A program made the position numbers and the translations under genes. Under the pieces are notes generated by a model. The model saw only the letters and a program-made list of their open reading frames with translations. It did not search any database and was not told the origin of the DNA. Shown piece after piece: positions 1 to 64,000 of a DNA stretch of 64,000 nucleotides; the stretch's first letter is position 1; every line of letters starts with the position of its first letter. This DNA comes from Auraticoccus cholistanensis (GTDB lineage: Bacteria; Actinomycetota; Actinomycetes; Propionibacteriales; Propionibacteriaceae): positions 695,911-759,910 of the forward strand of contig NZ_WPCU01000010.1 in the NCBI RefSeq assembly GCF_009742705.1, given 5' to 3'.

Positions 1-1510
1 CGGCGTTCTCGGTGAGGACGCTGCTGCGGTTGGCCCAGAGCACGGTCGGCGTGCCGGCCGACGCCTGAGCTGCTCCGCCGCCGCTCACCGCGCCGGTCTG
101 GCCGTCCGGCGGGTCGGTGGGACCGCCCTCGTCGGCGTCCCCGGCCACCGGGCTGAGCACCTGGACGTGGAGGAAGCGGTGCCCAGGGGCGTAGTCGGTC
201 GCCTCGGGCAGCACGGCCCGGGCCTGCAGGCGCTGGCCGAAGTCCAACGGCACCCGGAAGAACTGGATCTCCCCGGGGACGATGTCCGCGGTGACGGTGC
301 CCTCGCCCACCTCGGGGGCGTCGTCCATCGAGCTGCCGCCCTGCACCTGCTGCCGCGGGCCCTCGCCGAGGTCCCGCCAGGCCGGCCGGTCGTCGGCCCG
401 GGCGCCGGTCTGCTCCGCCGGCGGCTCCTCGACCACGACCAGCTGGTAGGGCTGGCCGGACACCGGGTCACCGAACCCGGAGTGGGCCACGCGCAGCAGC
501 AGGTCCCCCTCGGCGCACTCCTCGTCGTCCTCGGACGCCAGGGCGTCGGCAAGCAGCCACCCCCGCTCGCCGCCGTACCTGGTGAGCACCTGGGCGGTGC
601 CCGACCCGCAGCGCTCACCGGCGGTGGTCAGCAGGTCGACGTCGAGCTGGGTCGTCCCCGTCTCCGGGCGCATGAACACCCCCGCCCACAGCGTCGAACC
701 GGGGATCCGCCGCTCGATCCGGTAGTGCCGCGGCTCCTCACCCTCGCCCGCCTCGTCCACCCAGCTGCCCGGCCCGATCGCCGGGGCGTCGGCCGCCTGC
801 ACCGTGCCCTGCACCGGCCGGCCGTTGACCTCCAGCTCGTCCACCGCCCGTTCCTGCACCTGGCGGAGGGTCTGGGTGAGCTCGTCGGTGTCCTCGGCGT
901 CGTAGTAGGTGCCGCGGCCGCGGTCGGCGATGCAGGTCAGCTGTTCACGGGCCTTGCCGCCGACCCGCAGGCCGACCACGTCGATCCGCAGGTCGATCCC
1001 CGCGGCGGCGATCCGCTCGGCCACCGGGCAGGGGTCGGGGACGCAGGTCTCCTCGCCGTCGGAGACCAGCAGGATGGAGCGCTGACCGCTGTCGCCGACG
1101 TCCTCGGCCGCCCGCTCCAGGGCGTAGGCGATCGGCGTCTCGCCGTAGGGCTGGTAGCGCTCGACCTCCGCCCGCAGCTCCTCGCGGTTGTCGGTGCCGA
1201 TCTCCACCGCCAGCCGGCTGTCCTCGCAGGCCCCGGGGTCGGAGCGGTCGAAGACCTCCGAGCCGTACACCCGCATCCCCACCTCGGCGTCGTCGGGGAG
1301 GGTGTCGATCACCTCGCCGAGGGCGGTCTTGGCGGCTTCGATCTTGGTGCGGCCGTCGCCGGCGGGCTCGGCCATGGAGCCCGAGGAGTCCATCACCAGC
1401 AGCAGCCGGCCGGGCTCGTCGGCGTGCGCGGGTGCCGCCGGGAGCAGCAGCACGGCGGTGGTGACGATCAGCGAGAGGGCGGCAGCAGCGGGACGTCGCA
1501 CGGTGGTCAT
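1..1510 (-). CDS. secreted von Willebrand factor A domain protein (3' end outside window)
   Basis: Open from the ATG at 1510 (reverse strand) through the left window edge, 503 codons visible. Residues 1-30 form a signal peptide (two Arg, a hydrophobic core, Ala-His-Ala before residue 31). It is followed at once by a VWA fold whose MIDAS motif DSSGS lies at 41-45, with the later SDGEETC segment also typical of VWA domains. The rest (about 240-503) has no domain I recognise and contains many Asp/Glu. The protein is therefore exported and probably binds a divalent metal and a protein or surface ligand. It may be membrane-anchored beyond the window. It is divergent from the HTH gene at 1591, and a 19-base inverted repeat lies between them. 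Certain as a VWA protein; ligand unknown. Confidence 0.9.
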   Translation of the reverse strand, partial: MTTVRRPAAAALSLIVTTAVLLLPAAPAHADEPGRLLLVMDSSGSMAEPAGDGRTKIEAAKTALGEVIDTLPDDAEVGMRVYGSEVFDRSDPGACEDSRLAVEIGTDNREELRAEVERYQPYGETPIAYALERAAEDVGDSGQRSILLVSDGEETCVPDPCPVAERIAAAGIDLRIDVVGLRVGGKAREQLTCIADRGRGTYYDAEDTDELTQTLRQVQERAVDELEVNGRPVQGTVQAADAPAIGPGSWVDEAGEGEEPRHYRIERRIPGSTLWAGVFMRPETGTTQLDVDLLTTAGERCGSGTAQVLTRYGGERGWLLADALASEDDEECAEGDLLLRVAHSGFGDPVSGQPYQLVVVEEPPAEQTGARADDRPAWRDLGEGPRQQVQGGSSMDDAPEVGEGTVTADIVPGEIQFFRVPLDFGQRLQARAVLPEATDYAPGHRFLHVQVLSPVAGDADEGGPTDPPDGQTGAVSGGGAAQASAGTPTVLWANRSSVLTENA

Positions 1511-1539
1511 CCTCGGGTCGAATGGGCTACTGTCCGATA

Positions 1540-1558
1540 GGAAACAGCCATTGTTTCC
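1540..1558. promoter_or_regulatory. candidate operator: GGAAACA-N5-TGTTTCC
   Basis: Perfect 7-base inverted repeat with a 5-base spacer between the VWA start (1510) and the HTH regulator start (1591). It is unusually AT-rich for the window. On the + strand the right arm overlaps a possible -35 (TTGTTT, 1551-1556) before CAATAC (1565-1570), so a protein bound here could block the regulator's own promoter. Binding by the adjacent HTH protein is inference. Confidence 0.55.
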
Positions 1559-1590
1559 GATTGTCAATACTGGTCGGGGACGGGGACAGC

Positions 1591-2079
1591 ATGTCGGAGC
1601 AGGCGGCCAACCGCCGACGCCAGGAGGAGCTGTACGGCGAGCCGCTGGCCAGCCTGGTCGCCGGGATCTGCGACACGCTGGGGATCAACCAGACGGCGGT
1701 CGCCCGGGTGCTCGGTCTGTCCACCCCGATGCTGTCCCACCTGGTCGCCGGACGACGGGTCAAGATCGGCAGCCCGCTCGCCCACGCCCGCCTGGTCCAG
1801 CTGCGCCGGCTCGCCGCCGACGTCGCCGCGGGCCGGACGTCGCCCGCGCAGGCCGCGGAGGAGGTCGCGCGGATCGCCGCCTCGCAGGACTCCTGGGCGA
1901 CCACCGCGCCGACGACCGAGCCCGCGGCCCTGCAGCAGCAGCTGCTCAGCGTGGCACCGGCCGAGGAGTGGGTGCAGATCGCCGCGGAGATCGCCGAGCG
2001 GCACCCGGGTGCGGCGGCGCTGCTGCACCAGCTGGCGGCGGGACGGGCGCAGGGCGGCGACGTGGACCGGGTCGGCTGA
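1591..2079 (+). CDS. helix-turn-helix DNA-binding protein
   Basis: 162 residues from ATG 1591; the open frame reaches back to 1522, but that stretch overlaps the putative promoter. Residues about 20-60 form an XRE-like HTH (...LGINQTAVARVLGLSTPMLSHL...), followed by a helical, Ala/Glu-rich C-terminal part with no domain I recognise. It is likely a transcription factor that controls itself and the divergent VWA gene through the repeat at 1540-1558. The family is common in actinobacteria but I know of no assigned function. Confidence 0.8.
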   Translation: MSEQAANRRRQEELYGEPLASLVAGICDTLGINQTAVARVLGLSTPMLSHLVAGRRVKIGSPLAHARLVQLRRLAADVAAGRTSPAQAAEEVARIAASQDSWATTAPTTEPAALQQQLLSVAPAEEWVQIAAEIAERHPGAAALLHQLAAGRAQGGDVDRVG

Positions 2080-2229
2080 CGCTGGTCGTCCCGCGTGCCG
2101 GGCTGGCGCCTGGCTCGGGTGAGGAGGTTCCGTCACACGGCGAAGAGCCTGCGACGTCTGTGCGGAGCCGGTGAGCTCGGAGCGGTGGTCGCGGTGGCTG
2201 GCGGCGTACCCGGGTGCGGAGGAGGGTGG

Positions 2230-2395
2230 TCTGTCGTCCCGCCCGGGGTGCCGGGTCCTGACCGGGTAGCGGAGCACGCCCGCGCCCAGACCGAGCCCGT
2301 GCAGCCAGGGCGGCCACGGGCTCGGTCTCGTGCGGGGCCAGGTGCGCCCAGCCGCCGCCGGGCAGCACCAGGACGTGGGTGTGCGCCGGTCTCAG
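2230..2395 (-). pseudogene. decayed 5' fragment of an alpha/beta-hydrolase (esterase/lipase type)
   Basis: Directly after the alcohol dehydrogenase, overlapping its stop, the reverse strand encodes [20 protein letters not shown] and then ETEPVAA. After a one-base frame change near 2307 it continues as WLHGLGLGAGVLRYPVRTRHPG. This is the characteristic N-terminus of acetyl-esterase/lipase-like alpha/beta-hydrolases. The first codon is CTG where an ATGA coupling to the dehydrogenase stop would be expected. Nothing resembling the nucleophile elbow follows. Start loss, frameshift and 3' truncation together indicate a remnant. 2080-2229 shows no other gene. Confidence 0.65.
2288..2328. terminator. 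14-bp perfect hairpin, terminator-like
   Basis: Arms 2288-2301 and 2315-2328 are perfect complements around a 13-base loop. No T-run follows on either strand. It lies between the convergent HTH gene and alcohol dehydrogenase and could end both transcripts. However, it also coincides with the frameshift site of the hydrolase remnant, so it may be a by-product of that decay. Confidence 0.4.
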
Positions 2396-3447
2396 GACAC
2401 CGCGGGGAAGGTGCTGGTGTCGATCACGAACCGGTAGCGGACGTCGCTGGCCACGACCCGGTCGTAGGCCGCGGTGATCTCGTCGCCGCTGATCTTCTCG
2501 ACCGTGGCGCCCAGGCCGTGCTCGGCGCAGAAGTCGAGCATCTCCTGGGTCTCGGCGATCCCGCCGATGTTGGATCCCGCGAGGCTGCGCCGGGCCCCGG
2601 CCAGCGCGCCGGCCCGGACGCTGAGCGGGTTCTCCGGCAGCCCGACGTTGACCAGGGTGCCGTCGACCTTGAGCAGTCCCAGGAAGGCGTTCATGTCGAG
2701 GTCGGCGGAGACGGTGCTGATGATGAGGTCGAAGGACCGGGCCAGGGCGCGGAACGTCTCGGGGTCGCTGGTGGCGTGGTAGTGGGTGGCCCCGAAGCGC
2801 TCGCCGTCCTCCTTCTTGGACAGCGTCTGGCTCAGCACGGTGACCTCGGCCCCCATGGCGGCGGCGAGCTTGACGCCCATGTGGCCCAGGCCGCCCATGC
2901 CGACGATCGCGACCTTCTTGCCCGGGCCGGCGCCCCAGTGCCGCAGCGGGGAGTACAGGGTGATCCCGGCGCACAGCAGCGGCGCGGCCTCGGCCAGGTC
3001 GATGCCCTCGGGGATCCGCAGGGCGTAGTCCTGCTCGACGGTGATGGCGGTGGAGTAGCCGCCGTCGTTCCAGCGACCGTCGCGGCCCTTCGCGTTGTAG
3101 GTGCCGACCATGCCGCCGCCGCTGCAGTACTGCTCGTTCCCGCTGCGGCACTCGGGGCACTCGCGGCAGGAGTCCACGAAGACGCCCACGCCGATGCGGT
3201 CTCCCACGGCGAACTTGGTCACCTCCGGGCCCACCTGGGCGACGGTGCCGGCGATCTCGTGCCCGGGCACCAGCGGGAAGTGCGCCTTCCCCCACTCCTC
3301 GCGCGCGGTGTGGATGTCGGAGTGGCAGATGCCGGCCCAGGCGATGTCGACCAGCACCTCGGTGGGACCGGGCTCGCGGCGGGTGATGGTGGTGGCGGCG
3401 AAGGGGGCGCCGGCGGACGGGGTGGCGTAGGCAGCTGCCTGGGGCAT
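2392..3447 (-). CDS. zinc-dependent alcohol dehydrogenase (NAD(P)-dependent, cinnamyl/YahK-AdhC type)
   Basis: 351 residues, the usual MDR length. Catalytic zinc ligands Cys41, His63-Glu64 and a Cys near 159; structural zinc Cys94, 97, 100 and 108. The nucleotide-binding motif is GMGGLGHMG. The sequence resembles the cinnamyl-alcohol/AdhC branch, which usually reduces aldehydes with NADPH. The start is set by a strong GAGGAGG ribosome site before ATG 3447. It sits alone, 129 bases downstream of the hydrolase gene on the same strand. A decayed hydrolase overlaps its stop, so it was probably once a two-gene unit. Substrate not predictable. Confidence 0.93.
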
Positions 3448-3576
3448 GGTCCTCCTCGGTGGACGTGGTTCGAGGACACTCTGGCACGCCGTCGCGCGCC
3501 GGCCACAACCCGCCCGCGCAGCTCCCCCTGGCCCCGCTGCTCCCCCGGCGGTGGCGCTGCTGCCCCCGGGCGGGAC

Positions 3577-4416
3577 TCAGCCCCGTGCCACCTGCCGGCG
3601 CACCGACTCGACCGCCTCGGCGACCATCTCGGGCTGGTCGATCATCAGCAGGTGCTTGCCCTCGTCGGTGACCACCTGGCGGGCATGCAGCATCCGGGCC
3701 AGCCGGTGCTGCTTGGCCAGCCAGTCCCGCCCGCCGGTCGAGCTGGCGCTGAGCACCACGACGGGCACGTCGGGGAACGGGTGGGCGGAGCGGACGCCGA
3801 GCAGGTCCCAGCCCTGACCGCTCCAGCTGCAGTACTCGGCCACCACCGCCGCCAGCGCGTCCGCGTCGGTGTAGGGGTGGCGCAGGGCGGGGGTCCGCAG
3901 CACCTGCGCGGGGTCGCGGACCAGGGTCGAGGCCCCCACCTGGTGCAGCAGCCCGCCGAGCGCCCGCAGCGCCCGCCGCCGGGCGAGCCGGTGCACCGTC
4001 CTCGGCAGCGCCACCGGGAGCTCCCGCGGCGGCGAGGTGTAGAAGCTGACGCTGGAGTCGACCAGCACCAGCCCGGCGACCAGCTCGGGGTGCCGGCGGG
4101 CCAGGGCCTCGACGTGGTAGCCCGCCATCGACTGGGCGACCAGCACCGCCGGCGCTCCCAGGGTGCGGACGACCTCCGCCAGCAGCGTCACGCTCTCGGC
4201 CAGCGTGGGCAGCGTCCCCGGCCAGGGGGTGCCGCCCAGGCCCGGCCGGTCCAGCGCGGCCCAGTGCACGCCGGGCAGCAGCTCGGTGACGGCCGTCCAG
4301 TAGTCGGCGACGATCCCGGCACCGCCGGTGAACAGCACCAGCGGCCCCTCGCCGGGCGACTCGAGCAGGTGCACGGCGTGGCCCGCGAGGACGGGGGACG
4401 TGGAGGTGGGCGGCAC
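3577..4416 (-). CDS. alpha/beta-hydrolase fold protein
   Basis: 279 residues from GTG 4416. It has the nucleophile elbow AQSMAGY (Ser96), an oxyanion region near FTGGAG (29-34), and the late His in EGKHLLMID before a final helix. The Asp partner is probably in the DVPVVVLSAS segment. No signal peptide, so cytoplasmic. It is last in a reverse-strand run behind rpiB and the 468-residue unknown gene (38-base gap). It could be an esterase, a haloperoxidase-like enzyme or a peptidase. A GGGGCGG before the GTG supports the start. Confidence 0.85.
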   Translation of the reverse strand: MPPTSTSPVLAGHAVHLLESPGEGPLVLFTGGAGIVADYWTAVTELLPGVHWAALDRPGLGGTPWPGTLPTLAESVTLLAEVVRTLGAPAVLVAQSMAGYHVEALARRHPELVAGLVLVDSSVSFYTSPPRELPVALPRTVHRLARRRALRALGGLLHQVGASTLVRDPAQVLRTPALRHPYTDADALAAVVAEYCSWSGQGWDLLGVRSAHPFPDVPVVVLSASSTGGRDWLAKQHRLARMLHARQVVTDEGKHLLMIDQPEMVAEAVESVRRQVARG

Positions 4417-4454
4417 CGCCCCAGCATCGCACCCCCGCGACGACGAGCGGCGGG

Positions 4455-5861
4455 TCACCGGTCCAGCACGGTGGTGCCCAGCCAGGCCAGCGCCTCCGTC
4501 GAGGGGTCGCCGGCCAGCAGCCGGCGCTCGGTGCGCTGCACCAGCTCCGACAGCGAGGACCCGCCCAGCAGCCGCCCATCCAGGGCGCGCGCCGCCTCGT
4601 CGGGCAGCCAGCGCAGCAGCGTGACCTCGCGGGCCGTCGTGCGCGGGTCGACCGCGAGCGGGCCGCCGGGCAGCCCCGCCCCGAGGCGGTCGACCAGCGC
4701 GGCGGCCGTCCGGGTCGACGCCGGCCCGAGCCGGCCACCCAGCAGCTCCAGCTCCAGCAGCAGCTCCGTGTCCGCCGACCCGGCCGTCCGGGCCAGCGCG
4801 GCCGCGGCCGGCGACGGGTCCGCGCCGGAGGTGGCCAGGGCGACCAGCACCGCCATCGCGGCCGTGGGTGCGCCCGCCCCTCGGGTGAGCTCCGGCAGCA
4901 GCTGCACCGCCCGGGCCAGGTGCTCCGCGGCGCCCGAGCGCTGGTGCTCCTCGACCGCCAGCAGCACCGACCACGGCGAGCCGGCGCCGGCCGGCTCGGC
5001 CAGCGCGCGGGCGACCGCCTCGTCCCGCTCGGCCCCCACCCCACCGCGGGCCAGCACCAGCACCGAGGCGGGATCGGTCAGCACCGGCACGCCCTGCCGC
5101 CGGGGCGCCTCGCGGACCAGCTCGGCCGCGCGGGCGGCCACCACCTCCTCCACGTCGGAGGCCCAGCACGGCTCGAGCACGGTCTCCCCCTCGGGGCCGT
5201 GCAGGCTCACCGGCCAGCAGCCGGGACGGCTGGCCACCAGCTGGGTCAGCGGTCCCGTCGAGGAGACCTCCAGCTCCTCGGGGTGCACGATGCCGGCGTC
5301 GGGGTGCTCCAGCTCCAGCGGGTCCTCGAGCCGGCGCTCCAGCACGGGCAGCCACGCCGGCAGGGCGCCGGCCACCTCCGCCCGGGTCTCCCACCGCGTC
5401 CGCAGGGTGACGGTGGTGCCGTCGGGGCCGGGCTGCAGCGGGCCGAGCTCGCCGCCGGTCCGCAGGGTGGCACGCAGCGGGCGGGTCACCAGCAGCTCCG
5501 GCTCCGGGCCGAGCACCGCCAGCAGCCCGTGCACCCCCGAGCCCCAGCACCAGGCCGCCCGGTCGGTCCCCAGCCGCCACACCAGCGACTCCACCGCCAC
5601 CCCCGGCCGCTCGCCCTGCAGCAGCACCCGGGTGTGCCAGGCGTCGGAGAAGGCGTGCCGGACCCGCCAGCGCAGCCCCTGCCCGGCCCCGCCCAGCTCG
5701 ACCTCGTCCGGCGCCGTGCTGACGTCCTGCACCGGCAGCAGCACGCCGTCCAGCTGCGGCCGCAGGGTGCAGCGCAGCAGCTCGCGGCCGCCGTCGAGCA
5801 GCACCACGGCGCCGTCGTCGACGACGACGGCGAACCGTCCCCAGGTCGTCGGGGCGCTCAC
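4455..5861 (-). CDS. conserved-looking protein of unknown function
   Basis: 468 residues from GTG 5861. I do not recognise a domain. The N-terminal half (to about 230) looks beta-rich with many Trp and alternating hydrophobic residues. The C-terminal half is Ala/Leu-rich helical, perhaps HEAT- or TPR-like. There is no signal peptide, membrane span or catalytic motif. It is 28 bases downstream of rpiB and 38 upstream of the hydrolase, all on one strand, so probably one operon. Codon use and GC match the neighbours, so it is a real gene and not a shadow. Confidence 0.75.
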   Translation of the reverse strand: MSAPTTWGRFAVVVDDGAVVLLDGGRELLRCTLRPQLDGVLLPVQDVSTAPDEVELGGAGQGLRWRVRHAFSDAWHTRVLLQGERPGVAVESLVWRLGTDRAAWCWGSGVHGLLAVLGPEPELLVTRPLRATLRTGGELGPLQPGPDGTTVTLRTRWETRAEVAGALPAWLPVLERRLEDPLELEHPDAGIVHPEELEVSSTGPLTQLVASRPGCWPVSLHGPEGETVLEPCWASDVEEVVAARAAELVREAPRRQGVPVLTDPASVLVLARGGVGAERDEAVARALAEPAGAGSPWSVLLAVEEHQRSGAAEHLARAVQLLPELTRGAGAPTAAMAVLVALATSGADPSPAAAALARTAGSADTELLLELELLGGRLGPASTRTAAALVDRLGAGLPGGPLAVDPRTTAREVTLLRWLPDEAARALDGRLLGGSSLSELVQRTERRLLAGDPSTEALAWLGTTVLDR

Positions 5862-5889
5862 GCTGCGGCCTCCCGTCAGGGCCGCCGGT

Positions 5890-6357
5890 TCAGGCCGACG
5901 GCGCGATCTTGCCGCTGGCCTCGTAGGCGTCGATCATCGCGATCCGGCGGGCGTGGCGCTCCTCGCCCGGGAAGGCGGTGTCGAGGAAGGTGCGCACGAT
6001 CTCCCAGGTCTCCTCCGGCGTGTGCATCCGACCGCCGACCGAGACCACGTTGGCGTTGTTGTGCTGGCGGGCCAGCCGGGCCAGCTCGGGGTTCCAGGCC
6101 AGCGCGGCCCGCACCCCGGTCACCTTGTTGGCCGCGATCTGCTCGCCGTTCCCGGAGCCGCCCAGCACGATGCCCAGCGAGCCGGCGTCGGCCACCACGG
6201 CCTCGGCGCAGGGGATGATGAACTCCGGGTAGTCGTCGGCCGGGTCCAGCTCGGCGGCCCCGTGGTCGACGACCTCGTAGCCGGCTCCGGCGAGCCGGGC
6301 GAGCAGGTCCTGCTTGACGTCGAAGGCGGCGTGGTCGGTGGCGATGTGGACGCGCAT
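5890..6357 (-). CDS. rpiB: ribose-5-phosphate isomerase B
   Basis: 155 residues; interconverts ribose 5-phosphate and ribulose 5-phosphate in the pentose phosphate pathway. Family motifs visible: DHAAFDVK near the start (residues 7-14) and GGSGNGEQIAANK in the phosphate-binding/active-site loop. The Glu in GNGEQ is the arrangement known from the mycobacterial enzyme, where Glu is the general base instead of Cys. A longer frame upstream was rejected because CAGACT lies 6 bases before ATG 6357, the leaderless pattern seen repeatedly here. It heads an operon with the unknown protein and the hydrolase. Confidence 0.95.
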   Translation of the reverse strand: MRVHIATDHAAFDVKQDLLARLAGAGYEVVDHGAAELDPADDYPEFIIPCAEAVVADAGSLGIVLGGSGNGEQIAANKVTGVRAALAWNPELARLARQHNNANVVSVGGRMHTPEETWEIVRTFLDTAFPGEERHARRIAMIDAYEASGKIAPSA

Positions 6358-6363
6358 GGCTGC

Positions 6364-6404
6364 AGTCTGGCAGGCCGCTGCGGTTCGGATCGACTCGGTA
6401 GCGT
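6364..6404. promoter_or_regulatory. divergent leaderless -10 boxes for rpiB and the extensin-like gene
   Basis: Reverse strand CAGACT (6364-6369) ends 6 bases before the rpiB ATG. Forward strand TAGCGT (6399-6404) ends 8 bases before the GTG at 6413. With a start point 6-8 bases after the -10, both messages would begin at their start codons. No clear -35 was identified. Confidence 0.6.
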
Positions 6405-6412
6405 GGCGGACC

Positions 6413-7243
6413 GTGCCCACCCGGCGGACCCTGCTCACCACCACGGCGATCACCCTCGGCTCGCTGGCCGCCGGCCCGGTCGTGGCCGGGTGCGGGGTGG
6501 CTGCTCCGGGGACCACGTCGCGGGAGCGCCCCACCTGCGTGGCCCGCAGCCAGCTGTCACGCCGCGACGAGGTCGGCGGCGTCCCGCTGGCCTACGAGGA
6601 GAACGGGCGCCGGCAGGCGTTCTGGCTCGAGCCGGGCTTCGCCGCGCGGCTGGACACCTGGCTGGCGTGGTGGGTCGAGCACAGCGGGCTGCCCGCTCCC
6701 GACGAGCTCGTCACCTTCGGCACCTGGATCGACGGCTCCGGGGACTGCAGCTCCTGGCACCACGCCGGCCGCGCCTTCGACGTCACCGCGCTGCGCCGCG
6801 ACGGCGCCGTCCAGGTGCACGCCCGGATGGACCGGATCGACCGGCTGCCGCCGGAGCAGCAGCCGCCCGCCCGGCGCCGCTACTGGCAGCTGGCGGCCGG
6901 GCTCAGCCTGCACTTCGCCGACGTGCTGACCGCGCTCTTCGACGACGCCCACCGCAACCACGTCCACGTCGACAACGGCCGCTCGGGGTCGGCGCAGGCC
7001 CGCTTCACCGGGCGCTCACCGGTGCAGACCCGCACGGTCCAGGCGGTGTGCGCCGAGGTGTGGGGTGTCCCGACCGCACTCAGCGGCCGGTGGGACGGCG
7101 CCACCCGCGCGAGCGTCGAGCAGGTGCTGGCCCTCGACGAGGTGGCGCCGACGCTGGCCCGGCTCGGCGGCGACGGCGACCTGGTCGGCGACGAGCCGAC
7201 CTGGCAGGCGTTCGTCACCGCCTCGGTCGGGCGGGCCGGCTGA
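6413..7243 (+). CDS. extensin-like / D,D-peptidase-like lipoprotein
   Basis: 276 residues from GTG 6413 (TAGCGT box 8 bases upstream). N-terminal RR then a hydrophobic run ending in VVAGC, a lipobox, so it is probably an acylated surface lipoprotein. The central part has DCSSWHHAGRAFDVTAL and later HRNHVHVDNG. This His/Asp pattern is that of extensin-like and VanY/peptidase M15-type zinc folds. A cell-wall hydrolytic or binding role is plausible. It is convergent with the Rv2466c-like gene. Confidence 0.75.
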   Translation: MPTRRTLLTTTAITLGSLAAGPVVAGCGVAAPGTTSRERPTCVARSQLSRRDEVGGVPLAYEENGRRQAFWLEPGFAARLDTWLAWWVEHSGLPAPDELVTFGTWIDGSGDCSSWHHAGRAFDVTALRRDGAVQVHARMDRIDRLPPEQQPPARRRYWQLAAGLSLHFADVLTALFDDAHRNHVHVDNGRSGSAQARFTGRSPVQTRTVQAVCAEVWGVPTALSGRWDGATRASVEQVLALDEVAPTLARLGGDGDLVGDEPTWQAFVTASVGRAG

Positions 7244-7286
7244 CCCGCCCGTCCGTGCGTCCGGTCCGCTGCCCGGCCCGGGGATG

Positions 7287-7901
7287 TCAGTCGAAGATCG
7301 GCCCCACGTCGCGGGTCCGCTTGAGCTCGAAGAAGCCCGGGTAGGCCGTCACCTTCTCGACGCCGTCGAACAGCAGACCGGCCTCCTCGCCCTTGGGCGC
7401 CGGCGAGATCACCGGGCCGAACAGCGACCTGCCGTTGATCCGCACCACCGGGGTGCCCACCTCCGAGCCGACCGGGTCCATGCCCTCGTGGTGGGAGGCC
7501 CGCAGCTTGTCGTCGTTGGCGTCGGTGTCGCCCAGGTCGGCCAGCTCGACGGGCAGGTCGACGTCGCGCAGCGCCTGCTCGATGGTCTCGCGGTCGTTGG
7601 GGCGCCCGCCGGGGTGGATCAGCGTCCCGATGGCGGTGTAGAAGTCGCGCAGCTTCTCCGAGCCGTACTGCTCCTCCACCCCGATGCAGACCCGGACCGC
7701 GGCCCAGGCGCCGGCCAGCATCGTGCGGTAGCCCTCCGGGACGTCCTTGTCCTCGTTGAGCACGGCGAGGCTCATCACGTGGAAGACGGTGCGCACGTCG
7801 CGCACCTTCTCGACCTCGAGCATCCAGCGCGAGGTCATCCACGCCCAGGGGCACTGCGGGTCGAACCAGAGGTCGACCGTCTTCACGTCGGTGTCAGCCA
7901 T
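7287..7901 (-). CDS. DsbA-family mycothiol-dependent nitroreductase/oxidoreductase homologue (Rv2466c-like)
   Basis: 204 residues, close along its length to mycobacterial Rv2466c: opening [36 protein letters not shown] and closing FFELKRTRD. Rv2466c has a CPWC active site and uses mycothiol. Here it is Cys17-Pro-Trp-Ala20, so the resolving Cys is missing and the enzyme would work as a monothiol, with mycothiol closing the cycle. Cytoplasmic (no signal). TAGGCT lies 6 bases before ATG 7901, so probably leaderless. Divergent from pepN. Confidence 0.9.
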
Positions 7902-8003
7902 GGCCGCAGCCTAGTGTCGGCCCCGGCCGGCTCCAGCCGGGCCCCGGGCGCCCACGGGCTTCGGCGGGGGCGGCGCGGTGACCTTCGTGTAACGTCACGC
8001 GGA

Positions 8004-8025
8004 CGCGGCGGCCGGTACCGCCGCG
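8004..8025. other. hairpin in the pepN leader
   Basis: CGCGGCGG (8004-8011) pairs with CCGCCGCG (8018-8025) around six bases, between a possible -10 TAACGT (7990-7995) and the pepN ribosome site. It could mildly affect pepN translation or mRNA stability. Such stems arise easily at this GC content. Confidence 0.25.
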
Positions 8026-8055
8026 CCCGTGAATCCGGCCGAAGGTGGACGCTGC

Positions 8056-10643
<2,588 letters not shown>

Positions 10644-10647
<4 letters not shown>

Positions 10648-11465
10648 GCTGCACGGTGGCCGACGTCGTGGCGGTGCTGGAGCGGCGCTACCCGCCGGCC
10701 ACCGCGGAGTCCTGGGACGCGGTCGGGCTGGTGGTCGGCGACCGGTCCGCGCCGGTCCGCCGGGTGCTGCTCACCGTCGACGTGGTCGACGAGGTGCTGG
10801 CCGAGGCGCGGTCGCTGGGCGCGGAGCTGGTGGTGGCCCACCACCCGCTGCTGCTGCGGGGCCTGCAGTCGGTGGTCGTCGAGCACCCGAAGGGACGGCT
10901 GGTGGTCGAGGCGGTCCGGGCGCAGGTGGCGGTCTTCACCGCCCACACCAACGCCGACGTCGCGGTCGACGGCGTCTCCCAGGCCCTGGCCGACGCGCTG
11001 GGCCTGCTGGACTGCGAGCCACTGGTGCCCGCGCCGGGCTCCCCCACCACCGGGGTGGGACGGGTGGGACGGCTGCCGGTGGCCGTCCCCGCCGGGGAGT
11101 GGCTGGAGCAGGTGGCGGCCGCGCTGCCGCCCACCGTGGCCGGGGTGCGGCTGGCCGGGGACCCGCAGCGGGCGGTGCGGCGGGTGGCGCTCGTCGGCGG
11201 GGCGGGCGACTCCTACCTCGACGCCGCCCGGGCGGCCGGCGTGGACGCCTACCTCACCTCCGACCTGCGCCACCACCCCACGAGCGAGCTGCTGCAGCAC
11301 GAGGGCGCGCCGGTGCTGGTCGACGTGGCGCACTCCGCGGCCGAGGCCACCTGGCTGCCGGTGCTCGCCGGGGTGCTGCGCGACGAGCTGGGCGCCGACG
11401 GCCCGGAGGTCGTCGTCTCACGGGTGCGGACGGACCCGTGGACGGCCGTGGCCGGGCGGGGCTGA
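10644..11465 (+). CDS. NIF3/YbgI-family dinuclear-metal protein
   Basis: 273 residues. GTG overlaps the pepN stop by four bases. Family signature VAHHPLLLRGL (metal-binding His pair) near residue 65, HTNADVAVDG, and the late DVAHSAAE supplying further ligands. NIF3-like proteins form toroidal hexamers with two metals per subunit. Their role is disputed: GTP cyclohydrolase-like in some, and often annotated as a cyclohydrolase I type 2 homologue. In many actinobacteria they precede a zinc-ribbon protein, which is not present here. Ends in a hairpin at 11469-11489. Confidence 0.92.
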
Positions 11466-11468
11466 GCG

Positions 11469-11489
11469 GTCCCGGCTGCCGGCCGGGAC
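11469..11489. terminator. hairpin between convergent genes
   Basis: GTCCCGGC (11469-11476) and GCCGGGAC (11482-11489) form an 8-bp stem with a 5-base loop, right after the nif3 stop and before the end of the convergent membrane gene. No T-run, as is common in high-GC actinobacteria. Confidence 0.5.
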
Positions 11490-11505
11490 GCGGGCGCAGG
11501 CCGCC

Positions 11506-11790
11506 TCAGCGCTCCAGCGCCCGGGCGCCGCTGCGGCCGGTGACCAGCTGCTCGTACTGCTCGGGGGTCTCCAGGCCGTAGATGCTGAGCGGGTGCTGGA
11601 TCTCCGGGCCGGTCTCGCCGCGCCCGCGGCGGATCAGCCGGCTCAGGTAGCCGAGCAGGTAGATGACCGCCACCACGACCAGCGGCAGGCCGAGGAAGAG
11701 CACCAGCTCCGACAGCAGCGACGGGTTCTCCACCGTCGGGAAGCCCGGCAGGGTCCGCAGGGGTACTAGCATGCTGGTCAGTCCGCTCAC
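11506..11790 (-). CDS. small single-span membrane protein
   Basis: 94 residues from GTG 11790, or 88 from the internal ATG 11772. GTG is preferred because TAGTCT ends 7 bases before it. About residues 24-48 are a single membrane span ([20 protein letters not shown]), followed by RLIRRGR, which places the C-terminus in the cytoplasm, and a charged tail with [14 protein letters not shown] do not recognise the family; small subunits of respiratory complexes in actinobacteria look similar. It is divergent from pyrR. Confidence 0.7.
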
Positions 11791-11860
11791 GGCGCTCAGA
11801 CTAGTGCACCTCCGCGGCACGCCCCAGACACCGACCGACCACGACGAGCCAGGGAGCACA

Positions 11861-12457
11861 GTGCCGCGAACCCCAGACCCGGCGACGGGCCGGGTGGTGA
11901 TCGACGCCGCCGAGATGAGCCGGACGCTGACCCGCATGGCCCACCAGGTGCTGGAGGCCAACCACGGCGCCCGCGACCTGGTGGTGCTGGGCATCCCGAC
12001 CCGCGGCGTCCCGCTGGCCCGGCGGCTGGCGGGCCTGATGGCCGACGTCGAGGGGCACCCGGTGCCGGTCGGGCAGCTGGACGTGACGATGTACCGCGAC
12101 GACCTGCGCACCCAGCCCACCCGGCCGGTCGGCCGCACGGTGCTGCCGGCCGAGATCGACGGCGCCGTGGTGGTGCTGGTCGACGACGTGCTGTACTCCG
12201 GGCGGACGGTGGTGGCCGCCCTGGACGCGCTGTCGGACCTGGGCCGCCCGGCCGCCGTCCGGCTGGCGGTGCTGGTCGACCGGGGGCACCGGCAGGTGCC
12301 GGTGCGGGCCGACCACGTGGGCAAGAACCTGCCGACGGCGAGCCACGAGAGGGTGCAGGTGCGACTGGAGGAGATCGACGGCGTGGACGACGTCACCATC
12401 TCGCGGGTCCTGGAGGGCTCGCGGGCGGAGGACTCGCAGGCGGAGGGCTCGCGGTGA
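11861..12457 (+). CDS. pyrR: bifunctional pyr operon regulator / uracil phosphoribosyltransferase
   Basis: 198 residues from GTG 11861 behind AGGGAG. The PRPP-binding loop [18 protein letters not shown] is near residues 104-121. PyrR binds pyr mRNA in response to UMP and also has UPRTase activity in many bacteria. First gene of pyrR-pyrB-pyrC. I looked for a PyrR attenuator hairpin in the short leader (11804-11860) and did not find one. The C-terminal 12 residues ([12 protein letters not shown]) look like an unstructured tail caused by a short imperfect repeat. Confidence 0.95.
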
Positions 12458-13425
12458 AGCGGCACCTGCTGTCGGCCGCCGACCTCTCGGTGGACGAGGT
12501 CGCCAGCATCCTGGACCTGGCCGAGGAGATGTCGGCGGTGCAGAGCCGGCCGGTCAAGAAGCTGCCGGCGCTGCGCGGGCGGACGGTGGTCAACCTCTTC
12601 TTCGAGGACTCCACCCGCACCCGCTCCTCCTTCGAGCTGGCCGGCAAGTGGCTCTCGGCCGACGTCATCAACATCTCCGCCAAAGGCTCCTCGGTGTCCA
12701 AGGGCGAGTCGCTGCGCGACACGGTGCTGACCGTGGCCGCGATGGGCGTGGACGCCCTGGTCATCCGCCACATGGCCTCCGGTGCGCCGCTGCAGGCCTC
12801 CCAGTGGGTCGACGCCCACGTCGTCAACGCCGGCGACGGCACCCACGAGCACCCCACCCAGGCGCTGCTGGACGCCTACGCGATGCGCCGCCACTTCCGC
12901 GCCGCCGACCCCGGGTTCAGCTGGGCCGACAAGACCGTCGCCGTCGTCGGCGACCTCACCCACTCCCGGGTGGCGCGCAGCAACGTGCTGCTGCTGCGCA
13001 CCCTGGGCGCCCGGGTGGTGCTGGTGGCGCCGCCGACGCTGCTGCCCTCGGGGGTGGACAGCTGGCCGGCCGAGGTCTGCACCGACCTGGACCCGGTGGT
13101 GGAGTCCGCCGACGTGCTGATGATGCTGCGGGTGCAGCGCGAGCGGATGTCGGGCGGCTACTTCCCCACCCCGCGCGAGTACACCGTCGGCTACGGCCTG
13201 ACCCGCGACCGGCTGGCCCGGATGAAGCCGGGGGCTGCCATCGCCCACCCGGGGCCGATGAACCGGGGTCTGGAGATCTCCGCCGACGCCGCCGACAGCG
13301 CGGCCTCGCTGGTGCTGGACCAGGTGGCCTCCGGGGTGGCGGTGCGGATGAGCGTGCTGTACCACCTGCTCGGCGGCAGCGACGAGGACGCTGCCGCGGG
13401 CCCGTCGAAGGGAACGACCGCGTGA
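12454..13425 (+). CDS. pyrB: aspartate carbamoyltransferase catalytic subunit
   Basis: 323 residues. Catalyses carbamoyl phosphate plus aspartate to carbamoyl aspartate, the committed pyrimidine step. The carbamoyl phosphate loop [13 protein letters not shown] (near 49-61) and HPTQALLD (near 134-141) are intact. GTG start overlaps the pyrR stop (GTGA). No regulatory pyrI nearby, as in other Gram-positives. Confidence 0.97.
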
Positions 13426-14699
13426 CCCACCCGACCCTGCTGATCACCGGGGCCCGGCTGGCCGACGGTCGCCGCACGGACCTGCTGCTGGCCGGCGGAC
13501 GGCTGGCCGACCCGGCCTCGGCGCCGGCCGGGGTGGAGACCCTGGACGCCGACGGGCTGCTGGCGCTGCCCGGTCTGGTCGACCTGCACACCCACCTGCG
13601 CGAGCCGGGCCGCGAGGACGCCGAGACCGTCCGCACCGGCACCCTGGCCGCGGCCCGCGGCGGCTACACCGCGGTGCTGGCGATGGCCAACACCAACCCG
13701 GTCACCGACACCGCGGAGGCCGCCGAGCACGTCGCCGCGCTGGGCCGACGCGACGGTGCCGCGCAGGTCGTCCCGGTGGGTGCGGTCACCAAGGGCCTGG
13801 CCGGGGAGCAGCTGGCCGAGCTGGGGCTGATGGCGCGCTCGTCGGCGGCCGTCCGGGTGTTCTCCGACGACGGCAGCTGCGTCCACGACTCGCGGCTGAT
13901 GCGCCGGGCGCTGGAGTACGTCCGCGCCTTCGACGGCGTCGTCGCCCAGCACGCCCAGGACCCCCGGCTCGCCGGACCGGACGCCTGCTGCCACGAGGGC
14001 GAGGTGTCGGGTCGGCTGGGGCTCGGCGGCTGGCCGGCGGTGGCCGAGTCGACGGTCGTGGCCCGCGACGTCCAGCTGGCCCGGCTGACCCGGTCCCGGC
14101 TGCACGTCTGCCACGTCTCCACCGCCGAGACGGTGGAGGTGCTGCGGTGGGCCAAGGCCCAGGGCATCGCCGTCACCGCGGAGGTCACCCCGCACCACCT
14201 GCTGCTGACCACCGATGCCGTCCTCGGCTACGACCCGGTGTTCAAGGTGAACCCGCCGCTGCGTCCCGACGAGCACGTGCAGGCGCTGCGTCAGGGGCTG
14301 GCCGACGGCACGATCGACGCGGTGGGCACCGACCACGCCCCGCACGCCCGCCACGACAAGGAGCACGCCTTCGCCGACGCCGCCTTCGGCATGCTCGGGC
14401 TGGAGACGGCCCTCGGGGTGCTGGTGGAGACCATGGTGGAGCCGGGGCTGCTGTCCTGGTCGGACCTGGTGGAGCGGATGTCGGCCACGCCGGCGCGGAT
14501 CGCGGGGCTGGCCGAGCAGGGACGTCCGCTGGCCGTGGGCGAGCCCGCGAACCTGGTGCTGGTCGACCCGACCCGGCGGACGATCGTCGACCCGGCGGAC
14601 TCGTTCTCGCTGTCCCGCAACAACCCCTACGCCGGTCGCGAGCTCCCCGACCCGGTCGAGGCCACCTTCTGGCAGGGGCGGCCCACCTTCCGCCGCTGA
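13422..14699 (+). CDS. pyrC: dihydroorotase (class I)
   Basis: 425 residues; closes carbamoyl aspartate to dihydroorotate. Metal site HTHLREPG near 57-64, later His residues in EVTPHHLL, and the catalytic DHAPH motif. GTG overlaps the pyrB stop. The usual actinobacterial continuation (carA, carB, pyrD, pyrF) is absent: the operon ends after four bases against an oppositely oriented dioxygenase gene, so the remaining pyr genes must be elsewhere. Confidence 0.97.
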
Positions 14700-14703
14700 C
14701 GGC

Positions 14704-15576
14704 TCAGTGGGGCCCGCCCACCCAGCCGTCCCCGCAGGCCCCGCCGTCGGCGGCGGCGGCGATGCTGACCTCCTGGCCGTCGGCGGTGAGCAGCGGGTCG
14801 TAGAAGGCCGCGATCTCCTGGGAGGCCCGGGGGACGTAGTGGAAGATGAGCGAGCGGCGGAACCGGTCGGTGCTGGTGTTGGGGTGCGAGCCGTGGACCA
14901 GGCTGCCGTGGAAGAACAGCACGTCTCCGGCGCGCATCTCGGTCTGCAGGATCTCCACGTCCCCGGGGACGGGGACCTGGGCGCTGGTGAAGGACAGCGT
15001 CTCGTCTGCCGGCTCCAGGCACAGCAGCTGGATCCGGTGCGAACCCGGCACGACCCGCAGCGCACCGTTGCCGGCGTCGCAGTCGTCCACCGCGATCCAG
15101 GCCGCCAGGCAGGTCTCGGGGTGGGCCTGCAGGAAGGCGTTGTCCTGGTGCAGCGCCTGACCCCGGGCGGTCGGCGGCTTGAAGTAGAACATGGACTGCG
15201 CGGCCAGGGCCGGGCCGATCAGCGACTCGACCACGTCCCAGATGCGACGGTCGAGCATCAGCCGGCGCGAGATCCGGCCGATCTCGGTGCCGGTGAGCCG
15301 GTGGGGGTGGACGAAGCGCGGGTAGCGGCTGAGGACGTCGTCGGCAGCCACGTGGTCGTCGTGGGCGAGTGAGCGGTCGGCCTCGACCTGGCGCATGAAG
15401 GCGGTGCGGATGGCGGCGACCTCCTCGGCGGGGAGCAGGCCCCGCACGTGGACGACGCCGAGCTCCTCGTAGCGGTCGGGGGCCGTGGTTGCGCTGGTCT
15501 CGATGGTGCTGGCCTCGATGGTGGTGGCCTCGATGGTGGTGGTCTCGATGGTGGTGGTCTCGATGGGGGTGGTCAT
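14704..15576 (-). CDS. phytanoyl-CoA dioxygenase-family Fe(II)/2-oxoglutarate enzyme
   Basis: 290 residues from ATG 15576 (a longer frame begins upstream at 15612). Non-haem iron ligands His143-x-Asp145 in ALHQDNAF and His228 in LVHGSH, with Arg near 240 for 2-oxoglutarate. Typical fold and length of the PhyH family. Residues 6-30 are a low-complexity Thr/Ile/Glu run from a 15-base tandem repeat, probably disordered. Divergent from the AraC gene and next to a sugar importer; such PhyH-AraC pairs are often found beside carbohydrate loci. Natural substrate unknown. Confidence 0.88.
   Translation of the reverse strand: MTTPIETTTIETTTIEATTIEASTIETSATTAPDRYEELGVVHVRGLLPAEEVAAIRTAFMRQVEADRSLAHDDHVAADDVLSRYPRFVHPHRLTGTEIGRISRRLMLDRRIWDVVESLIGPALAAQSMFYFKPPTARGQALHQDNAFLQAHPETCLAAWIAVDDCDAGNGALRVVPGSHRIQLLCLEPADETLSFTSAQVPVPGDVEILQTEMRAGDVLFFHGSLVHGSHPNTSTDRFRRSLIFHYVPRASQEIAAFYDPLLTADGQEVSIAAAADGGACGDGWVGGPH
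15498..15572. repeat. five 15-bp tandem repeats in the 5' end of the dioxygenase gene
   Basis: Five consecutive 15-base units with consensus TCTCGATGGTGGTGG on the + strand, most differing at one to three bases. Read on the reverse strand they keep frame and encode repeats of Ile-Glu-(Thr/Ala)-Thr/Ser-Thr. Copy number could change by slippage without a frameshift. Confidence 0.9.
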
Positions 15577-15646
15577 GTCTCCATGCTGGGCGGCGTCGAC
15601 CCCGACCACCATGGACAGGAGCCCTCACCTCGTTCAAGATCCTGCT

Positions 15647-16486
15647 GTGCGTGCACCGTTGACCATGACCCCGCAGGTCCACCGGCTCACCGTGGGCAGC
15701 CTGACGGAGTCGACGGGCTACCGGGTGCTCCGCCCGCGGGGCACCTCCGACTGGCTGCTGCTGCACACCCGGGCCGGCCGCGGCCGGCTCCGGCTGCCCG
15801 GCGGGGTGGAGCTGTTCGCAGAGCCCGGCACGGCCACCCTGATCAGCCCCGGCACCCCGCACGACTACGGCGTGGAGGAGCAGCTGCAGCACTGGCAGAT
15901 CGAGTTCTCCCACTTCCACCCGCGGCCGGAGTGGGCGGTGCTGCTGGACTGGCCGGAGGCGGCGCCCGGGGTGGGCCGGCTGGTGCTCGACGAGGAGGTC
16001 GAGCAGCGGATGCTGCCCAGCTGGTCGGCGGCCGCCTTCTGGTACCGCTCCTCCCAGCCGCGGGCCGACCTCTTCGCGATGAACGCCCTGGAGCTCGTGC
16101 TGCTGCTGTGCGACACCGCCAACAGCCGCTCCGCCCCCCTGGACCCGCGGATCCTGCGGGTGCTGGAGCACCTGGACCAGCACCTCGCCGAGCCGCTGTC
16201 GGTACCGGCCCTGGCCGAGGTCGCCCACCTCTCCCCCTCGCGCTTCGCGCACCTGTTCGCCGCCCAGGTGGGGACCTCACCGGCCCGCTACCTGGAGCAG
16301 CAGCGGATCGCCCGCGGCCGGATGCTGCTGGAGCACACCCGCCGACCGGTCGCCGAGATAGCCCGCGCGGTGGGCTTCAGCGAGCCGCCCTACTTCTCCA
16401 CCCGCTTCCGCCAGCTGGTCGGGACGACCCCCGTCCGCTACCGCCAGGACCGGCTGGACCCGGCGCGCGGCGGCGCGGACGCCTAG
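15647..16486 (+). CDS. AraC-family transcriptional regulator
   Basis: 279 residues from GTG 15647 (CAAGAT box 6 bases upstream), or 273 from ATG 15665. N-terminal cupin-like sugar-binding domain (about 20-150) and a C-terminal double HTH (about 180-270) with the GFSEPPYFSTRFRQLVGTTP signature. Likely responds to a sugar, and controls the importer and rhamnosidase downstream and perhaps the divergent PhyH gene. Confidence 0.93.
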   Translation: MRAPLTMTPQVHRLTVGSLTESTGYRVLRPRGTSDWLLLHTRAGRGRLRLPGGVELFAEPGTATLISPGTPHDYGVEEQLQHWQIEFSHFHPRPEWAVLLDWPEAAPGVGRLVLDEEVEQRMLPSWSAAAFWYRSSQPRADLFAMNALELVLLLCDTANSRSAPLDPRILRVLEHLDQHLAEPLSVPALAEVAHLSPSRFAHLFAAQVGTSPARYLEQQRIARGRMLLEHTRRPVAEIARAVGFSEPPYFSTRFRQLVGTTPVRYRQDRLDPARGGADA

Positions 16487-16531
16487 CCCGGCAGCAGGAT
16501 CCTCGACTTTTCCCACAGGATCTCCCCTCGC

Positions 16532-16551
16532 GCAGCCGACCCGGGCTGCGG
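16532..16551 (+). terminator. weak hairpin after the AraC gene
   Basis: CGCAGCC (16532-16538) pairs with GGCTGCG (16545-16551). It lies in the 167-base gap before the binding-protein gene, which should also hold that operon's promoter. I saw no convincing -35/-10 pair there. Confidence 0.3.
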
Positions 16552-16653
16552 CAGGTTGGGAGCACCGCCCACCCCCGGCGCGACGCTCTCCCCCCACGGG
16601 TCGGGAGCGTGCGACGCGTCCGCCCGTCGACGACGACGGGCAGGAAGGATCCG

Positions 16654-18054
16654 ATGACGCCGGTTCCGCGCAGCCCGCTGACGACCCGTCCGCTGCCACG
16701 CCGCACGCTGCTCGCGCTCACCGGCGGGCTGGGACTGGCGGGCCTGGCAGGTGGCTGCGCGGTGGTGCCGTCGGGCCGCGACGCGGTGGAGCTGCGTCCG
16801 AACAAGGAGCCGGCCACCGGGCGCCGGACCGAGATCGAGATCTACAACAACTTCGGTGCCGACGTCGGGGCCGGCATCGTGCAGTGCGCGACGGCCTTCG
16901 AGGAGCAGCAGGACGAGATCGCCGTCCGGGTGACCTTCGCGCCCTCCTCGGGCGAGGGCACCGGCGTGCCCCAGAAGCTGCTGACGGCCCTCGCCGGGGG
17001 CCAGGCCCCCGACGTGGCCTTCTGCGACGCGTCGGTGGCGCCGGCCTGGACCCGGCTGGGGATGATGACCGACCTGACGCCGTACTTCGAGGCGGACGGG
17101 CTGTCGCTGGAGGACTTCTTCCCCGCGTGCGCGGCGAGCATGGTGTACCAGGACCGGGTGTGGTCGATGACCTGGGACGCGGACGCGAACTTCCCCTTCT
17201 TCTGGAACAAGACGCTGTTCGAGGAGTGCGGGCTCGATCCCGAGAGGCCGCCCCGCACCATCGAGGAGGTGGACGCCTGCGCCGGCGAGATCGACCGGAT
17301 CGAGGGCGGGCGGGCCACCCGGGTCGGGATCCTGCCCTGGGAGCAGTACGGCGGGGCGAACTCCCTGCTCACCTGGGGCTACTCCTTCGGCGGCTCGTTC
17401 TGGCAGCCGGGCACGAACCAGGTCACCCCCGACGACGAGCACGTCGTGGCCGCGCTGTCCTGGATGACCCGCTCGGCGGAGCGGGTCGGCGGCCCGGACG
17501 CGGTCTCGGTCGCCCCGCCGTCGCTGTCTGCCCACCCCTTCTCCACCGGCAACATCGGGATGTCCTGCCTGGTGACGCCCAACCTGCTGGAGATCCTGCA
17601 GCTCAACCCGGACATGGAGGTCGGCGCGACGCTGCTGCCCTACCAGGGACCCGGTGCCTCCCAGCCCGGCGAGGGGGCGTGGCTGGGTGGCTGGTCCGGG
17701 TTCATCCCGCAGTCGGCCGCCCACCCCGAGGCGGCGTGGCAGTTCCTGCGGTGGCTGGCCGTCAGCGACGAGGGCACCAGGGCGCAGTGGGAGAACATCG
17801 GCTTCCCGGTGGGCTACGCCGCCGCCGCGGTCAACCAGACCATCGCCGACGACCCCGTCGCCGGCATCTACCACCAGAGCCTGACGTCGATGGTCCACAC
17901 CCGGCCGCTGATCACGGTGAACAACTTCTACAACCAGCGGCTGGAGGAGAAGGTCGAGCTCGCCGTCTACGGCCGGGCCAGCCCGGAGGCGGCGATGAGG
18001 CAGGTGAAGGACCTCACGAACCGTGAGGCCGACCGGTTCGAGCGGGTGGGGTGA
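16654..18054 (+). CDS. carbohydrate ABC transporter substrate-binding lipoprotein
   Basis: 466 residues from ATG 16654 after AGGAAGGA. Lipoprotein signal: PRRTLLAL then LAGGC, with a twin-arginine flavour. The body is a family 1 (maltose-type) binding protein: IYNNFGADVG, GQAPDVAF, AWLGGWSGFIPQSA and the helical C-terminal half. It delivers a sugar to the two permeases that follow; the GTG of the first overlaps its stop. With the downstream rhamnosidase, a rhamnosylated oligosaccharide or glycoside is a reasonable guess. Confidence 0.93.
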   Translation: MTPVPRSPLTTRPLPRRTLLALTGGLGLAGLAGGCAVVPSGRDAVELRPNKEPATGRRTEIEIYNNFGADVGAGIVQCATAFEEQQDEIAVRVTFAPSSGEGTGVPQKLLTALAGGQAPDVAFCDASVAPAWTRLGMMTDLTPYFEADGLSLEDFFPACAASMVYQDRVWSMTWDADANFPFFWNKTLFEECGLDPERPPRTIEEVDACAGEIDRIEGGRATRVGILPWEQYGGANSLLTWGYSFGGSFWQPGTNQVTPDDEHVVAALSWMTRSAERVGGPDAVSVAPPSLSAHPFSTGNIGMSCLVTPNLLEILQLNPDMEVGATLLPYQGPGASQPGEGAWLGGWSGFIPQSAAHPEAAWQFLRWLAVSDEGTRAQWENIGFPVGYAAAAVNQTIADDPVAGIYHQSLTSMVHTRPLITVNNFYNQRLEEKVELAVYGRASPEAAMRQVKDLTNREADRFERVG

Positions 18055-19019
18055 GACGACAGGTGAGCAGCGTGGAGAAGACCGCACCGAGCAGCCCTCC
18101 GGCCGCCGCGAGGCCCCGCCCGCGCCCCGGACGCAGCCGGCTGCAGCGCTCCAACCAGCGGTGGGGGCTGCTCTTCTGCTCCCCGGCCATCCTGGGCATC
18201 CTGCTGCTGACCGTCTACCCGGTCGCCCGCTCCTTCCAGCAGAGCCTGACGACGTCGACGATGATGACCGACGGGCGCTTCGTCGGGCTGCAGAACTACC
18301 GCGACCTCCTCACCGACGGGGCGTTCTGGCAGGCCCTCGGCAACACCGTGTTCATCCTCGGCTGGTCGCTGCCGCTGAGCATCGCCTTCGCCCTCGTGCT
18401 GGCCCTGCTGCTCAACATGCGGGTGCGCGGCCGCTCGGTCTACCGGGTGCTCTTCTTCCTGCCCTCCATCGTGCCCCTGGTGGCCAGCGCGGTGGTGTGG
18501 TCCTACGTCTTCAACCCCCAGCACGGGGTGCTCAACTCCCTGCTGGGGACCGTCGGCATCACCGGTCCCTCCTGGCTCTCCGACCCGGACTGGGCCAAGC
18601 CGGCGCTCGTCGTCGTGGCGGTGTGGGGGGTCGGCAGCCTGATGGTGATCCTGCTCGCGGGGGTGCAGGACGTCCCCGCCCAGCTGTACGAGCAGGCCCG
18701 GATCGACGGCGCCGACGCCTTCTCCCGCTTCCGCAACGTGACGCTGCCGTTCATGTCCCCGCACCTGCTCTTCGCGCTGGTCACGGGGGTCATCGCGGGG
18801 TTCCAGTACTTCACCGAGGTGTTCGTGCTGACCGACGGCACCGGTGGTCCCGCCGGCTCGACCATGGTGGCGGGCCTGTACCTGTACCAGAACATCTTCT
18901 ACTTCTTCAAGACCGGCTACGCCAGCGCGATGGCGTGGGTGCTGTTCCTGGTGGCCGCGGCGGTGGCGCTGGTCCTCTTCCGCACCGTCGGCCGGCGCGT
19001 CTACTACGGAGGCAGCTGA
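18051..19019 (+). CDS. carbohydrate ABC transporter permease (MalF type)
   Basis: 322 residues from GTG 18051, which overlaps the previous stop; GTG 18063 is an alternative. A charged N-terminal tail of about 35 residues precedes six membrane spans. The EAA loop reads EQARIDGADAFSRFRNVTLP, the site where the ATPase docks. No ATPase gene is present in the locus, so a shared MsiK-type ATPase encoded elsewhere is expected. Confidence 0.93.
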   Translation: MRRQVSSVEKTAPSSPPAAARPRPRPGRSRLQRSNQRWGLLFCSPAILGILLLTVYPVARSFQQSLTTSTMMTDGRFVGLQNYRDLLTDGAFWQALGNTVFILGWSLPLSIAFALVLALLLNMRVRGRSVYRVLFFLPSIVPLVASAVVWSYVFNPQHGVLNSLLGTVGITGPSWLSDPDWAKPALVVVAVWGVGSLMVILLAGVQDVPAQLYEQARIDGADAFSRFRNVTLPFMSPHLLFALVTGVIAGFQYFTEVFVLTDGTGGPAGSTMVAGLYLYQNIFYFFKTGYASAMAWVLFLVAAAVALVLFRTVGRRVYYGGS

Positions 19020-19948
19020 TGGCCGGCACCGAGACGGCGCTGGCGGGCGCCACCGTCGAGCCCCCGCGCGACGAGCGCACCCTCGCCACCGACCCGCCGG
19101 CGTCGGTGCGCCGGCCCCGGCCCTGGACCTGGCTGCTCACCGCGCTGGCCAAGCACGCCGTGCTGATCGGGCTCTCGGTCGTCTTCCTCATCCCGCTGGC
19201 GTGGATGGTCACCGGTGCGTTCAAGACCGCCGCGGACCTCAACGCGACGCCCACGGTGTGGTGGCCGGACCAGATCACCTTCGACAACTTCACCCAGGCG
19301 GCGCAGCTGTTCCCGCTGGCCCGCTACTTCCTCAACACCGCCGTCATCTGCCTGCTGTCCGTGGTCGGTGCGGTCGCCTCCTCGGCGATGGTGGGCTACG
19401 GCCTGGCCCGGATCGAGTGGCGGGGGCGGACGGTGCTGTTCGTCATCATCCTGGCCACCACCATGATCCCCTTCTACGTGACCATGCTGCCGGTCTTCGA
19501 GATCTACCGGACGCTCGGGCTCACCAACACCTGGGTGCCGCTGGTGCTGCCGCAGTTCCTCGGCGTGCCGATCTACATCTTCCTGCTCCGCCAGTTCCTG
19601 ATGTCGCTGCCCAAGGAGCTGTCGGAGAGCGCGCGGATCGACGGCGCCAACGAGTGGCAGATCTTCGTCCGGGTCATCCTGCCGCTGGTGAAGCCGGCGC
19701 TGGTCGCCGTGGGCCTGTTCCAGTTCCTCGCCTCCTGGAACGACTTCCTGGGCCCGCTCATCTACCTCTCCGACTCCCGGCTCTACACCATCTCCCTCGG
19801 CCTCAACTTCTTCAAGGGCGAGTACAGCAGCGAGTTCGGGCCCCTGATGGCGGTCAGCACGCTGACCGTCGTCCCGGTCGTCGTGCTGTTCTTCTTCGCC
19901 CAGCGCACCTTCATCGAGGGCATCACCCTCACCGGGGTCAAGGGCTGA
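19019..19948 (+). CDS. carbohydrate ABC transporter permease (MalG type)
   Basis: 309 residues; ATG shares one base with the previous stop (TGATG) behind an ACGGAGG ribosome site. Six spans, EAA loop SESARIDGANEWQIFVRVILP, and the usual MalG-type C-terminal end. Second half of the heteromeric channel with the preceding gene. Confidence 0.94.
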   Translation: MAGTETALAGATVEPPRDERTLATDPPASVRRPRPWTWLLTALAKHAVLIGLSVVFLIPLAWMVTGAFKTAADLNATPTVWWPDQITFDNFTQAAQLFPLARYFLNTAVICLLSVVGAVASSAMVGYGLARIEWRGRTVLFVIILATTMIPFYVTMLPVFEIYRTLGLTNTWVPLVLPQFLGVPIYIFLLRQFLMSLPKELSESARIDGANEWQIFVRVILPLVKPALVAVGLFQFLASWNDFLGPLIYLSDSRLYTISLGLNFFKGEYSSEFGPLMAVSTLTVVPVVVLFFFAQRTFIEGITLTGVKG

Positions 19949-20005
19949 GCCGGGCCGCCCGCCGACCCGCAGACCCCCTGCCCCACCGCCCCAGGAGGAA
20001 CAGCC

Positions 20006-22308
20006 ATGCACCCCGGACCGACCCGCCCGCCCGAGACCGCCGCGCCGCCGCCGGTCGCCGAGGTCGGGTGGCAGGGCGACTGGATCAGCGACGGCACCGA
20101 CGACCCCGCGGCCCCGCTGCTGCGCTGCGAGCTCACGTGCGACGAGCGGGTCCGCTCGGCGCGGCTGCACGTCGCCGGACTCGGCCTGCACCGCACCAGC
20201 CTCGACGGCCGTCCCGTCACCGACGCCCGGCTGGAGTCCGGGCTGACCGCCTACGACAGACGGGTCCTCTACTCCACCTACCAGCTGGAGCTGACGGCCG
20301 GGCGGCACGCCCTGGGCGTGGAGCTGGGCCGTGGCTTCTACGCCATGACCACGCCGAACGTGTGGCGCTGGGAGCAGGCGCCCTGGCGCGGGCCCCGCAA
20401 GCTGCTGCTGCAGCTGGAGCTGCTGGACTCCGCCGGTGAGCTGGTCGACGTGGTGTCCTCCGGACCGCAGTGGCGCTGGCGGGCCGGCCCGACGCTCTTC
20501 GACTCCTACTACGAGGGCGAGACCTTCGACGCGCGCGCCGTCCCGGCCGGTTGGGACGAACCGGGCTTCGACGACGCGGACTGGGCGGCCGTGCAGCTGG
20601 TGGCACCCCCGGCCGGACGGCTGGTGCCGCAGCGTCACGAACCGGTGCGGGTGGTCGCCAGCCACGACGTCGCGCGGTGGCACGGCGGGCGTGGCTCGGG
20701 ACGTCCGCTGGTCGCGGAGTTCGACACCATGCTGGCCGGCTGGGCCGAGCTCGGCGTCGGCGCCGGGCTGCCCGCCGGGACGACCGTCTCGTTGCGCTTC
20801 GGGGAGAAGCTCGCCGGCGACGGCACGGTGGTGGCCGAGAGCGACCTGGTCCACTCCGAGCGGTTCAACGTCGACCAGCTGATCACCAGCGGCGAGCCGC
20901 TCAGCTGGGAGCCGCGGTTCTCCTACAAGGGGTTCCGCTACCTGCAGCTGGACGGGGTCGACGACCCCACCACGGTGTCGTTGCGCGCCCGCCACGCCCA
21001 CAACGACGTCGCGGTGGCCAGCACCTTCTCCTGCAGCGACCCGGTGCTGAGCTGGATCGACTCCGCCATGCGGCTCACGGTCCGCAACAACCTGCACCAC
21101 GTCCCCACCGACACCCCCGTCTACGAGAAGAACGGCTGGACCGGCGACGCCCACGTGGCCGCCAGGGCGATGATGAGCCAGTTCGACCTGTCACGGCTGC
21201 TCGCCAAGTGGCTGGACGACATGGCCGACAGCCAGCGCGCCGACGGCCTCATCCCCGTGGTCGTGCCCAGCCCCGGCTGGGGCTACCAGGAGCTGGCCCC
21301 GCACCGGAGTGGACGACCCTCTACCCGTACCTGCTCGAGCGCCTGGTCCACTGGTACGACCTGCCCGAGCTGGCCGGCCGGCACCTGCCGCACGTGCTGC
21401 GCTACCTCGACCACGAGCTCGGCCGGCTCTCCTCCGAGGGGCTGAGCAGCGGCGTCCTCGGCGACTACCTGGCCCCCGGCGAACGGGGCACACCGAGCCG
21501 CGACGACCTACGGATGGCCGCGAGCTGCTACCTGTACCGGGCCCTGACGCTGACCGCCGACCTGATCGAGCGCGTCGGCTGGAGCGACCCCGACGGGTCG
21601 GACCAGGTGACCCGGCTCCGGCGCGCCGCGGCGTCGCTGGCCCGTGCGGTCGACGAGGTCTTCCTGGACCGCGAGCGGGGCTGCTACACCAGCGAGCGGG
21701 AACCGGCCTACCGGCAGACCACCAACGTGCTGCCGGTGGCCATGGGGATCACCCCGACCGACCAGGTGCAGCGCGTGGTCGACCGGCTGGCCGCCGACCT
21801 GCGTGAGCGGGGCGCCCACCACGACGCCGGCTGCCTGGGGCTGTCGGAGCTGTTCGGCGTGCTGACCGCCCACGGCCACGCCGACCTGGCGCTGGAGGTG
21901 GCGACGCAGCGGACCGCACCGGGCTGGGGAGCCTGGATGCTCGCCGGCCACACCACCATGCTGGAGATGTGGGGCGACGAGTCGCGCTCGCTGGACCACT
22001 ACTTCATGGGCGCCATGGCGGCCTGGCTCTACGACTCCGTCGCCGGGGTGCGGCTGCTCGCCCCCGGCTGGCGCGAGTTCGCGGTCGAGCCGGGTCAGGT
22101 GCCCGTGGACTCCGCCGCCTTCCACTACCAGGGCCCGCACGGCCGGCTCGGAGCGGCGTGGCGGCGCAGCGACGACGTGCTCACCGTGACGGTGACCGTC
22201 CCGCCCGGGTCGCGGGCCCGGCTCCACCTCCCCGGCCGGGAGCCGAGCTGGCTGCCGGAGGGCGAGTGGACCGAGACCGCGGCGCTGACCGCCAGCCCGG
22301 CACGCTGA
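20006..22308 (+). pseudogene. GH78 alpha-L-rhamnosidase interrupted by one frameshift
   Basis: From ATG 20006 (AGGAGGAA upstream) one frame runs to about residue 432 (...PGWGYQELAP). The conserved sequence then continues one frame over as PEWTTLYPYLLERL and runs to 22308, as if a single base were lost at about 21299-21302. Restored, it would encode about 767 residues: beta-rich N-terminal domains, an (alpha/alpha)6 barrel with NGWTGDAHVAA carrying a catalytic acid, then a C-terminal beta domain. It would cleave terminal alpha-L-rhamnose. Everything else is well preserved, so this is either a very recent mutation or a sequencing error. Confidence 0.85.
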
Positions 22309-22328
22309 CCTCCCGGCCGTCTGGGCCC

Positions 22329-22361
22329 GCCCGGTCGGCGCGCGCACGCGGCCGACCGGGC
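22329..22361. terminator. 11-bp hairpin between convergent genes
   Basis: GCCCGGTCGGC (22329-22339) and GCCGACCGGGC (22351-22361) are perfect complements with an 11-base loop. It sits between the ends of the rhamnosidase and osmC-like genes and can serve both. No T-run. Confidence 0.6.
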
Positions 22362-22383
22362 ACCTCCGGGGTGCTGCGGGGCG

Positions 22384-22809
22384 TCAGCCCAGCCGGGCCT
22401 CGAGCGAGATCGGCACGGCCTGCAGCGCCTGGGACACAGGGCAGTTGGCCTTGGCGTCCTCGGCCGCGGCGACGAACTGCTCCTCGCTCAGGCCGTCGAC
22501 GGTGCCGACGACGGTGATCGCGATCTGGGTGATGCCGGTGCCGGGCTTGAAGGTGACCTCGGCGGTGGTGTTCAGCGTGGTGGGCGGGTTGCCGGCCTTG
22601 GCCAGCCCGTTGGACAGCGCCATCGAGAAGCAGGAGGAGTGGGCGGCGGCGATGAGCTCCTCGGGGCTGGTCTTGCCGCCGGGCTGCTCGGCCCGCGACG
22701 GCCAGCTCACGTCGAAGGTGCCGACCCCGGACGACTGCAGCTCGACGGTGCCCGAGCCCTCCATCAACGAGCCCTGCCAGACGGTCTGCGCGGTGCGTGT
22801 GGTTGCCAT
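22384..22809 (-). CDS. OsmC-family peroxiredoxin
   Basis: 141 residues from ATG 22809 with GAGGA upstream. Both reactive Cys are present: AAHSSCFSMAL (about 57) and ANCPVSQAL (about 123). The glutamate-containing SPEELIAAAH segment is also present. Detoxifies organic hydroperoxides in the cytoplasm using low-molecular-weight or lipoyl thiols. Single-gene unit. Confidence 0.93.
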   Translation of the reverse strand: MATTRTAQTVWQGSLMEGSGTVELQSSGVGTFDVSWPSRAEQPGGKTSPEELIAAAHSSCFSMALSNGLAKAGNPPTTLNTTAEVTFKPGTGITQIAITVVGTVDGLSEEQFVAAAEDAKANCPVSQALQAVPISLEARLG

Positions 22810-22938
22810 GCTGATCCTCGTTCCTCCGGTCGACCCTCGACCGGCCACTGCCCATCCAAGCACCCGGGCGCTGGTCGCTCCGGGGCACCTCCACTAGCGT
22901 GGTGGCGCCCCTAGACCCCTTCCCAGGACGGATCCCCC

Positions 22939-24147
22939 GTGAAGATCGCCATCATCGGTGCTGGTCAGTTCGCCGGCAGCTTCGCCGGCCTCTGGCAGCT
23001 CCACCCCGACGTCACCTCGGTCCACATCACCGACCTGCTGCCCGAGCGGGCGGAGGCCATGGCCGAGCGGTACGGGCTGGCCGGCACGCTGCCCGACGCC
23101 GACGCCGCGCTGGCCTCCGACGTCGACGCCATCGCCGTGTTCACCCAGCGCTGGCTGCACGCCCCGCTGGTGCTGCAGGCGCTGGCCGCCGGCAAGCACG
23201 TCTACTCCGCGGTGCCGATGGCCTACACCGCCGAAGAGGTCGCGGCGGTCGTCGCCCAGGTGGAGCGCAGCGGGCAGGTGTACATGCTCGGCGAGACGTC
23301 CTACTACAACCCGGCCGTGGTGCACGCCCGGCAGCGGCTGGCCGAGGGCGACTTCGGCCGGCTCTTCTACGCCGAGGGCGACTACGTGCACGACATGGAC
23401 AACGGCTTCTACGCCGCCTACCAGTTCAGCGGCGGCGAGAACTGGAAGCCGACCGCCAGCTACCCGCCGATGCAGTACCCGACCCACTCCGTGGGCGGCG
23501 TGCTGGGCGCCTGGCCGACCCACGCCACCAGCGTCAGCTGCATCGGCGTGGTCGACGACCGCGGCGACGGCGTCTTCGACCGTGAGGTGTCGATGTTCGA
23601 CAACGAGTGGTCCAACATGAGCGCACACATGCAGCTGGCCGACGGCGGCGTGATGCGCATCAACGAGTTCCGCCGGGTGGGCCACCCCTCCCACGTCCAC
23701 GAGTCCCGCTTCCGCTTCTACGGCACCGACGGCGTGCTCGAGCAGCACTCGGCCTCGGCCACGTGGAGCAACCGCAAGGAGCTGCTCGACATCTCCGACC
23801 TGTTCCACACCCGCACCGAGCACGTCCCGGAGGAGCTGCGGGAGGGCATCGACCCCGACCTGCTGCACAGCTTCTCCTCCGGCACCGCCAAGGTGCAGGA
23901 CCGCAGCCGGCTGCCGCGGGAGTTCGACGGCGCCCACAACGGCCACGAGGGCGCCCACCACTTCCTGGCCGACGACTTCGTCCGCGCCGTCACCCGCCGC
24001 ACCCAGCCGCCGGTGAACGCCTGGCTGGCCGCCCGGTTCAACCTGCCGGGGATCGTGGCGATGGAGTCGGCGCGCCAGGGCGGCACCCGGCTCCCCGTCC
24101 CCGACCACGGCGACGGCCCCGAGATCGACTGGGCCGCCTTCGCCTGA
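22939..24147 (+). CDS. Gfo/Idh/MocA-family NAD(P)-dependent oxidoreductase
   Basis: 402 residues from GTG 22939 (AGGACGG upstream; TAGCGT at 22895-22900 gives a short leader). N-terminal Rossmann motif IIGAGQFAGSF and DAIAVFTQ. The usual EKP motif is replaced by SAVPMAYT, and the catalytic His region is near EGDYVHDMDNGFY. The C-terminal beta-sheet domain ends WAAFA. Acts on a sugar or cyclitol; substrate not clear. The Lys of EKP, which normally helps bind the cofactor and catalyse, is absent, suggesting a divergent subgroup. Monocistronic, ending at the long hairpin 24167-24227. Confidence 0.88.
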   Translation: MKIAIIGAGQFAGSFAGLWQLHPDVTSVHITDLLPERAEAMAERYGLAGTLPDADAALASDVDAIAVFTQRWLHAPLVLQALAAGKHVYSAVPMAYTAEEVAAVVAQVERSGQVYMLGETSYYNPAVVHARQRLAEGDFGRLFYAEGDYVHDMDNGFYAAYQFSGGENWKPTASYPPMQYPTHSVGGVLGAWPTHATSVSCIGVVDDRGDGVFDREVSMFDNEWSNMSAHMQLADGGVMRINEFRRVGHPSHVHESRFRFYGTDGVLEQHSASATWSNRKELLDISDLFHTRTEHVPEELREGIDPDLLHSFSSGTAKVQDRSRLPREFDGAHNGHEGAHHFLADDFVRAVTRRTQPPVNAWLAARFNLPGIVAMESARQGGTRLPVPDHGDGPEIDWAAFA

Positions 24148-24166
24148 GGGTGGCCCCGCAGGGAGA

Positions 24167-24227
24167 GTGGTCGGAGACGACGACGGGACGGCCTGCGCAG
24201 GCCTCCGCCGGAGTCGTCTCCGACCAC
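24167..24227. terminator. 61-base perfect-arm hairpin with a nested palindrome
   Basis: GTGGTCGGAGACGAC (24167-24181) is exactly complementary to 24213-24227. The 31-base loop contains a second palindrome, GGCCTGCGCAGGCC (24190-24203). It lies 19 bases after the oxidoreductase stop and 34 bases before the globin start. Best read as a terminator; the size is unusual. Confidence 0.55.
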
Positions 24228-24261
24228 GTGCGCTACCGGGTGCGGGGCACAATGGACGGCG

Positions 24262-24678
24262 ATGAGTGACGAGACGAGCTACTACGAGGCCATCGGCGGG
24301 CACGAGGCGTTCGCGCAGCTGGCCCGGGTCTTCTACCAGCAGGTGGCCCAGGACGAGCTGATGCGCCCGATGTACCCCGAGGCCGACCTCGGCCCGGCCG
24401 AGGAGCGGCTGCGGATGTTCCTCGAGCAGTACTGGGGCGGGCCCACCACCTACCACGAGCAGCGCGGGCACCCGAGGCTGCGGATGCGGCACGCGCCCTT
24501 CGCCGTCACCCCCCGGATGCGCGACCACTGGGTGGCCCACATGCGGGTGGCGGTGGACTCGCTGCAGCTCTCCCCCGAGCTGGAGCAGCCGCTGTGGGAG
24601 TACCTGGAGCGGGCGGCGAGCTTCATGGTGAACACCTTCGACGAGGACGCCCCGCACCGCCCCAACCTGCTTTCTTGA
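24262..24678 (+). CDS. glbO: group II truncated haemoglobin (trHbO type)
   Basis: 138 residues, typical length. Proximal His in MRHAPF and the group II Trp at G8 in DHWVAHM, with YQQV/QYWGGP distal residues. Binds O2 or NO; proposed roles in oxygen supply to membranes or NO/peroxide handling. CACAAT lies 8 bases before ATG 24262, so probably leaderless. Its stop codon forms part of the next gene's -35. Confidence 0.95.
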   Translation: MSDETSYYEAIGGHEAFAQLARVFYQQVAQDELMRPMYPEADLGPAEERLRMFLEQYWGGPTTYHEQRGHPRLRMRHAPFAVTPRMRDHWVAHMRVAVDSLQLSPELEQPLWEYLERAASFMVNTFDEDAPHRPNLLS

Positions 24679-24704
24679 CCGATTCAGAAGCGGCGACGCA
24701 GACT
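24675..24704 (+). promoter_or_regulatory. promoter of the alpha-glucosidase gene
   Basis: TTGACC (24675-24680), an 18-base spacer, then CAGACT (24699-24704), 8 bases before GTG 24713. Transcription would start at or next to the start codon. The -35 overlaps the globin stop. Confidence 0.65.
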
Positions 24705-24712
24705 GGTCTCCC

Positions 24713-26440
24713 GTGACGACCGACCAGCCGACCACCGCCACCTCCGACGCCCTCGTCGACGACCCCACGTGGTGGCGCAGCGCCGTGGTGTACCAGGTGT
24801 ACCCCCGCTCCTTCGCCGACGCGAACTCCGACGGCACCGGTGACGTGGCCGGCATGATCGAGCGGCTGCCCTACCTGCAGCGGCTGGGCGTGGACGCGAT
24901 CTGGGTCTCCCCCTGGTACCCCTCGCCGCTGGCCGACGGCGGCTACGACGTCGCCGACTACACCGACATCCACCCCGACTTCGGCACGCTGGCCGAGGCC
25001 GACGCCTTCCTCGCCGAGGCGCACCGCCGCGGCATGCGGGTGCTGATCGACCTGGTGCCCAACCACTGCTCCGACCAGCACCCGATGTTCCAGGCCGCGC
25101 TGGCCGCCGGTCCCGGCTCGCCGGAGCGCGACCTGTTCGTCTTCCGCGACGGCCGCGGCCCCGACGGCTCGGAGCCGCCGACCAACTGGGTGGCCATGTT
25201 CGGCGGCAGCGCCTGGGAGCGCGTGACCGAGCCGGACGGCACGCCCGGGCAGTGGTACCTGCACCTGTTCGCCCCCGAGCAGCCGGACTGGAACTGGGAC
25301 AACCGGGCCGTGCTCGACTTCTTCGAGGGCGTCATCCGGTTCTGGTTCGACCGCGGGGTGGACGGCTTCCGCGTCGACGTGGCCGACTCCATGAAGGTCG
25401 ACCAGTCCTTCCCCGACATGCCGATCGACCCGCGCACCGGCGAGGTGACCAGGCAGAAGTACGTCGGCTCGCCGATCTTCGACCGGCCCGACATCGGTGA
25501 GATCCACGCCGCCTGGCGGGCGGTCGCCGACGAGTACGCCGCCCGCGGGCAGGGCACCCGGATCTTCGTCTCCGAGGCCTACCTGACCCCGGCGACCCGG
25601 CTGGTGCAGTACGTGCGGCCGGGCAACCTGCAGACCACCTTCAACTTCGACGCGCTGCTGTGCGAGTGGAGCGCGGAGTCGCAGCGCAACGTCATCGACC
25701 TCACCATCGCCGCGCACGCCGAGGTGGGTGCCCCGCCCACCTGGGTGCTGGCCAACCACGACGTGCCCCGGGTGGCCACCCGCTACGGCAAGCCGCGCAC
25801 CGGGATGCGCTTCACCCGCGACGGCGTCCACCCCGACGACGTGGGCATCACCTGGAACGACTACGTGGGCCTGCCCGTCGACCTGGAGCTCGGCCGTCGC
25901 CGCGCCCGGGCCGCCGCCCTGCTCGAGCTGGCGCTGCCCGGCGGTGCCTACGTCTACCAGGGCGACGAGCTGGGCCTGGAGGAGGTGGAGGACCTGCCCG
26001 AGGAGGCCCTGCAGGACCCCACCTGGCTGCGCTCCGGCCACACCGTCCGCGGCCGCGACGGCTGCCGGGTGCCGATGCCCTGGCGTGGCGACACCCCGCC
26101 CTACGGGTTCGGCACGGGTCGTCCGTGGCTGCCGCAGCCCGAGGGCTGGGGCCCGCTGACCGCCGAGGCCCAGGACGGCAGCGAGGGCAGCCACCTCGAG
26201 CTGTACCGCACCGCGCTGGCGGTCCGCCGCAGCCACCCGGCACTCGGCGACGGCGAGCTGCGCTGGCTGGACAGCGACGCCCAGGTGCTGCGGTTCAGCC
26301 GCGGCGAGGGCTTCGAGTGCTGGGTCAACTTCGGTCCTGCCCCGGTCGAGCTGCCCGCCGGTGCGCAGGTGCTGGTCGCCTCCGCCGACGTCAGCAGCGG
26401 TGCCCTGGCCGCCGACACCGCGGTCTGGCTGCAGGTCTGA
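24713..26440 (+). CDS. GH13 alpha-glucosidase (oligo-1,6-glucosidase-like)
   Basis: 575 residues. (beta/alpha)8 barrel enzyme hydrolysing terminal alpha-glucosidic bonds of malto- or isomalto-oligosaccharides, sucrose or trehalose. Nucleophile Asp222 (GFRVDVAD), acid/base Glu288 (FVSEAYL), third Asp350 (NHDVPR). N-terminal VVYQVYPRSFADANSDGTGD is typical for the oligo-1,6-glucosidase subfamily. No signal peptide, so it acts on imported sugar. Monocistronic with its own promoter. Confidence 0.94.
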   Translation: MTTDQPTTATSDALVDDPTWWRSAVVYQVYPRSFADANSDGTGDVAGMIERLPYLQRLGVDAIWVSPWYPSPLADGGYDVADYTDIHPDFGTLAEADAFLAEAHRRGMRVLIDLVPNHCSDQHPMFQAALAAGPGSPERDLFVFRDGRGPDGSEPPTNWVAMFGGSAWERVTEPDGTPGQWYLHLFAPEQPDWNWDNRAVLDFFEGVIRFWFDRGVDGFRVDVADSMKVDQSFPDMPIDPRTGEVTRQKYVGSPIFDRPDIGEIHAAWRAVADEYAARGQGTRIFVSEAYLTPATRLVQYVRPGNLQTTFNFDALLCEWSAESQRNVIDLTIAAHAEVGAPPTWVLANHDVPRVATRYGKPRTGMRFTRDGVHPDDVGITWNDYVGLPVDLELGRRRARAAALLELALPGGAYVYQGDELGLEEVEDLPEEALQDPTWLRSGHTVRGRDGCRVPMPWRGDTPPYGFGTGRPWLPQPEGWGPLTAEAQDGSEGSHLELYRTALAVRRSHPALGDGELRWLDSDAQVLRFSRGEGFECWVNFGPAPVELPAGAQVLVASADVSSGALAADTAVWLQV

Positions 26441-26450
26441 CGCCGCCGGC

Positions 26451-26921
26451 TCAGCCCAGCTCGGCGACGTAGCCGGCGACGGAGCGCTGGTAGCGCGGCA
26501 GGTGGGGCACCAGGGCCTCGAGGGCGACCCGCACGGCCTCGGCGCCGCGGTCGGCGCTCAGCAGCGCGAGGGCCAGGAACGCCTCCCGGGCCGGACCGAC
26601 CGACGGGTGCGGCGCCATCTGCTGCAGCAGGGCGACCGCCTCCTCCGCGCGGCCGAGGTTGCGCAGCGTGGAGGCGTACTGGATGGTCAGCTGCGCGGTC
26701 CGCTCCTCGTCGAGCCCGAGGGCGAGCGCCCGCTCGTACTGCACGGCCGCCTCGGCCTCCTGACCCACCGAGTCGTGCATGCCGCCCAGCTCGAAGGGGC
26801 CCCGGGCGTCGTCGGCGTCGAGCTCGTCGACCAGGCTCCGCATCGCCGCCACGCTGCTCCCGGCGTCGGCGAGGTCGGCGGTGCGCCACAGCTCGTCCAC
26901 CCGCTGCTGCCAGCTGCTCAC
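26451..26921 (-). CDS. tetratricopeptide-repeat protein
   Basis: 156 residues from GTG 26921, whose GTGA overlaps the stop of the thioesterase gene. Helix pairs with the TPR pattern (HDSVGQEAEAAVQYERAL..., YASTLRNLGRAEEAVALLQQ) fill residues 40-130. Soluble. Probably a small scaffold protein. Relatives occur next to unrelated genes, so coupling to the thioesterase may not mean a shared role. Confidence 0.85.
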   Translation of the reverse strand: MSSWQQRVDELWRTADLADAGSSVAAMRSLVDELDADDARGPFELGGMHDSVGQEAEAAVQYERALALGLDEERTAQLTIQYASTLRNLGRAEEAVALLQQMAPHPSVGPAREAFLALALLSADRGAEAVRVALEALVPHLPRYQRSVAGYVAELG

Positions 26922-27805
26922 CGTCCCGCCTCCTGCGGCTGGTGCACCCGCCAGGGCTCCAGGGCCGCCCGCAGGCTGTCGGGGACGGGCACCGGACGCC
27001 CCTGCGCGTCCGCGCACACCGCCACGGTGCGGGACTCGGCGAACACGGTGCCGTCCAGCGGGTCCTGCACCCGCGCGGCCAGCGTCATCGACGAGCGGCC
27101 GAGCTCGGCCACGGCGGTGCGCACCTCGTAGGGCTCGGTCCGGTAGCCGAGCTGGGCGCGGTAGTCGACGTCCTGGCGGACGACCAGCCAGGTCCGCCCG
27201 CGGACGGCCGCCTGCTCCCCCAGCCCGGACAGCAGCCGCAGCCGGCCCTCCTGCACGTAGTCGTAGAAGCGGACGTTGTTGACGTGGCCGTAGGAGTCGA
27301 GGTCGGACCAGCGCACCCGCAGCGGCACCGCCATCCCCTCCTCGTCGGCGAAGCGCACCCGGGGAAGGGCCCGCAGCGGCTCGGCGGGGACGCAGCGGGC
27401 GGCGAAGAAGGCCCGCTGCTCCGGGGTCAGCCGCAGCACCCGCCCGGCCCGCAGGTCGAAGGGGGCGAGGACGGTCCGGGCCCGCACCGCCGGCTCGTCG
27501 GGGTCCCCGACCAGGTAGCCGATGCTGAACCGGGCGCCGCCGACCTCGTGCACGTCGAGGCGCACCTGGAGCGGCTCCGCGCTCCAGGCCAGCGGTCGCA
27601 GGTACTCGACCTGGTGCCCGACCACCAGCACCCCGCGTCCGGCGGGGCCGGCCGGCCCGGCGCCGCCGAGCATCTCACCGACCTCGGAGCGGGTCAGGAA
27701 GTCGACCCGGGCCTCCTGCAGGTAGTCGACGTAGACGCCGTTGTTGAGGTGGGCCTGGGCGTCCATGTCGCCCCAGCGCAGGGGGCAGCGGAACAGGTGG
27801 GTCAA
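26918..27805 (-). CDS. acyl-CoA thioesterase with two hotdog domains
   Basis: 295 residues from a TTG start at 27805, chosen because GGAGAAG lies five bases before it and no ATG or GTG fits the conserved N-terminus. Two 4HBT-type hotdogs in tandem: RWGDMDAQAHLNNGVYVDY (residues 10-28) and RWSDLDSYGHVNNVRFYDY (about 163-181), each with the catalytic Asp region. Hydrolyses acyl-CoA. Next to the acyl-CoA ligase on the same strand, so it probably balances fatty acyl-CoA pools. Confidence 0.9.
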   Translation of the reverse strand: MTHLFRCPLRWGDMDAQAHLNNGVYVDYLQEARVDFLTRSEVGEMLGGAGPAGPAGRGVLVVGHQVEYLRPLAWSAEPLQVRLDVHEVGGARFSIGYLVGDPDEPAVRARTVLAPFDLRAGRVLRLTPEQRAFFAARCVPAEPLRALPRVRFADEEGMAVPLRVRWSDLDSYGHVNNVRFYDYVQEGRLRLLSGLGEQAAVRGRTWLVVRQDVDYRAQLGYRTEPYEVRTAVAELGRSSMTLAARVQDPLDGTVFAESRTVAVCADAQGRPVPVPDSLRAALEPWRVHQPQEAGR

Positions 27806-27838
27806 GACGTCTTCTCCGGTCGGCCGCAGGCGGCCGGC

Positions 27839-29650
<1,812 letters not shown>

Positions 29651-29736
29651 CGTCCGTCCTGTCCTCGGGCGCGGGCCGTGCGCGGCACGCCGGCTGCGTG
29701 GCGCCGGGACCCACGGCCCCGTCGCGGTGTGAGCAG

Positions 29737-29742
29737 ATTCTA
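29737..29742 (-). promoter_or_regulatory. -10 element of the acyl-CoA ligase gene
   Basis: TAGAAT on the reverse strand, near-consensus, about 87 bases before the ATG. No good -35. The rest of the 170-base gap 29651-29820 holds no gene that I can see. Confidence 0.45.
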
Positions 29743-29820
29743 CGCAGGCTGCGCCCGTCGGCGCTGGTGATGGCCGCGGACGCGCGGGTGGAGCCGCACG
29801 GACGCCCGCTCCCGGCGCGC

Positions 29821-31041
29821 TCAGAGCCGCTGCAGCAGGACGGCCATCCCCTGCCCGCCACCGACGCACATCGTCTCCAGCCCGATCTCGGCGTCGCGCT
29901 CGCGCAGCCCGTTGATCAGGGTGGTCATGATGCGGGCGCCGGTGGAGCCGAAGGGGTGGCCCAGCGCGATCGCCCCGCCGTGCACGTTGAGCCGGTCGGG
30001 GTCGATGCCCAGCTCGCGGGCCGAGGCCACCACCTGGGCGGCGAAGGCCTCGTTGATCTCGACCAGGTCGACGTCGTCGATCGTCATCCCCGCCCGCCGC
30101 AGCACCTGCCGGGTGGCCTCGACCGGCCCCATGCCCATCACCTCCGGGCTCAGGGCGCTCACCCCGGTGGCCAGGATGCGGGCCAGCGGGGTGAGCCCGA
30201 GCTCGCGGGCGCGGACGTCGCTCATGATCACGCAGGCCGCCGCCCCGTCGTTTAGCGGGCAGCAGTTGGCGGCCGTCACCGTCCCGTCCTCGCGGAAGAC
30301 GGGACGCAGGGCGGCGACCCGCTTCAGCGTGACCCCGGCGCGCGGGCCGTCGTCGGTGCTGACCACGGTGCCGTCGGCGAGGGTGACCGGGGCGATCTCG
30401 CGGGCGAAGAAGCCGCTCGCGACCGCCGCCTCGGCGCGGTTCTGGGAGGCGACGGCGAAGGCGTCCTGGTCGGCGCGGCTGACCCCCCAGGTGGCGGCGA
30501 CGTTCTCCGCCGTCTGCCCCATCGAGATGTAGACGTCGGGCAGCTCCCCGCGCAGCCGGGGGTCGGTCCAGGGACGGTTCTCGGCCGCGGCGGCCGCGGT
30601 GCGGCGCTGGGCGTCGGCGAAGCCGGGGTGCTGGCTCTCAGCGGGGTCCATCCCGGCCCCGTCGAAGTTCCGGTAGCGCGAGACGCTCTCGACACCGGCT
30701 GAGACGAAGGCGTGCCCCTCACCGGCCTTGATGGCGTGGAAGGCCATCCGCGCGGTCTGCACGCTGGAGGCGCAGAACCGGTTGACCGTGCTGGCCGGCA
30801 CGCCGTCCAGCCCGAGCAGCACCGCCACCCGGCGGGCCATGTTGCCGCCCTGCTCGTCGCGCGGGTCGGCGCACCCCAGGTAGAGGTCGTCGAGGGTGGC
30901 GGGGTCGAGCGCCGGCACCTGGGCCAGCGCGTCCCGGACCACCCCGGCGGCCAGGTCGTCGGGCCGCACGGAGGCCAGCGAGCCCCGGAAGGCCCGGCCG
31001 ATGGGGGTGCGGGCGGCGGCGACGACGACGGCTTCGGGCAT
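29821..31041 (-). CDS. acetyl-CoA acyltransferase (thiolase)
   Basis: 406 residues. Nucleophile Cys90 in NRFCASS, His in HGGAIALGHPFGSTGAR and the acid/base Cys in CVGGGQGMA. Degradative thiolase of the beta-oxidation type. The substrate loop reads NCCPLNDGAA where NSSPLNDGAA is common, a mild oddity. TAGCGT ends 6 bases before ATG 31041, so leaderless; the -10 lies at the foot of the yceI terminator hairpin. Confidence 0.94.
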   Translation of the reverse strand: MPEAVVVAAARTPIGRAFRGSLASVRPDDLAAGVVRDALAQVPALDPATLDDLYLGCADPRDEQGGNMARRVAVLLGLDGVPASTVNRFCASSVQTARMAFHAIKAGEGHAFVSAGVESVSRYRNFDGAGMDPAESQHPGFADAQRRTAAAAAENRPWTDPRLRGELPDVYISMGQTAENVAATWGVSRADQDAFAVASQNRAEAAVASGFFAREIAPVTLADGTVVSTDDGPRAGVTLKRVAALRPVFREDGTVTAANCCPLNDGAAACVIMSDVRARELGLTPLARILATGVSALSPEVMGMGPVEATRQVLRRAGMTIDDVDLVEINEAFAAQVVASARELGIDPDRLNVHGGAIALGHPFGSTGARIMTTLINGLRERDAEIGLETMCVGGGQGMAVLLQRL

Positions 31042-31053
31042 GCCCCGACGCTA

Positions 31054-31078
31054 CCCCGCCGGCCGCGGGCCGGCGGGG
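31054..31078 (-). terminator. 11-bp GC hairpin after yceI-like gene
   Basis: CCCCGCCGGCC (31054-31064) and GGCCGGCGGGG (31068-31078) with a 3-base loop, flanked by further partial pairing. It insulates the thiolase from yceI transcription. Its left edge abuts the thiolase -10. Confidence 0.6.
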
Positions 31079-31097
31079 TGGCGTCGGACGGGCGGAC

Positions 31098-31649
31098 TCA
31101 GGCCCGGACGGCCTGGATGGTCAGGGTGATGTCGACCTTGTCGCCGATGAGGAGCTTCTCGCCCTCCAGCGGGACGTTGAAGTCGATGCCGAACTCCTTG
31201 CGGGAGATGCTCGTGGTGGCCTCCGCACCGAGCCGGGTGGCGCCGTAGGCGTCGACGTCGACCCCGAGGAACTCCGCGTCCAGCACGACGCTCTTGGTCA
31301 CCCCGTGGATCGTCAGGTCGCCGGCGATCTGGTAGCGGTCGCCGGAGCCGGTGATCGAGGTCGAGGTGAAGGTCATGGTGGCGTTGGTGTCGGCGTCGAA
31401 CAGGTCGGCCGAGCGCAGGTGCCCGTCACGCTGGGCGTTGCGGGTGTTGACCGAGGCCATCTGCACCGTGGCGGTGACGCTGGCGGCGGTGGGGTCCTCG
31501 CCCTGGGTGGTGACGGTGCCGGAGAACTCGTCGAAGGTGCCGCGGACCTTGCTCATCAGGTGGCGGACCGTGAAGGCGACCTCGGAGTGCGCCGGGTCGA
31601 TCTGCCAGGTGCCGGTGGCGAGGCTGGTGGTGTCAGGGGTGGTGGTCAT
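31098..31649 (-). CDS. YceI-family lipid-binding protein (cytoplasmic form)
   Basis: 183 residues; the entire protein is the YceI lipocalin-like domain (IDPAHSEVAFTVRHLMSKVRG, then FTSTSITG, LTIHGVTKSV and the closing EFGIDFNVPLEG). Members bind polyprenoid or fatty-acyl chains. There is no signal peptide, unlike E. coli YceI. Its promoter carries two palindromes next to a divergent MarR gene, so it is probably the regulated target. Confidence 0.93.
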   Translation of the reverse strand: MTTTPDTTSLATGTWQIDPAHSEVAFTVRHLMSKVRGTFDEFSGTVTTQGEDPTAASVTATVQMASVNTRNAQRDGHLRSADLFDADTNATMTFTSTSITGSGDRYQIAGDLTIHGVTKSVVLDAEFLGVDVDAYGATRLGAEATTSISRKEFGIDFNVPLEGEKLLIGDKVDITLTIQAVRA

Positions 31650-31670
31650 GTCGAGCTCCTCGGAAGAGTG

Positions 31671-31735
31671 GTTGAAGTTTCAACAAACCCCACTGTACCC
31701 AATGAAGTTGAACTGTCAACTTCTCGGGGTAGGCT
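31671..31735. promoter_or_regulatory. divergent yceI/marR promoters with two MarR-type palindromes
   Basis: Palindrome A: GTTGAA-GT-TTCAAC (31671-31684). Palindrome B: GAAGTTGA-ACTG-TCAACTTC (31704-31723). The reverse-strand yceI promoter is TTGACA (31714-31719), 16 bases, TACAGT (31692-31697), so B covers its -35 and A lies at the start point. The forward marR promoter is TTGAAC (31708-31713), 16 bases, TAGGCT (31730-31735), with its -35 also inside B. One regulator bound at B would block both genes. Confidence 0.75.
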
Positions 31736-31742
31736 GATCAGC

Positions 31743-32213
31743 GTGTCCGAACGAGTCCAGGCCCGGTGGCTGACCACCGAGCAGCAGCAGATCTGGCGCA
31801 CCTTCCTGCTCGGGGTCGCGCGGATCCAGGAGCACCTGGACGCGGACCTGCGCCGGCACGGGCTCGACCTGGCCGAGTACGAGATCCTCGTCTGCCTCGA
31901 GGAGAGCGAGGGCCGGCGGCTGCGGATGTCGGAGCTGGCCGAGGCGGTGCACCAGTCCCGCTCGCGGCTCACCCACACGGTGTCGCGGATGGAGCGCCGC
32001 GGCCTGGTGGCCCGGGTGTCCTGCCCCGAGGACCGGCGCGGGGTCTGGGCCCAGCTGACCGACGCCGGTTTCGAGCTGCTCCGCTCTGCCGCACCCAGCC
32101 ACGTGGAGTCGGTGCGGGAGGTGTTCGTCGAGGCGGTCGACCCCGACGACTTCGCGGCCCTCGGCCGCGCTTTTGGCCGTGTCCTGTCCGTCGGCCGGGA
32201 GTCGGCAGACTGA
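31743..32213 (+). CDS. MarR-family transcriptional regulator
   Basis: 156 residues from GTG 31743, 7 bases after TAGGCT (leaderless). Winged HTH with ...MSELAEAVHQSRSRLTHTVSRMERRGLV (about 61-88) and the wing CPEDRRGVWAQLT. It lacks the N-terminal Cys of OhrR-type peroxide sensors, so the ligand is likely a small molecule. Probably represses itself and yceI through the palindromes between them. The FAD dehydrogenase follows four bases after its stop with its own -10. Confidence 0.92.
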   Translation: MSERVQARWLTTEQQQIWRTFLLGVARIQEHLDADLRRHGLDLAEYEILVCLEESEGRRLRMSELAEAVHQSRSRLTHTVSRMERRGLVARVSCPEDRRGVWAQLTDAGFELLRSAAPSHVESVREVFVEAVDPDDFAALGRAFGRVLSVGRESAD

Positions 32214-32217
32214 GCCC

Positions 32218-35073
32218 ATGACGAATTCGGCCCTGGTCAACCGGGAGCTGGGCGGTCTCGCCTGGCAGCTGGACCGGGAGGGCGTCACCGGCGTGGTCGA
32301 CACCTCCACGCTGTCCCGCTCCCTCTACTCCAGCGACGCCTCGCTGTACCGCGTGGTGCCCCAGGGCGTGGCCTGGCCGCGCACCGTGGCCGAGCTGCGC
32401 TCGGTCCTGGACGCCGCCCGGGACAAGAAGGTCGCGGTCACCCTGCGCGGTGCCGGCACCTCGTGCGCCGGCAACGCGGTGGGTCCGGGTCTGGTCGTCG
32501 ACGTGGCCCGCCACCTCAACCAGGTGCTGAGCATCGACCCCGAGCAGCGCACCGCCGTGGTGCAGCCCGGGGTGGTGCAGTCGGAGCTGCAGAAGGCCGC
32601 GGCCCCCCACGGGCTGCGCTTCGGACCCGACCCCTCCACCCACAACCGCTGCACCCTGGGCGGGATGATCGGCAACAACGCCTGCGGCCCCCGTGCGCTG
32701 GGCTACGGCAAGACCGCCGACAACGTGCTCGGGCTCGAGGTGGTCACCGGCGGCGGCGAGCGGCTGGTCCTCGGCGGCCCCGACGCGACCCCGGTGGAGC
32801 AGTCCCCCACCCTCACCGCGCTGCGCGACCTGGTGGCGCAGAACCTGGCCCTGATCCGCACCGAGTTCGGCCGCTTCGCCCGCCAGGTGTCCGGCTACAG
32901 CCTGGAGCACCTGCTGCCGGAGAACGGCTTCGACGTGGCCCGCTTCCTCACCGGCACCGAGGGCACGCTGGTCACCATCACCCAGGCCACGGTCCGCCTG
33001 GTCGCCGACCCGCCGTACCGCACCATGGTGGCCCTGGGCTACCCCTCGATGGCCGACGCCGCCGACGACGCCCCCACCGTCCTGCAGCACCGCCCGACCG
33101 CCTGCGAGGGGCTGGACGCCCGCATCGTCGACGTCGTCCGCCAACGGCTGGGCGACAGCGCCGTCCCGCCGATGCCGGCGGGCGAGGGCTGGATGCTGGT
33201 GGAGCTGTCCGACTCCGACCCCGAGGCCCTGGCCGTGCGCGCCGCGCTGCTGCTCGACGCCAGCCACTGCACCGACGGGCTCGTCGTCGACGACCCGGTG
33301 CGGGCCGGCGCGCTGTGGAAGATCCGTGAGGACGGCGCCGGGCTGGCCGGGGTGAGCCTCGGCCGTCCCGCCTACCCCGGCTGGGAGGACGCCGCCGTGC
33401 CGCCCGAGCACCTGGGCGACTACCTGCGCGCCTTCGACGCGCTGCTCACCCGCCACGGCCTGCGCGGCATGCCGTACGGCCACTTCGGCGACGGCTGCGT
33501 GCACGTCCGCATCGACTTCCCGCTGACCGACGAGGGCGGGGCCGAGCACTACCACGGCTTCGTCACCGAGGCGGCGGAGCTGGTGGCCTCCTTCGGCGGC
33601 TCGATGTCGGGCGAGCACGGCGACGGCCGGGCCCGCTCGGCGCTGCTGCCGAGCATGTACTCCGCCGAGGCGATCGCCCTGTTCGGGAAGGTCAAGGCGG
33701 TCTTCGACCCCGACGGCCTGCTCAACCCCGGCGTGCTGGTCGACCCCCGCCCGGTGGAGGCCGACGTCCGGGCAGCGCTGGTGCGGACCGCGCCGATGCG
33801 CGGGCGCGAGCTGCACCTGTCGGCGGAGGTGCACCGCTGCTCCGGCGTGGGCAAGTGCATCGCCGACACCACCGGGGCCGGCGGGGTGATGTGCCCCTCC
33901 TTCCAGGCCACGCGGCAGGAGAAGGACTCGACCCGCGGCCGTGCCCGGGTGCTGCAGGAGATGATCAACGGCAGCACCGTGAAGCGCGGCTTCCGCTCGC
34001 CCGAGGTCCACGAGGCCCTCGACCTGTGCCTGTCCTGCAAGGGCTGCCGGCGCGACTGCCCCACCGGCATCGACATGGCGGCCTACAAGGCGAGGGTGCT
34101 GGACGAGACCTACCGCGGCGGGCTGCGGCCGCGGATCCACTACGCGCTGGGCTGGCTGCCCCGCTGGGGACGGCTGATCACCACCGTGCCCGGGCTGGCC
34201 GTGCTCACCAACGCCGTGATGGCCACCCCCGGGCTGCGCTCGCTGCTGAAGTGGGGCGCGGGCGTCGACCAGCGGCGCCAGCTGCCCCGCTTCGCGCGCA
34301 CCTCGGCCACCCGGGCCGGCCGGGCCCGGGTCGCCCGGACGGGCGGCAGCGCGCCCCACGGGCCGGTGGTGCTGTGGGTGGACTCCTTCTCCGACAAGTT
34401 CGCCGGCAGCGGCGCGGGTCCGATGGTGGAGCTGCTGGAGCAGGCCGGCTACGAGCCCCGCTTCCTGGAGCGCGACGCCTGCTGCGGGCTGACCTGGATC
34501 AGCACCGGCCAGCTCGACGGCGCCCGGCGCCAGCTGCGTGCCGCCCTCGACGTGCTGCACCCCGTGGTCAGCGCCGGCACCCCGGTCGTGGGCATCGAGC
34601 CGTCCTGCCTGGCGGTGTGGCGCAGCGACGCGGGCGAGCTGCTGCCCGACGACCCGCGGGTGCCCGAGGTGTCGGCCGGCGTGCTGACCCTGGCCGAGCT
34701 GCTGGCGCGCACCCCGGGCTGGACGCCGCCGGACCTGTCGGGCACCACGGTGGTGGCCCAGCCGCACTGCCACCACGCCTCGGTGCTGGGCTGGAAGGCC
34801 GACGCGGCCCTGCTGGCCTCCACCGGCGCCGACGTCACCACGGTCGGCGGCTGCTGCGGGCTGGCCGGGAACTTCGGCGTCGAGAAGGGCCACTACGAGG
34901 TGTCGGTGCAGGTGGCCGAGCACGACCTGCTGCCTGCCGTGCGCGAGGCCGGGGACGACGCGGTGGTGCTGGCCGACGGGTTCTCCTGCCGGACCCAGCT
35001 GGCCGAGCTGGCCGACCGCCAGGCCATCACGCTGCCCGAGCTGCTGCTGCGGGGCGGGCCGCGCTCGTCCTGA
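32218..35073 (+). CDS. fused FAD-linked 2-hydroxyacid dehydrogenase / iron-sulfur oxidoreductase
   Basis: 951 residues. FAD-binding type 4 domain (about 40-220, with CAGNAVG and GGMIGNNACG) and FAD-oxidase C-terminal domain to about 520 (HFGDGCVHVR, GEHGDGRAR). Then two Fe-S Cys clusters beginning at Cys541 (CSGVGKC) and Cys604 (CLSCKGCRRDCP), and two CCG domains at 755 and 879. A single-chain version of glycolate/D-lactate dehydrogenase GlcD plus GlcF. It oxidises a D-2-hydroxyacid and passes electrons to the respiratory chain. CAGACT ends 6 bases before ATG 32218 and overlaps the marR stop. Confidence 0.93.
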   Translation: MTNSALVNRELGGLAWQLDREGVTGVVDTSTLSRSLYSSDASLYRVVPQGVAWPRTVAELRSVLDAARDKKVAVTLRGAGTSCAGNAVGPGLVVDVARHLNQVLSIDPEQRTAVVQPGVVQSELQKAAAPHGLRFGPDPSTHNRCTLGGMIGNNACGPRALGYGKTADNVLGLEVVTGGGERLVLGGPDATPVEQSPTLTALRDLVAQNLALIRTEFGRFARQVSGYSLEHLLPENGFDVARFLTGTEGTLVTITQATVRLVADPPYRTMVALGYPSMADAADDAPTVLQHRPTACEGLDARIVDVVRQRLGDSAVPPMPAGEGWMLVELSDSDPEALAVRAALLLDASHCTDGLVVDDPVRAGALWKIREDGAGLAGVSLGRPAYPGWEDAAVPPEHLGDYLRAFDALLTRHGLRGMPYGHFGDGCVHVRIDFPLTDEGGAEHYHGFVTEAAELVASFGGSMSGEHGDGRARSALLPSMYSAEAIALFGKVKAVFDPDGLLNPGVLVDPRPVEADVRAALVRTAPMRGRELHLSAEVHRCSGVGKCIADTTGAGGVMCPSFQATRQEKDSTRGRARVLQEMINGSTVKRGFRSPEVHEALDLCLSCKGCRRDCPTGIDMAAYKARVLDETYRGGLRPRIHYALGWLPRWGRLITTVPGLAVLTNAVMATPGLRSLLKWGAGVDQRRQLPRFARTSATRAGRARVARTGGSAPHGPVVLWVDSFSDKFAGSGAGPMVELLEQAGYEPRFLERDACCGLTWISTGQLDGARRQLRAALDVLHPVVSAGTPVVGIEPSCLAVWRSDAGELLPDDPRVPEVSAGVLTLAELLARTPGWTPPDLSGTTVVAQPHCHHASVLGWKADAALLASTGADVTTVGGCCGLAGNFGVEKGHYEVSVQVAEHDLLPAVREAGDDAVVLADGFSCRTQLAELADRQAITLPELLLRGGPRSS

Positions 35074-35077
35074 GGCG

Positions 35078-35099
35078 CGGCCCGGCCCGTCCCGGGCCG
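35078..35099. terminator. hairpin between convergent genes
   Basis: CGGCCCGG (35078-35085) and CCGGGCCG (35092-35099). Fills the 30-base gap between the ends of the dehydrogenase and amidohydrolase genes. Confidence 0.5.
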
Positions 35100-35103
35100 G
35101 GGC

Positions 35104-36276
35104 TCAGTCCTCGGGCTGCCAGGTGTGGACCTCGCGGCCGGCGACGAACACCCGCAGCGCCCGCTGCATGACGTCGAGCGGGTCCCCGCTCCACAGCACC
35201 ACGTCGCCGAGCTTGCCCACCTCGAGCGAGCCGATCTGGTCCTCCAGGCCGAGGGCCCGGGCGGGGTTGATGGTGATCGAGCGCAGCGCCGTCTCGCGGT
35301 CGAGCCCCGCCTTGACGGCGAAGGTGGCCTGGTGGACCAGGAAGTGGATCGGGATCACCGGGTGGTCGGTGATGATCGAGATCTCGACCCCGGCGCGCGC
35401 CAGCCGGCCCGGGTTGGCGGTGGAGCGGTTGCGCAGCTCGACCTTGGACCGGCTGGTCAGCAGCGGGCCGATCAGCACGGGGATGCCCCGCTCGGCCAGC
35501 AGGTCGGCCACCAGGTGCGCCTCGGTGCCGTGGTCGAGCACCAGCTGGTAGCCGAACTCGTCGGCGATCCGCACCGCGGTGGCGATGTCGTCGGCCCGGT
35601 GGGAGTGCTGGCGCCAGGGGATCTCGCGGTCGAGCACCGACAGCAGCGCCTCCAGCTTGAGGTCGCGGCCGTCGAACGGCTTGCCCTCCGCGGCGGCCCG
35701 GTCCCGCCTCGCCCGGTAGTTCTCGGCCTCGACGAACGCGCTGCGCATCACCGCGGCGACCCCGAGCCGGGTCGACGGCGTCCGCTTCTGCTCCCCGTAG
35801 ATCCGCTTGGGGTTCTCCCCCAGCGCCGCCTTGAGGCCGGCCGGCGAGCGCAGCACCATCTCCTCGACGGTGCGCCCGGAGGTGTGCAGCGCGACGCAGA
35901 GGCCGCCGACGACGTTGCCCGAGCCCGGGTTGACGCACACCGTGGTGACGCCGCCGCCGAGGGCGTCGGTGAAGCCGAGGTCGCCGGGGTAGATGGCGTC
36001 GAGGGCGCGGACGTGGGCCGTCACCGGGTCGGTCATCTCGTTGGTGTCGTCGCCCGACCAGCCCTCGCCCTCCTCGTGCACCCCCAGGTGGGTGTGGGCG
36101 TCGACGAAGCCGGGCAGCAGCCAGCCGCCGCCGGCGTCGACCACCTCCGCCCCCGCGGGCACCTCGACGTCGGGGCCGAGCGCGGTGATGGTGCCGTCCG
36201 TCACCAGCACGGTGCCCCGGAAGGGCTCGGCGGTGACGGGGACGACGTGGGCGTCGGTGATCGCGAGGGTGGACAT
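35104..36276 (-). CDS. amidohydrolase (imidazolonepropionase/dihydroorotase-like superfamily)
   Basis: 390 residues. Metal site HTHLGVH near 60-66, further His in QHSHRADD (about 219) and DHGTEAH (about 243), and the catalytic Asp in [10 protein letters not shown] composite beta-sandwich is formed by the ends. Close in pattern to the actinobacterial amidohydrolases of unknown substrate. TAGAGT lies 7 bases before ATG 36276; its TAG is also the stop codon of the inositol monophosphatase gene, so this gene has an embedded leaderless promoter. Confidence 0.88.
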
Positions 36277-36286
36277 GGTGGCCACT

Positions 36287-37126
36287 CTAGGCAGGCGGGC
36301 GCGACCCGGTCGCCTCCGCCCGGCGGGCGGTGTAGACGGGGAGGAGCAGCTCGCGCAGCGGTCCCCACAGGGCCGGCGGCGCCGCGAGGACGTCCCCGCT
36401 GGCGGGGAAGCGGCCCGGGCACGGACCGTCCAGGTCGCCCACCGTGCCGCCGGCCTCGTGCACCAGCAGCGCCCCGGCGGCGCAGTCCCACGGCGAGAGC
36501 CCGGGGGTCCACACCGCGTCCGCGCGGCCGGTGGCCAGCTGGGCCAGGGCCGCGGCCGCGCTGCCGCCACGACGCACGTCGCGGACCCGGGGCAGCAGCG
36601 CGGCGACCATCTGGGCCGCGTCGTCCTTCTGCCGACCGCGGCCCCAGTTGACCTCCACCAGGGTGTGCGCCAGGTCCGTCCGGTCGGGGACGTGGAGCCG
36701 CTCGCCGTCGGCCCAGGCGCCGCCGCCGAGGTGGGCCCAGCTGAGCCGTCCGACCGCCGGTTCGGCCACCGCGCCGGCCAGCAGGGCCTGGTCGTCGGCC
36801 CTCACGGCGGCGACGCTCACCGCCCAGTCGGGTCGGCCGTAGACGTAGTTGGTGGTGCCGTCGACGGGGTCGACGACCCACGTCACCTCGCCCGTCCCGG
36901 CCACGCTGCCGCCCTCCTCGCCGAGGATCCCGTCGTGGGGGCGGCGCCCGAGGATCACCGAGCGGATGGTCTCCTCGGTGTCGGTGTCGGCCTGGCTGAC
37001 CAGGTCGGACGGACCCGCCTTGTGCCGCACCTGCAGCGAGCCGGCCCGGCGCCGCCAGTCCATGGCGACGGCCGCGCCCGCCCGGGCGGCGGCCACCGCC
37101 ACCGCCGACAGCTCAGCGGGGTCCAC
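36287..37126 (-). CDS. inositol monophosphatase family protein
   Basis: 279 residues from GTG 37126, overlapping the previous gene by 14 bases. Mg-binding motifs GEEGG (about 71), [15 protein letters not shown] (about 84-98) and [18 protein letters not shown] (about 215). Dephosphorylates inositol phosphate or a related sugar phosphate; in actinobacteria could serve inositol for mycothiol and phosphatidylinositol, or histidinol phosphate. Follows the UbiA-like gene in an operon. Confidence 0.92.
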
Positions 37127-38528
37127 GAGGTCCCGCGTCGGGGGCGTCGCCGGCCACGGGCGCCGGCGGGTGCACCAGCTCCCAGGCCGAGGAGCCGACG
37201 ACCCAGCGCGCGAGCGCGCCCAGCGCGGCACCGACCGGGCGGGTGAGCGGCCGTGCCCAGGAGCCCATGGTGCTGAGCGAGTTCCGGGTGGCGGTGACGT
37301 AGGCGAGCATCACGACCAGCCACGGGAGCACGGCGACCACCGACGCGGCCGACGGCGTCGCCGATCCCAGCAGCACCACTCCGACCAGCAGGAGCAGGGC
37401 GCCGGCACCCGTGACGACCCGGCGTGCGCGCGGGGGCGCCACCACCACCGCGAGGGTGAGCAGGGCGCCGCCCACGGCCACGGCCGCGGCCGGCGGCCAC
37501 GCGGCACCGGGCGGTGAGAACTCCCACCCGGTCAGGGCGGCCGCTCCGCCGGCCACGACGAAGGCCAGGTTCCACGGCGCCAGCGGCGAGGTCCGGCCGC
37601 GCAACGGCGCCCAGTCCGCACCCGGCGTGCCGTCGGCCACGTGCTCGGCGCGGGCGGGCAGCCAGCGGACGAGCGCCGTCAGGTGCTCGCGGGCGTGCTG
37701 GGCCTGCACCGTCCACACCGGCTCACCACCGCGCAGGACGCAGAAGGCGGTGGCCTCGACCGCCCAGCGGCTGGTGACGAAGCCGATCCCGTACGCCCAC
37801 AGCGCGACGGTCGCGGCGACGGCCAGGACGGGGCGGTCCGCGAGGCCGAGGGCCAGACCCAGGCCGATCAGCCCGCGCACGGCGTACCCCGCTCCCACGG
37901 CCAGCCAGATCGCCACGACGGCGGGACGCAGCGGCGCGGGCACCTGCTCGCTGCGCCCGGTGCCCGCCGAGCGGAGCCACTCGTAGACCGCCGCCACGCC
38001 GAACACCGCCACGGCGGCGAGGGCCAGCAGCGGGCCCAGGTGCAGCTGCGGCAGCGCGAGGACCAGGCCTGCCACCAGCGCCAGCCGTGCGGCGGCGACG
38101 GCGCAGCTGGCCAGGATGTGCTCCCGGCCGCGCTCGAGGGGCCCCGGCAGCCGGCCGCGGTCCTTCGCCGAGGGGTGACGCTGGTCGGCTGCGAAGCCGC
38201 GCACGTCGTTCCACTGGTAGCGGGCCGGGTAGATCAGCAGCTCCACCGCGAGCAGCACGACGGCGGCGCGCAGCACCGTCCGGGGGTCGGTACCGCCGGC
38301 ACCCAGCACCCCGAGCAGGAAGGCGCAGGGGATGAGCAGCGCCTTGAAGGCGTCCCCGGGCCGCGGCACCAGCAGGTAGCCGGCCATCGTCCGCCCACCC
38401 GCGGGCGGGGCGGCCCGGCCGGCGGCGGGGACGTCCCGGGCCGCCGGGGACGGCCGGTCGACGCCTCCGGGCGCGACCAGCGGCGCCGGGGTCCGGCCGG
38501 CACGCGCGGGGTCGCTCGTCAGGGTCAC
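37113..38528 (-). CDS. polytopic membrane protein, UbiA prenyltransferase-like
   Basis: 471 residues from GTG 38528. About 10-11 hydrophobic spans. The first cytoplasmic loop reads RYQWNDVRGFAADQRHPSAK, similar to the NDxxD-type Asp-rich site of UbiA prenyltransferases although the second Asp motif is unclear. The N-terminal 47 residues are Pro/Ala-rich, so a later start at the Met of AGYLLVPRP is possible. Next to an inositol-phosphatase-like gene, so lipid or isoprenoid glycolipid metabolism is conceivable. Call is moderate. Confidence 0.7.
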   Translation of the reverse strand: MTLTSDPARAGRTPAPLVAPGGVDRPSPAARDVPAAGRAAPPAGGRTMAGYLLVPRPGDAFKALLIPCAFLLGVLGAGGTDPRTVLRAAVVLLAVELLIYPARYQWNDVRGFAADQRHPSAKDRGRLPGPLERGREHILASCAVAAARLALVAGLVLALPQLHLGPLLALAAVAVFGVAAVYEWLRSAGTGRSEQVPAPLRPAVVAIWLAVGAGYAVRGLIGLGLALGLADRPVLAVAATVALWAYGIGFVTSRWAVEATAFCVLRGGEPVWTVQAQHAREHLTALVRWLPARAEHVADGTPGADWAPLRGRTSPLAPWNLAFVVAGGAAALTGWEFSPPGAAWPPAAAVAVGGALLTLAVVVAPPRARRVVTGAGALLLLVGVVLLGSATPSAASVVAVLPWLVVMLAYVTATRNSLSTMGSWARPLTRPVGAALGALARWVVGSSAWELVHPPAPVAGDAPDAGPRGPR

Positions 38529-38702
38529 AGCGCCGACTTAGCCCGGACGGCGCCGCCCAAACCGGCGACCGGGGTCCGGTTGGCCCCTGCCGGACCGGGT
38601 AGGGACACAGCACCTCGAGGTCAAACAGCGGCTTCGACCCGGCCGTGCGCGCCGACCGGCGCCTCCCGCCGGGCCGGCCGCCTGACCTCCGAGGAGACCC
38701 TC

Positions 38703-40385
38703 GTGACCACCACGATCCCCACCTCCGGCGTCGCCGGCGGCGACGACCACCCGGGGCTGCCCGCCCGGACCGTGCCCGTCCCGACCGTGCCGGTCTGCGC
38801 GGACCGGCTGGCCGGCCTGGACGACGGCAGGGTGTCGGTGCCCTGCTACGACCGCGCCGCCCTGGTCCCCGCCGTGGTCCACATCGGGGTGGGCTGCTTC
38901 CACCGCGCCCACCAGGAGCTCTACTTCGACGACCTCGCCCGCCGCGGGGAGACCGCCTGGGGCGTGACCGGGGTCGGTCTGCACAGCCCCGAGATGGGTG
39001 AGGTGCTCACCCAGCAGGACAACCTCTACACCGTGCTGGTGCGCGACGAGACCGAGGACCGGGTGAGGGTCGTGGGCGCACTCACCCGCTACCTCTTCGC
39101 ACCCGAGGACCCGGCGGAGGTGCTGCGGACCCTGGCCGACGAGCGCACCCGGCTGGTGACCCTCACCATCACCGGCTCCGCGTACCCCTCCCAGGAGGTC
39201 GATCCGGCCGACCCGGCGGTGCGGGCCGACGTGGAGACCCCGGACACGCCCGGGACCGCCTTCGGCTACCTGGTGCAGGCCCTGGACCTGCGCCGCCGGG
39301 CCGGGCTGCCGGCGTTCACGGTGCTCTCCTGCGACAACATCCAGGGCAACGGGGCGGTCACGCGGGCGGCGGTGGTGTCGACGGCGCGGCTGCGCGACCC
39401 CGAACTGGCGGACTGGATCGAACGGCACGCCGCCTTCCCCAGCAGCATGGTCGACCGGATCACCCCCGAGACGACCGCCACCACCCGCGAGCTGCTGGCC
39501 GAGGAGTACCACGTCGAGGACCGCTGGCCGGTGGTGACCGAGCCCTTCTCGCAGTGGATCATCGAGGACTCCTTCAGCGCCGGGCGGCCGCCGCTGGACG
39601 CGGTGGGCGCCCGCTTCGTCGACGACGTGCTGCCCTACGAGGTCATGAAGGCGCGGCTGCTCAACGGCGCCCACTCCGCGCTCGGCTGCCTGGGCGCGCT
39701 GGCCGGCTACACCACCAGCCACGAGGCGATGGCCGACCCGGTGGTGCGGCAGTTCGTCGCCGGCTACCTGCGGGAGGCGTCGGCGGTGCTGCCGATGACG
39801 GTGCCCGGCATCGACCTCGACGCCTACTGCCAGACCCTGCTGCGGCGCTTCGCCAACCCGCGGGTCGGCGACCAGCTGAGCAGGCTGTGCCGTCGTGGCT
39901 CCACCAAGCTGCCGTCCTACGTGTTCCCGACCCTGCAGCAGGCGCTGGAGCAGGACCGGCCCCGGGCCCACGTCGTGCTGGCCGTGGCCGCCTGGCTGCG
40001 CTACCTGCACGGCGTCGACCACAGCGGCTCCCGCTACGAGGTGTCCGACGTCCGGGCCGAGGAGCTGCGGGAGCTGGTGCTGGCCGGCGGCTGCGACCCC
40101 CGGCCGGTGCTGCAGGGCGCCCCGGACCTGTTCGCCGCCCTGGCCGACGACCCACGGCTCGCCGACGAGCTCAGCCTGGCGCTGACCGCCCTGCAGGCCG
40201 GACCCCACGCCGCGGCCGCCGCGCTGTCCGCGGCGGGGAAAACCCCGACCTCGGGCGGGGCGCCGCAGCCCGCCCGGCAGCAGCCTCCGACCCGGGCCCG
40301 GCGGCGTCCGGACCCGACGGTGCAGGCGCCGGCGTCCCGGCCCCGCGAGGTCGGCACCGCGCTCACCCGTCGCGGACGTCGGTGA
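38703..40385 (+). CDS. mannitol dehydrogenase family protein (polyol/altronate/fructuronate type)
   Basis: 560 residues from GTG 38703 after GAGGAG. N-terminal Rossmann region (VVHIGVGCFHRAHQELYFDDL), and the catalytic Lys in VMKARLLNGAHSALGCLG. NAD-dependent oxidation of a polyol or reduction of fructose/uronate. The family is usually near 480-500 residues. The last 50 residues (GKTPTSGG... to RRGRR) are Pro/Arg-rich and look like translated non-coding sequence, suggesting that the ancestral stop was lost. The 174-base gap before it holds an ACCTCGAGGT palindrome (38612-38621) but no clear promoter. Confidence 0.88.
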   Translation: MTTTIPTSGVAGGDDHPGLPARTVPVPTVPVCADRLAGLDDGRVSVPCYDRAALVPAVVHIGVGCFHRAHQELYFDDLARRGETAWGVTGVGLHSPEMGEVLTQQDNLYTVLVRDETEDRVRVVGALTRYLFAPEDPAEVLRTLADERTRLVTLTITGSAYPSQEVDPADPAVRADVETPDTPGTAFGYLVQALDLRRRAGLPAFTVLSCDNIQGNGAVTRAAVVSTARLRDPELADWIERHAAFPSSMVDRITPETTATTRELLAEEYHVEDRWPVVTEPFSQWIIEDSFSAGRPPLDAVGARFVDDVLPYEVMKARLLNGAHSALGCLGALAGYTTSHEAMADPVVRQFVAGYLREASAVLPMTVPGIDLDAYCQTLLRRFANPRVGDQLSRLCRRGSTKLPSYVFPTLQQALEQDRPRAHVVLAVAAWLRYLHGVDHSGSRYEVSDVRAEELRELVLAGGCDPRPVLQGAPDLFAALADDPRLADELSLALTALQAGPHAAAAALSAAGKTPTSGGAPQPARQQPPTRARRRPDPTVQAPASRPREVGTALTRRGRR

Positions 40386-40487
40386 GCCACCACGGTCGCG
40401 GCTCGGCGGTGCCGCCCGCCTCGTAGGGTGGTCCGGTGCGCAGCAGGGAGGCAGGCACCAGGGAGGCAGCAGACGGGGCCGGGCGCC

Positions 40488-40901
40488 GTGGCTGACCTCT
40501 TCGTGCCCCCCGGCCCCGGCCTCCCGGACGGCCTGGTGGTCCCGGAGGGTGAGCTGGTGGAGCGGTTCAGCCGCTCGTCTGGACCGGGCGGGCAGTCGGT
40601 GAACACCACCGACACCCGGGTCGAGCTGGTCTTCGACGCCCCGGCCAGCGCCGTGCTGCCCGCCCGTGCGGCCGCCCGGCTGGGCGTGGTGCGGATCGTC
40701 GCCTCCGAGCAGCGCAGCCAGCTGCGGAACCGGGCCGCGGCGCGGGAGCGGCTGGCCGAGCGCATCCGCGAGGCCTGCGCTCCCCCGCCGCCGCGACGGG
40801 TGCCGACCAAGCCGTCCAAGGCGTCGCGACGCCGCCGCGTCGAGGCGAAGGTGCATCGCGGTCGCACCAAGGCCCTGCGCGGGAGGGTGCGCCCGGACTA
40901 G
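40488..40901 (+). CDS. arfB: peptidyl-tRNA hydrolase ArfB (YaeJ), ribosome rescue factor
   Basis: 137 residues from GTG 40488, close to the 140 of E. coli ArfB. The GGQ motif is in SSGPGGQSVNTTDTRVEL (about 26-43). The basic C-terminal tail (KASRRRRVEAKVHRGRTKALRGR) enters the empty mRNA channel of stalled ribosomes. Releases nascent chains from non-stop complexes. The frame is open from 40428; TAGGGT (40424-40429) is the likely -10. The short leader holds two copies of CAGGGAGGCAG (40444, 40459). Confidence 0.92.
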   Translation: MADLFVPPGPGLPDGLVVPEGELVERFSRSSGPGGQSVNTTDTRVELVFDAPASAVLPARAAARLGVVRIVASEQRSQLRNRAAARERLAERIREACAPPPPRRVPTKPSKASRRRRVEAKVHRGRTKALRGRVRPD

Positions 40902-40902
40902 G

Positions 40903-41283
40903 TCACACGTCGACGCGGTAGCCCAGTTCCAGCTCGTCGCCGGGCACGCCGCGGATGCCCCAGTTCTCCCGGGGCGTCTCGGTGATGGTGATCTCGACGT
41001 CCTCGGCGGCCAGCCCGAGCGCGGCGGTGCGCCGGTAGACCGCGGCCACGAAGGCCTTCTTGGCCTGCGTGGTGCGGCCGGTGAACATCGACACCTCGAT
41101 GATCGTGTAGTCCTCGCCGCGCGGGTGCAGGAACAGCTCCCGGGGCAGCGGGACGAAGCGGTGGAACCGCTTCTCCGCCGGCAGTCCGAAGGCCTCCTGG
41201 GCCGCGGCGTGGATCGCCTCCGACAACGCCGGCACCCTGGGTTCCAGGGTGCCGGCGAGACCGGTGACGACCACCTGCGCCAT
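40903..41283 (-). CDS. tautomerase-superfamily protein lacking the N-terminal proline
   Basis: 126 residues. The beta-alpha-beta fold pattern and EVSMFTGRTTQAKKAFVAAVYRR resemble the Tautomerase_2/macrophage-inhibitory-factor superfamily; ends PRENWGIRGVPGDE, with a conserved Trp. The catalytic Pro that normally follows the initiator Met is Ala here (MAQVVVTG), so proton-transfer chemistry is probably lost or altered. It follows ettA by two bases, so it is in the same transcript. Catalytic function doubtful. Confidence 0.82.
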   Translation of the reverse strand: MAQVVVTGLAGTLEPRVPALSEAIHAAAQEAFGLPAEKRFHRFVPLPRELFLHPRGEDYTIIEVSMFTGRTTQAKKAFVAAVYRRTAALGLAAEDVEITITETPRENWGIRGVPGDELELGYRVDV

Positions 41284-41285
41284 GC

Positions 41286-42968
<1,683 letters not shown>

Positions 42969-43202
42969 CGAGGTGCTTCAACCTTTGCGAGTGGATGTGC
43001 GCTCTCGGGTGGGCGCGGGCCGCGTACGAGTATGCCAGCGACCGCCGGCACGACACAGCCGCACGACGTCGTCCACAGCCCCGGGGGCCGCCGGTCCGCC
43101 GTCCACAGCCCGCCCCTGCCCGGGGTGCGCTCCTCCTCCCGCTCCACACGGTGGGGGCAACCACCGCGGCGGGGTGCCGCGGTCACGAGGGAGGACGCTG
43201 CC

Positions 43203-43649
43203 ATGGAGGCACACCTGAACATGACCGGCTGGGTCGGCACCGAGGTCGAGACGCGCGTCACCAGGGCCGGGCAGACGACCGCCAGCTTCCGGCTGGCCTG
43301 CACCCCCAGGGCGCGGCGTGCCGGCGGCGAGTGGGGCGACCTGGAGACCAGCTGGCTCACCGTCACCTGCTACCGCTCGCTGGCCGACAACGTCCGCGCC
43401 TCGGTGGCCAAGGGCGATCCGGTGGTGGTCGTGGGCCGGCTGCGGACGCAGGCGTGGGTGGACGCCGACGGCCAGCGCCAGGACCGGCAGGTGCTGGAGG
43501 CGACCGCGGTCGGCCACGACCTGACCCGCGGTACCGCGGTCTTCTCCCGCACCGAGCGGACGGTGGCCGAGGAGGAGCCCGACGAGACCTTGCGGGACCT
43601 GATCCTGTCGGTCGAGGCCGACCAGGCGAGCGCTCCGGCGCCCGCCTGA
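43203..43649 (+). CDS. ssb: single-stranded DNA-binding protein paralogue without acidic tip
   Basis: 148 residues with an OB fold (MTGWVGTEVETRVTRAGQ..., TVTCYRSLADNVRASVAKGDPV). The end is ...ADQASAPAPA: the DDDIPF-like tip that SSB uses to recruit partners is absent. This suggests a second SSB (SsbB-like) working in a special process such as recombination, or an OB protein with another nucleic acid ligand. AGGGAGGAC precedes ATG 43203. Alone between divergent ettA and the convergent GTPase operon. Confidence 0.9.
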   Translation: MEAHLNMTGWVGTEVETRVTRAGQTTASFRLACTPRARRAGGEWGDLETSWLTVTCYRSLADNVRASVAKGDPVVVVGRLRTQAWVDADGQRQDRQVLEATAVGHDLTRGTAVFSRTERTVAEEEPDETLRDLILSVEADQASAPAPA

Positions 43650-43676
43650 ACGGGCCCTGAGGCGTCGTGCCCGGAG

Positions 43677-45308
43677 TCAGCCGGCCGCCTGCTCCAGCGC
43701 CCGGCGGGCCCCGGCGTGACGGTCCAGCTCCTGGCCCAGCGGCTCCAGCACGTCCTGCTGGGCCACCTGCTCGACCGCCCGCTCCAGGGCGCGGCGGGCC
43801 CGCGCGGCGGCCCGTCCGGCGCCGAGCACCACCCCGACCCGGCTCGCCCCGGCCACCAGCAGCCCGGCCAGCACACCGCCGCCGAGCAGCACCGTCGGGG
43901 CCGGCAGCCGCCACCAGCGGACGTCCGGCAGCGGCGGCAGCTGCAGGTAGAGCAGCAGCAGGTCCAGCCCGAGCCAGAGCACGCCGGCCAGCGCGGCGGC
44001 GAGCAGCAGCCACTGCAGCACGCGGACGACCGACCACCACCGGCGCCGGCGCTCCATCTGCAGGTCGGTGGTGGACACGGCGCGGTCCAGGTGGTCGGGC
44101 AGGTCGGCACGACGTTCCAGGCTGGCGGCCCGCACCCGGTCCGACCAGCCCGGCGGCATCCCCGCCGAGGCCGCCTCGGCCACCTGTCGCAGGGCGCCGT
44201 CGACGCGGGCCCGTCCGGCGCCGGCGACGGGCGCCAGCGAGGTGCGGCCGACCCGGGCCGGCTCGACCTCGGCGGTGCCGCCCCGGCCCGCGGCGAGGGA
44301 CCGGTCCAGGTGCAGCCGACGCAGCGGGTCCGGGCGGAAGCGGCCCAGCCAGGAGAGCACCGGCCACCCGGTGGCCAGGGCCCCGCGCTGCCGCCAGGCC
44401 CGGTCCACCGCCGAGGCGACCTCGGGCACGCCGGCGGCGGCCGACAGCGCCGTCACCAGCCGCTGCCGGTCGGCCGGGCCGACCCCGGAGCCGCCCGGAC
44501 CGGTCTCGGCGAGCAGCGCCTGCGCGGCGGCGCGGACGTCCACCGCCAGCCGCTGCGCGGCGGTCGTCTTGTCCCTCACCCGCTCGGCCAGCAGCTTCTG
44601 CAGGTGCGGCAGGCCCAGCCCGGTGACGGCAGAGACGGCCAGCACCGGGACGTCGCCGAGCCCCTCGGAGGCCAGCAGCCGCTCGAGGTCGCGGACGCAG
44701 GCGTCGGCCTCCGCGCGGGGCAGCCGGTCGATCTGGTTGAGCACCACCACGGTGACCCCGGAGTGCTCGGCCATGGGCTGCAGGTACTGCTCGTGCAGCA
44801 CCGCGTCGGCGTACTTCTGCGGGTCCACCACCCACACCAGCAGGTCGACCAGCTGCACCAGCCGGTCGACCTCCAGCCGGTGGGCCACCTCGGTGGAGTC
44901 GTGGTCGGGCAGGTCGAGCAGCACCAGGTTCTGCCGGCTGGGCTCGGCCGCCAGGGTGTAGCGGCGGCGGACCTGCAGGAAGTCCAGCAGGTCGTCGGGG
45001 GCGTCTCCCCAGCTGAGCGCCATCGCCTCGGAGGTGGTGGGGCGACGGACGCCCGGGGTGGCGAGCTCGCGGCCGGCCAGCGCGTTGAACAGGCTCGACT
45101 TGCCCGAACCGGTGGAGCCGGCCAGGGCCACCACGGTCCAGTCACCCGAGACGGCGAGCCGGCGCTCGGCCTTCTCGACCACCGACCGGGCCCGTCCCAC
45201 CACCTCGGACCTGACGCGCCCCTCGCTGAGCTCGGCACCCTCGGCCAGCTGGCTGAGCCGGCCGGCCAGCCCCTTGGCGGTGCGGGCCCCGGTTCCGGCG
45301 CGCGCCAT
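43677..45308 (-). CDS. membrane-associated dynamin-like GTPase (second of pair)
   Basis: 543 residues. G1 GSTGSGKSS near 62-70, switch region GVRRPTTSEAMAL, G3 DLPDHDS near 125, G4 NQIDRLP near 187. About residues 400-470 hold two membrane spans separated by a short loop, then a helical tail. ATG shares one base with the stop of the partner GTPase (TGATG), so they are made together. Resembles the DynA/DynB pairs of actinobacteria that act at septal membranes, but a membrane-stress role such as IniA/IniC is also possible. Confidence 0.85.
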   Translation of the reverse strand: MARAGTGARTAKGLAGRLSQLAEGAELSEGRVRSEVVGRARSVVEKAERRLAVSGDWTVVALAGSTGSGKSSLFNALAGRELATPGVRRPTTSEAMALSWGDAPDDLLDFLQVRRRYTLAAEPSRQNLVLLDLPDHDSTEVAHRLEVDRLVQLVDLLVWVVDPQKYADAVLHEQYLQPMAEHSGVTVVVLNQIDRLPRAEADACVRDLERLLASEGLGDVPVLAVSAVTGLGLPHLQKLLAERVRDKTTAAQRLAVDVRAAAQALLAETGPGGSGVGPADRQRLVTALSAAAGVPEVASAVDRAWRQRGALATGWPVLSWLGRFRPDPLRRLHLDRSLAAGRGGTAEVEPARVGRTSLAPVAGAGRARVDGALRQVAEAASAGMPPGWSDRVRAASLERRADLPDHLDRAVSTTDLQMERRRRWWSVVRVLQWLLLAAALAGVLWLGLDLLLLYLQLPPLPDVRWWRLPAPTVLLGGGVLAGLLVAGASRVGVVLGAGRAAARARRALERAVEQVAQQDVLEPLGQELDRHAGARRALEQAAG

Positions 45309-47137
45309 CACGACCGCCCCTCGGCGGCCTCGCCGGCCTCGCCCGCCGGCTGCGCCGGTGCGGCCTCCAGCGCCTCCCGGTCCCGCGGTGCGGGGGGCAC
45401 GACGAGCGCGCTGCGCGGGGCGGACTCCAGGCCCCGCCGCTCCAGCACGTCGGGAGCCTGCGCGTGGACGGCCTCGACCGCGGCCCGGATCCGCTGGGCC
45501 TGCTCGGGCTCGACCTGCTGCTCGGCCAGCACCCGGTGGTAGCGGGACAGCTCGGCCGACATCACCACCTCGACCCGGTCGTCCAGCAGCGTCTTGGCCT
45601 GCCGGGAGAGCCGCCGGATGGCGTCGTCGCCGAAGACCCCCTCCAGCACCCGCTGCGCGAGCAGCGCCGTGCCGCCGGCCACCCCCAGCTCCGCACCCAC
45701 CAGACCGCCGGTCTGGGAGAAGACCACGATCATCAGCGCCACCCCCACGCCGTTGACGCCGAAGGCCAGGAACCGGGCCCGGGACCGCTTGTGCATGCCC
45801 TCGTCGGCCACCAGCTCCAGCACGTCGCCCTGCCAGTCGCGGATGGCGCGCGCCACCGCGGCCGGGAAGTCCGGGGACGGGTGGCGCAGGTCGGCGCCGG
45901 AGCGCTCCAGCAGCACCCGGCCCACGCTGTGCGCCCGCCAGGACGCCTCGGCGCGCTCCGCGGCCGCCTCGCCCTCCTCCCGCAGCAGCGCCTCCAGCCC
46001 GGACTCGACGGCCACCTTGACGGTGTCGGCGGCCTGCGGGCGGCCGGTCAGCGCGGCGGTCACCTTGTCCCGCAACCAGCCGATCCGGCGGTCCATCGCC
46101 CGGAAGAACTCCCCGGTGCCCACGAAGTCCTGCCAGCGGGCCAGCACCTCCCCGCGCAGCAGCGTGCCGTCGGCGGACTGCACCGACACCGACCGCACCG
46201 CCTCCGACCAGGCGTGGTCGGCCTCGGCCCGCAGCTGCAGCACGGTGTCCACCTGCTCCTCGACCGCCCCGGCCACCGCCGGCGCCGAGGCCACCAGCTC
46301 CCCGATCGCCCCGGCCAGCGTCTGCCGCACCACCGCGGCCCGCCGCTGCCCGTCGGCGGCCAGCTCGGCCAGCCAGCGCCGCACCGGCGACACGGCGGAG
46401 TCCGGCAGCAGCCCGTCGGCGTCGGTGGTCGTCTCGGGCACGGCGAACAGCGGGGAGCCGCCCAGCCCGCGCTGGCTCATCAGCTGCCCGAGGTGGGCGG
46501 GGACGTGACGCATGGCGGCCGGCGGCACCCGTCCCAGCACCACGGCCACCGCGGCGCCACGCCGGGCGGCGGAGTGCAGGAAGTCCCACGGGACGGCGTC
46601 GGCGTAGCGGGCGGCGGAGGTCGCGAACAGCCACAGGTCCGCCGCGGCCAGCAGCTGGGCGGCCAGCAGCCGGTTCGCCTCCACCACGGAGTCGATGTCG
46701 GGGGCGTCCAGCAGCGCCAGCCCACGGGGCAGCGACGGCTCGGCGACCAGCCGCAGGCTGCTCGGACCGCTGCTGGTCCCGGTGGTGCGGGCCAGCCCGG
46801 GCAGGATCCGGTCGGAGGTGAACCAGCCGGCGTCCTCGGGGTGGTGCACCAGGACCGGCGCCCGGGTGGTGGGGCGGATGACGCCGGGGGCGCTGACCAC
46901 CCGCCCGACGAGGGAGTTGACCAGGGTCGACTTGCCGGCGCCGGTGGATCCGCCGACCACCGCCAGCAGCGGCGCGTCCAGGGCGGCCAGCCGGGGCAGC
47001 ACGTAGTCGTCCAGCTGCGTGGCCAGCTCGCGGGCGGTGCGGCGGTGCCCCTCCGCGCCGGGCAGCGGCAGCGGCAGCCGCACGGGGGCCAGGGCGTCCC
47101 GCAGCTGCACCAGCGCGGCCGGCAGGGTGCCCGTCAT
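45308..47137 (-). CDS. dynamin-like GTPase (first of pair)
   Basis: 609 residues from ATG 47137. G1 GGSTGAGKSTL near 61-71, G2 Thr in RPTTRAPVL, G3 DAPDID near 138. The G4 N/TKxD motif is not evident (VVLGRVPP stands there), so nucleotide choice may differ. Long helical middle, then hydrophobic hairpin about 468-512 (NGVGVALMIVVFSQTGGLVG...) and a coiled tail. Couples to the second GTPase by TGATG overlap. Confidence 0.85.
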   Translation of the reverse strand: MTGTLPAALVQLRDALAPVRLPLPLPGAEGHRRTARELATQLDDYVLPRLAALDAPLLAVVGGSTGAGKSTLVNSLVGRVVSAPGVIRPTTRAPVLVHHPEDAGWFTSDRILPGLARTTGTSSGPSSLRLVAEPSLPRGLALLDAPDIDSVVEANRLLAAQLLAAADLWLFATSAARYADAVPWDFLHSAARRGAAVAVVLGRVPPAAMRHVPAHLGQLMSQRGLGGSPLFAVPETTTDADGLLPDSAVSPVRRWLAELAADGQRRAAVVRQTLAGAIGELVASAPAVAGAVEEQVDTVLQLRAEADHAWSEAVRSVSVQSADGTLLRGEVLARWQDFVGTGEFFRAMDRRIGWLRDKVTAALTGRPQAADTVKVAVESGLEALLREEGEAAAERAEASWRAHSVGRVLLERSGADLRHPSPDFPAAVARAIRDWQGDVLELVADEGMHKRSRARFLAFGVNGVGVALMIVVFSQTGGLVGAELGVAGGTALLAQRVLEGVFGDDAIRRLSRQAKTLLDDRVEVVMSAELSRYHRVLAEQQVEPEQAQRIRAAVEAVHAQAPDVLERRGLESAPRSALVVPPAPRDREALEAAPAQPAGEAGEAAEGRS

Positions 47138-47204
47138 CACGTCTCCTCGCTCCCGCGCCGGCGTACCCCGGTGCGTGACGACGATCCTGCCAGGGGCGTC
47201 CCGC

Positions 47205-48641
47205 TCAGCTGCGGGGCGGGGCCCAGCTCGGGTCCACCTCCGAGTACTGGGTCGCGGTCTGCCCCAGCGGCTGCGAGCCGCGGCCGGCCGGCACCGCGGG
47301 CCAGCTGCCGCCCAGCCCGGCCGGGCCGGGGTAGGCCGGCGGTGCCCACTGCTCCACGGCACGGCGACGACGCAGGCTCGGGTAGGGGGCGCGTCCCTGC
47401 GGCAGCACGACGGCCAGCGGGCGCCGCTCGGCGACCGTGCGCAGCAGCTCGTTCTCGCGGCGGGTGCCCACCGCGTCGACCAGCCCGCGGGTCAGGCTGT
47501 CGCGCAGGTAGGCGAGCTCGGTGAGCGCCACCTGGTACACCATCGTGGACCACAGGGTGCGAGGCCCGCGCCACAGCGCGTGCCACAGGGCACGGGCCCG
47601 GGTCCGTAGCCGGCTCGCGGCCAGGGCGTCGTCGGGCTCCAGCCAGCCGGCGCGGACGTAGTCCTCCAGCCGGGCCCGGACGCTGCGGCCCTCGCGCAGC
47701 AGCTGGCGGATGATGAACCCGATCGCGGTGCCGACCAGCAGCAGCGCCACCCCCCACAGCAGCAGCAGCGGGGTGCCCTGGACCAGGGTGGAGGAGGCGT
47801 TGAACATCATGTGCAGCAGCGCGGCGGCCAGGAACCCGACCAGCGGCGCCAGCACGCGGAACAGCTTGGACTTGGCGCGCAGCGCCACCGCCAGGCCGAC
47901 GCCGGCGCACATGGTGAACAGCGGGTGGGCGAAGGGGGTCATCACGCCCCGGAGCAGGAAGATCTGCTGCAGGACCTCGTCGGGGTCCGCCTGGCCGAAG
48001 GTCTGCGCGGCGTACCGGTAGGCGCGGCCGTAGTAGAGGATGTTCTCGGTGAAGGCGAAGCCGGCCCCCGACAGGCCGGCCAGCACGATGCCGGAGAGCC
48101 GGTTCACCCAGCCGTAGCGCATCAGGATCGCGATGAAGAACAGGATCGTGGCCTTCGTCGACTCCTCGACGAACGGCGCCACGAAGACCGCGGCCCGGGC
48201 CCCCGACGCGGGGTCGCCGTCGCCCTGGATGGCGAGGTGGCCGGCGGCCCAGGTGTTGACCTGGGCGGAGATGAACGTGCTGACGAACCCGCCCCAGCAC
48301 AGCGCGGCCAGCCACAGCGCCACCCGGGTCCACAGGTGCACCGGACGCCACCGGTCGGCCCAGAAGTACAGCAGCGAGATCGGCACCAGGCTGTAGGCCG
48401 CGTAGAGCGACACCTTCGGGATGGCGTCGGTGCCCAGCCCGATCAGCGTGCCGCCCGGCACCTCCTGGTCCGGCACGACCTGGAACCACAGCGCCACGGC
48501 GCACAGCAGCGAGAGGATCAGCATGGCCACGGTCAGCCACACCATCGGGTTGGTGAGCACGCGCCTCGCCGGGTCGCCGGTGCGGACGACGGGGATCCCC
48601 GAGCGGCGACGCTCACGACGTTCCTGGGCCTCCACCGACAT
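47205..48641 (-). CDS. PrsW-family intramembrane metalloprotease
   Basis: 478 residues from ATG 48641; a longer frame begins upstream but TACGCT lies 7 bases before this ATG. About eight spans. Active-site signatures: FVEESTKA (EExxK), PFAHPLFT and LLHMMFN. PrsW proteases cleave membrane anti-sigma factors (RsiW in Bacillus). The cytoplasmic Arg-rich C-terminal 150 residues are typical of actinobacterial members. The anti-sigma target is not in this window. Confidence 0.92.
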   Translation of the reverse strand: MSVEAQERRERRRSGIPVVRTGDPARRVLTNPMVWLTVAMLILSLLCAVALWFQVVPDQEVPGGTLIGLGTDAIPKVSLYAAYSLVPISLLYFWADRWRPVHLWTRVALWLAALCWGGFVSTFISAQVNTWAAGHLAIQGDGDPASGARAAVFVAPFVEESTKATILFFIAILMRYGWVNRLSGIVLAGLSGAGFAFTENILYYGRAYRYAAQTFGQADPDEVLQQIFLLRGVMTPFAHPLFTMCAGVGLAVALRAKSKLFRVLAPLVGFLAAALLHMMFNASSTLVQGTPLLLLWGVALLLVGTAIGFIIRQLLREGRSVRARLEDYVRAGWLEPDDALAASRLRTRARALWHALWRGPRTLWSTMVYQVALTELAYLRDSLTRGLVDAVGTRRENELLRTVAERRPLAVVLPQGRAPYPSLRRRRAVEQWAPPAYPGPAGLGGSWPAVPAGRGSQPLGQTATQYSEVDPSWAPPRS

Positions 48642-48793
48642 GTGCGCCAGCGTACAAGCAGCCGGAGGCGGGCCCGGGGGACGCCGGGGCGGCGGGAAGC
48701 AGGGGGCGCCCCACTCCCTCGGGGGATAGGAGTGGAGCGCCCGCGGCACAAGGTAGCGGTTGAGGAGAGGCGGGTCTAACCGGGTCGCGGGGA

Positions 48794-48831
48794 GGGTCCT
48801 GCCCCCCATCCCCCGATCGGGGGCAGGACCC
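48794..48831. terminator. 13-bp hairpin with overlapping CCCCCGATCGGGGG palindrome
   Basis: GGGTCCTGCCCCC (48794-48806) pairs with 48819-48831. The right arm also pairs with the loop (48810-48823, palindrome CCCCCGATCGGGGG), so two structures exclude each other. It lies upstream of prsW and downstream of tRNA-Arg, so it is probably the distal terminator of that tRNA. No gene in 48642-48961. Confidence 0.5.
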
Positions 48832-48870
48832 ACGCAGCGTCACCCCGAAGCGGCAACGGCCGACTCGACA

Positions 48871-48893
48871 CGTTACATAACGATGACATAACG
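48871..48893. promoter_or_regulatory. AT-rich 11-bp direct repeats (ACATAACG twice)
   Basis: GTTACATAACG followed directly by ATGACATAACG: two units offset by 11 bases, one helical turn, in a sea of GC. This spacing is that of response-regulator sites such as PhoP boxes, but the sequence does not match a consensus that I know. It lies between tRNA-Arg and prsW. Confidence 0.4.
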
Positions 48894-48910
48894 GTGAAGG
48901 GGGGCTCGCG

Positions 48911-48935
48911 GTTCTGCCGGAGATCCGGGCAGAAC
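48911..48935 (-). terminator. hairpin close behind tRNA-Arg
   Basis: GTTCTGCC (48911-48918) and GGCAGAAC (48928-48935), 27 bases beyond the tRNA 3' end on its strand. A plausible first terminator or processing stem. Confidence 0.45.
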
Positions 48936-48961
48936 ACGTCGGGATCCGGAACCGATGCGGC

Positions 48962-49038
48962 TGGCGCCCCCGGCAGGATTCGAACCTGCGACCAAGAGAT
49001 TAGAAGGCTCCTGCTCTGATCCACTGAGCTACGAGGGC
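48962..49038 (-). tRNA. tRNA-Arg (anticodon TCT), CCA encoded
   Basis: Reads GCCCTCGTAGCTCAG... with a D arm closed by GCTC/GAGC, anticodon loop CTTCTAA (anticodon TCT, reads AGA), T arm GCAGG-TTCGAAT-CCTGC, acceptor GCCCTCG with CGGGGGC, discriminator G and encoded CCA. Closing pair 31-39 of the anticodon stem is C-T. Decodes AGA, a codon that is very rare at this GC content. Confidence 0.93.
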
Positions 49039-49071
49039 TCGGCCCGGGCGGTCGGCCGCCCGGCCCGGGGG

Positions 49072-49380
49072 TCAGGATACGGGAACGCCCTCCACCACCA
49101 GGTAGCTGCGCTCGAAGGCCTCGGCGGCCAGCTCGCGGGGACGGGCGTAGGCCGCGGAGTCGTAGTAGTCGCGGGCGGCCTGCACGGTGTCGAACTCGAT
49201 GACCACCCAGGCCGCACCCTCCGGGTCGGGGTCGCCCTCCTTCACCTCCGCGACCGCGCCGCGGACGAGGAAGCGGCCTCCCGCCTCGGCCAGCGCGGCG
49301 GCGGACAGCTGGAGGTACTCCGCCGCCAGCTCGGGGTCGACCACCTTGCGGCGGACCAGCACGTATCCCTTGGGTTCCAT
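49072..49380 (-). CDS. DUF1330 family protein
   Basis: 102 residues from ATG 49380 (CAGAGT 7 bases upstream; an ATG nine bases earlier is less likely). Dimeric alpha/beta barrel pattern: GYVLVRRKVVDPELAAEYL, GGRFLVRG, EFDTVQAARDYYDSAAY. DUF1330 proteins are small ferredoxin-like folds with no agreed function. Last gene before tRNA-Arg, transcribed towards it. Confidence 0.9.
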   Translation of the reverse strand: MEPKGYVLVRRKVVDPELAAEYLQLSAAALAEAGGRFLVRGAVAEVKEGDPDPEGAAWVVIEFDTVQAARDYYDSAAYARPRELAAEAFERSYLVVEGVPVS

Positions 49381-49405
49381 GGCCCGCACTCTGGCACAGC
49401 TGGGC

Positions 49406-49639
49406 TCAGCCGACGCGGGCCGCCCGGCGCTGCGGACCGACCCCGGTCAGCTCGACCAGGTCCCCGGCCACCAGCTGGCGGCCGCGACGGGTCTCGATCT
49501 CGCCGTTGACCAGCACGAACCCCTCGGCGACCACGGCCTTGGCCTCGGAGCCGGAGTCGATGAGGTCGGCGAGCTTGAGGAACTGCCCGAGCCTGATGCC
49601 CTCCCCCGCGACCGGCACGACCGGCGGTTCAGCCGTCAC
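49406..49639 (-). CDS. S4-domain RNA-binding protein (YaaA/RlbA-like)
   Basis: 77 residues; one S4 domain, IRLGQFLKLADLIDSGSEAK (about 15-34) and VNGEIETRRGRQLVAGD. Binds structured RNA, perhaps rRNA. GTG 49639 lies inside the end of the ankyrin gene (11-base overlap), so translation is coupled to it. Confidence 0.9.
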   Translation of the reverse strand: MTAEPPVVPVAGEGIRLGQFLKLADLIDSGSEAKAVVAEGFVLVNGEIETRRGRQLVAGDLVELTGVGPQRRAARVG

Positions 49640-50096
49640 GACGCACCCCCTGCAGCAGGTCCTGGTGGCCGGAGACCTCGGCCGCCTCGCGCGCGGTCGG
49701 GGTGCCCCGGTCGGGATCGGCCCCGCGCAGCAGCAGCACGGCCACCACCTCCTGCCGGCCCTGCAGCACCGCCGCGGCCAGCGGAGAGAGCCCGCGGTCG
49801 TCCAGGCGGTCCACGTCGGCACCGCGCTCGGCCAGGGCCACCACGGTGTCGGCGTGCCCGGCGGCGCCGGCGAGCAGCAGCAGGCTGCTGCCGTCGCCGT
49901 CGGTGAGGTCGACCGGCACACCGGCGTCGACGTAGGCGGCCAGCGTCGCGGTGTCGCCGCTCCGGGCCATGTCCAGGCAGCGGGAGGCCAGCCGGACCAG
50001 CTCCTCCATCTCCGCCTCGCTGCGGACGCCCTCGCCCTGCGGCCCGTCCGCCGTCGCACCGGCCGCCGCGTCCCCGTCCTCTGCGTTGGAGCTCAT
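49629..50096 (-). CDS. ankyrin-repeat protein
   Basis: 155 residues from ATG 50096 (TACGGT 6 bases upstream). After an acidic, disordered 40 residues come ankyrin repeats: GDTATLAAYVDAGVPVDLTD, GSSLLLLAGAAGHADTVVAL, RGADVDRLDDRGLSPLAAAV and QGRQEVVAVLLLRGADPDR. Protein-protein scaffold. Divergent from the ybaK-like gene, 53 bases apart. Confidence 0.92.
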   Translation of the reverse strand: MSSNAEDGDAAAGATADGPQGEGVRSEAEMEELVRLASRCLDMARSGDTATLAAYVDAGVPVDLTDGDGSSLLLLAGAAGHADTVVALAERGADVDRLDDRGLSPLAAAVLQGRQEVVAVLLLRGADPDRGTPTAREAAEVSGHQDLLQGVRRDG

Positions 50097-50149
50097 CGCC
50101 CCACCGTAGGGCGTCGTCCACCGCACCGCCCACCCCTAGACTCGCCGCC

Positions 50150-50632
50150 ATGACCGACGTCCTGCCCCGACGCAGCCGCGAGGTCGTGGCGGCGCTGGCC
50201 GCCGCCGGGGTGGAGGCCCGGGTCCGCGTGCTCCCCGAGGCCACCCGGACGGCGGCCGAGGCCGCCCGGGTGCTGGGCTGCGAGGTCGGACAGATCGCGA
50301 ACTCGCTGGTCTTCGTGGCCGGGTCCGAGCCGGTGCTGGTGATGACCAGCGGCCGCCACCGGGTGCAGACCGAGGTGCTGGACGGCCTGCTGGGGCTGGC
50401 GGAGCCGCTGCGGCGGGCCACCCCCGAGGAGGTCCGCCTCGCCACCGGTCAGGTCATCGGCGGGGTCGCCCCGGTCGGCCACCCCCGACCGCTGCCGACG
50501 GTCGTCGACCGGGCGCTGTTCGACTACGAGCTCGTGCACGCCGCCGCCGGCACCCCGCACTCCATCGTCGACCTGACGCCGCAGCAGCTGGCCCGGGTCA
50601 CCGCCGGACGCGTCGCGGACGTGCGCCGGTGA
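50150..50632 (+). CDS. YbaK/EbsC-family aminoacyl-tRNA deacylase
   Basis: 160 residues; TAGACT lies 7 bases before ATG 50150. Editing-domain fold with IANSLVFVAGSEPVLVMTSG and the Lys-equivalent region, GGVAPVGHP and FDYELVHAAAGTPHSIV. Hydrolyses mischarged Cys- or Ala-tRNA(Pro). In this subgroup the His-x-x-x-Lys pattern is weak, so the exact substrate is open. Confidence 0.9.
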   Translation: MTDVLPRRSREVVAALAAAGVEARVRVLPEATRTAAEAARVLGCEVGQIANSLVFVAGSEPVLVMTSGRHRVQTEVLDGLLGLAEPLRRATPEEVRLATGQVIGGVAPVGHPRPLPTVVDRALFDYELVHAAAGTPHSIVDLTPQQLARVTAGRVADVRR

Positions 50633-50642
50633 CCGGGACGTC

Positions 50643-51836
50643 GTGAGCCGCTGGCGTCCGTCGCCGCTCTTCCTGCTGAGCGCCTACGGCCCGACCGTGC
50701 TGGCCTCGATGGGCATCGGGGCGGTCACCCCGCTCGTCGCGCTGACCGCCCGCGACCTCGGGGCCAGCGTGGGGGTGGCGGCCCTGGTGGTCGCCCTGCT
50801 GGGGCTGGGACAGCTGTGCGGCGACCTGCCGGCCGGGTGGCTGGCCGAGCGGCTGGGCGAGAAGCGGGCCCTGGTGCTGGCCTGCGTGCTGGAGGCGGCC
50901 GGTCTGCTGACCGCCTGCGTCGCCCCCTCGGTGCTGCTGCTCGGCGTCGCGGTCTTCGTCTGCGGCATGGCCGGGTCGGTGCTGGCGCTGGCCCGGCAGT
51001 CCTACTTCACGGTGGCGGTCCCCAGCGCCTACCGCGCCCGCGCCCTGTCGACGCTGGGCGGCTGCTTCCGGATCGGCTTCTTCGTCGGGCCGCTGGTGGG
51101 TGCCGCGGTGATCTCGGCCTTCGACCTGCAGGCCGCCTACGTCTTCGCCGCCGCCTCCAGCCTGCTGGCCGCGGTGGTCACCCTGGCCCTGCCCGACCTG
51201 CCGCCGACCGGCACGGGCGCGCCGCCGCCCCGGGTGGGGCTGCGCACCGTGCTGTGGGAGCACCGCCGGGTGCTGACGACGGTGGGGGTGGGCGTGCTGC
51301 TCATCATGATGGCCCGCGCCACGAGGCAGTCGATCATCCCGCTGTGGGCGGAGTCCCAGGGCGTCTCGCCGGCCACGACCAGCGTCATCTTCGGGCTGTC
51401 CAGCGCCATGGACATGCTGATGTTCTTCCCCGGCGGCTGGGTGATGGACCGCTACGGCCGGTTCTGGGTCGCGGTCCCGGCGGTGGCTGTGCTGGGCGCC
51501 GGCATGGTCGTGCTGCCGCTGACCGACTCGGCGCTGACCATCGGCGCCGTGGCCCTGGTGATGGGGCTCGGCAACGGCGTCAGCTCGGGGGTGGTGATGA
51601 CGCTGGGCTCCGACGCCTCCCCGGCGGTGGGACGGGCCCAGTTCCTGGCGGCGTGGCGGCTGCTGGCCGACACCGGCACCAGCGTGGGTCCGCTGCTGAT
51701 CACCGCCGTCACCGGGCTCGCCTCGCTGGCGGCCGGCTCGGTGGTGGTGGGGGTGATCGCCCTGCTCGGTGTCGGCTGGCTGACCCGGTGGTTGCCCGGC
51801 AGCCCGCTGGCGGACCGTCGGGCCCGGGACGCCTGA
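50643..51836 (+). CDS. MFS transporter (drug/metabolite efflux type)
   Basis: 397 residues from GTG 50643, 10 bases after the deacylase stop. Twelve hydrophobic spans; motif A-like GDLPAGWLAERLGEKRAL in loop 2-3 and GGWVMDRYGRFW in loop 8-9. Proton-driven export is likely; substrate unknown. Confidence 0.9.
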   Translation: MSRWRPSPLFLLSAYGPTVLASMGIGAVTPLVALTARDLGASVGVAALVVALLGLGQLCGDLPAGWLAERLGEKRALVLACVLEAAGLLTACVAPSVLLLGVAVFVCGMAGSVLALARQSYFTVAVPSAYRARALSTLGGCFRIGFFVGPLVGAAVISAFDLQAAYVFAAASSLLAAVVTLALPDLPPTGTGAPPPRVGLRTVLWEHRRVLTTVGVGVLLIMMARATRQSIIPLWAESQGVSPATTSVIFGLSSAMDMLMFFPGGWVMDRYGRFWVAVPAVAVLGAGMVVLPLTDSALTIGAVALVMGLGNGVSSGVVMTLGSDASPAVGRAQFLAAWRLLADTGTSVGPLLITAVTGLASLAAGSVVVGVIALLGVGWLTRWLPGSPLADRRARDA

Positions 51837-51868
51837 CCGGGGCCGGACCCGGCTGGGCAGGAGGCGGC

Positions 51869-52162
51869 CTAGGAGGCCAGCCGCTCCCCGGCGCCACCCG
51901 GCGGGGCCGGCTCGGCGGCGGTGCGGTTGACCTCGGACCAGAGGGCGTCCAGCGAGAGACCGAGGACCTCGGCGACCGCGGCCACGGTGGGGAACGCCGG
52001 GGTGGCCACGCGGCCGGACTCGATCTTGCGCAGGGTCTCGGGCGAGACGCCGGCGTCGAGGGCGGTGGTGAGCATCGACCGCTCACCCCGCGCCCGTCGC
52101 AGCAGGGCGCCGAGCCGCTGGCCGCGTTCGACCTCGGCGGGGGTGAGCGGCAGCCGGACCAT
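51869..52162 (-). CDS. XRE-family transcriptional regulator
   Basis: 97 residues from ATG 52162, TACGAT 6 bases upstream. HTH at about 30-85 with ALDAGVSPETLRKIESGRVATP and the following FPTVAAVAEVLGLSLDALW, typical Cro/C1. Divergent from the methionine aminopeptidase with 66 bases between, which contain short repeats, so it probably controls itself and that gene. Confidence 0.9.
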   Translation of the reverse strand: MVRLPLTPAEVERGQRLGALLRRARGERSMLTTALDAGVSPETLRKIESGRVATPAFPTVAAVAEVLGLSLDALWSEVNRTAAEPAPPGGAGERLAS

Positions 52163-52177
52163 GGCCTGATCGTAGTA

Positions 52178-52203
52178 CGGGATAACATGGCCGGGATAGT
52201 TAT
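52178..52203. promoter_or_regulatory. repeats between the XRE gene and map
   Basis: CGGGATA occurs twice, at 52178-52184 and 52192-52198. ATAAC (52182-52186) and GTTAT (52199-52203) form an inverted repeat with a 12-base gap. AT-rich against its surroundings and at the expected operator position. Confidence 0.4.
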
Positions 52204-52228
52204 TGGCAGACGAGGAAGCAGGCGCCGC

Positions 52229-53011
52229 ATGATCGAGATCCAGAGCCCCACCGGACTGGCCCGGGCCCGGGAGACCGGCGCCCTCGTCGGCGACATCCTG
52301 CACGAGCTCAAGGGGCGCAGCACCCCGGGCACCAACCTGCTCGACATCGACCGCTGGACCCGTGAGCTCATCGACGCCGCCGGGGCGACGTCCTGCTACG
52401 TCGACTACGCCCCCTCCTTCGGCCGCGGCCCGTTCGGCCACCACATCTGCACCGGCGTGAACGACGCCGTGCTGCACGGCCGGCCGCACGACTACGCGCT
52501 CGCCGACGGCGACCTGCTCAGCCTCGACCTGGCCGTCGTGCTCGACGGGGTCGCGGCCGACGCGGCCATCAGCTTCGTGGTCGGCGGCTCGCAGCCTCCG
52601 GAGAGCCTCGCCCTGATCGGCGCCACCGAGCGGGCCCTGGAGGCCGGCATCGCCGCCGCCGGCCCCGGAGCCCGCCTCGGCGACATCTCCGCCGCCATCG
52701 GGGCGGTGCTGACCGGGGCGGGGTACCGGGTCAACACCGAGTTCGGCGGACACGGCATCGGGTCGACCATGCACCAGGACCCGCACGTCCCCAACGCCGG
52801 TCGTCCCGGCCGCGGGTTCCGGCTGCGTCCGGGGCTGCTGCTGGCCCTGGAGCCGTGGGTGATGGCCGACACCGACGAGCTGGTCGTCGACCCGGACGGG
52901 TGGACGCTGCGCAGCGCCACGGGCTGCCGGACGGCGCACAGCGAGCACACCATCGCCATCACCGACGACGGCGCGGAGATCCTGACCCTGCCGCGGCGGG
53001 CGCGGACCTGA
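52229..53011 (+). CDS. map: type I methionine aminopeptidase
   Basis: 260 residues from ATG 52229 (GAGGAAG upstream); an in-frame ATG at 52187 is possible. All five metal ligands are in place: Asp in SLDLAVV, Asp in AADAAI, His in GGHGIG, Glu in LALEPW and Glu in SEHTIAI. Removes initiator Met. Actinobacteria usually have two or more map genes; this one, coupled to a private XRE regulator and lacking a zinc-finger extension, may be the accessory copy. Confidence 0.93.
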   Translation: MIEIQSPTGLARARETGALVGDILHELKGRSTPGTNLLDIDRWTRELIDAAGATSCYVDYAPSFGRGPFGHHICTGVNDAVLHGRPHDYALADGDLLSLDLAVVLDGVAADAAISFVVGGSQPPESLALIGATERALEAGIAAAGPGARLGDISAAIGAVLTGAGYRVNTEFGGHGIGSTMHQDPHVPNAGRPGRGFRLRPGLLLALEPWVMADTDELVVDPDGWTLRSATGCRTAHSEHTIAITDDGAEILTLPRRART

Positions 53012-53110
53012 GTGCCTGCGCCGGCCCACCGGGGCCGCTGCTCCCCGGGCACGCCCCCGGCTCCCGGGGAACGGCCGGGCGCCGTCGCCCCGGGACCTAG
53101 AGTGGGTCCG

Positions 53111-53764
53111 GTGAGCGGCAACCTGGTGTGGATCGACTGCGAGATGACCGGCCTCGACCTGGAGTCCGACGCCCTGGTGGAGGTGGCCGCGCTGGTCACC
53201 GACGGCGAGCTCAACGTGCTCGGCGAGGGCATCGACGTGGTGATCAGGCCCCCGGCCGCCGCCCTGGAGCAGATGGGCGACTTCGTCCGCGAGATGCACA
53301 CCGGCTCCGGTCTGCTGGCCGAGCTCGAGCACGGCCTGGAGCTGGCCGAGGCCGAGCAGCTCGTGCTCGACCACGTCCGCCAGTTCGTCCCCGAGCCGCG
53401 CAAGGCCCCGCTGGCCGGCAACAGCATCGGCACCGACCGGGCCTTCCTGCTGCGGCAGATGCCCCGTCTCGAGGCCCACGTGCACTACCGCAACGTCGAC
53501 GTCTCCTCGTTCAAGGAGCTGGCCCGCCGCTGGTTCCCCAAGATCTACTACCACGGCCCGGCCAAGGGCGGTAACCACCGGGCGCTGGCCGACATCCAGG
53601 AGTCGATCGAGGAGATGCGCTACTACCGCGAGACCCTGCTCGTCGCCCCGCCCGGGCCCGACACCGCCACCTGCAAGGAGGTCGCGGCCCGCCACGCCGG
53701 CTCGCTGACCGGCCTCGTGGTGGCCGCCCCGGTCGAGACCGCCGAGGACGCCGGCGACAGCTGA
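53111..53764 (+). CDS. orn: oligoribonuclease
   Basis: 217 residues from GTG 53111; TAGAGT 7 bases before it (leaderless). DEDDh exonuclease: WIDCEMTGLD, then NSIGTDRAFL and YHGPAKGGNHRALADI, with the late His and Asp. Degrades 2-5 nucleotide RNAs and pGpG in the cytoplasm. The extra C-terminal 30 residues are Ala/Thr-rich. Followed by tRNA-His. Confidence 0.97.
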   Translation: MSGNLVWIDCEMTGLDLESDALVEVAALVTDGELNVLGEGIDVVIRPPAAALEQMGDFVREMHTGSGLLAELEHGLELAEAEQLVLDHVRQFVPEPRKAPLAGNSIGTDRAFLLRQMPRLEAHVHYRNVDVSSFKELARRWFPKIYYHGPAKGGNHRALADIQESIEEMRYYRETLLVAPPGPDTATCKEVAARHAGSLTGLVVAAPVETAEDAGDS

Positions 53765-53837
53765 TTTCGTCCCGGCGGCGGGATCTGGCTACACTGTTCC
53801 AGCCGTCGACCAGGGTGCATCCCGCCCGGGCGACCGT

Positions 53838-53911
53838 GGTGGGTGTAGCTCAGTTGGCAGAGCACCTGGTTGTGGTCCAGGGGGCCGCGGGTTCAAGTCC
53901 CGTCATCCACC
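53838..53911 (+). tRNA. tRNA-His (anticodon GTG), CCA not encoded
   Basis: Body 53839-53911, GTGGGTGTAGCTCAG... with D stem GCTC/GAGC, anticodon loop TTGTGGT (anticodon GTG), T arm GCGGG-TTCAAGT-CCCGT, acceptor GTGGGTG with CATCCAC. The His-specific extra G(-1) at 53838 faces C73 (53911). A TACACT box lies at 53790-53795. Confidence 0.95.
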
Positions 53912-53919
53912 CCGCAGAG

Positions 53920-53950
53920 CTGGCCCCGTCGGTCCGTCCGACGGGGCCAG
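53920..53950 (+). terminator. 13-bp hairpin terminator of tRNA-His
   Basis: CTGGCCCCGTCGG (53920-53932) and CCGACGGGGCCAG (53938-53950), loop TCCGT, nine bases after the tRNA. A few T residues follow. Confidence 0.75.
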
Positions 53951-54100
53951 TCCCGTTCCCACCCCTCGCTGTGGCAGCCGGGACGCACCGGACGCCAGCG
54001 GACCGCGGTCACGCCTCGGGCAGGGCCCCCTCCGCCCGGCCGGGCGGCACGGCCGCGACGTCCGGCCGCGGCCCCGTCGACGCCTGCCGCTCCTCCGGCG

Positions 54101-54114
54101 TAACAGTCCTGTTA
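54101..54114. promoter_or_regulatory. inverted repeat TAACAG-TC-CTGTTA (GlnR-like spacing)
   Basis: Perfect 6-base arms. With flanking bases it reads GTAAC-N6-GTTAA, close to the actinobacterial GlnR half-site arrangement (GTnAC, 11 bases apart) but with one mismatch. 118 bases before the transporter gene. Nitrogen control would suit a nitrogen-compound locus. Low certainty. Confidence 0.35.
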
Positions 54115-54155
54115 ACCGCCTGGGCAGACCCTTCCCGGGCCCCTCCGCCGGTTCG

Positions 54156-54173
54156 TATCTTGTATACAAGATA
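54156..54173. promoter_or_regulatory. 18-bp perfect palindrome, GntR operator
   Basis: TATCTTGTATACAAGATA is fully palindromic. The core TTGTATACAA is typical of FadR/FCD-type GntR operators (inverted TTGT/ACAA-like half sites). It includes TATCTT, a possible -10, and lies 59 bases before the binding-protein ATG. The FCD GntR gene of the same operon is the obvious ligand. Confidence 0.8.
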
Positions 54174-54231
54174 TTCCGCGAGAGGCTGGCGACGTTGCCA
54201 CCGCGCACACCGAGCCACGAAGGAACTCCCG

Positions 54232-55107
54232 ATGAAGAGGACAGCTCGACGCCCCGGCGCCCTGCTCCTGGCGGCCGCGGTGCTGGTCGCCGCCAGCGCC
54301 TGCTCCAGCGAGCCCGAGGCCCCCACCGGCCCCGTCACCGTCACCCCGCCGGCCACCCTGGTGGAGGCGGGTGAGCTGACCTACGGGGTCGCCGCCACCT
54401 TCCCGCCCTTCGAGTACAAGGACGGCACCGAGCTGACCGGTTTCGACGTCGACATGGCCGAGAGCCTGGCCGGCTACATGGGCCTGCGGCCCTCACCCCT
54501 GGACATCGACTTCGACGGCCTGATCCCCGCCCTGGGTGGAGGACGCGTCGACATCATCAACTCCGCGATGTACATCAACGAGGAGCGTGCCGAGCAGGTG
54601 GACTTCGTCCCCTACCTGGTCGTCGGCGAGGCGCTGCTCGTCCCCAAGGGCAACCCGCTGGGCATCGCCACCATCCCCGACGACCTCTCCGGGCGCACCA
54701 TCGCGGTGACCCGCGGCGCCATCGGCGAGACCTACATGGAGCAGTTCAACACCGAGCTCGAGGCCAAGGGGCTGGAGCCGATGACGATCATGGCGCTGCC
54801 CACCAACCAGGACGCCCTGCTGGCCGTGACCTCGGGGCGCGCGGACGGGTTCGACACCTCGACCCCCGGCGCGGCCTACACGCTCACCGAGCGCGGGGAC
54901 GACTTCGACATCGCCGGCACCTTCGAGCTGGGCACCCAGATCGGCATCGCGGTCCGCAAGGGCGACACCGAGACCCGTGCCGCCGTCGAGGCGGGGCTGC
55001 AGGAGCTGGTCGCCGACGGCACCTACCGGGAGCTGATCGCCCGCTACAACCTGCCGCCGGAGTCCGCCCTCCTCGGCGAGCCGGCCGCCACGGAGTCGGG
55101 TGACTGA
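54232..55107 (+). CDS. polar amino-acid-type ABC transporter substrate-binding lipoprotein
   Basis: 291 residues from ATG 54232 (GAAGGAAC upstream). Lipoprotein signal with lipobox ASAC at about 25-28. Family 3 binding protein: TYGVAATFPPFEYKDGTELTGFDVDM, INSAMYINEERAEQVDF and DLSGRTIAVTRG. Binds an amino acid or opine-like compound outside the membrane. First gene of the long cluster; overlaps the permease by eight bases. Confidence 0.95.
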   Translation: MKRTARRPGALLLAAAVLVAASACSSEPEAPTGPVTVTPPATLVEAGELTYGVAATFPPFEYKDGTELTGFDVDMAESLAGYMGLRPSPLDIDFDGLIPALGGGRVDIINSAMYINEERAEQVDFVPYLVVGEALLVPKGNPLGIATIPDDLSGRTIAVTRGAIGETYMEQFNTELEAKGLEPMTIMALPTNQDALLAVTSGRADGFDTSTPGAAYTLTERGDDFDIAGTFELGTQIGIAVRKGDTETRAAVEAGLQELVADGTYRELIARYNLPPESALLGEPAATESGD

Positions 55108-55816
55108 GGTGCAGCTGCTGGAGTACGTGGTCTCGACCGCGTTCCTGACGGCCACGCTGGTCACGATCGCGCTGACCGTGCTGTCGATGGCGCTCGGCGT
55201 CCTCGGCGGGCTGCTGCTGGCGCTCGGCGCCAGCTCCCGCTTCGCGGTCCTGCGTGGCGTGGTCGCGGTGTACGTGTGGCTGTTCCGGGGCACGCCGGTG
55301 CTGCTGCAGCTCATCTTCGTCTTCAACGTGCTGCCGCTGGTCGGGCTGCGGTTCGACTCCTTCACCTGCGCGATCATCGCCCTCAGCCTCAACGAGGCCG
55401 CCTACATGGCCGAGATCATCCGCGGCGGCCTGCTGGGCGTGGACCGGGGCCAGCGCACCGCCTCGCACATGCTCGGGCTGACCCGGGTCCAGACGATGCT
55501 GCACGTCGTGCTGCCCCAGATGGTGAGGCTCGTGCTGCCGCCCACCGGCAACCAGCTGATCGGCATGCTGAAGACGTCCGCGCTGGCGTCCGTGGTGGCG
55601 GTGCAGGACCTGCTGCTGGTCGCCCAGCGCACCGCCGCCGGCAACTTCGACTACGTCAACGCGCTGCTGGCGGCCGCGGTGCACTACCTGCTGCTCACCA
55701 CGCTGTGCACCCTGCTCGTGCACGCCGTCGAGGTGCGGATGGACGTGTCGCGCAAGGCCCAGCGCCGCCAGCGGCAGGAGACGCGGGCGCTCGTCGCAGA
55801 AGGAGGACGTCGGTGA
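55100..55816 (+). CDS. amino-acid-type ABC transporter permease
   Basis: 238 residues from GTG 55100, overlapping the previous gene. Five or six spans of the HisMQ type; FRGTPVLLQLIF and the EAA-loop equivalent NEAAYMAEIIRGGLLGVDRGQ. One permease gene only, so it probably forms a homodimer. Confidence 0.94.
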   Translation: MTEVQLLEYVVSTAFLTATLVTIALTVLSMALGVLGGLLLALGASSRFAVLRGVVAVYVWLFRGTPVLLQLIFVFNVLPLVGLRFDSFTCAIIALSLNEAAYMAEIIRGGLLGVDRGQRTASHMLGLTRVQTMLHVVLPQMVRLVLPPTGNQLIGMLKTSALASVVAVQDLLLVAQRTAAGNFDYVNALLAAAVHYLLLTTLCTLLVHAVEVRMDVSRKAQRRQRQETRALVAEGGRR

Positions 55817-56550
55817 GCGAGATCCTGATCGAGACCCAGGGCATCACCAAGAGCTACGCCTCGACCACCGTGCTGTCGGACGTGAGCCTGCGAATCCACC
55901 GCGGCGAGTGCGTCGTGCTGCTCGGACCCTCGGGGGCCGGCAAGTCCACCGCGCTGCGGTGCCTGGCCGGGTTGGAGGAGCTGCAGGCCGGCTCGGTGGT
56001 GTTCCAGGGGGAGACCTTCGTGACCCCCGAGGGCACCCACCGCCACCTCCGCGGCGCCATCGGCATGGTGTTCCAGCAGTTCAACCTGTTCCCGCACCTG
56101 AGCGTGCTGGACAACGTCGCGCTGGCCCCGCGGCGGGTGAAGAAGGTGGCGCTGCCGCAGGCACGCCGCCAGGCCGAGGAGCTGCTCGACCTGGTCGGCC
56201 TCGGCAACCGCCGCGGCTACTTCCCGCACGAGCTGTCGGGGGGTCAGCAGCAGCGGGTGGCCATCGCCCGGGCGCTGGCCATGGAGCCCACGCTGATGCT
56301 CTTCGACGAGCCGACCAGCTCCCTCGACCCCGAGCACACCCGCGAGGTGCTGCGGGTGATGCGGCAGGTCATCGACCTCGGGATGACCGTGGCGGTGGTG
56401 ACCCACGAGATGTCCTTCGCCCGGCAGAGCGCGGACCGCGTCCTGTTCATGGACGAGGGCCGGGTCGTGGAGGACGCCCCGGCCGCCCGGTTCTTCACCG
56501 CGCCGCAGAGCGCACGGGCCCGGGCCTTCCTGCGCGAGGAGGACGAGTGA
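55813..56550 (+). CDS. amino-acid-type ABC transporter ATPase
   Basis: 245 residues; GTG overlaps the permease stop. Walker A GPSGAGKST (about 36-44), Q-loop VFQQFNLFPHL, signature LSGGQQQRVAIARAL, Walker B LMLFDEPTSSLDP, H-loop VVTHEMSFA. GlnQ/HisP class. Completes the importer with the two genes before it. Confidence 0.96.
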   Translation: MSEILIETQGITKSYASTTVLSDVSLRIHRGECVVLLGPSGAGKSTALRCLAGLEELQAGSVVFQGETFVTPEGTHRHLRGAIGMVFQQFNLFPHLSVLDNVALAPRRVKKVALPQARRQAEELLDLVGLGNRRGYFPHELSGGQQQRVAIARALAMEPTLMLFDEPTSSLDPEHTREVLRVMRQVIDLGMTVAVVTHEMSFARQSADRVLFMDEGRVVEDAPAARFFTAPQSARARAFLREEDE

Positions 56551-57218
56551 GCGTCCCGGGTGCGCCCGGGGAGCCCCCGCACTCCCCCACCTGGCGCAAG
56601 CAGGACTGGGCCTACGCCCAGCTGCGGGAGTGGGTCGTCGAGGGCCACCTGCGCGAGGGGCAGAAGCTCGACGAGGCGCGGCTCGCCGACGAGCTGGGGG
56701 TGAGCCGCATCCCGCTGCGGCACGCGCTGTCCCGGCTCGCCTCGGAGGGTCTGGTGGTCGACCGGCCGCACCGCAGCCTGCTGGTGGCCCCGATGTCGCT
56801 CGCCGACGCCGAGGACGTCTACGCCGGCCGGACCGTGCTGGAGGTGCTGCTCGCCACCACCGCCACCGAGCGGGCCGAGCCGGGTGACGTCCAGCGGGTG
56901 CGGGCGGTGCTGGACGTGCAGGCCGAGCACACCAGCGGCGGCCACCACGAGCACTCGCGCCACGACGACCGCAACTTCCACTTCGCGATGTACGAGACCG
57001 CCCGGATGGCCGCCACCTTCGCCGCCCTGCAGCGGCTACGCCTGCTGAGCGAGCGCTACATCCACCTCTACCTCAAGCAGCCGAGCCGGCTGCAGGAGTC
57101 CCTGAGCCAGCACCGCGCCATCTTCGAGGCGTTCGCCGCCGGCGACCGCGACCGGGTCGCCGAGCTCACCGAGCGCCACGTCACCGAGGGCATCCAGGTC
57201 CTGCGCGGCCTGCTCTGA
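56547..57218 (+). CDS. GntR-family (FCD) transcriptional regulator
   Basis: 223 residues; GTGA overlap with the ATPase. N-terminal winged HTH (LADELGVSRIPLRHALSRLASEGLV, about 45-70). FCD ligand domain with metal-binding residues: Asp of HDDRNFHFAMY, then the late His in QHRAIFEAF and ERHVTEG. Expected to bind the palindrome at 54156-54173 and respond to the imported compound or an intermediate. Confidence 0.95.
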   Translation: MSVPGAPGEPPHSPTWRKQDWAYAQLREWVVEGHLREGQKLDEARLADELGVSRIPLRHALSRLASEGLVVDRPHRSLLVAPMSLADAEDVYAGRTVLEVLLATTATERAEPGDVQRVRAVLDVQAEHTSGGHHEHSRHDDRNFHFAMYETARMAATFAALQRLRLLSERYIHLYLKQPSRLQESLSQHRAIFEAFAAGDRDRVAELTERHVTEGIQVLRGLL

Positions 57219-57226
57219 CCTCCTCC

Positions 57227-57248
57227 GGGGCCGTCCTCCGGCGGCCCC
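57227..57248 (+). terminator. hairpin inside the cluster (attenuator-like)
   Basis: GGGGCCG (57227-57233) and CGGCCCC (57242-57248) in the only real gap (87 bases) of the cluster, between gntR and the aminotransferase. It might lower expression of the downstream genes relative to the importer. A palindrome ACCCGCGCGGGT follows at 57274-57285. Confidence 0.35.
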
Positions 57249-57305
57249 CCACGACCACGTCCGACCCGCTGCGACCCGCGCGGGTGAACCCCAGCAAGGA
57301 GAACC

Positions 57306-58517
57306 GTGTCCCACCTGCCCACCGCCCTGGCCCGACTCGACATGCCCGAGCTGAGCGAGCACATCGGCCTGTCGCTGCGAGACGCCGAGCGCGAGCTGGA
57401 GAACGGTCCGGGCCCCGCCGACCTGCTCGACGCCACCTACGCCAACACGCACCGCTTCCCGCCGCCGGACTGGGCGGTGGAGACCTTCGTGGCCGCGGCG
57501 GGCGGTGCGGGGATGACCTACACCCCCTACCGCGGCGACACCGGCGTGCGGGAGGCCGTCTCCCGCAACGTCCGCGAGGTGCTGGGGCTGCCCAGCGGCG
57601 ACGGCCTCGAGCCGATCCTGACCCCGGGCACCCAGGGCGCGCTCTTCGTGGCGCTGGCCTCGCTGCTGGAGCCGGGCGACCTGGTCCTGCTGCCCGACCC
57701 CGACTACCTGTCGACCGAGCGGATGGTCCGCTACTTCGGGGCGGAGGTGCTCCGGATCCCGATGACCTTCCCCGACGACGACGGCCGGCCGGTGCTCGAC
57801 CCCGAGGCGCTGGCCGAGGCGGCGGCACGCGGACCCAGGCTGATGGTCTTCTCCCACCCCAACAACCCGACCGGCATGGTCTACCAGGACTCCACCCTGC
57901 TGCAGATCGCCGAGCTGGCCGTCGAGCACGACTTCTGGGTGCTGGCCGACCAGCTCTACTGCCGCCTCGTCTACGACGGCCTGACCTTCACCCACCTGGC
58001 CAACCTGCCGGGGATGGCCGAGCGCACCGTGACCCTGCTGGGACCGTCCAAGACCGAGTCGCTGTCGGGCTACCGGCTGGGTGTGGGGCTGGCGCCCTCC
58101 TCGGTGGTGGCCCGGATGGAGGACGTGCAGTCCTGCACGGCGCTGCGCGCACCCTCCTACGCCCAGCACCTGCTGACCCGCTGGCTGGCCGACGACCAGG
58201 ACTACCTGCGGCTGCGGGTCCGGGAGTACCAGGCGCTGCGGGACATGACGGTGGAGCGCATCAACGCCTCCGGCGTGATGCGGGTGCGTCCCTCCTGCGG
58301 CAGCTCCTACCTCTTCCCCGAGCTGCTCGTCGACGTCGGCGACCGCGAGATCTCGCTGCGGCTGAAGCGGGACGCCGGCGTCGTGGTCAACCCCGGCTAC
58401 CAGTTCGGGCTGGGCGGTCTGGGGCACATGCGCCTCTGCTTCGCCCAGGACGAGCAGGAGTGGTCGGCGGCCCTGGACCGGGTGCTGGACGTGGTCGCCG
58501 GGTACCCGCTCCGGTGA
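57306..58517 (+). CDS. class I/II PLP-dependent aminotransferase
   Basis: 403 residues from GTG 57306 behind AAGGAG. Fold type I: LLPDPDYLS, HPNNPTGMVY (cofactor/carboxylate Asn), ADQLYCRLVY (Asp-x-x-Tyr), PLP-Lys in GPSKTESLSGYRLG (about 255), Arg in HMRLCF. Transfers an amino group from an amino acid to a 2-oxo acid; close to MalY/aspartate-type enzymes, so a C-S or C-N lyase is possible too. Confidence 0.92.
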   Translation: MSHLPTALARLDMPELSEHIGLSLRDAERELENGPGPADLLDATYANTHRFPPPDWAVETFVAAAGGAGMTYTPYRGDTGVREAVSRNVREVLGLPSGDGLEPILTPGTQGALFVALASLLEPGDLVLLPDPDYLSTERMVRYFGAEVLRIPMTFPDDDGRPVLDPEALAEAAARGPRLMVFSHPNNPTGMVYQDSTLLQIAELAVEHDFWVLADQLYCRLVYDGLTFTHLANLPGMAERTVTLLGPSKTESLSGYRLGVGLAPSSVVARMEDVQSCTALRAPSYAQHLLTRWLADDQDYLRLRVREYQALRDMTVERINASGVMRVRPSCGSSYLFPELLVDVGDREISLRLKRDAGVVVNPGYQFGLGGLGHMRLCFAQDEQEWSAALDRVLDVVAGYPLR

Positions 58518-59614
58518 GCGCCGTGCCCGACGAGGCCGGCGCGCTGGTCCTGCAGGGCCTGCGGTGGTGGTCGGTCCGGCACCCGCTGCGTCGCCCGCTG
58601 GCGCACGCCTCGGTCACCACGTCCACCCTGCAGGCGCTGGTGGTCCGCGCCGACTTCGCGGGCGTCTCGGGGTGGGCGGAGGTGCGCACCGACGGCGGCT
58701 ACGCCACCGGCGAGGACGCGGCCGTCGTGCTCACCGCCCTGACCGGCACCCCGCTGCTCGGCCGGACGGTGCAGCAGGGCACCGCCGGGCTGCTGCCCCG
58801 GTCCCGGCTGGCGGCGATGGCCCTCGACGTCGCCGCCCACGACGCGGCCGCCCGCCTGGCCGGGCGTCCCCTGCACCGGCTGCTCGGCGGCCCGCCCACC
58901 AGCCGGCTGGCGACCCACGCCCAGGTCCCCTTCGGCACGGTCGAGGAGGCCGGGGTCCGGGCCCGCGAGGCGGTCGGCGCCGGCTTCACCCGGATCAAGA
59001 TCCGCGTCGGCGGACCGGACGTGGGCCACGACGTGGCCCGGGTGGCCGCCGTGCGGGCCACCGCGGGGGACGGCGTCGAGCTGCTGACCGACGCCAACGC
59101 CGGCTGGGACGTCCCCCGCGCGGTCGAGGCGGCCCGCCGGCTCGCCGCGCTCGGGGTCAGCTGGCTGGAGCAGCCGGTGTCCGGGGTGGCCGACCTGGCC
59201 CGGGTGAGCGCCGCCGGCGGCGTCCCGGTCCGGGCCGACGAGTCCGCCCGCGACGCCCGGGCCGTCGCGGACCTGGCCGCCGCGGGTGCCGTGCAGGGCG
59301 TCCACCTCAAGCTGGAGAAGTGCGGCACCGTCGCCGCGCTGCGCGCCGCCGTGTCCGCGGCCCGCTCGGCCGGGCTGTCGGTCGCGCTGGGCCAGATGGA
59401 CCAGGGACGTCTGGGCTGCGCGGCCACCACGGCGCTCGCCGTCGGGCTCGGCGTCGAGGAGGCCGAGCTGTGGGGCTGCGCCGACATCGACGCCGCCGAC
59501 GACGTCGCCGGCCCCCTCACCCTGCTCGACGGCGCGGTCCTGGTCCCCCAGGGGCCCGGGCTCGGCGTCGAGACCACCCTCACCGCACCACCGTCAGGAG
59601 CCCTGCCACGATGA
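58514..59614 (+). CDS. enolase-superfamily enzyme (mandelate racemase/muconate lactonizing family)
   Basis: 366 residues; GTGA overlap with the aminotransferase. Barrel metal ligands Asp193 (TDAN), Glu219 (LEQPV) and Asp242 (ADES). Opposite-face Lys266 (HLKLEK) as in dipeptide epimerases, but the KxK motif reads Lys162-Ile-Arg164, replacing the usual catalytic Lys with Arg. One-base chemistry (dehydration, cycloisomerisation or a changed epimerisation) is more likely than simple 1,1-proton transfer. Confidence 0.9.
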   Translation: MSAVPDEAGALVLQGLRWWSVRHPLRRPLAHASVTTSTLQALVVRADFAGVSGWAEVRTDGGYATGEDAAVVLTALTGTPLLGRTVQQGTAGLLPRSRLAAMALDVAAHDAAARLAGRPLHRLLGGPPTSRLATHAQVPFGTVEEAGVRAREAVGAGFTRIKIRVGGPDVGHDVARVAAVRATAGDGVELLTDANAGWDVPRAVEAARRLAALGVSWLEQPVSGVADLARVSAAGGVPVRADESARDARAVADLAAAGAVQGVHLKLEKCGTVAALRAAVSAARSAGLSVALGQMDQGRLGCAATTALAVGLGVEEAELWGCADIDAADDVAGPLTLLDGAVLVPQGPGLGVETTLTAPPSGALPR

Positions 59615-60840
59615 CCGACCAGACCGCCCGCGTCGCACCGCCCTCCGGCGCGCCCGCCCCCGACGTCCCCGCCCCCGACGTCCCCGCCCCCGACGTCCCC
59701 GCCCTCGACGTGGTCGCGCTCACCCGCGCGCTGGTCGCGGTGGACAGCACCAACCCCGGCGGCGACGAGCCCGCCGCCCTCGCCGTGCTCGCCGACCTCT
59801 TCAGCAGCCGCGGGCTGTCGCCGGAGGTCGACCGCTACCGCGACGGCCATGCCAACCTCGTGGTCCGGGTCCCCTTCGGCCCCGGGCCCACGCTGATGCT
59901 CAACTCCCACATCGACGTGGTCCCGGCCGGCGGCGGCTGGGCCCACGACCCCTTCACCCCAGTGGTGGCGGACGGGCGCCTGTACGGCCGGGGCAGCGCC
60001 GACGCCAAGGGCAGCCTGGCGGCGATGGCCGTCGCGCTGCTGGAGCTGGTCGACTCAGGCGCCGCGCTGTCCGGCACCGTGGTCTTCACCGCCGTCGGCG
60101 ACGAGGAGGGCGGCAGCACCGGCGCCCGCCACCTCATCACCTCGCTGCGCCCCGACGCCTGCGTGGTGGGCGAGCCCACCGGTCTGCAGCTGCTGTCGGC
60201 GCACAAGGGGTCGGTGCGTCCGGTGATCGAGGTCCGGGGTGTCCCGGCGCACGCCGCCACCCCGCACCTGGGCGCGAACGCGGTCGAGGGCGCGGCCGAG
60301 CTGGTGCTGGAGCTCCGCCGGCTCGCCGTCGAGCTCCTCGACCGCGACCACGAGCTGACCGGCGGGCCCACCATGACCACCGTCTTCGTCAGCGGCGGCG
60401 AGGCGCCGAACGCCGTGCCGGAGCGCTGCCGGATCACCCTCGACCGCCGGCTGGTGCCCGGCGAGGACGACGCCGGCGCGCTCGCCGAGGTGCAGGCCGT
60501 GCTCGACCGGTTCAACGCCGGCCACCCCCGGCTGAGCGCCGCCGTCGTCGAGTGCGCACCCAGCACGGGCGGCCCCTCGGAGACCCCGCGCGACCACCCC
60601 TTCGTGGCCGCCGCGGTGGCCGGCATGGCGGCCGCCGGCGAGCGCACCGACCTGGGCGGCCTGGTCGTCAACTGCGACATGACGACCTTCCGCGCCGCGG
60701 GGGTGCCGACGGTGATCGTCGGCCCGGGCACCCTGGAGGTGATGCACGCCATCGACGAGCACGTGCCCGTCGAGCAGCTGCACCGGGCGGTGGCCGTGCA
60801 CCGGGCCATCGTCGAGAGCTACCTGGCCGGTGCCCGGTGA
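59611..60840 (+). CDS. M20-family metallopeptidase/deacylase (ArgE/DapE type)
   Basis: 409 residues; ATGA overlap. Metal-binding NSHIDVVP, YGRGSADAKG (bridging Asp), TAVGDEEGGSTGA (catalytic and ligand Glu), VGEPTG, and a late His in the helical end. Central dimerisation domain present. Residues about 16-35 are a Pro-rich repeat (APDVP units). Hydrolyses an N-acyl amino acid, dipeptide or carbamoyl compound. Confidence 0.94.
   Translation: MTDQTARVAPPSGAPAPDVPAPDVPAPDVPALDVVALTRALVAVDSTNPGGDEPAALAVLADLFSSRGLSPEVDRYRDGHANLVVRVPFGPGPTLMLNSHIDVVPAGGGWAHDPFTPVVADGRLYGRGSADAKGSLAAMAVALLELVDSGAALSGTVVFTAVGDEEGGSTGARHLITSLRPDACVVGEPTGLQLLSAHKGSVRPVIEVRGVPAHAATPHLGANAVEGAAELVLELRRLAVELLDRDHELTGGPTMTTVFVSGGEAPNAVPERCRITLDRRLVPGEDDAGALAEVQAVLDRFNAGHPRLSAAVVECAPSTGGPSETPRDHPFVAAAVAGMAAAGERTDLGGLVVNCDMTTFRAAGVPTVIVGPGTLEVMHAIDEHVPVEQLHRAVAVHRAIVESYLAGAR
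59656..59713. repeat. 15-bp tandem repeat in the M20 gene 5' end
   Basis: Three identical 15-base units GCCCCCGACGTCCCC at 59656-59700, then a partial fourth. Encodes Ala-Pro-Asp-Val-Pro repeats as a flexible N-terminal arm. Confidence 0.9.
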
Positions 60841-61652
60841 GGCTCGCCCTGGCCCAGTGCGGGCCCGCTCCCGACGCCGACCCCGTCGCCGGCTCCGTCG
60901 CGGCCGTGGCCGCCGCGGTGACCCGTGCCGGCGAGCAGGGCGCGGAGCTGGTCGCCACCAGCGAGCTGGTGGTGGGCGGCTACCGCACCGACCTGATCCG
61001 GCAGGGCGACCTGCCGACGGTGCTGGCGGGGCCCGGCGACCCCCGGCTGGACCCGCTGCGGGAGGCGACCCGCCGCTCGGCCACCACCGCCCTGGTCGGG
61101 GCGGCGGTCGCCGGCCCCGCGGGCGCGCTCAACGCCCTGCTCCGCATCGCCCCGGACGGCGAGGTCGACGTCGTCTACGCCAAGGTCCACCTCTGGGAGG
61201 AGGAGCGGCGGGTGTTCGTGCCCGGGTGGGGGCCGGTCCTGCTGGAGCACGCCGGGGTCCGGATCGGGCTGGGCATCTGCTACGACGCCGCCTTCCCCGA
61301 GTACTGCCGGGCGCTGGCCCGCAGCGCCGACCTGCTGCTGTTCTCCTCCGCCTTCGCCGCCGGCGAGGAGGAGCGCCGCTACGACATCTACCACCCGTCC
61401 CGGGCGCTGGAGTCGGGCGTGCACGTCGCCGTGGTCAACGCCGTCGGCGAGCAGGGCGGTGCCACCTTCTTCGGCCGCAGCCAGCTCCTCGACCCCTGGG
61501 GGCGGCGCACCGCCGTGGCCGGGGACGCGCCCGAGGTCGTCGTGGTCGACGTCGACCCGGCGGCGTGCCGCACCGCCCGCCAGCAGCTGCCCTACCTCCA
61601 GGACCTCCAGACCCACTACGCCGTCACCACCGCCGGAAGGAACCCGTCATGA
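60837..61652 (+). CDS. carbon-nitrogen hydrolase (nitrilase superfamily amidase)
   Basis: 271 residues; GTGA overlap. Glu43 (TSELVVGG), Lys in VYAKVHLW (about 118) and Cys in GICYDAAFPE (about 149) complete the catalytic triad. The sequence is of the amidase/N-carbamoyl branch, not a true nitrilase. Cleaves an amide or ureido group to acid and ammonia. Confidence 0.93.
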   Translation: MRLALAQCGPAPDADPVAGSVAAVAAAVTRAGEQGAELVATSELVVGGYRTDLIRQGDLPTVLAGPGDPRLDPLREATRRSATTALVGAAVAGPAGALNALLRIAPDGEVDVVYAKVHLWEEERRVFVPGWGPVLLEHAGVRIGLGICYDAAFPEYCRALARSADLLLFSSAFAAGEEERRYDIYHPSRALESGVHVAVVNAVGEQGGATFFGRSQLLDPWGRRTAVAGDAPEVVVVDVDPAACRTARQQLPYLQDLQTHYAVTTAGRNPS

Positions 61653-62797
61653 CCCCCGTCTTCAGCCGCGAGGAGCAGAGCTCGCGCCTCCACCGCTTCC
61701 AGCGCCAGCTGCAGCAGCAGTCCCTGGACGTCGCCGTGGTGAACACCCCCGAGAACATCTGCTGGCTGACCGGCCACGAGACCTCCGGCTACTACACGTA
61801 CCAGTGCCTGGTGGTGCCCGCCGAGGGCGAGCCGACGCTGCTGCTGCGCGAGACCGAGGTGGTCAACGGCGAGGCCACGACGTACCTGGACGACATCCGC
61901 GGCTTCGCCGACACCGAGGACCCGCTGCAACGCACGGCCGACCTGGTCCGCTCCCACGGCAGCTTCTCGCGGGTGGGCCTGGAGTCGCGCTCGTGGTTCT
62001 TCGTGCCGGAGAACCACTCCCGCCTGGTGGCTCTCCTGGGCGCGACGGAGGTGGTCGGCGTCGACCAGCTCGTCGCGCAGCTGCGGCTGGTCAAGTCGCC
62101 GGCCGAGATCGAGCGGCTGCGGGCCGCCGCGGCCATCACCGACGCCGGGGTCCGGGCGGCGGCGCTGGCGGCCGTCCCGGGCGCCCGCGAGCGGGACGTC
62201 GCGGCGGTGGCCTTCGCCACCATGATCCAGCAGGGGTCGGAGTACGTCGGCATGGAGCCGTTCGTGGCGTCGGGGCCGCGTGCCGGCAACATCCACGCGT
62301 CCTGGTCCGACCGGGTCATCCAGCCGGGCGAGGGCGTGCTGCTGGAGATGGCCGCGTCCAGCGGGCGCTACCACGCGCCCCTGATGCACACCGTCTGGAC
62401 GGGTGAGCTGGACCCGGTGGCCGCCGCGATGGCCGAGGCCTGCCGGGCGGCCCGCGACGCCACCGTCGCCCTCGTGCGTCCCGGTCGCACGCCGGCCGAG
62501 GCGCACGCCCGCTGCCGCGCCACGGTGGACTCCTTCGGGCTGCTGGACACCTACCGCAAGCGCAGCGGCTACTCCGTCGGCATCGCCTTCGCCCCCGACT
62601 GGGGCGAGGGGCACATCCTGTCGCTGCAGGAGACCGAGCACCGCGAGTTCCAGCCGGGCATGGTGGTGCACGTGGTGCCCACGCTGCGCCGGGCCGGCGT
62701 GGGCGGCCAGGGCTTCTCGGCCACGGTGCTGGTCACCGAGGACGAGCCCGAGGTGCTGACCAGCTGCGACGTCACCGAGCCCGGGAGCCGACCGTGA
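61649..62797 (+). CDS. M24-family creatinase/ectoine-hydrolase-like protein lacking metal ligands
   Basis: 382 residues; ATGA overlap. N-terminal creatinase domain (NTPENICWLTGHETSGYYTYQC) and pita-bread domain. The canonical M24 metal ligands are changed: EMAASSGRYHAPLMHTV in place of the DxG/SDxTRT Asp pair, PGMVVHVVP without the Glu, and a final GFSATVL instead of RIEDTVL. SVGIAFAPDWGEGHIL matches creatinase and DoeA-type enzymes, which hydrolyse C-N bonds without metal. So probably a cyclic amidine or similar C-N hydrolase, not a prolyl peptidase. Confidence 0.88.
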   Translation: MTPVFSREEQSSRLHRFQRQLQQQSLDVAVVNTPENICWLTGHETSGYYTYQCLVVPAEGEPTLLLRETEVVNGEATTYLDDIRGFADTEDPLQRTADLVRSHGSFSRVGLESRSWFFVPENHSRLVALLGATEVVGVDQLVAQLRLVKSPAEIERLRAAAAITDAGVRAAALAAVPGARERDVAAVAFATMIQQGSEYVGMEPFVASGPRAGNIHASWSDRVIQPGEGVLLEMAASSGRYHAPLMHTVWTGELDPVAAAMAEACRAARDATVALVRPGRTPAEAHARCRATVDSFGLLDTYRKRSGYSVGIAFAPDWGEGHILSLQETEHREFQPGMVVHVVPTLRRAGVGGQGFSATVLVTEDEPEVLTSCDVTEPGSRP

Positions 62798-63222
62798 CCG
62801 CGGCGCCGCGGCCGGCCGGTGCGTACCGGGTGGCGCTGCGGCACGGCGACCAGGTGTTCGTGGCGGGGATGACCCCGCGCGAGGGCGACACCCTGCTGGT
62901 CACCGGCCAGGTGGGCAGCACCGTCGGCCTGGACGAGGGCGCCCGGCTGGCCGGGGTCGCCGCCCGGCGGGCCCTGGACGCGGCCACCACCTGCCTGACC
63001 GGGTCCGAGCGGCTGCTGCCGCTGTCGATGACGGTCTACGTCAGCACCCGCGAGGCCGACCTGCCGCTGTCCGCCGTCGCCGACGGGGCGTCGGAGGTGG
63101 TGGCGGAGGCGACCGGCTCGCTGCCGGTGCGGGCGGCCGTCGGCGTGTCCGGTCTCCCCGGCGGGGCCCCGGTCGAGGTGTCGCTGGTGCTGACCGCGGT
63201 GGGCGGGGGTGACGGTGGCTAG
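62794..63222 (+). CDS. RidA/YjgF-family imine deaminase
   Basis: 142 residues; GTGA overlap. The catalytic Arg is kept in LPVRAAVGV (about 111) and the Glu in APVEVSLV. Releases ammonia from reactive 2-imino acids, fitting the aminotransferase and dehydrogenase in the cluster. Ends with a rare TAG stop overlapped by the next gene. Confidence 0.9.
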
Positions 63223-64000
63223 ACCGCGGGTGACCGTGCTGGAGGGTGACGTGCCGGTGCAGGGGCTGGAGCCGCTGCAGGACCTCGTCGACCTCGTGGT
63301 GGTGGACGCGGCCGGTTTGCCGGCGGTGCTGCCGAGCACCGAGGCGCTGTTCCTGTGGGACTTCTTCTCCGACGCCGCGCCCGACCTGGTGGCCCGTGCT
63401 CCCCGGCTGCGCTGGGTGCACGTGGCCGCGGCCGGGGTGGACCACCTGGTCACCCCCGAGCTGGCCGCCTCCGAGGTGGTGGTCACCAACGCCCACGGCG
63501 TCTTCGACCGTCGCATCGCCGAGTACGTGCTGGCCTGCGTCAGCGCCCACCTCAAGGACCTGCCCGCCACCTGGGCCGACCAGCCGGCACGACGCTGGCG
63601 CACCCGGGAGACCACCGACCTGGCCGACCGGTCGGTGCTCGTGGTCGGCGCCGGGGGCGTCGGCCGGGCCTGCGCCCGCCTGCTGGGCGCGGTCGGGATG
63701 CGGTGCCGGCTGCTGGGCCGCACCGCGCGCACCGACCCGGAGCACGGTCAGGTCCTCGGGGCCGACGACCTCGCCGACGCGGTGGCCGAGGCGGACGTGG
63801 TGGTGATGGCGGCGCCGCTGACGGAGCAGACCGAGGGGCTGCTGTCGCGGCAGGTGATCGCCCGGATGCGGCCGGGGTCCTTCCTGGTCAACGTGGGCCG
63901 GGGGCGCACGGTGGACCAGGCCGCGCTGACCGAGGCGCTGCTGTCCGGGCACCTGGCGGGGGCCGCGCTGGACACCTTCGTGGTCGAACCGCTGCCGGCC
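63215..64000 (+). CDS. D-isomer-specific 2-hydroxyacid dehydrogenase (3' end outside window)
   Basis: 262 codons visible from GTG 63215, overlapping the RidA stop by eight bases. NAD-binding [14 protein letters not shown], then [11 protein letters not shown] containing the substrate Arg; the late Glu/His pair lies at or beyond the edge. The N-terminal half with [18 protein letters not shown] is typical of glyoxylate/hydroxypyruvate reductase-like enzymes. It likely reduces the 2-oxo acid made by the cluster. The operon continues past 64000. Confidence 0.93.

Follow-up and report, generated by a model that had tools for sequence, protein, structure and literature searches.

The operon and its upstream region

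The window analyzed here, a 64-kb stretch of the Auraticoccus cholistanensis genome, contains ten plus-strand genes that encode an amino-acid-type ABC importer, a GntR regulator and several catabolic enzymes. They are preceded by a 318-bp intergenic region that extends from the tRNA-His gene (53839–53913) to the start codon of the solute-binding protein (54232). The first four genes of the cluster overlap, the next gaps measure 87 and 50 bp, and these are followed by more overlaps; because the genes overlap or sit 50–87 bp apart, all ten fit a single operon. The features of the region are as follows.

53920–53950, plus strand: hairpin with a 13-bp stem and a 5-nt loop, directly 3′ of tRNA-His
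54099–54116, minus strand: conserved block CGTAACAGTCC(T/C)GTTAAC, a GlnR/MtrA-box-like direct repeat TTAAC-n6-GTTAC, containing an inverted repeat at 54101–54114
54156–54173, no strand assigned: 18-bp perfect palindrome TATCTTGTATACAAGATA with the core TTGT-AT-ACAA, probable operator of the FCD GntR regulator
54232–55107, plus strand: family 3 solute-binding protein of an amino-acid-type ABC importer
55100–55816, plus strand: importer permease
55813–56550, plus strand: importer ATPase (GlnQ/EhuA-like)
56547–57218, plus strand: GntR regulator with an FCD domain, candidate reader of the palindrome
57306–58517, plus strand: PLP aminotransferase
58517–59614, plus strand: enolase-superfamily enzyme (muconate cycloisomerase/DgcA racemase-like)
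59665–60840, plus strand: ArgE/DapE-type M20 deacylase
60840–61652, plus strand: carbon-nitrogen hydrolase
61652–62797, plus strand: M24 hydrolase (DoeA/ectoine hydrolase-like, under the models' cut-offs)
62794–63222, plus strand: Rid-family protein

Both domains of the GntR regulator score over their cut-offs (PF00392, 62.1 bits; PF07729, 73.6 bits), and no equivalog model reached its cut-off for the operon proteins among the families listed (the best 25 for three of the ten proteins). The cluster (54232–63222) looks rare among the genomes searched: at a threshold of E ≤ 1e-30, 2 of 147 genomes of the family, 3 of 391 of the order and 1 of 394 of the class (the window's own) contain relatives of the GntR regulator, and no plasmid match was obtained.

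The conservation comparison involved two genomes, that of the window and one other genome of the genus (hereafter the sister genome). The latter carries the same operon, likewise located after oligoribonuclease and tRNA-His genes, with operon proteins that are 79–94% identical. The hairpin that follows tRNA-His is also present there with one stem base changed; it may mark where the tRNA-His transcript ends, but it lacks a T run and is absent from the list returned by a terminator scan. From tRNA-His to the conserved block (54099–54116), the window sequence (53914–54098) exceeds its counterpart in the sister genome by about 100 bases; the alignment shows gaps of 12 and 88 columns, and a 16-bp G+C palindrome (54032–54047) lies inside the longer of those gaps.

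The 18-bp palindrome and its candidate regulator

An earlier, sequence-only reading of this DNA had described a perfect 18-base palindrome ahead of the importer, and this description was borne out at 54156–54173: the arms of TATCTTGTATACAAGATA, corresponding to TATCTTGTA and TACAAGATA, are 100% complementary without a gap, and the palindrome ends 58 bp 5′ of the start codon of the operon's first gene. Of 5000 dinucleotide-shuffled versions of the 318-bp region, 30 contained a perfect palindrome with arms of nine bases, and the 64-kb window contains two such palindromes, the other of which is G+C-rich. The motif scan of the genome that had been suggested in the same reading located the 18-mer at a single place when up to three mismatches were allowed (whole genome, 3.8 Mb in 17 contigs). 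We rejected the possibility that the palindrome is an RNA element: it folds weakly as RNA (−8.8 kcal/mol for 54150–54182, a value without a shuffle control), and the only Rfam match besides the tRNA was to a snoRNA, far below the gathering score and on the tRNA's minus strand.

The additional proposal that the palindrome lies over the likely −10 element of the importer was not confirmed and is plausible only. A scan of positions 53000–59000 for sigma-70-type promoters returned none, and the palindrome offers just the hexamer TATCTT (54156–54161), which fits the loose −10 form TAnnnT and is found without a −35 element. A weak terminator-like site (54136–54155) is located directly 5′ of the palindrome, which supplies its T-rich tail; one such site was found as compared to 0.5 expected in shuffles.

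Alignment with the sister genome revealed that the palindrome is identical at all 18 positions before the orthologous operon (19 of 20 when one flanking base on each side is included, with one gap just outside), and that the block at 54099–54116 is identical at 17 of 18. The spacer between them (54117–54153) is identical at 18 of 37 positions and the leader that follows the palindrome (54175–54222) at 38 of 48 (79%). The distance between block and palindrome is 39 bp in the window's genome and 38 bp in its sister, and the palindrome ends 55 bp from the start codon in the latter. These segment identities look like a double footprint, seen in two genomes whose leader is well conserved too. The probability of 18 identities in 18 positions is about 2e-6 at the spacer's rate and about 0.015 at the leader's; since the adjacent leader is itself 79% identical, the identity of the palindrome is weaker evidence when judged at the latter rate. 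Absence of the palindrome from close relatives, which would have spoken against an operator, was not observed, as the one other genome of the genus (1 of 1) contains it.

The sites of FadR-subfamily (FCD) regulators are described by Suvorova et al. 2015 (PMC4494728) as A/T-rich palindromes with TKGT/ACMA boxes, in which GT and AC are separated by 3 or 2 nt. The core TTGT-AT-ACAA fits that consensus with the 2-nt spacing, and the palindrome further resembles those operators in its A/T-rich character, its TTGT/ACAA boxes and the adjoining operon of the regulator; it differs from them in that its symmetry runs through 18 bp without a mismatch. That study also reports that an arginine at position 28 of the regulator prefers G at the K of TKGT and that a proline at position 40 avoids G/C. 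The local GntR protein has Ala-28 and Pro-40 (positions assigned by eye, with the SRxPLR helix as an ungapped anchor), a combination that appears consistent with T, and not G, at the K position, as a tendency rather than a proof. We conclude that TATCTTGTATACAAGATA is probably the operator of the operon's own FCD GntR, with binding predicted from these features. The corresponding claim in the sequence-only reading is supported by the form of the site, its linkage to the operon, its single occurrence in the genome and its full conservation in the sister genome. Among 29 published papers containing the letters of TTGTATACAA, as judged by title and the start of the abstract, none dealt with a GntR operator, and a text search of the literature did not find the 12-mer or the 14-mer.

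The cluster is also present in Kineosporia mesophila (L013) and in Actinopolymorpha alba (L014, order Propionibacteriales), with GntR proteins that are 48–49% identical to the one in the window; the search of contigs for GntR relatives gave three loci, with a weak match (28%) set aside. The palindrome is missing upstream of both of these remoter operons, TTGTATACAA occurs nowhere in either genome, and no operator was identified before either operon. This absence counts against a simple conservation argument. The recognition helices are nearly the same (SRIPLRQ and SRVPLRQ in the remoter proteins and SRIPLRH here), and position 28 (numbered by eye) is a glutamate in both relatives and an alanine here; because this position contacts the outer half-site base, a changed operator in those relatives is reasonable. 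Gene order in the Kineosporia and Actinopolymorpha clusters is nearly as in the window; the former has its carbon-nitrogen hydrolase gene at another position and in the opposite orientation, and no Rid match was seen in the stretch from the latter. Relatives of the GntR protein at E ≤ 1e-25 were found in 2 of 13 genomes of Kineosporia's family, one being Kineosporia mesophila itself; the second (36%) was dropped, as the surrounding 16 kb was without the cluster enzymes and only ABC ATPases were matched.

It is quite unlikely, in our view, that the palindrome is read by some other regulator whose gene lies elsewhere, such as a paralogue or an unrelated dimeric repressor. Four further places in the window's genome do encode relatives of the local GntR, and a search of 391 genomes of the order for the 14-mer TCTTGTATACAAGA, which represents the core of the palindrome, located it in five, two of which are the sister pair. 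In the three others, which belong to the same family, it is located 15–20 bp 5′ of a small MazE/AbrB-like gene that is followed by a PPDK-like gene (L044, position 8342; L045, position 8181; L046, motif at 1072 on the plus strand and gene on the minus strand). In two of these genomes Pfam assigns a MazE/AbrB-type domain to the small gene, which in the third was recognised by likeness only, and no GntR gene was noticed by eye among the reading frames listed near the three sites, two of the three contigs being short. Since the 14-base core also precedes MazE/AbrB-like genes where no GntR gene was noticed, it does not by itself name its reader; linkage to the operon, the single genomic occurrence of the 18-mer and its FadR-type core nevertheless favour the local regulator. 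In two of the three genomes with MazE/AbrB-like genes, a further CAAGATAT half-site is visible just 5′ of TCTTGTATACAAGA.

The conserved upstream block and GlnR

A second element, the inverted repeat TAACAG-TC-CTGTTA, is present 41 bases before the palindrome (54101–54106/54109–54114), as had been claimed. Its resemblance to a GlnR site, which formed part of the same claim, held only in part: although the element is conserved and the genome carries a gene for GlnR, the inverted symmetry itself is accidental. GlnR half-sites are direct repeats (PMC10704036), so that inverted symmetry is irrelevant to GlnR, and the sister genome has CCGTTA in place of CTGTTA, a change that removes one base pair from the inverted repeat and leaves the direct repeat intact. 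A GlnR site in the form of an inverted repeat was rejected on these two grounds.

Both genomes retain the minus-strand direct repeat TTAAC-n6-GTTAC and, within it, the AC-n9-AC arrangement that is described as essential for the binding of GlnR in M. smegmatis (PMC3662644). The 'one mismatch' to GlnR that had been reported for this element applies only to the minus strand, when it is compared with GTnAC-n6-GTnAC, a consensus form given in PMC10704036, where precedent for GlnR boxes on the non-coding strand is also found; against GTnAC-n6-GnAAC, two of the eight defined bases are mismatched on either strand. The latter match is at chance level (1213 of 2000 shuffled versions of the 152-bp upstream region do as well or better), and that region contains no exact match to GTNAC-n6-GTNAC. 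An overlapping minus-strand pair at 54089 has a single mismatch, a value reached in 182 of 2000 shuffles, and is lost in the sister genome. The block does match [TG]TNAC-n6-GTNAC exactly (0.23% of 3000 shuffles of the 152-bp region) and fits [GT]TAAC-n6-GNNAC (0.57%) and NNAAC-n6-GNTAC (0.83%), all three being loose patterns that were chosen with the site already in view. When up to three mismatches are allowed, the block is alone in the window's genome; its sister contains one further block-like place, CGTAACCGACCCGTTACC, with three mismatches (G001:C1:1118157–1118174, L028), and a reversed control pattern was equally frequent there.

GlnR is encoded on the same contig (L034 1081–1737; PDB 8hih, E 4.9e-81), about 38 kb from the palindrome and 28 kb beyond the end of the window. 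In both genomes glnA is preceded by four half-sites in register, GTAAC-n6-GAAAC-n6-GCAAC-n6-GGAAC, that include a box without mismatches, and the amt promoter has one mismatch-free pair in the sister genome and two overlapping one-mismatch pairs in the window's genome. The GlnR motif therefore stands where GlnR targets are expected. Given a genome that encodes GlnR and has canonical boxes for it ahead of glnA, GlnR control of the operon via the block at 54099–54116 is plausible, but unproven. The block resembles actinobacterial GlnR boxes, as these are described in PMC10704036 and PMC3662644, in its 5-bp half-sites, 6-bp spacing and AC-n9-AC, and in the presence of glnR in the genome. It differs from them in that it is a single minus-strand pair, placed 39 bp before the palindrome and with the two mismatches out of eight noted above, and it is likewise unlike the genome's own glnA region, where four tandem half-sites lie on the coding strand. 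The glnA half-sites (L021 1376–1413) follow an 11-bp register, and the last of them is 10 bp from a −10-like hexamer, TAGGGT.

Several other explanations of the block were considered. It may be an element of a kind that we do not recognise (part of a promoter, or the site of another activator), or its conservation may be due to chance; we judge this somewhat unlikely. The chance-level match of the block to the main GlnR consensus and the restriction of the comparison to two genomes speak for it, while the contrast between 17 of 18 identities in the block and 18 of 37 in the adjoining spacer (p about 5e-5 for one position, uncorrected for the choice of block) speaks against it. That MtrA would bind the block, alone or in competition with GlnR, appears unlikely. 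The genome does encode MtrA (PDB 2gwr, E 7.7e-97), and in Streptomyces this protein competes with GlnR for nitrogen genes and binds GlnR boxes (PMC10704036); the tests performed here do not separate the two proteins, and so provide no evidence that favours MtrA. Finally, we regard as very unlikely a second and weaker GntR operator centred on GTTAAC (54111–54116), about five helical turns from the palindrome. GT-TA-AC fits the NyGTNxACNy core given for GntR sites in PMC4494728, and in the sister genome GTTAAC lies within a perfect 10-mer, CCGTTAACGG. The right half of that putative site is, however, not conserved, and the conserved block reaches 12 bases leftward; moreover, the auxiliary half-sites described for the family are 7–12 nt from the centre of the site, whereas the centres of GTTAAC and of the palindrome are 51 bp apart.

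Predicted control of the operon

The reading that we prefer, with a probability of roughly 0.75, is that the palindrome would serve as the operator of the local FCD GntR and that the block at 54099–54116 would be bound by a different protein, most likely GlnR in minus-strand orientation. A GntR dimer bound to the half-sites CTTGTA/TACAAG, across or beside the promoter, would block transcription of the importer and catabolic genes; since gntR sits inside the operon as its fourth gene, the regulator would also repress its own synthesis. A small-molecule ligand that originates from the imported substrate would then bind the FCD domain and release GntR from the operator, and GlnR bound at the upstream block would raise expression under nitrogen shortage.

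We put forward only tentatively, at somewhat less than even odds, the more specific proposal that this rare catabolic operon is governed by two stacked switches, a dedicated FCD GntR operator whose symmetry is unusually complete and a lone minus-strand GlnR site 38–39 bp upstream of it, such that it would open only when substrate and nitrogen shortage coincide. Dual control by substrate and nitrogen, if true, would point to a substrate that is used as a nitrogen source. More broadly, the biology is routine, corresponding to ordinary bacterial gene control; the candidate operator nonetheless provides a target that can be tested at the bench, and the ligand of the regulator would reveal the substrate of a rare importer-plus-catabolic cluster.

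One further system invites comparison, with no claim of orthology. HypR of Streptomyces coelicolor, as described in PMC6608401, recognises the motif CTNTGC(A/C)ATGTCAC, which is without clear symmetry, unlike the palindrome; it is alike in that it is a GntR repressor with an FCD domain and acts on an operon for amino-acid catabolism.
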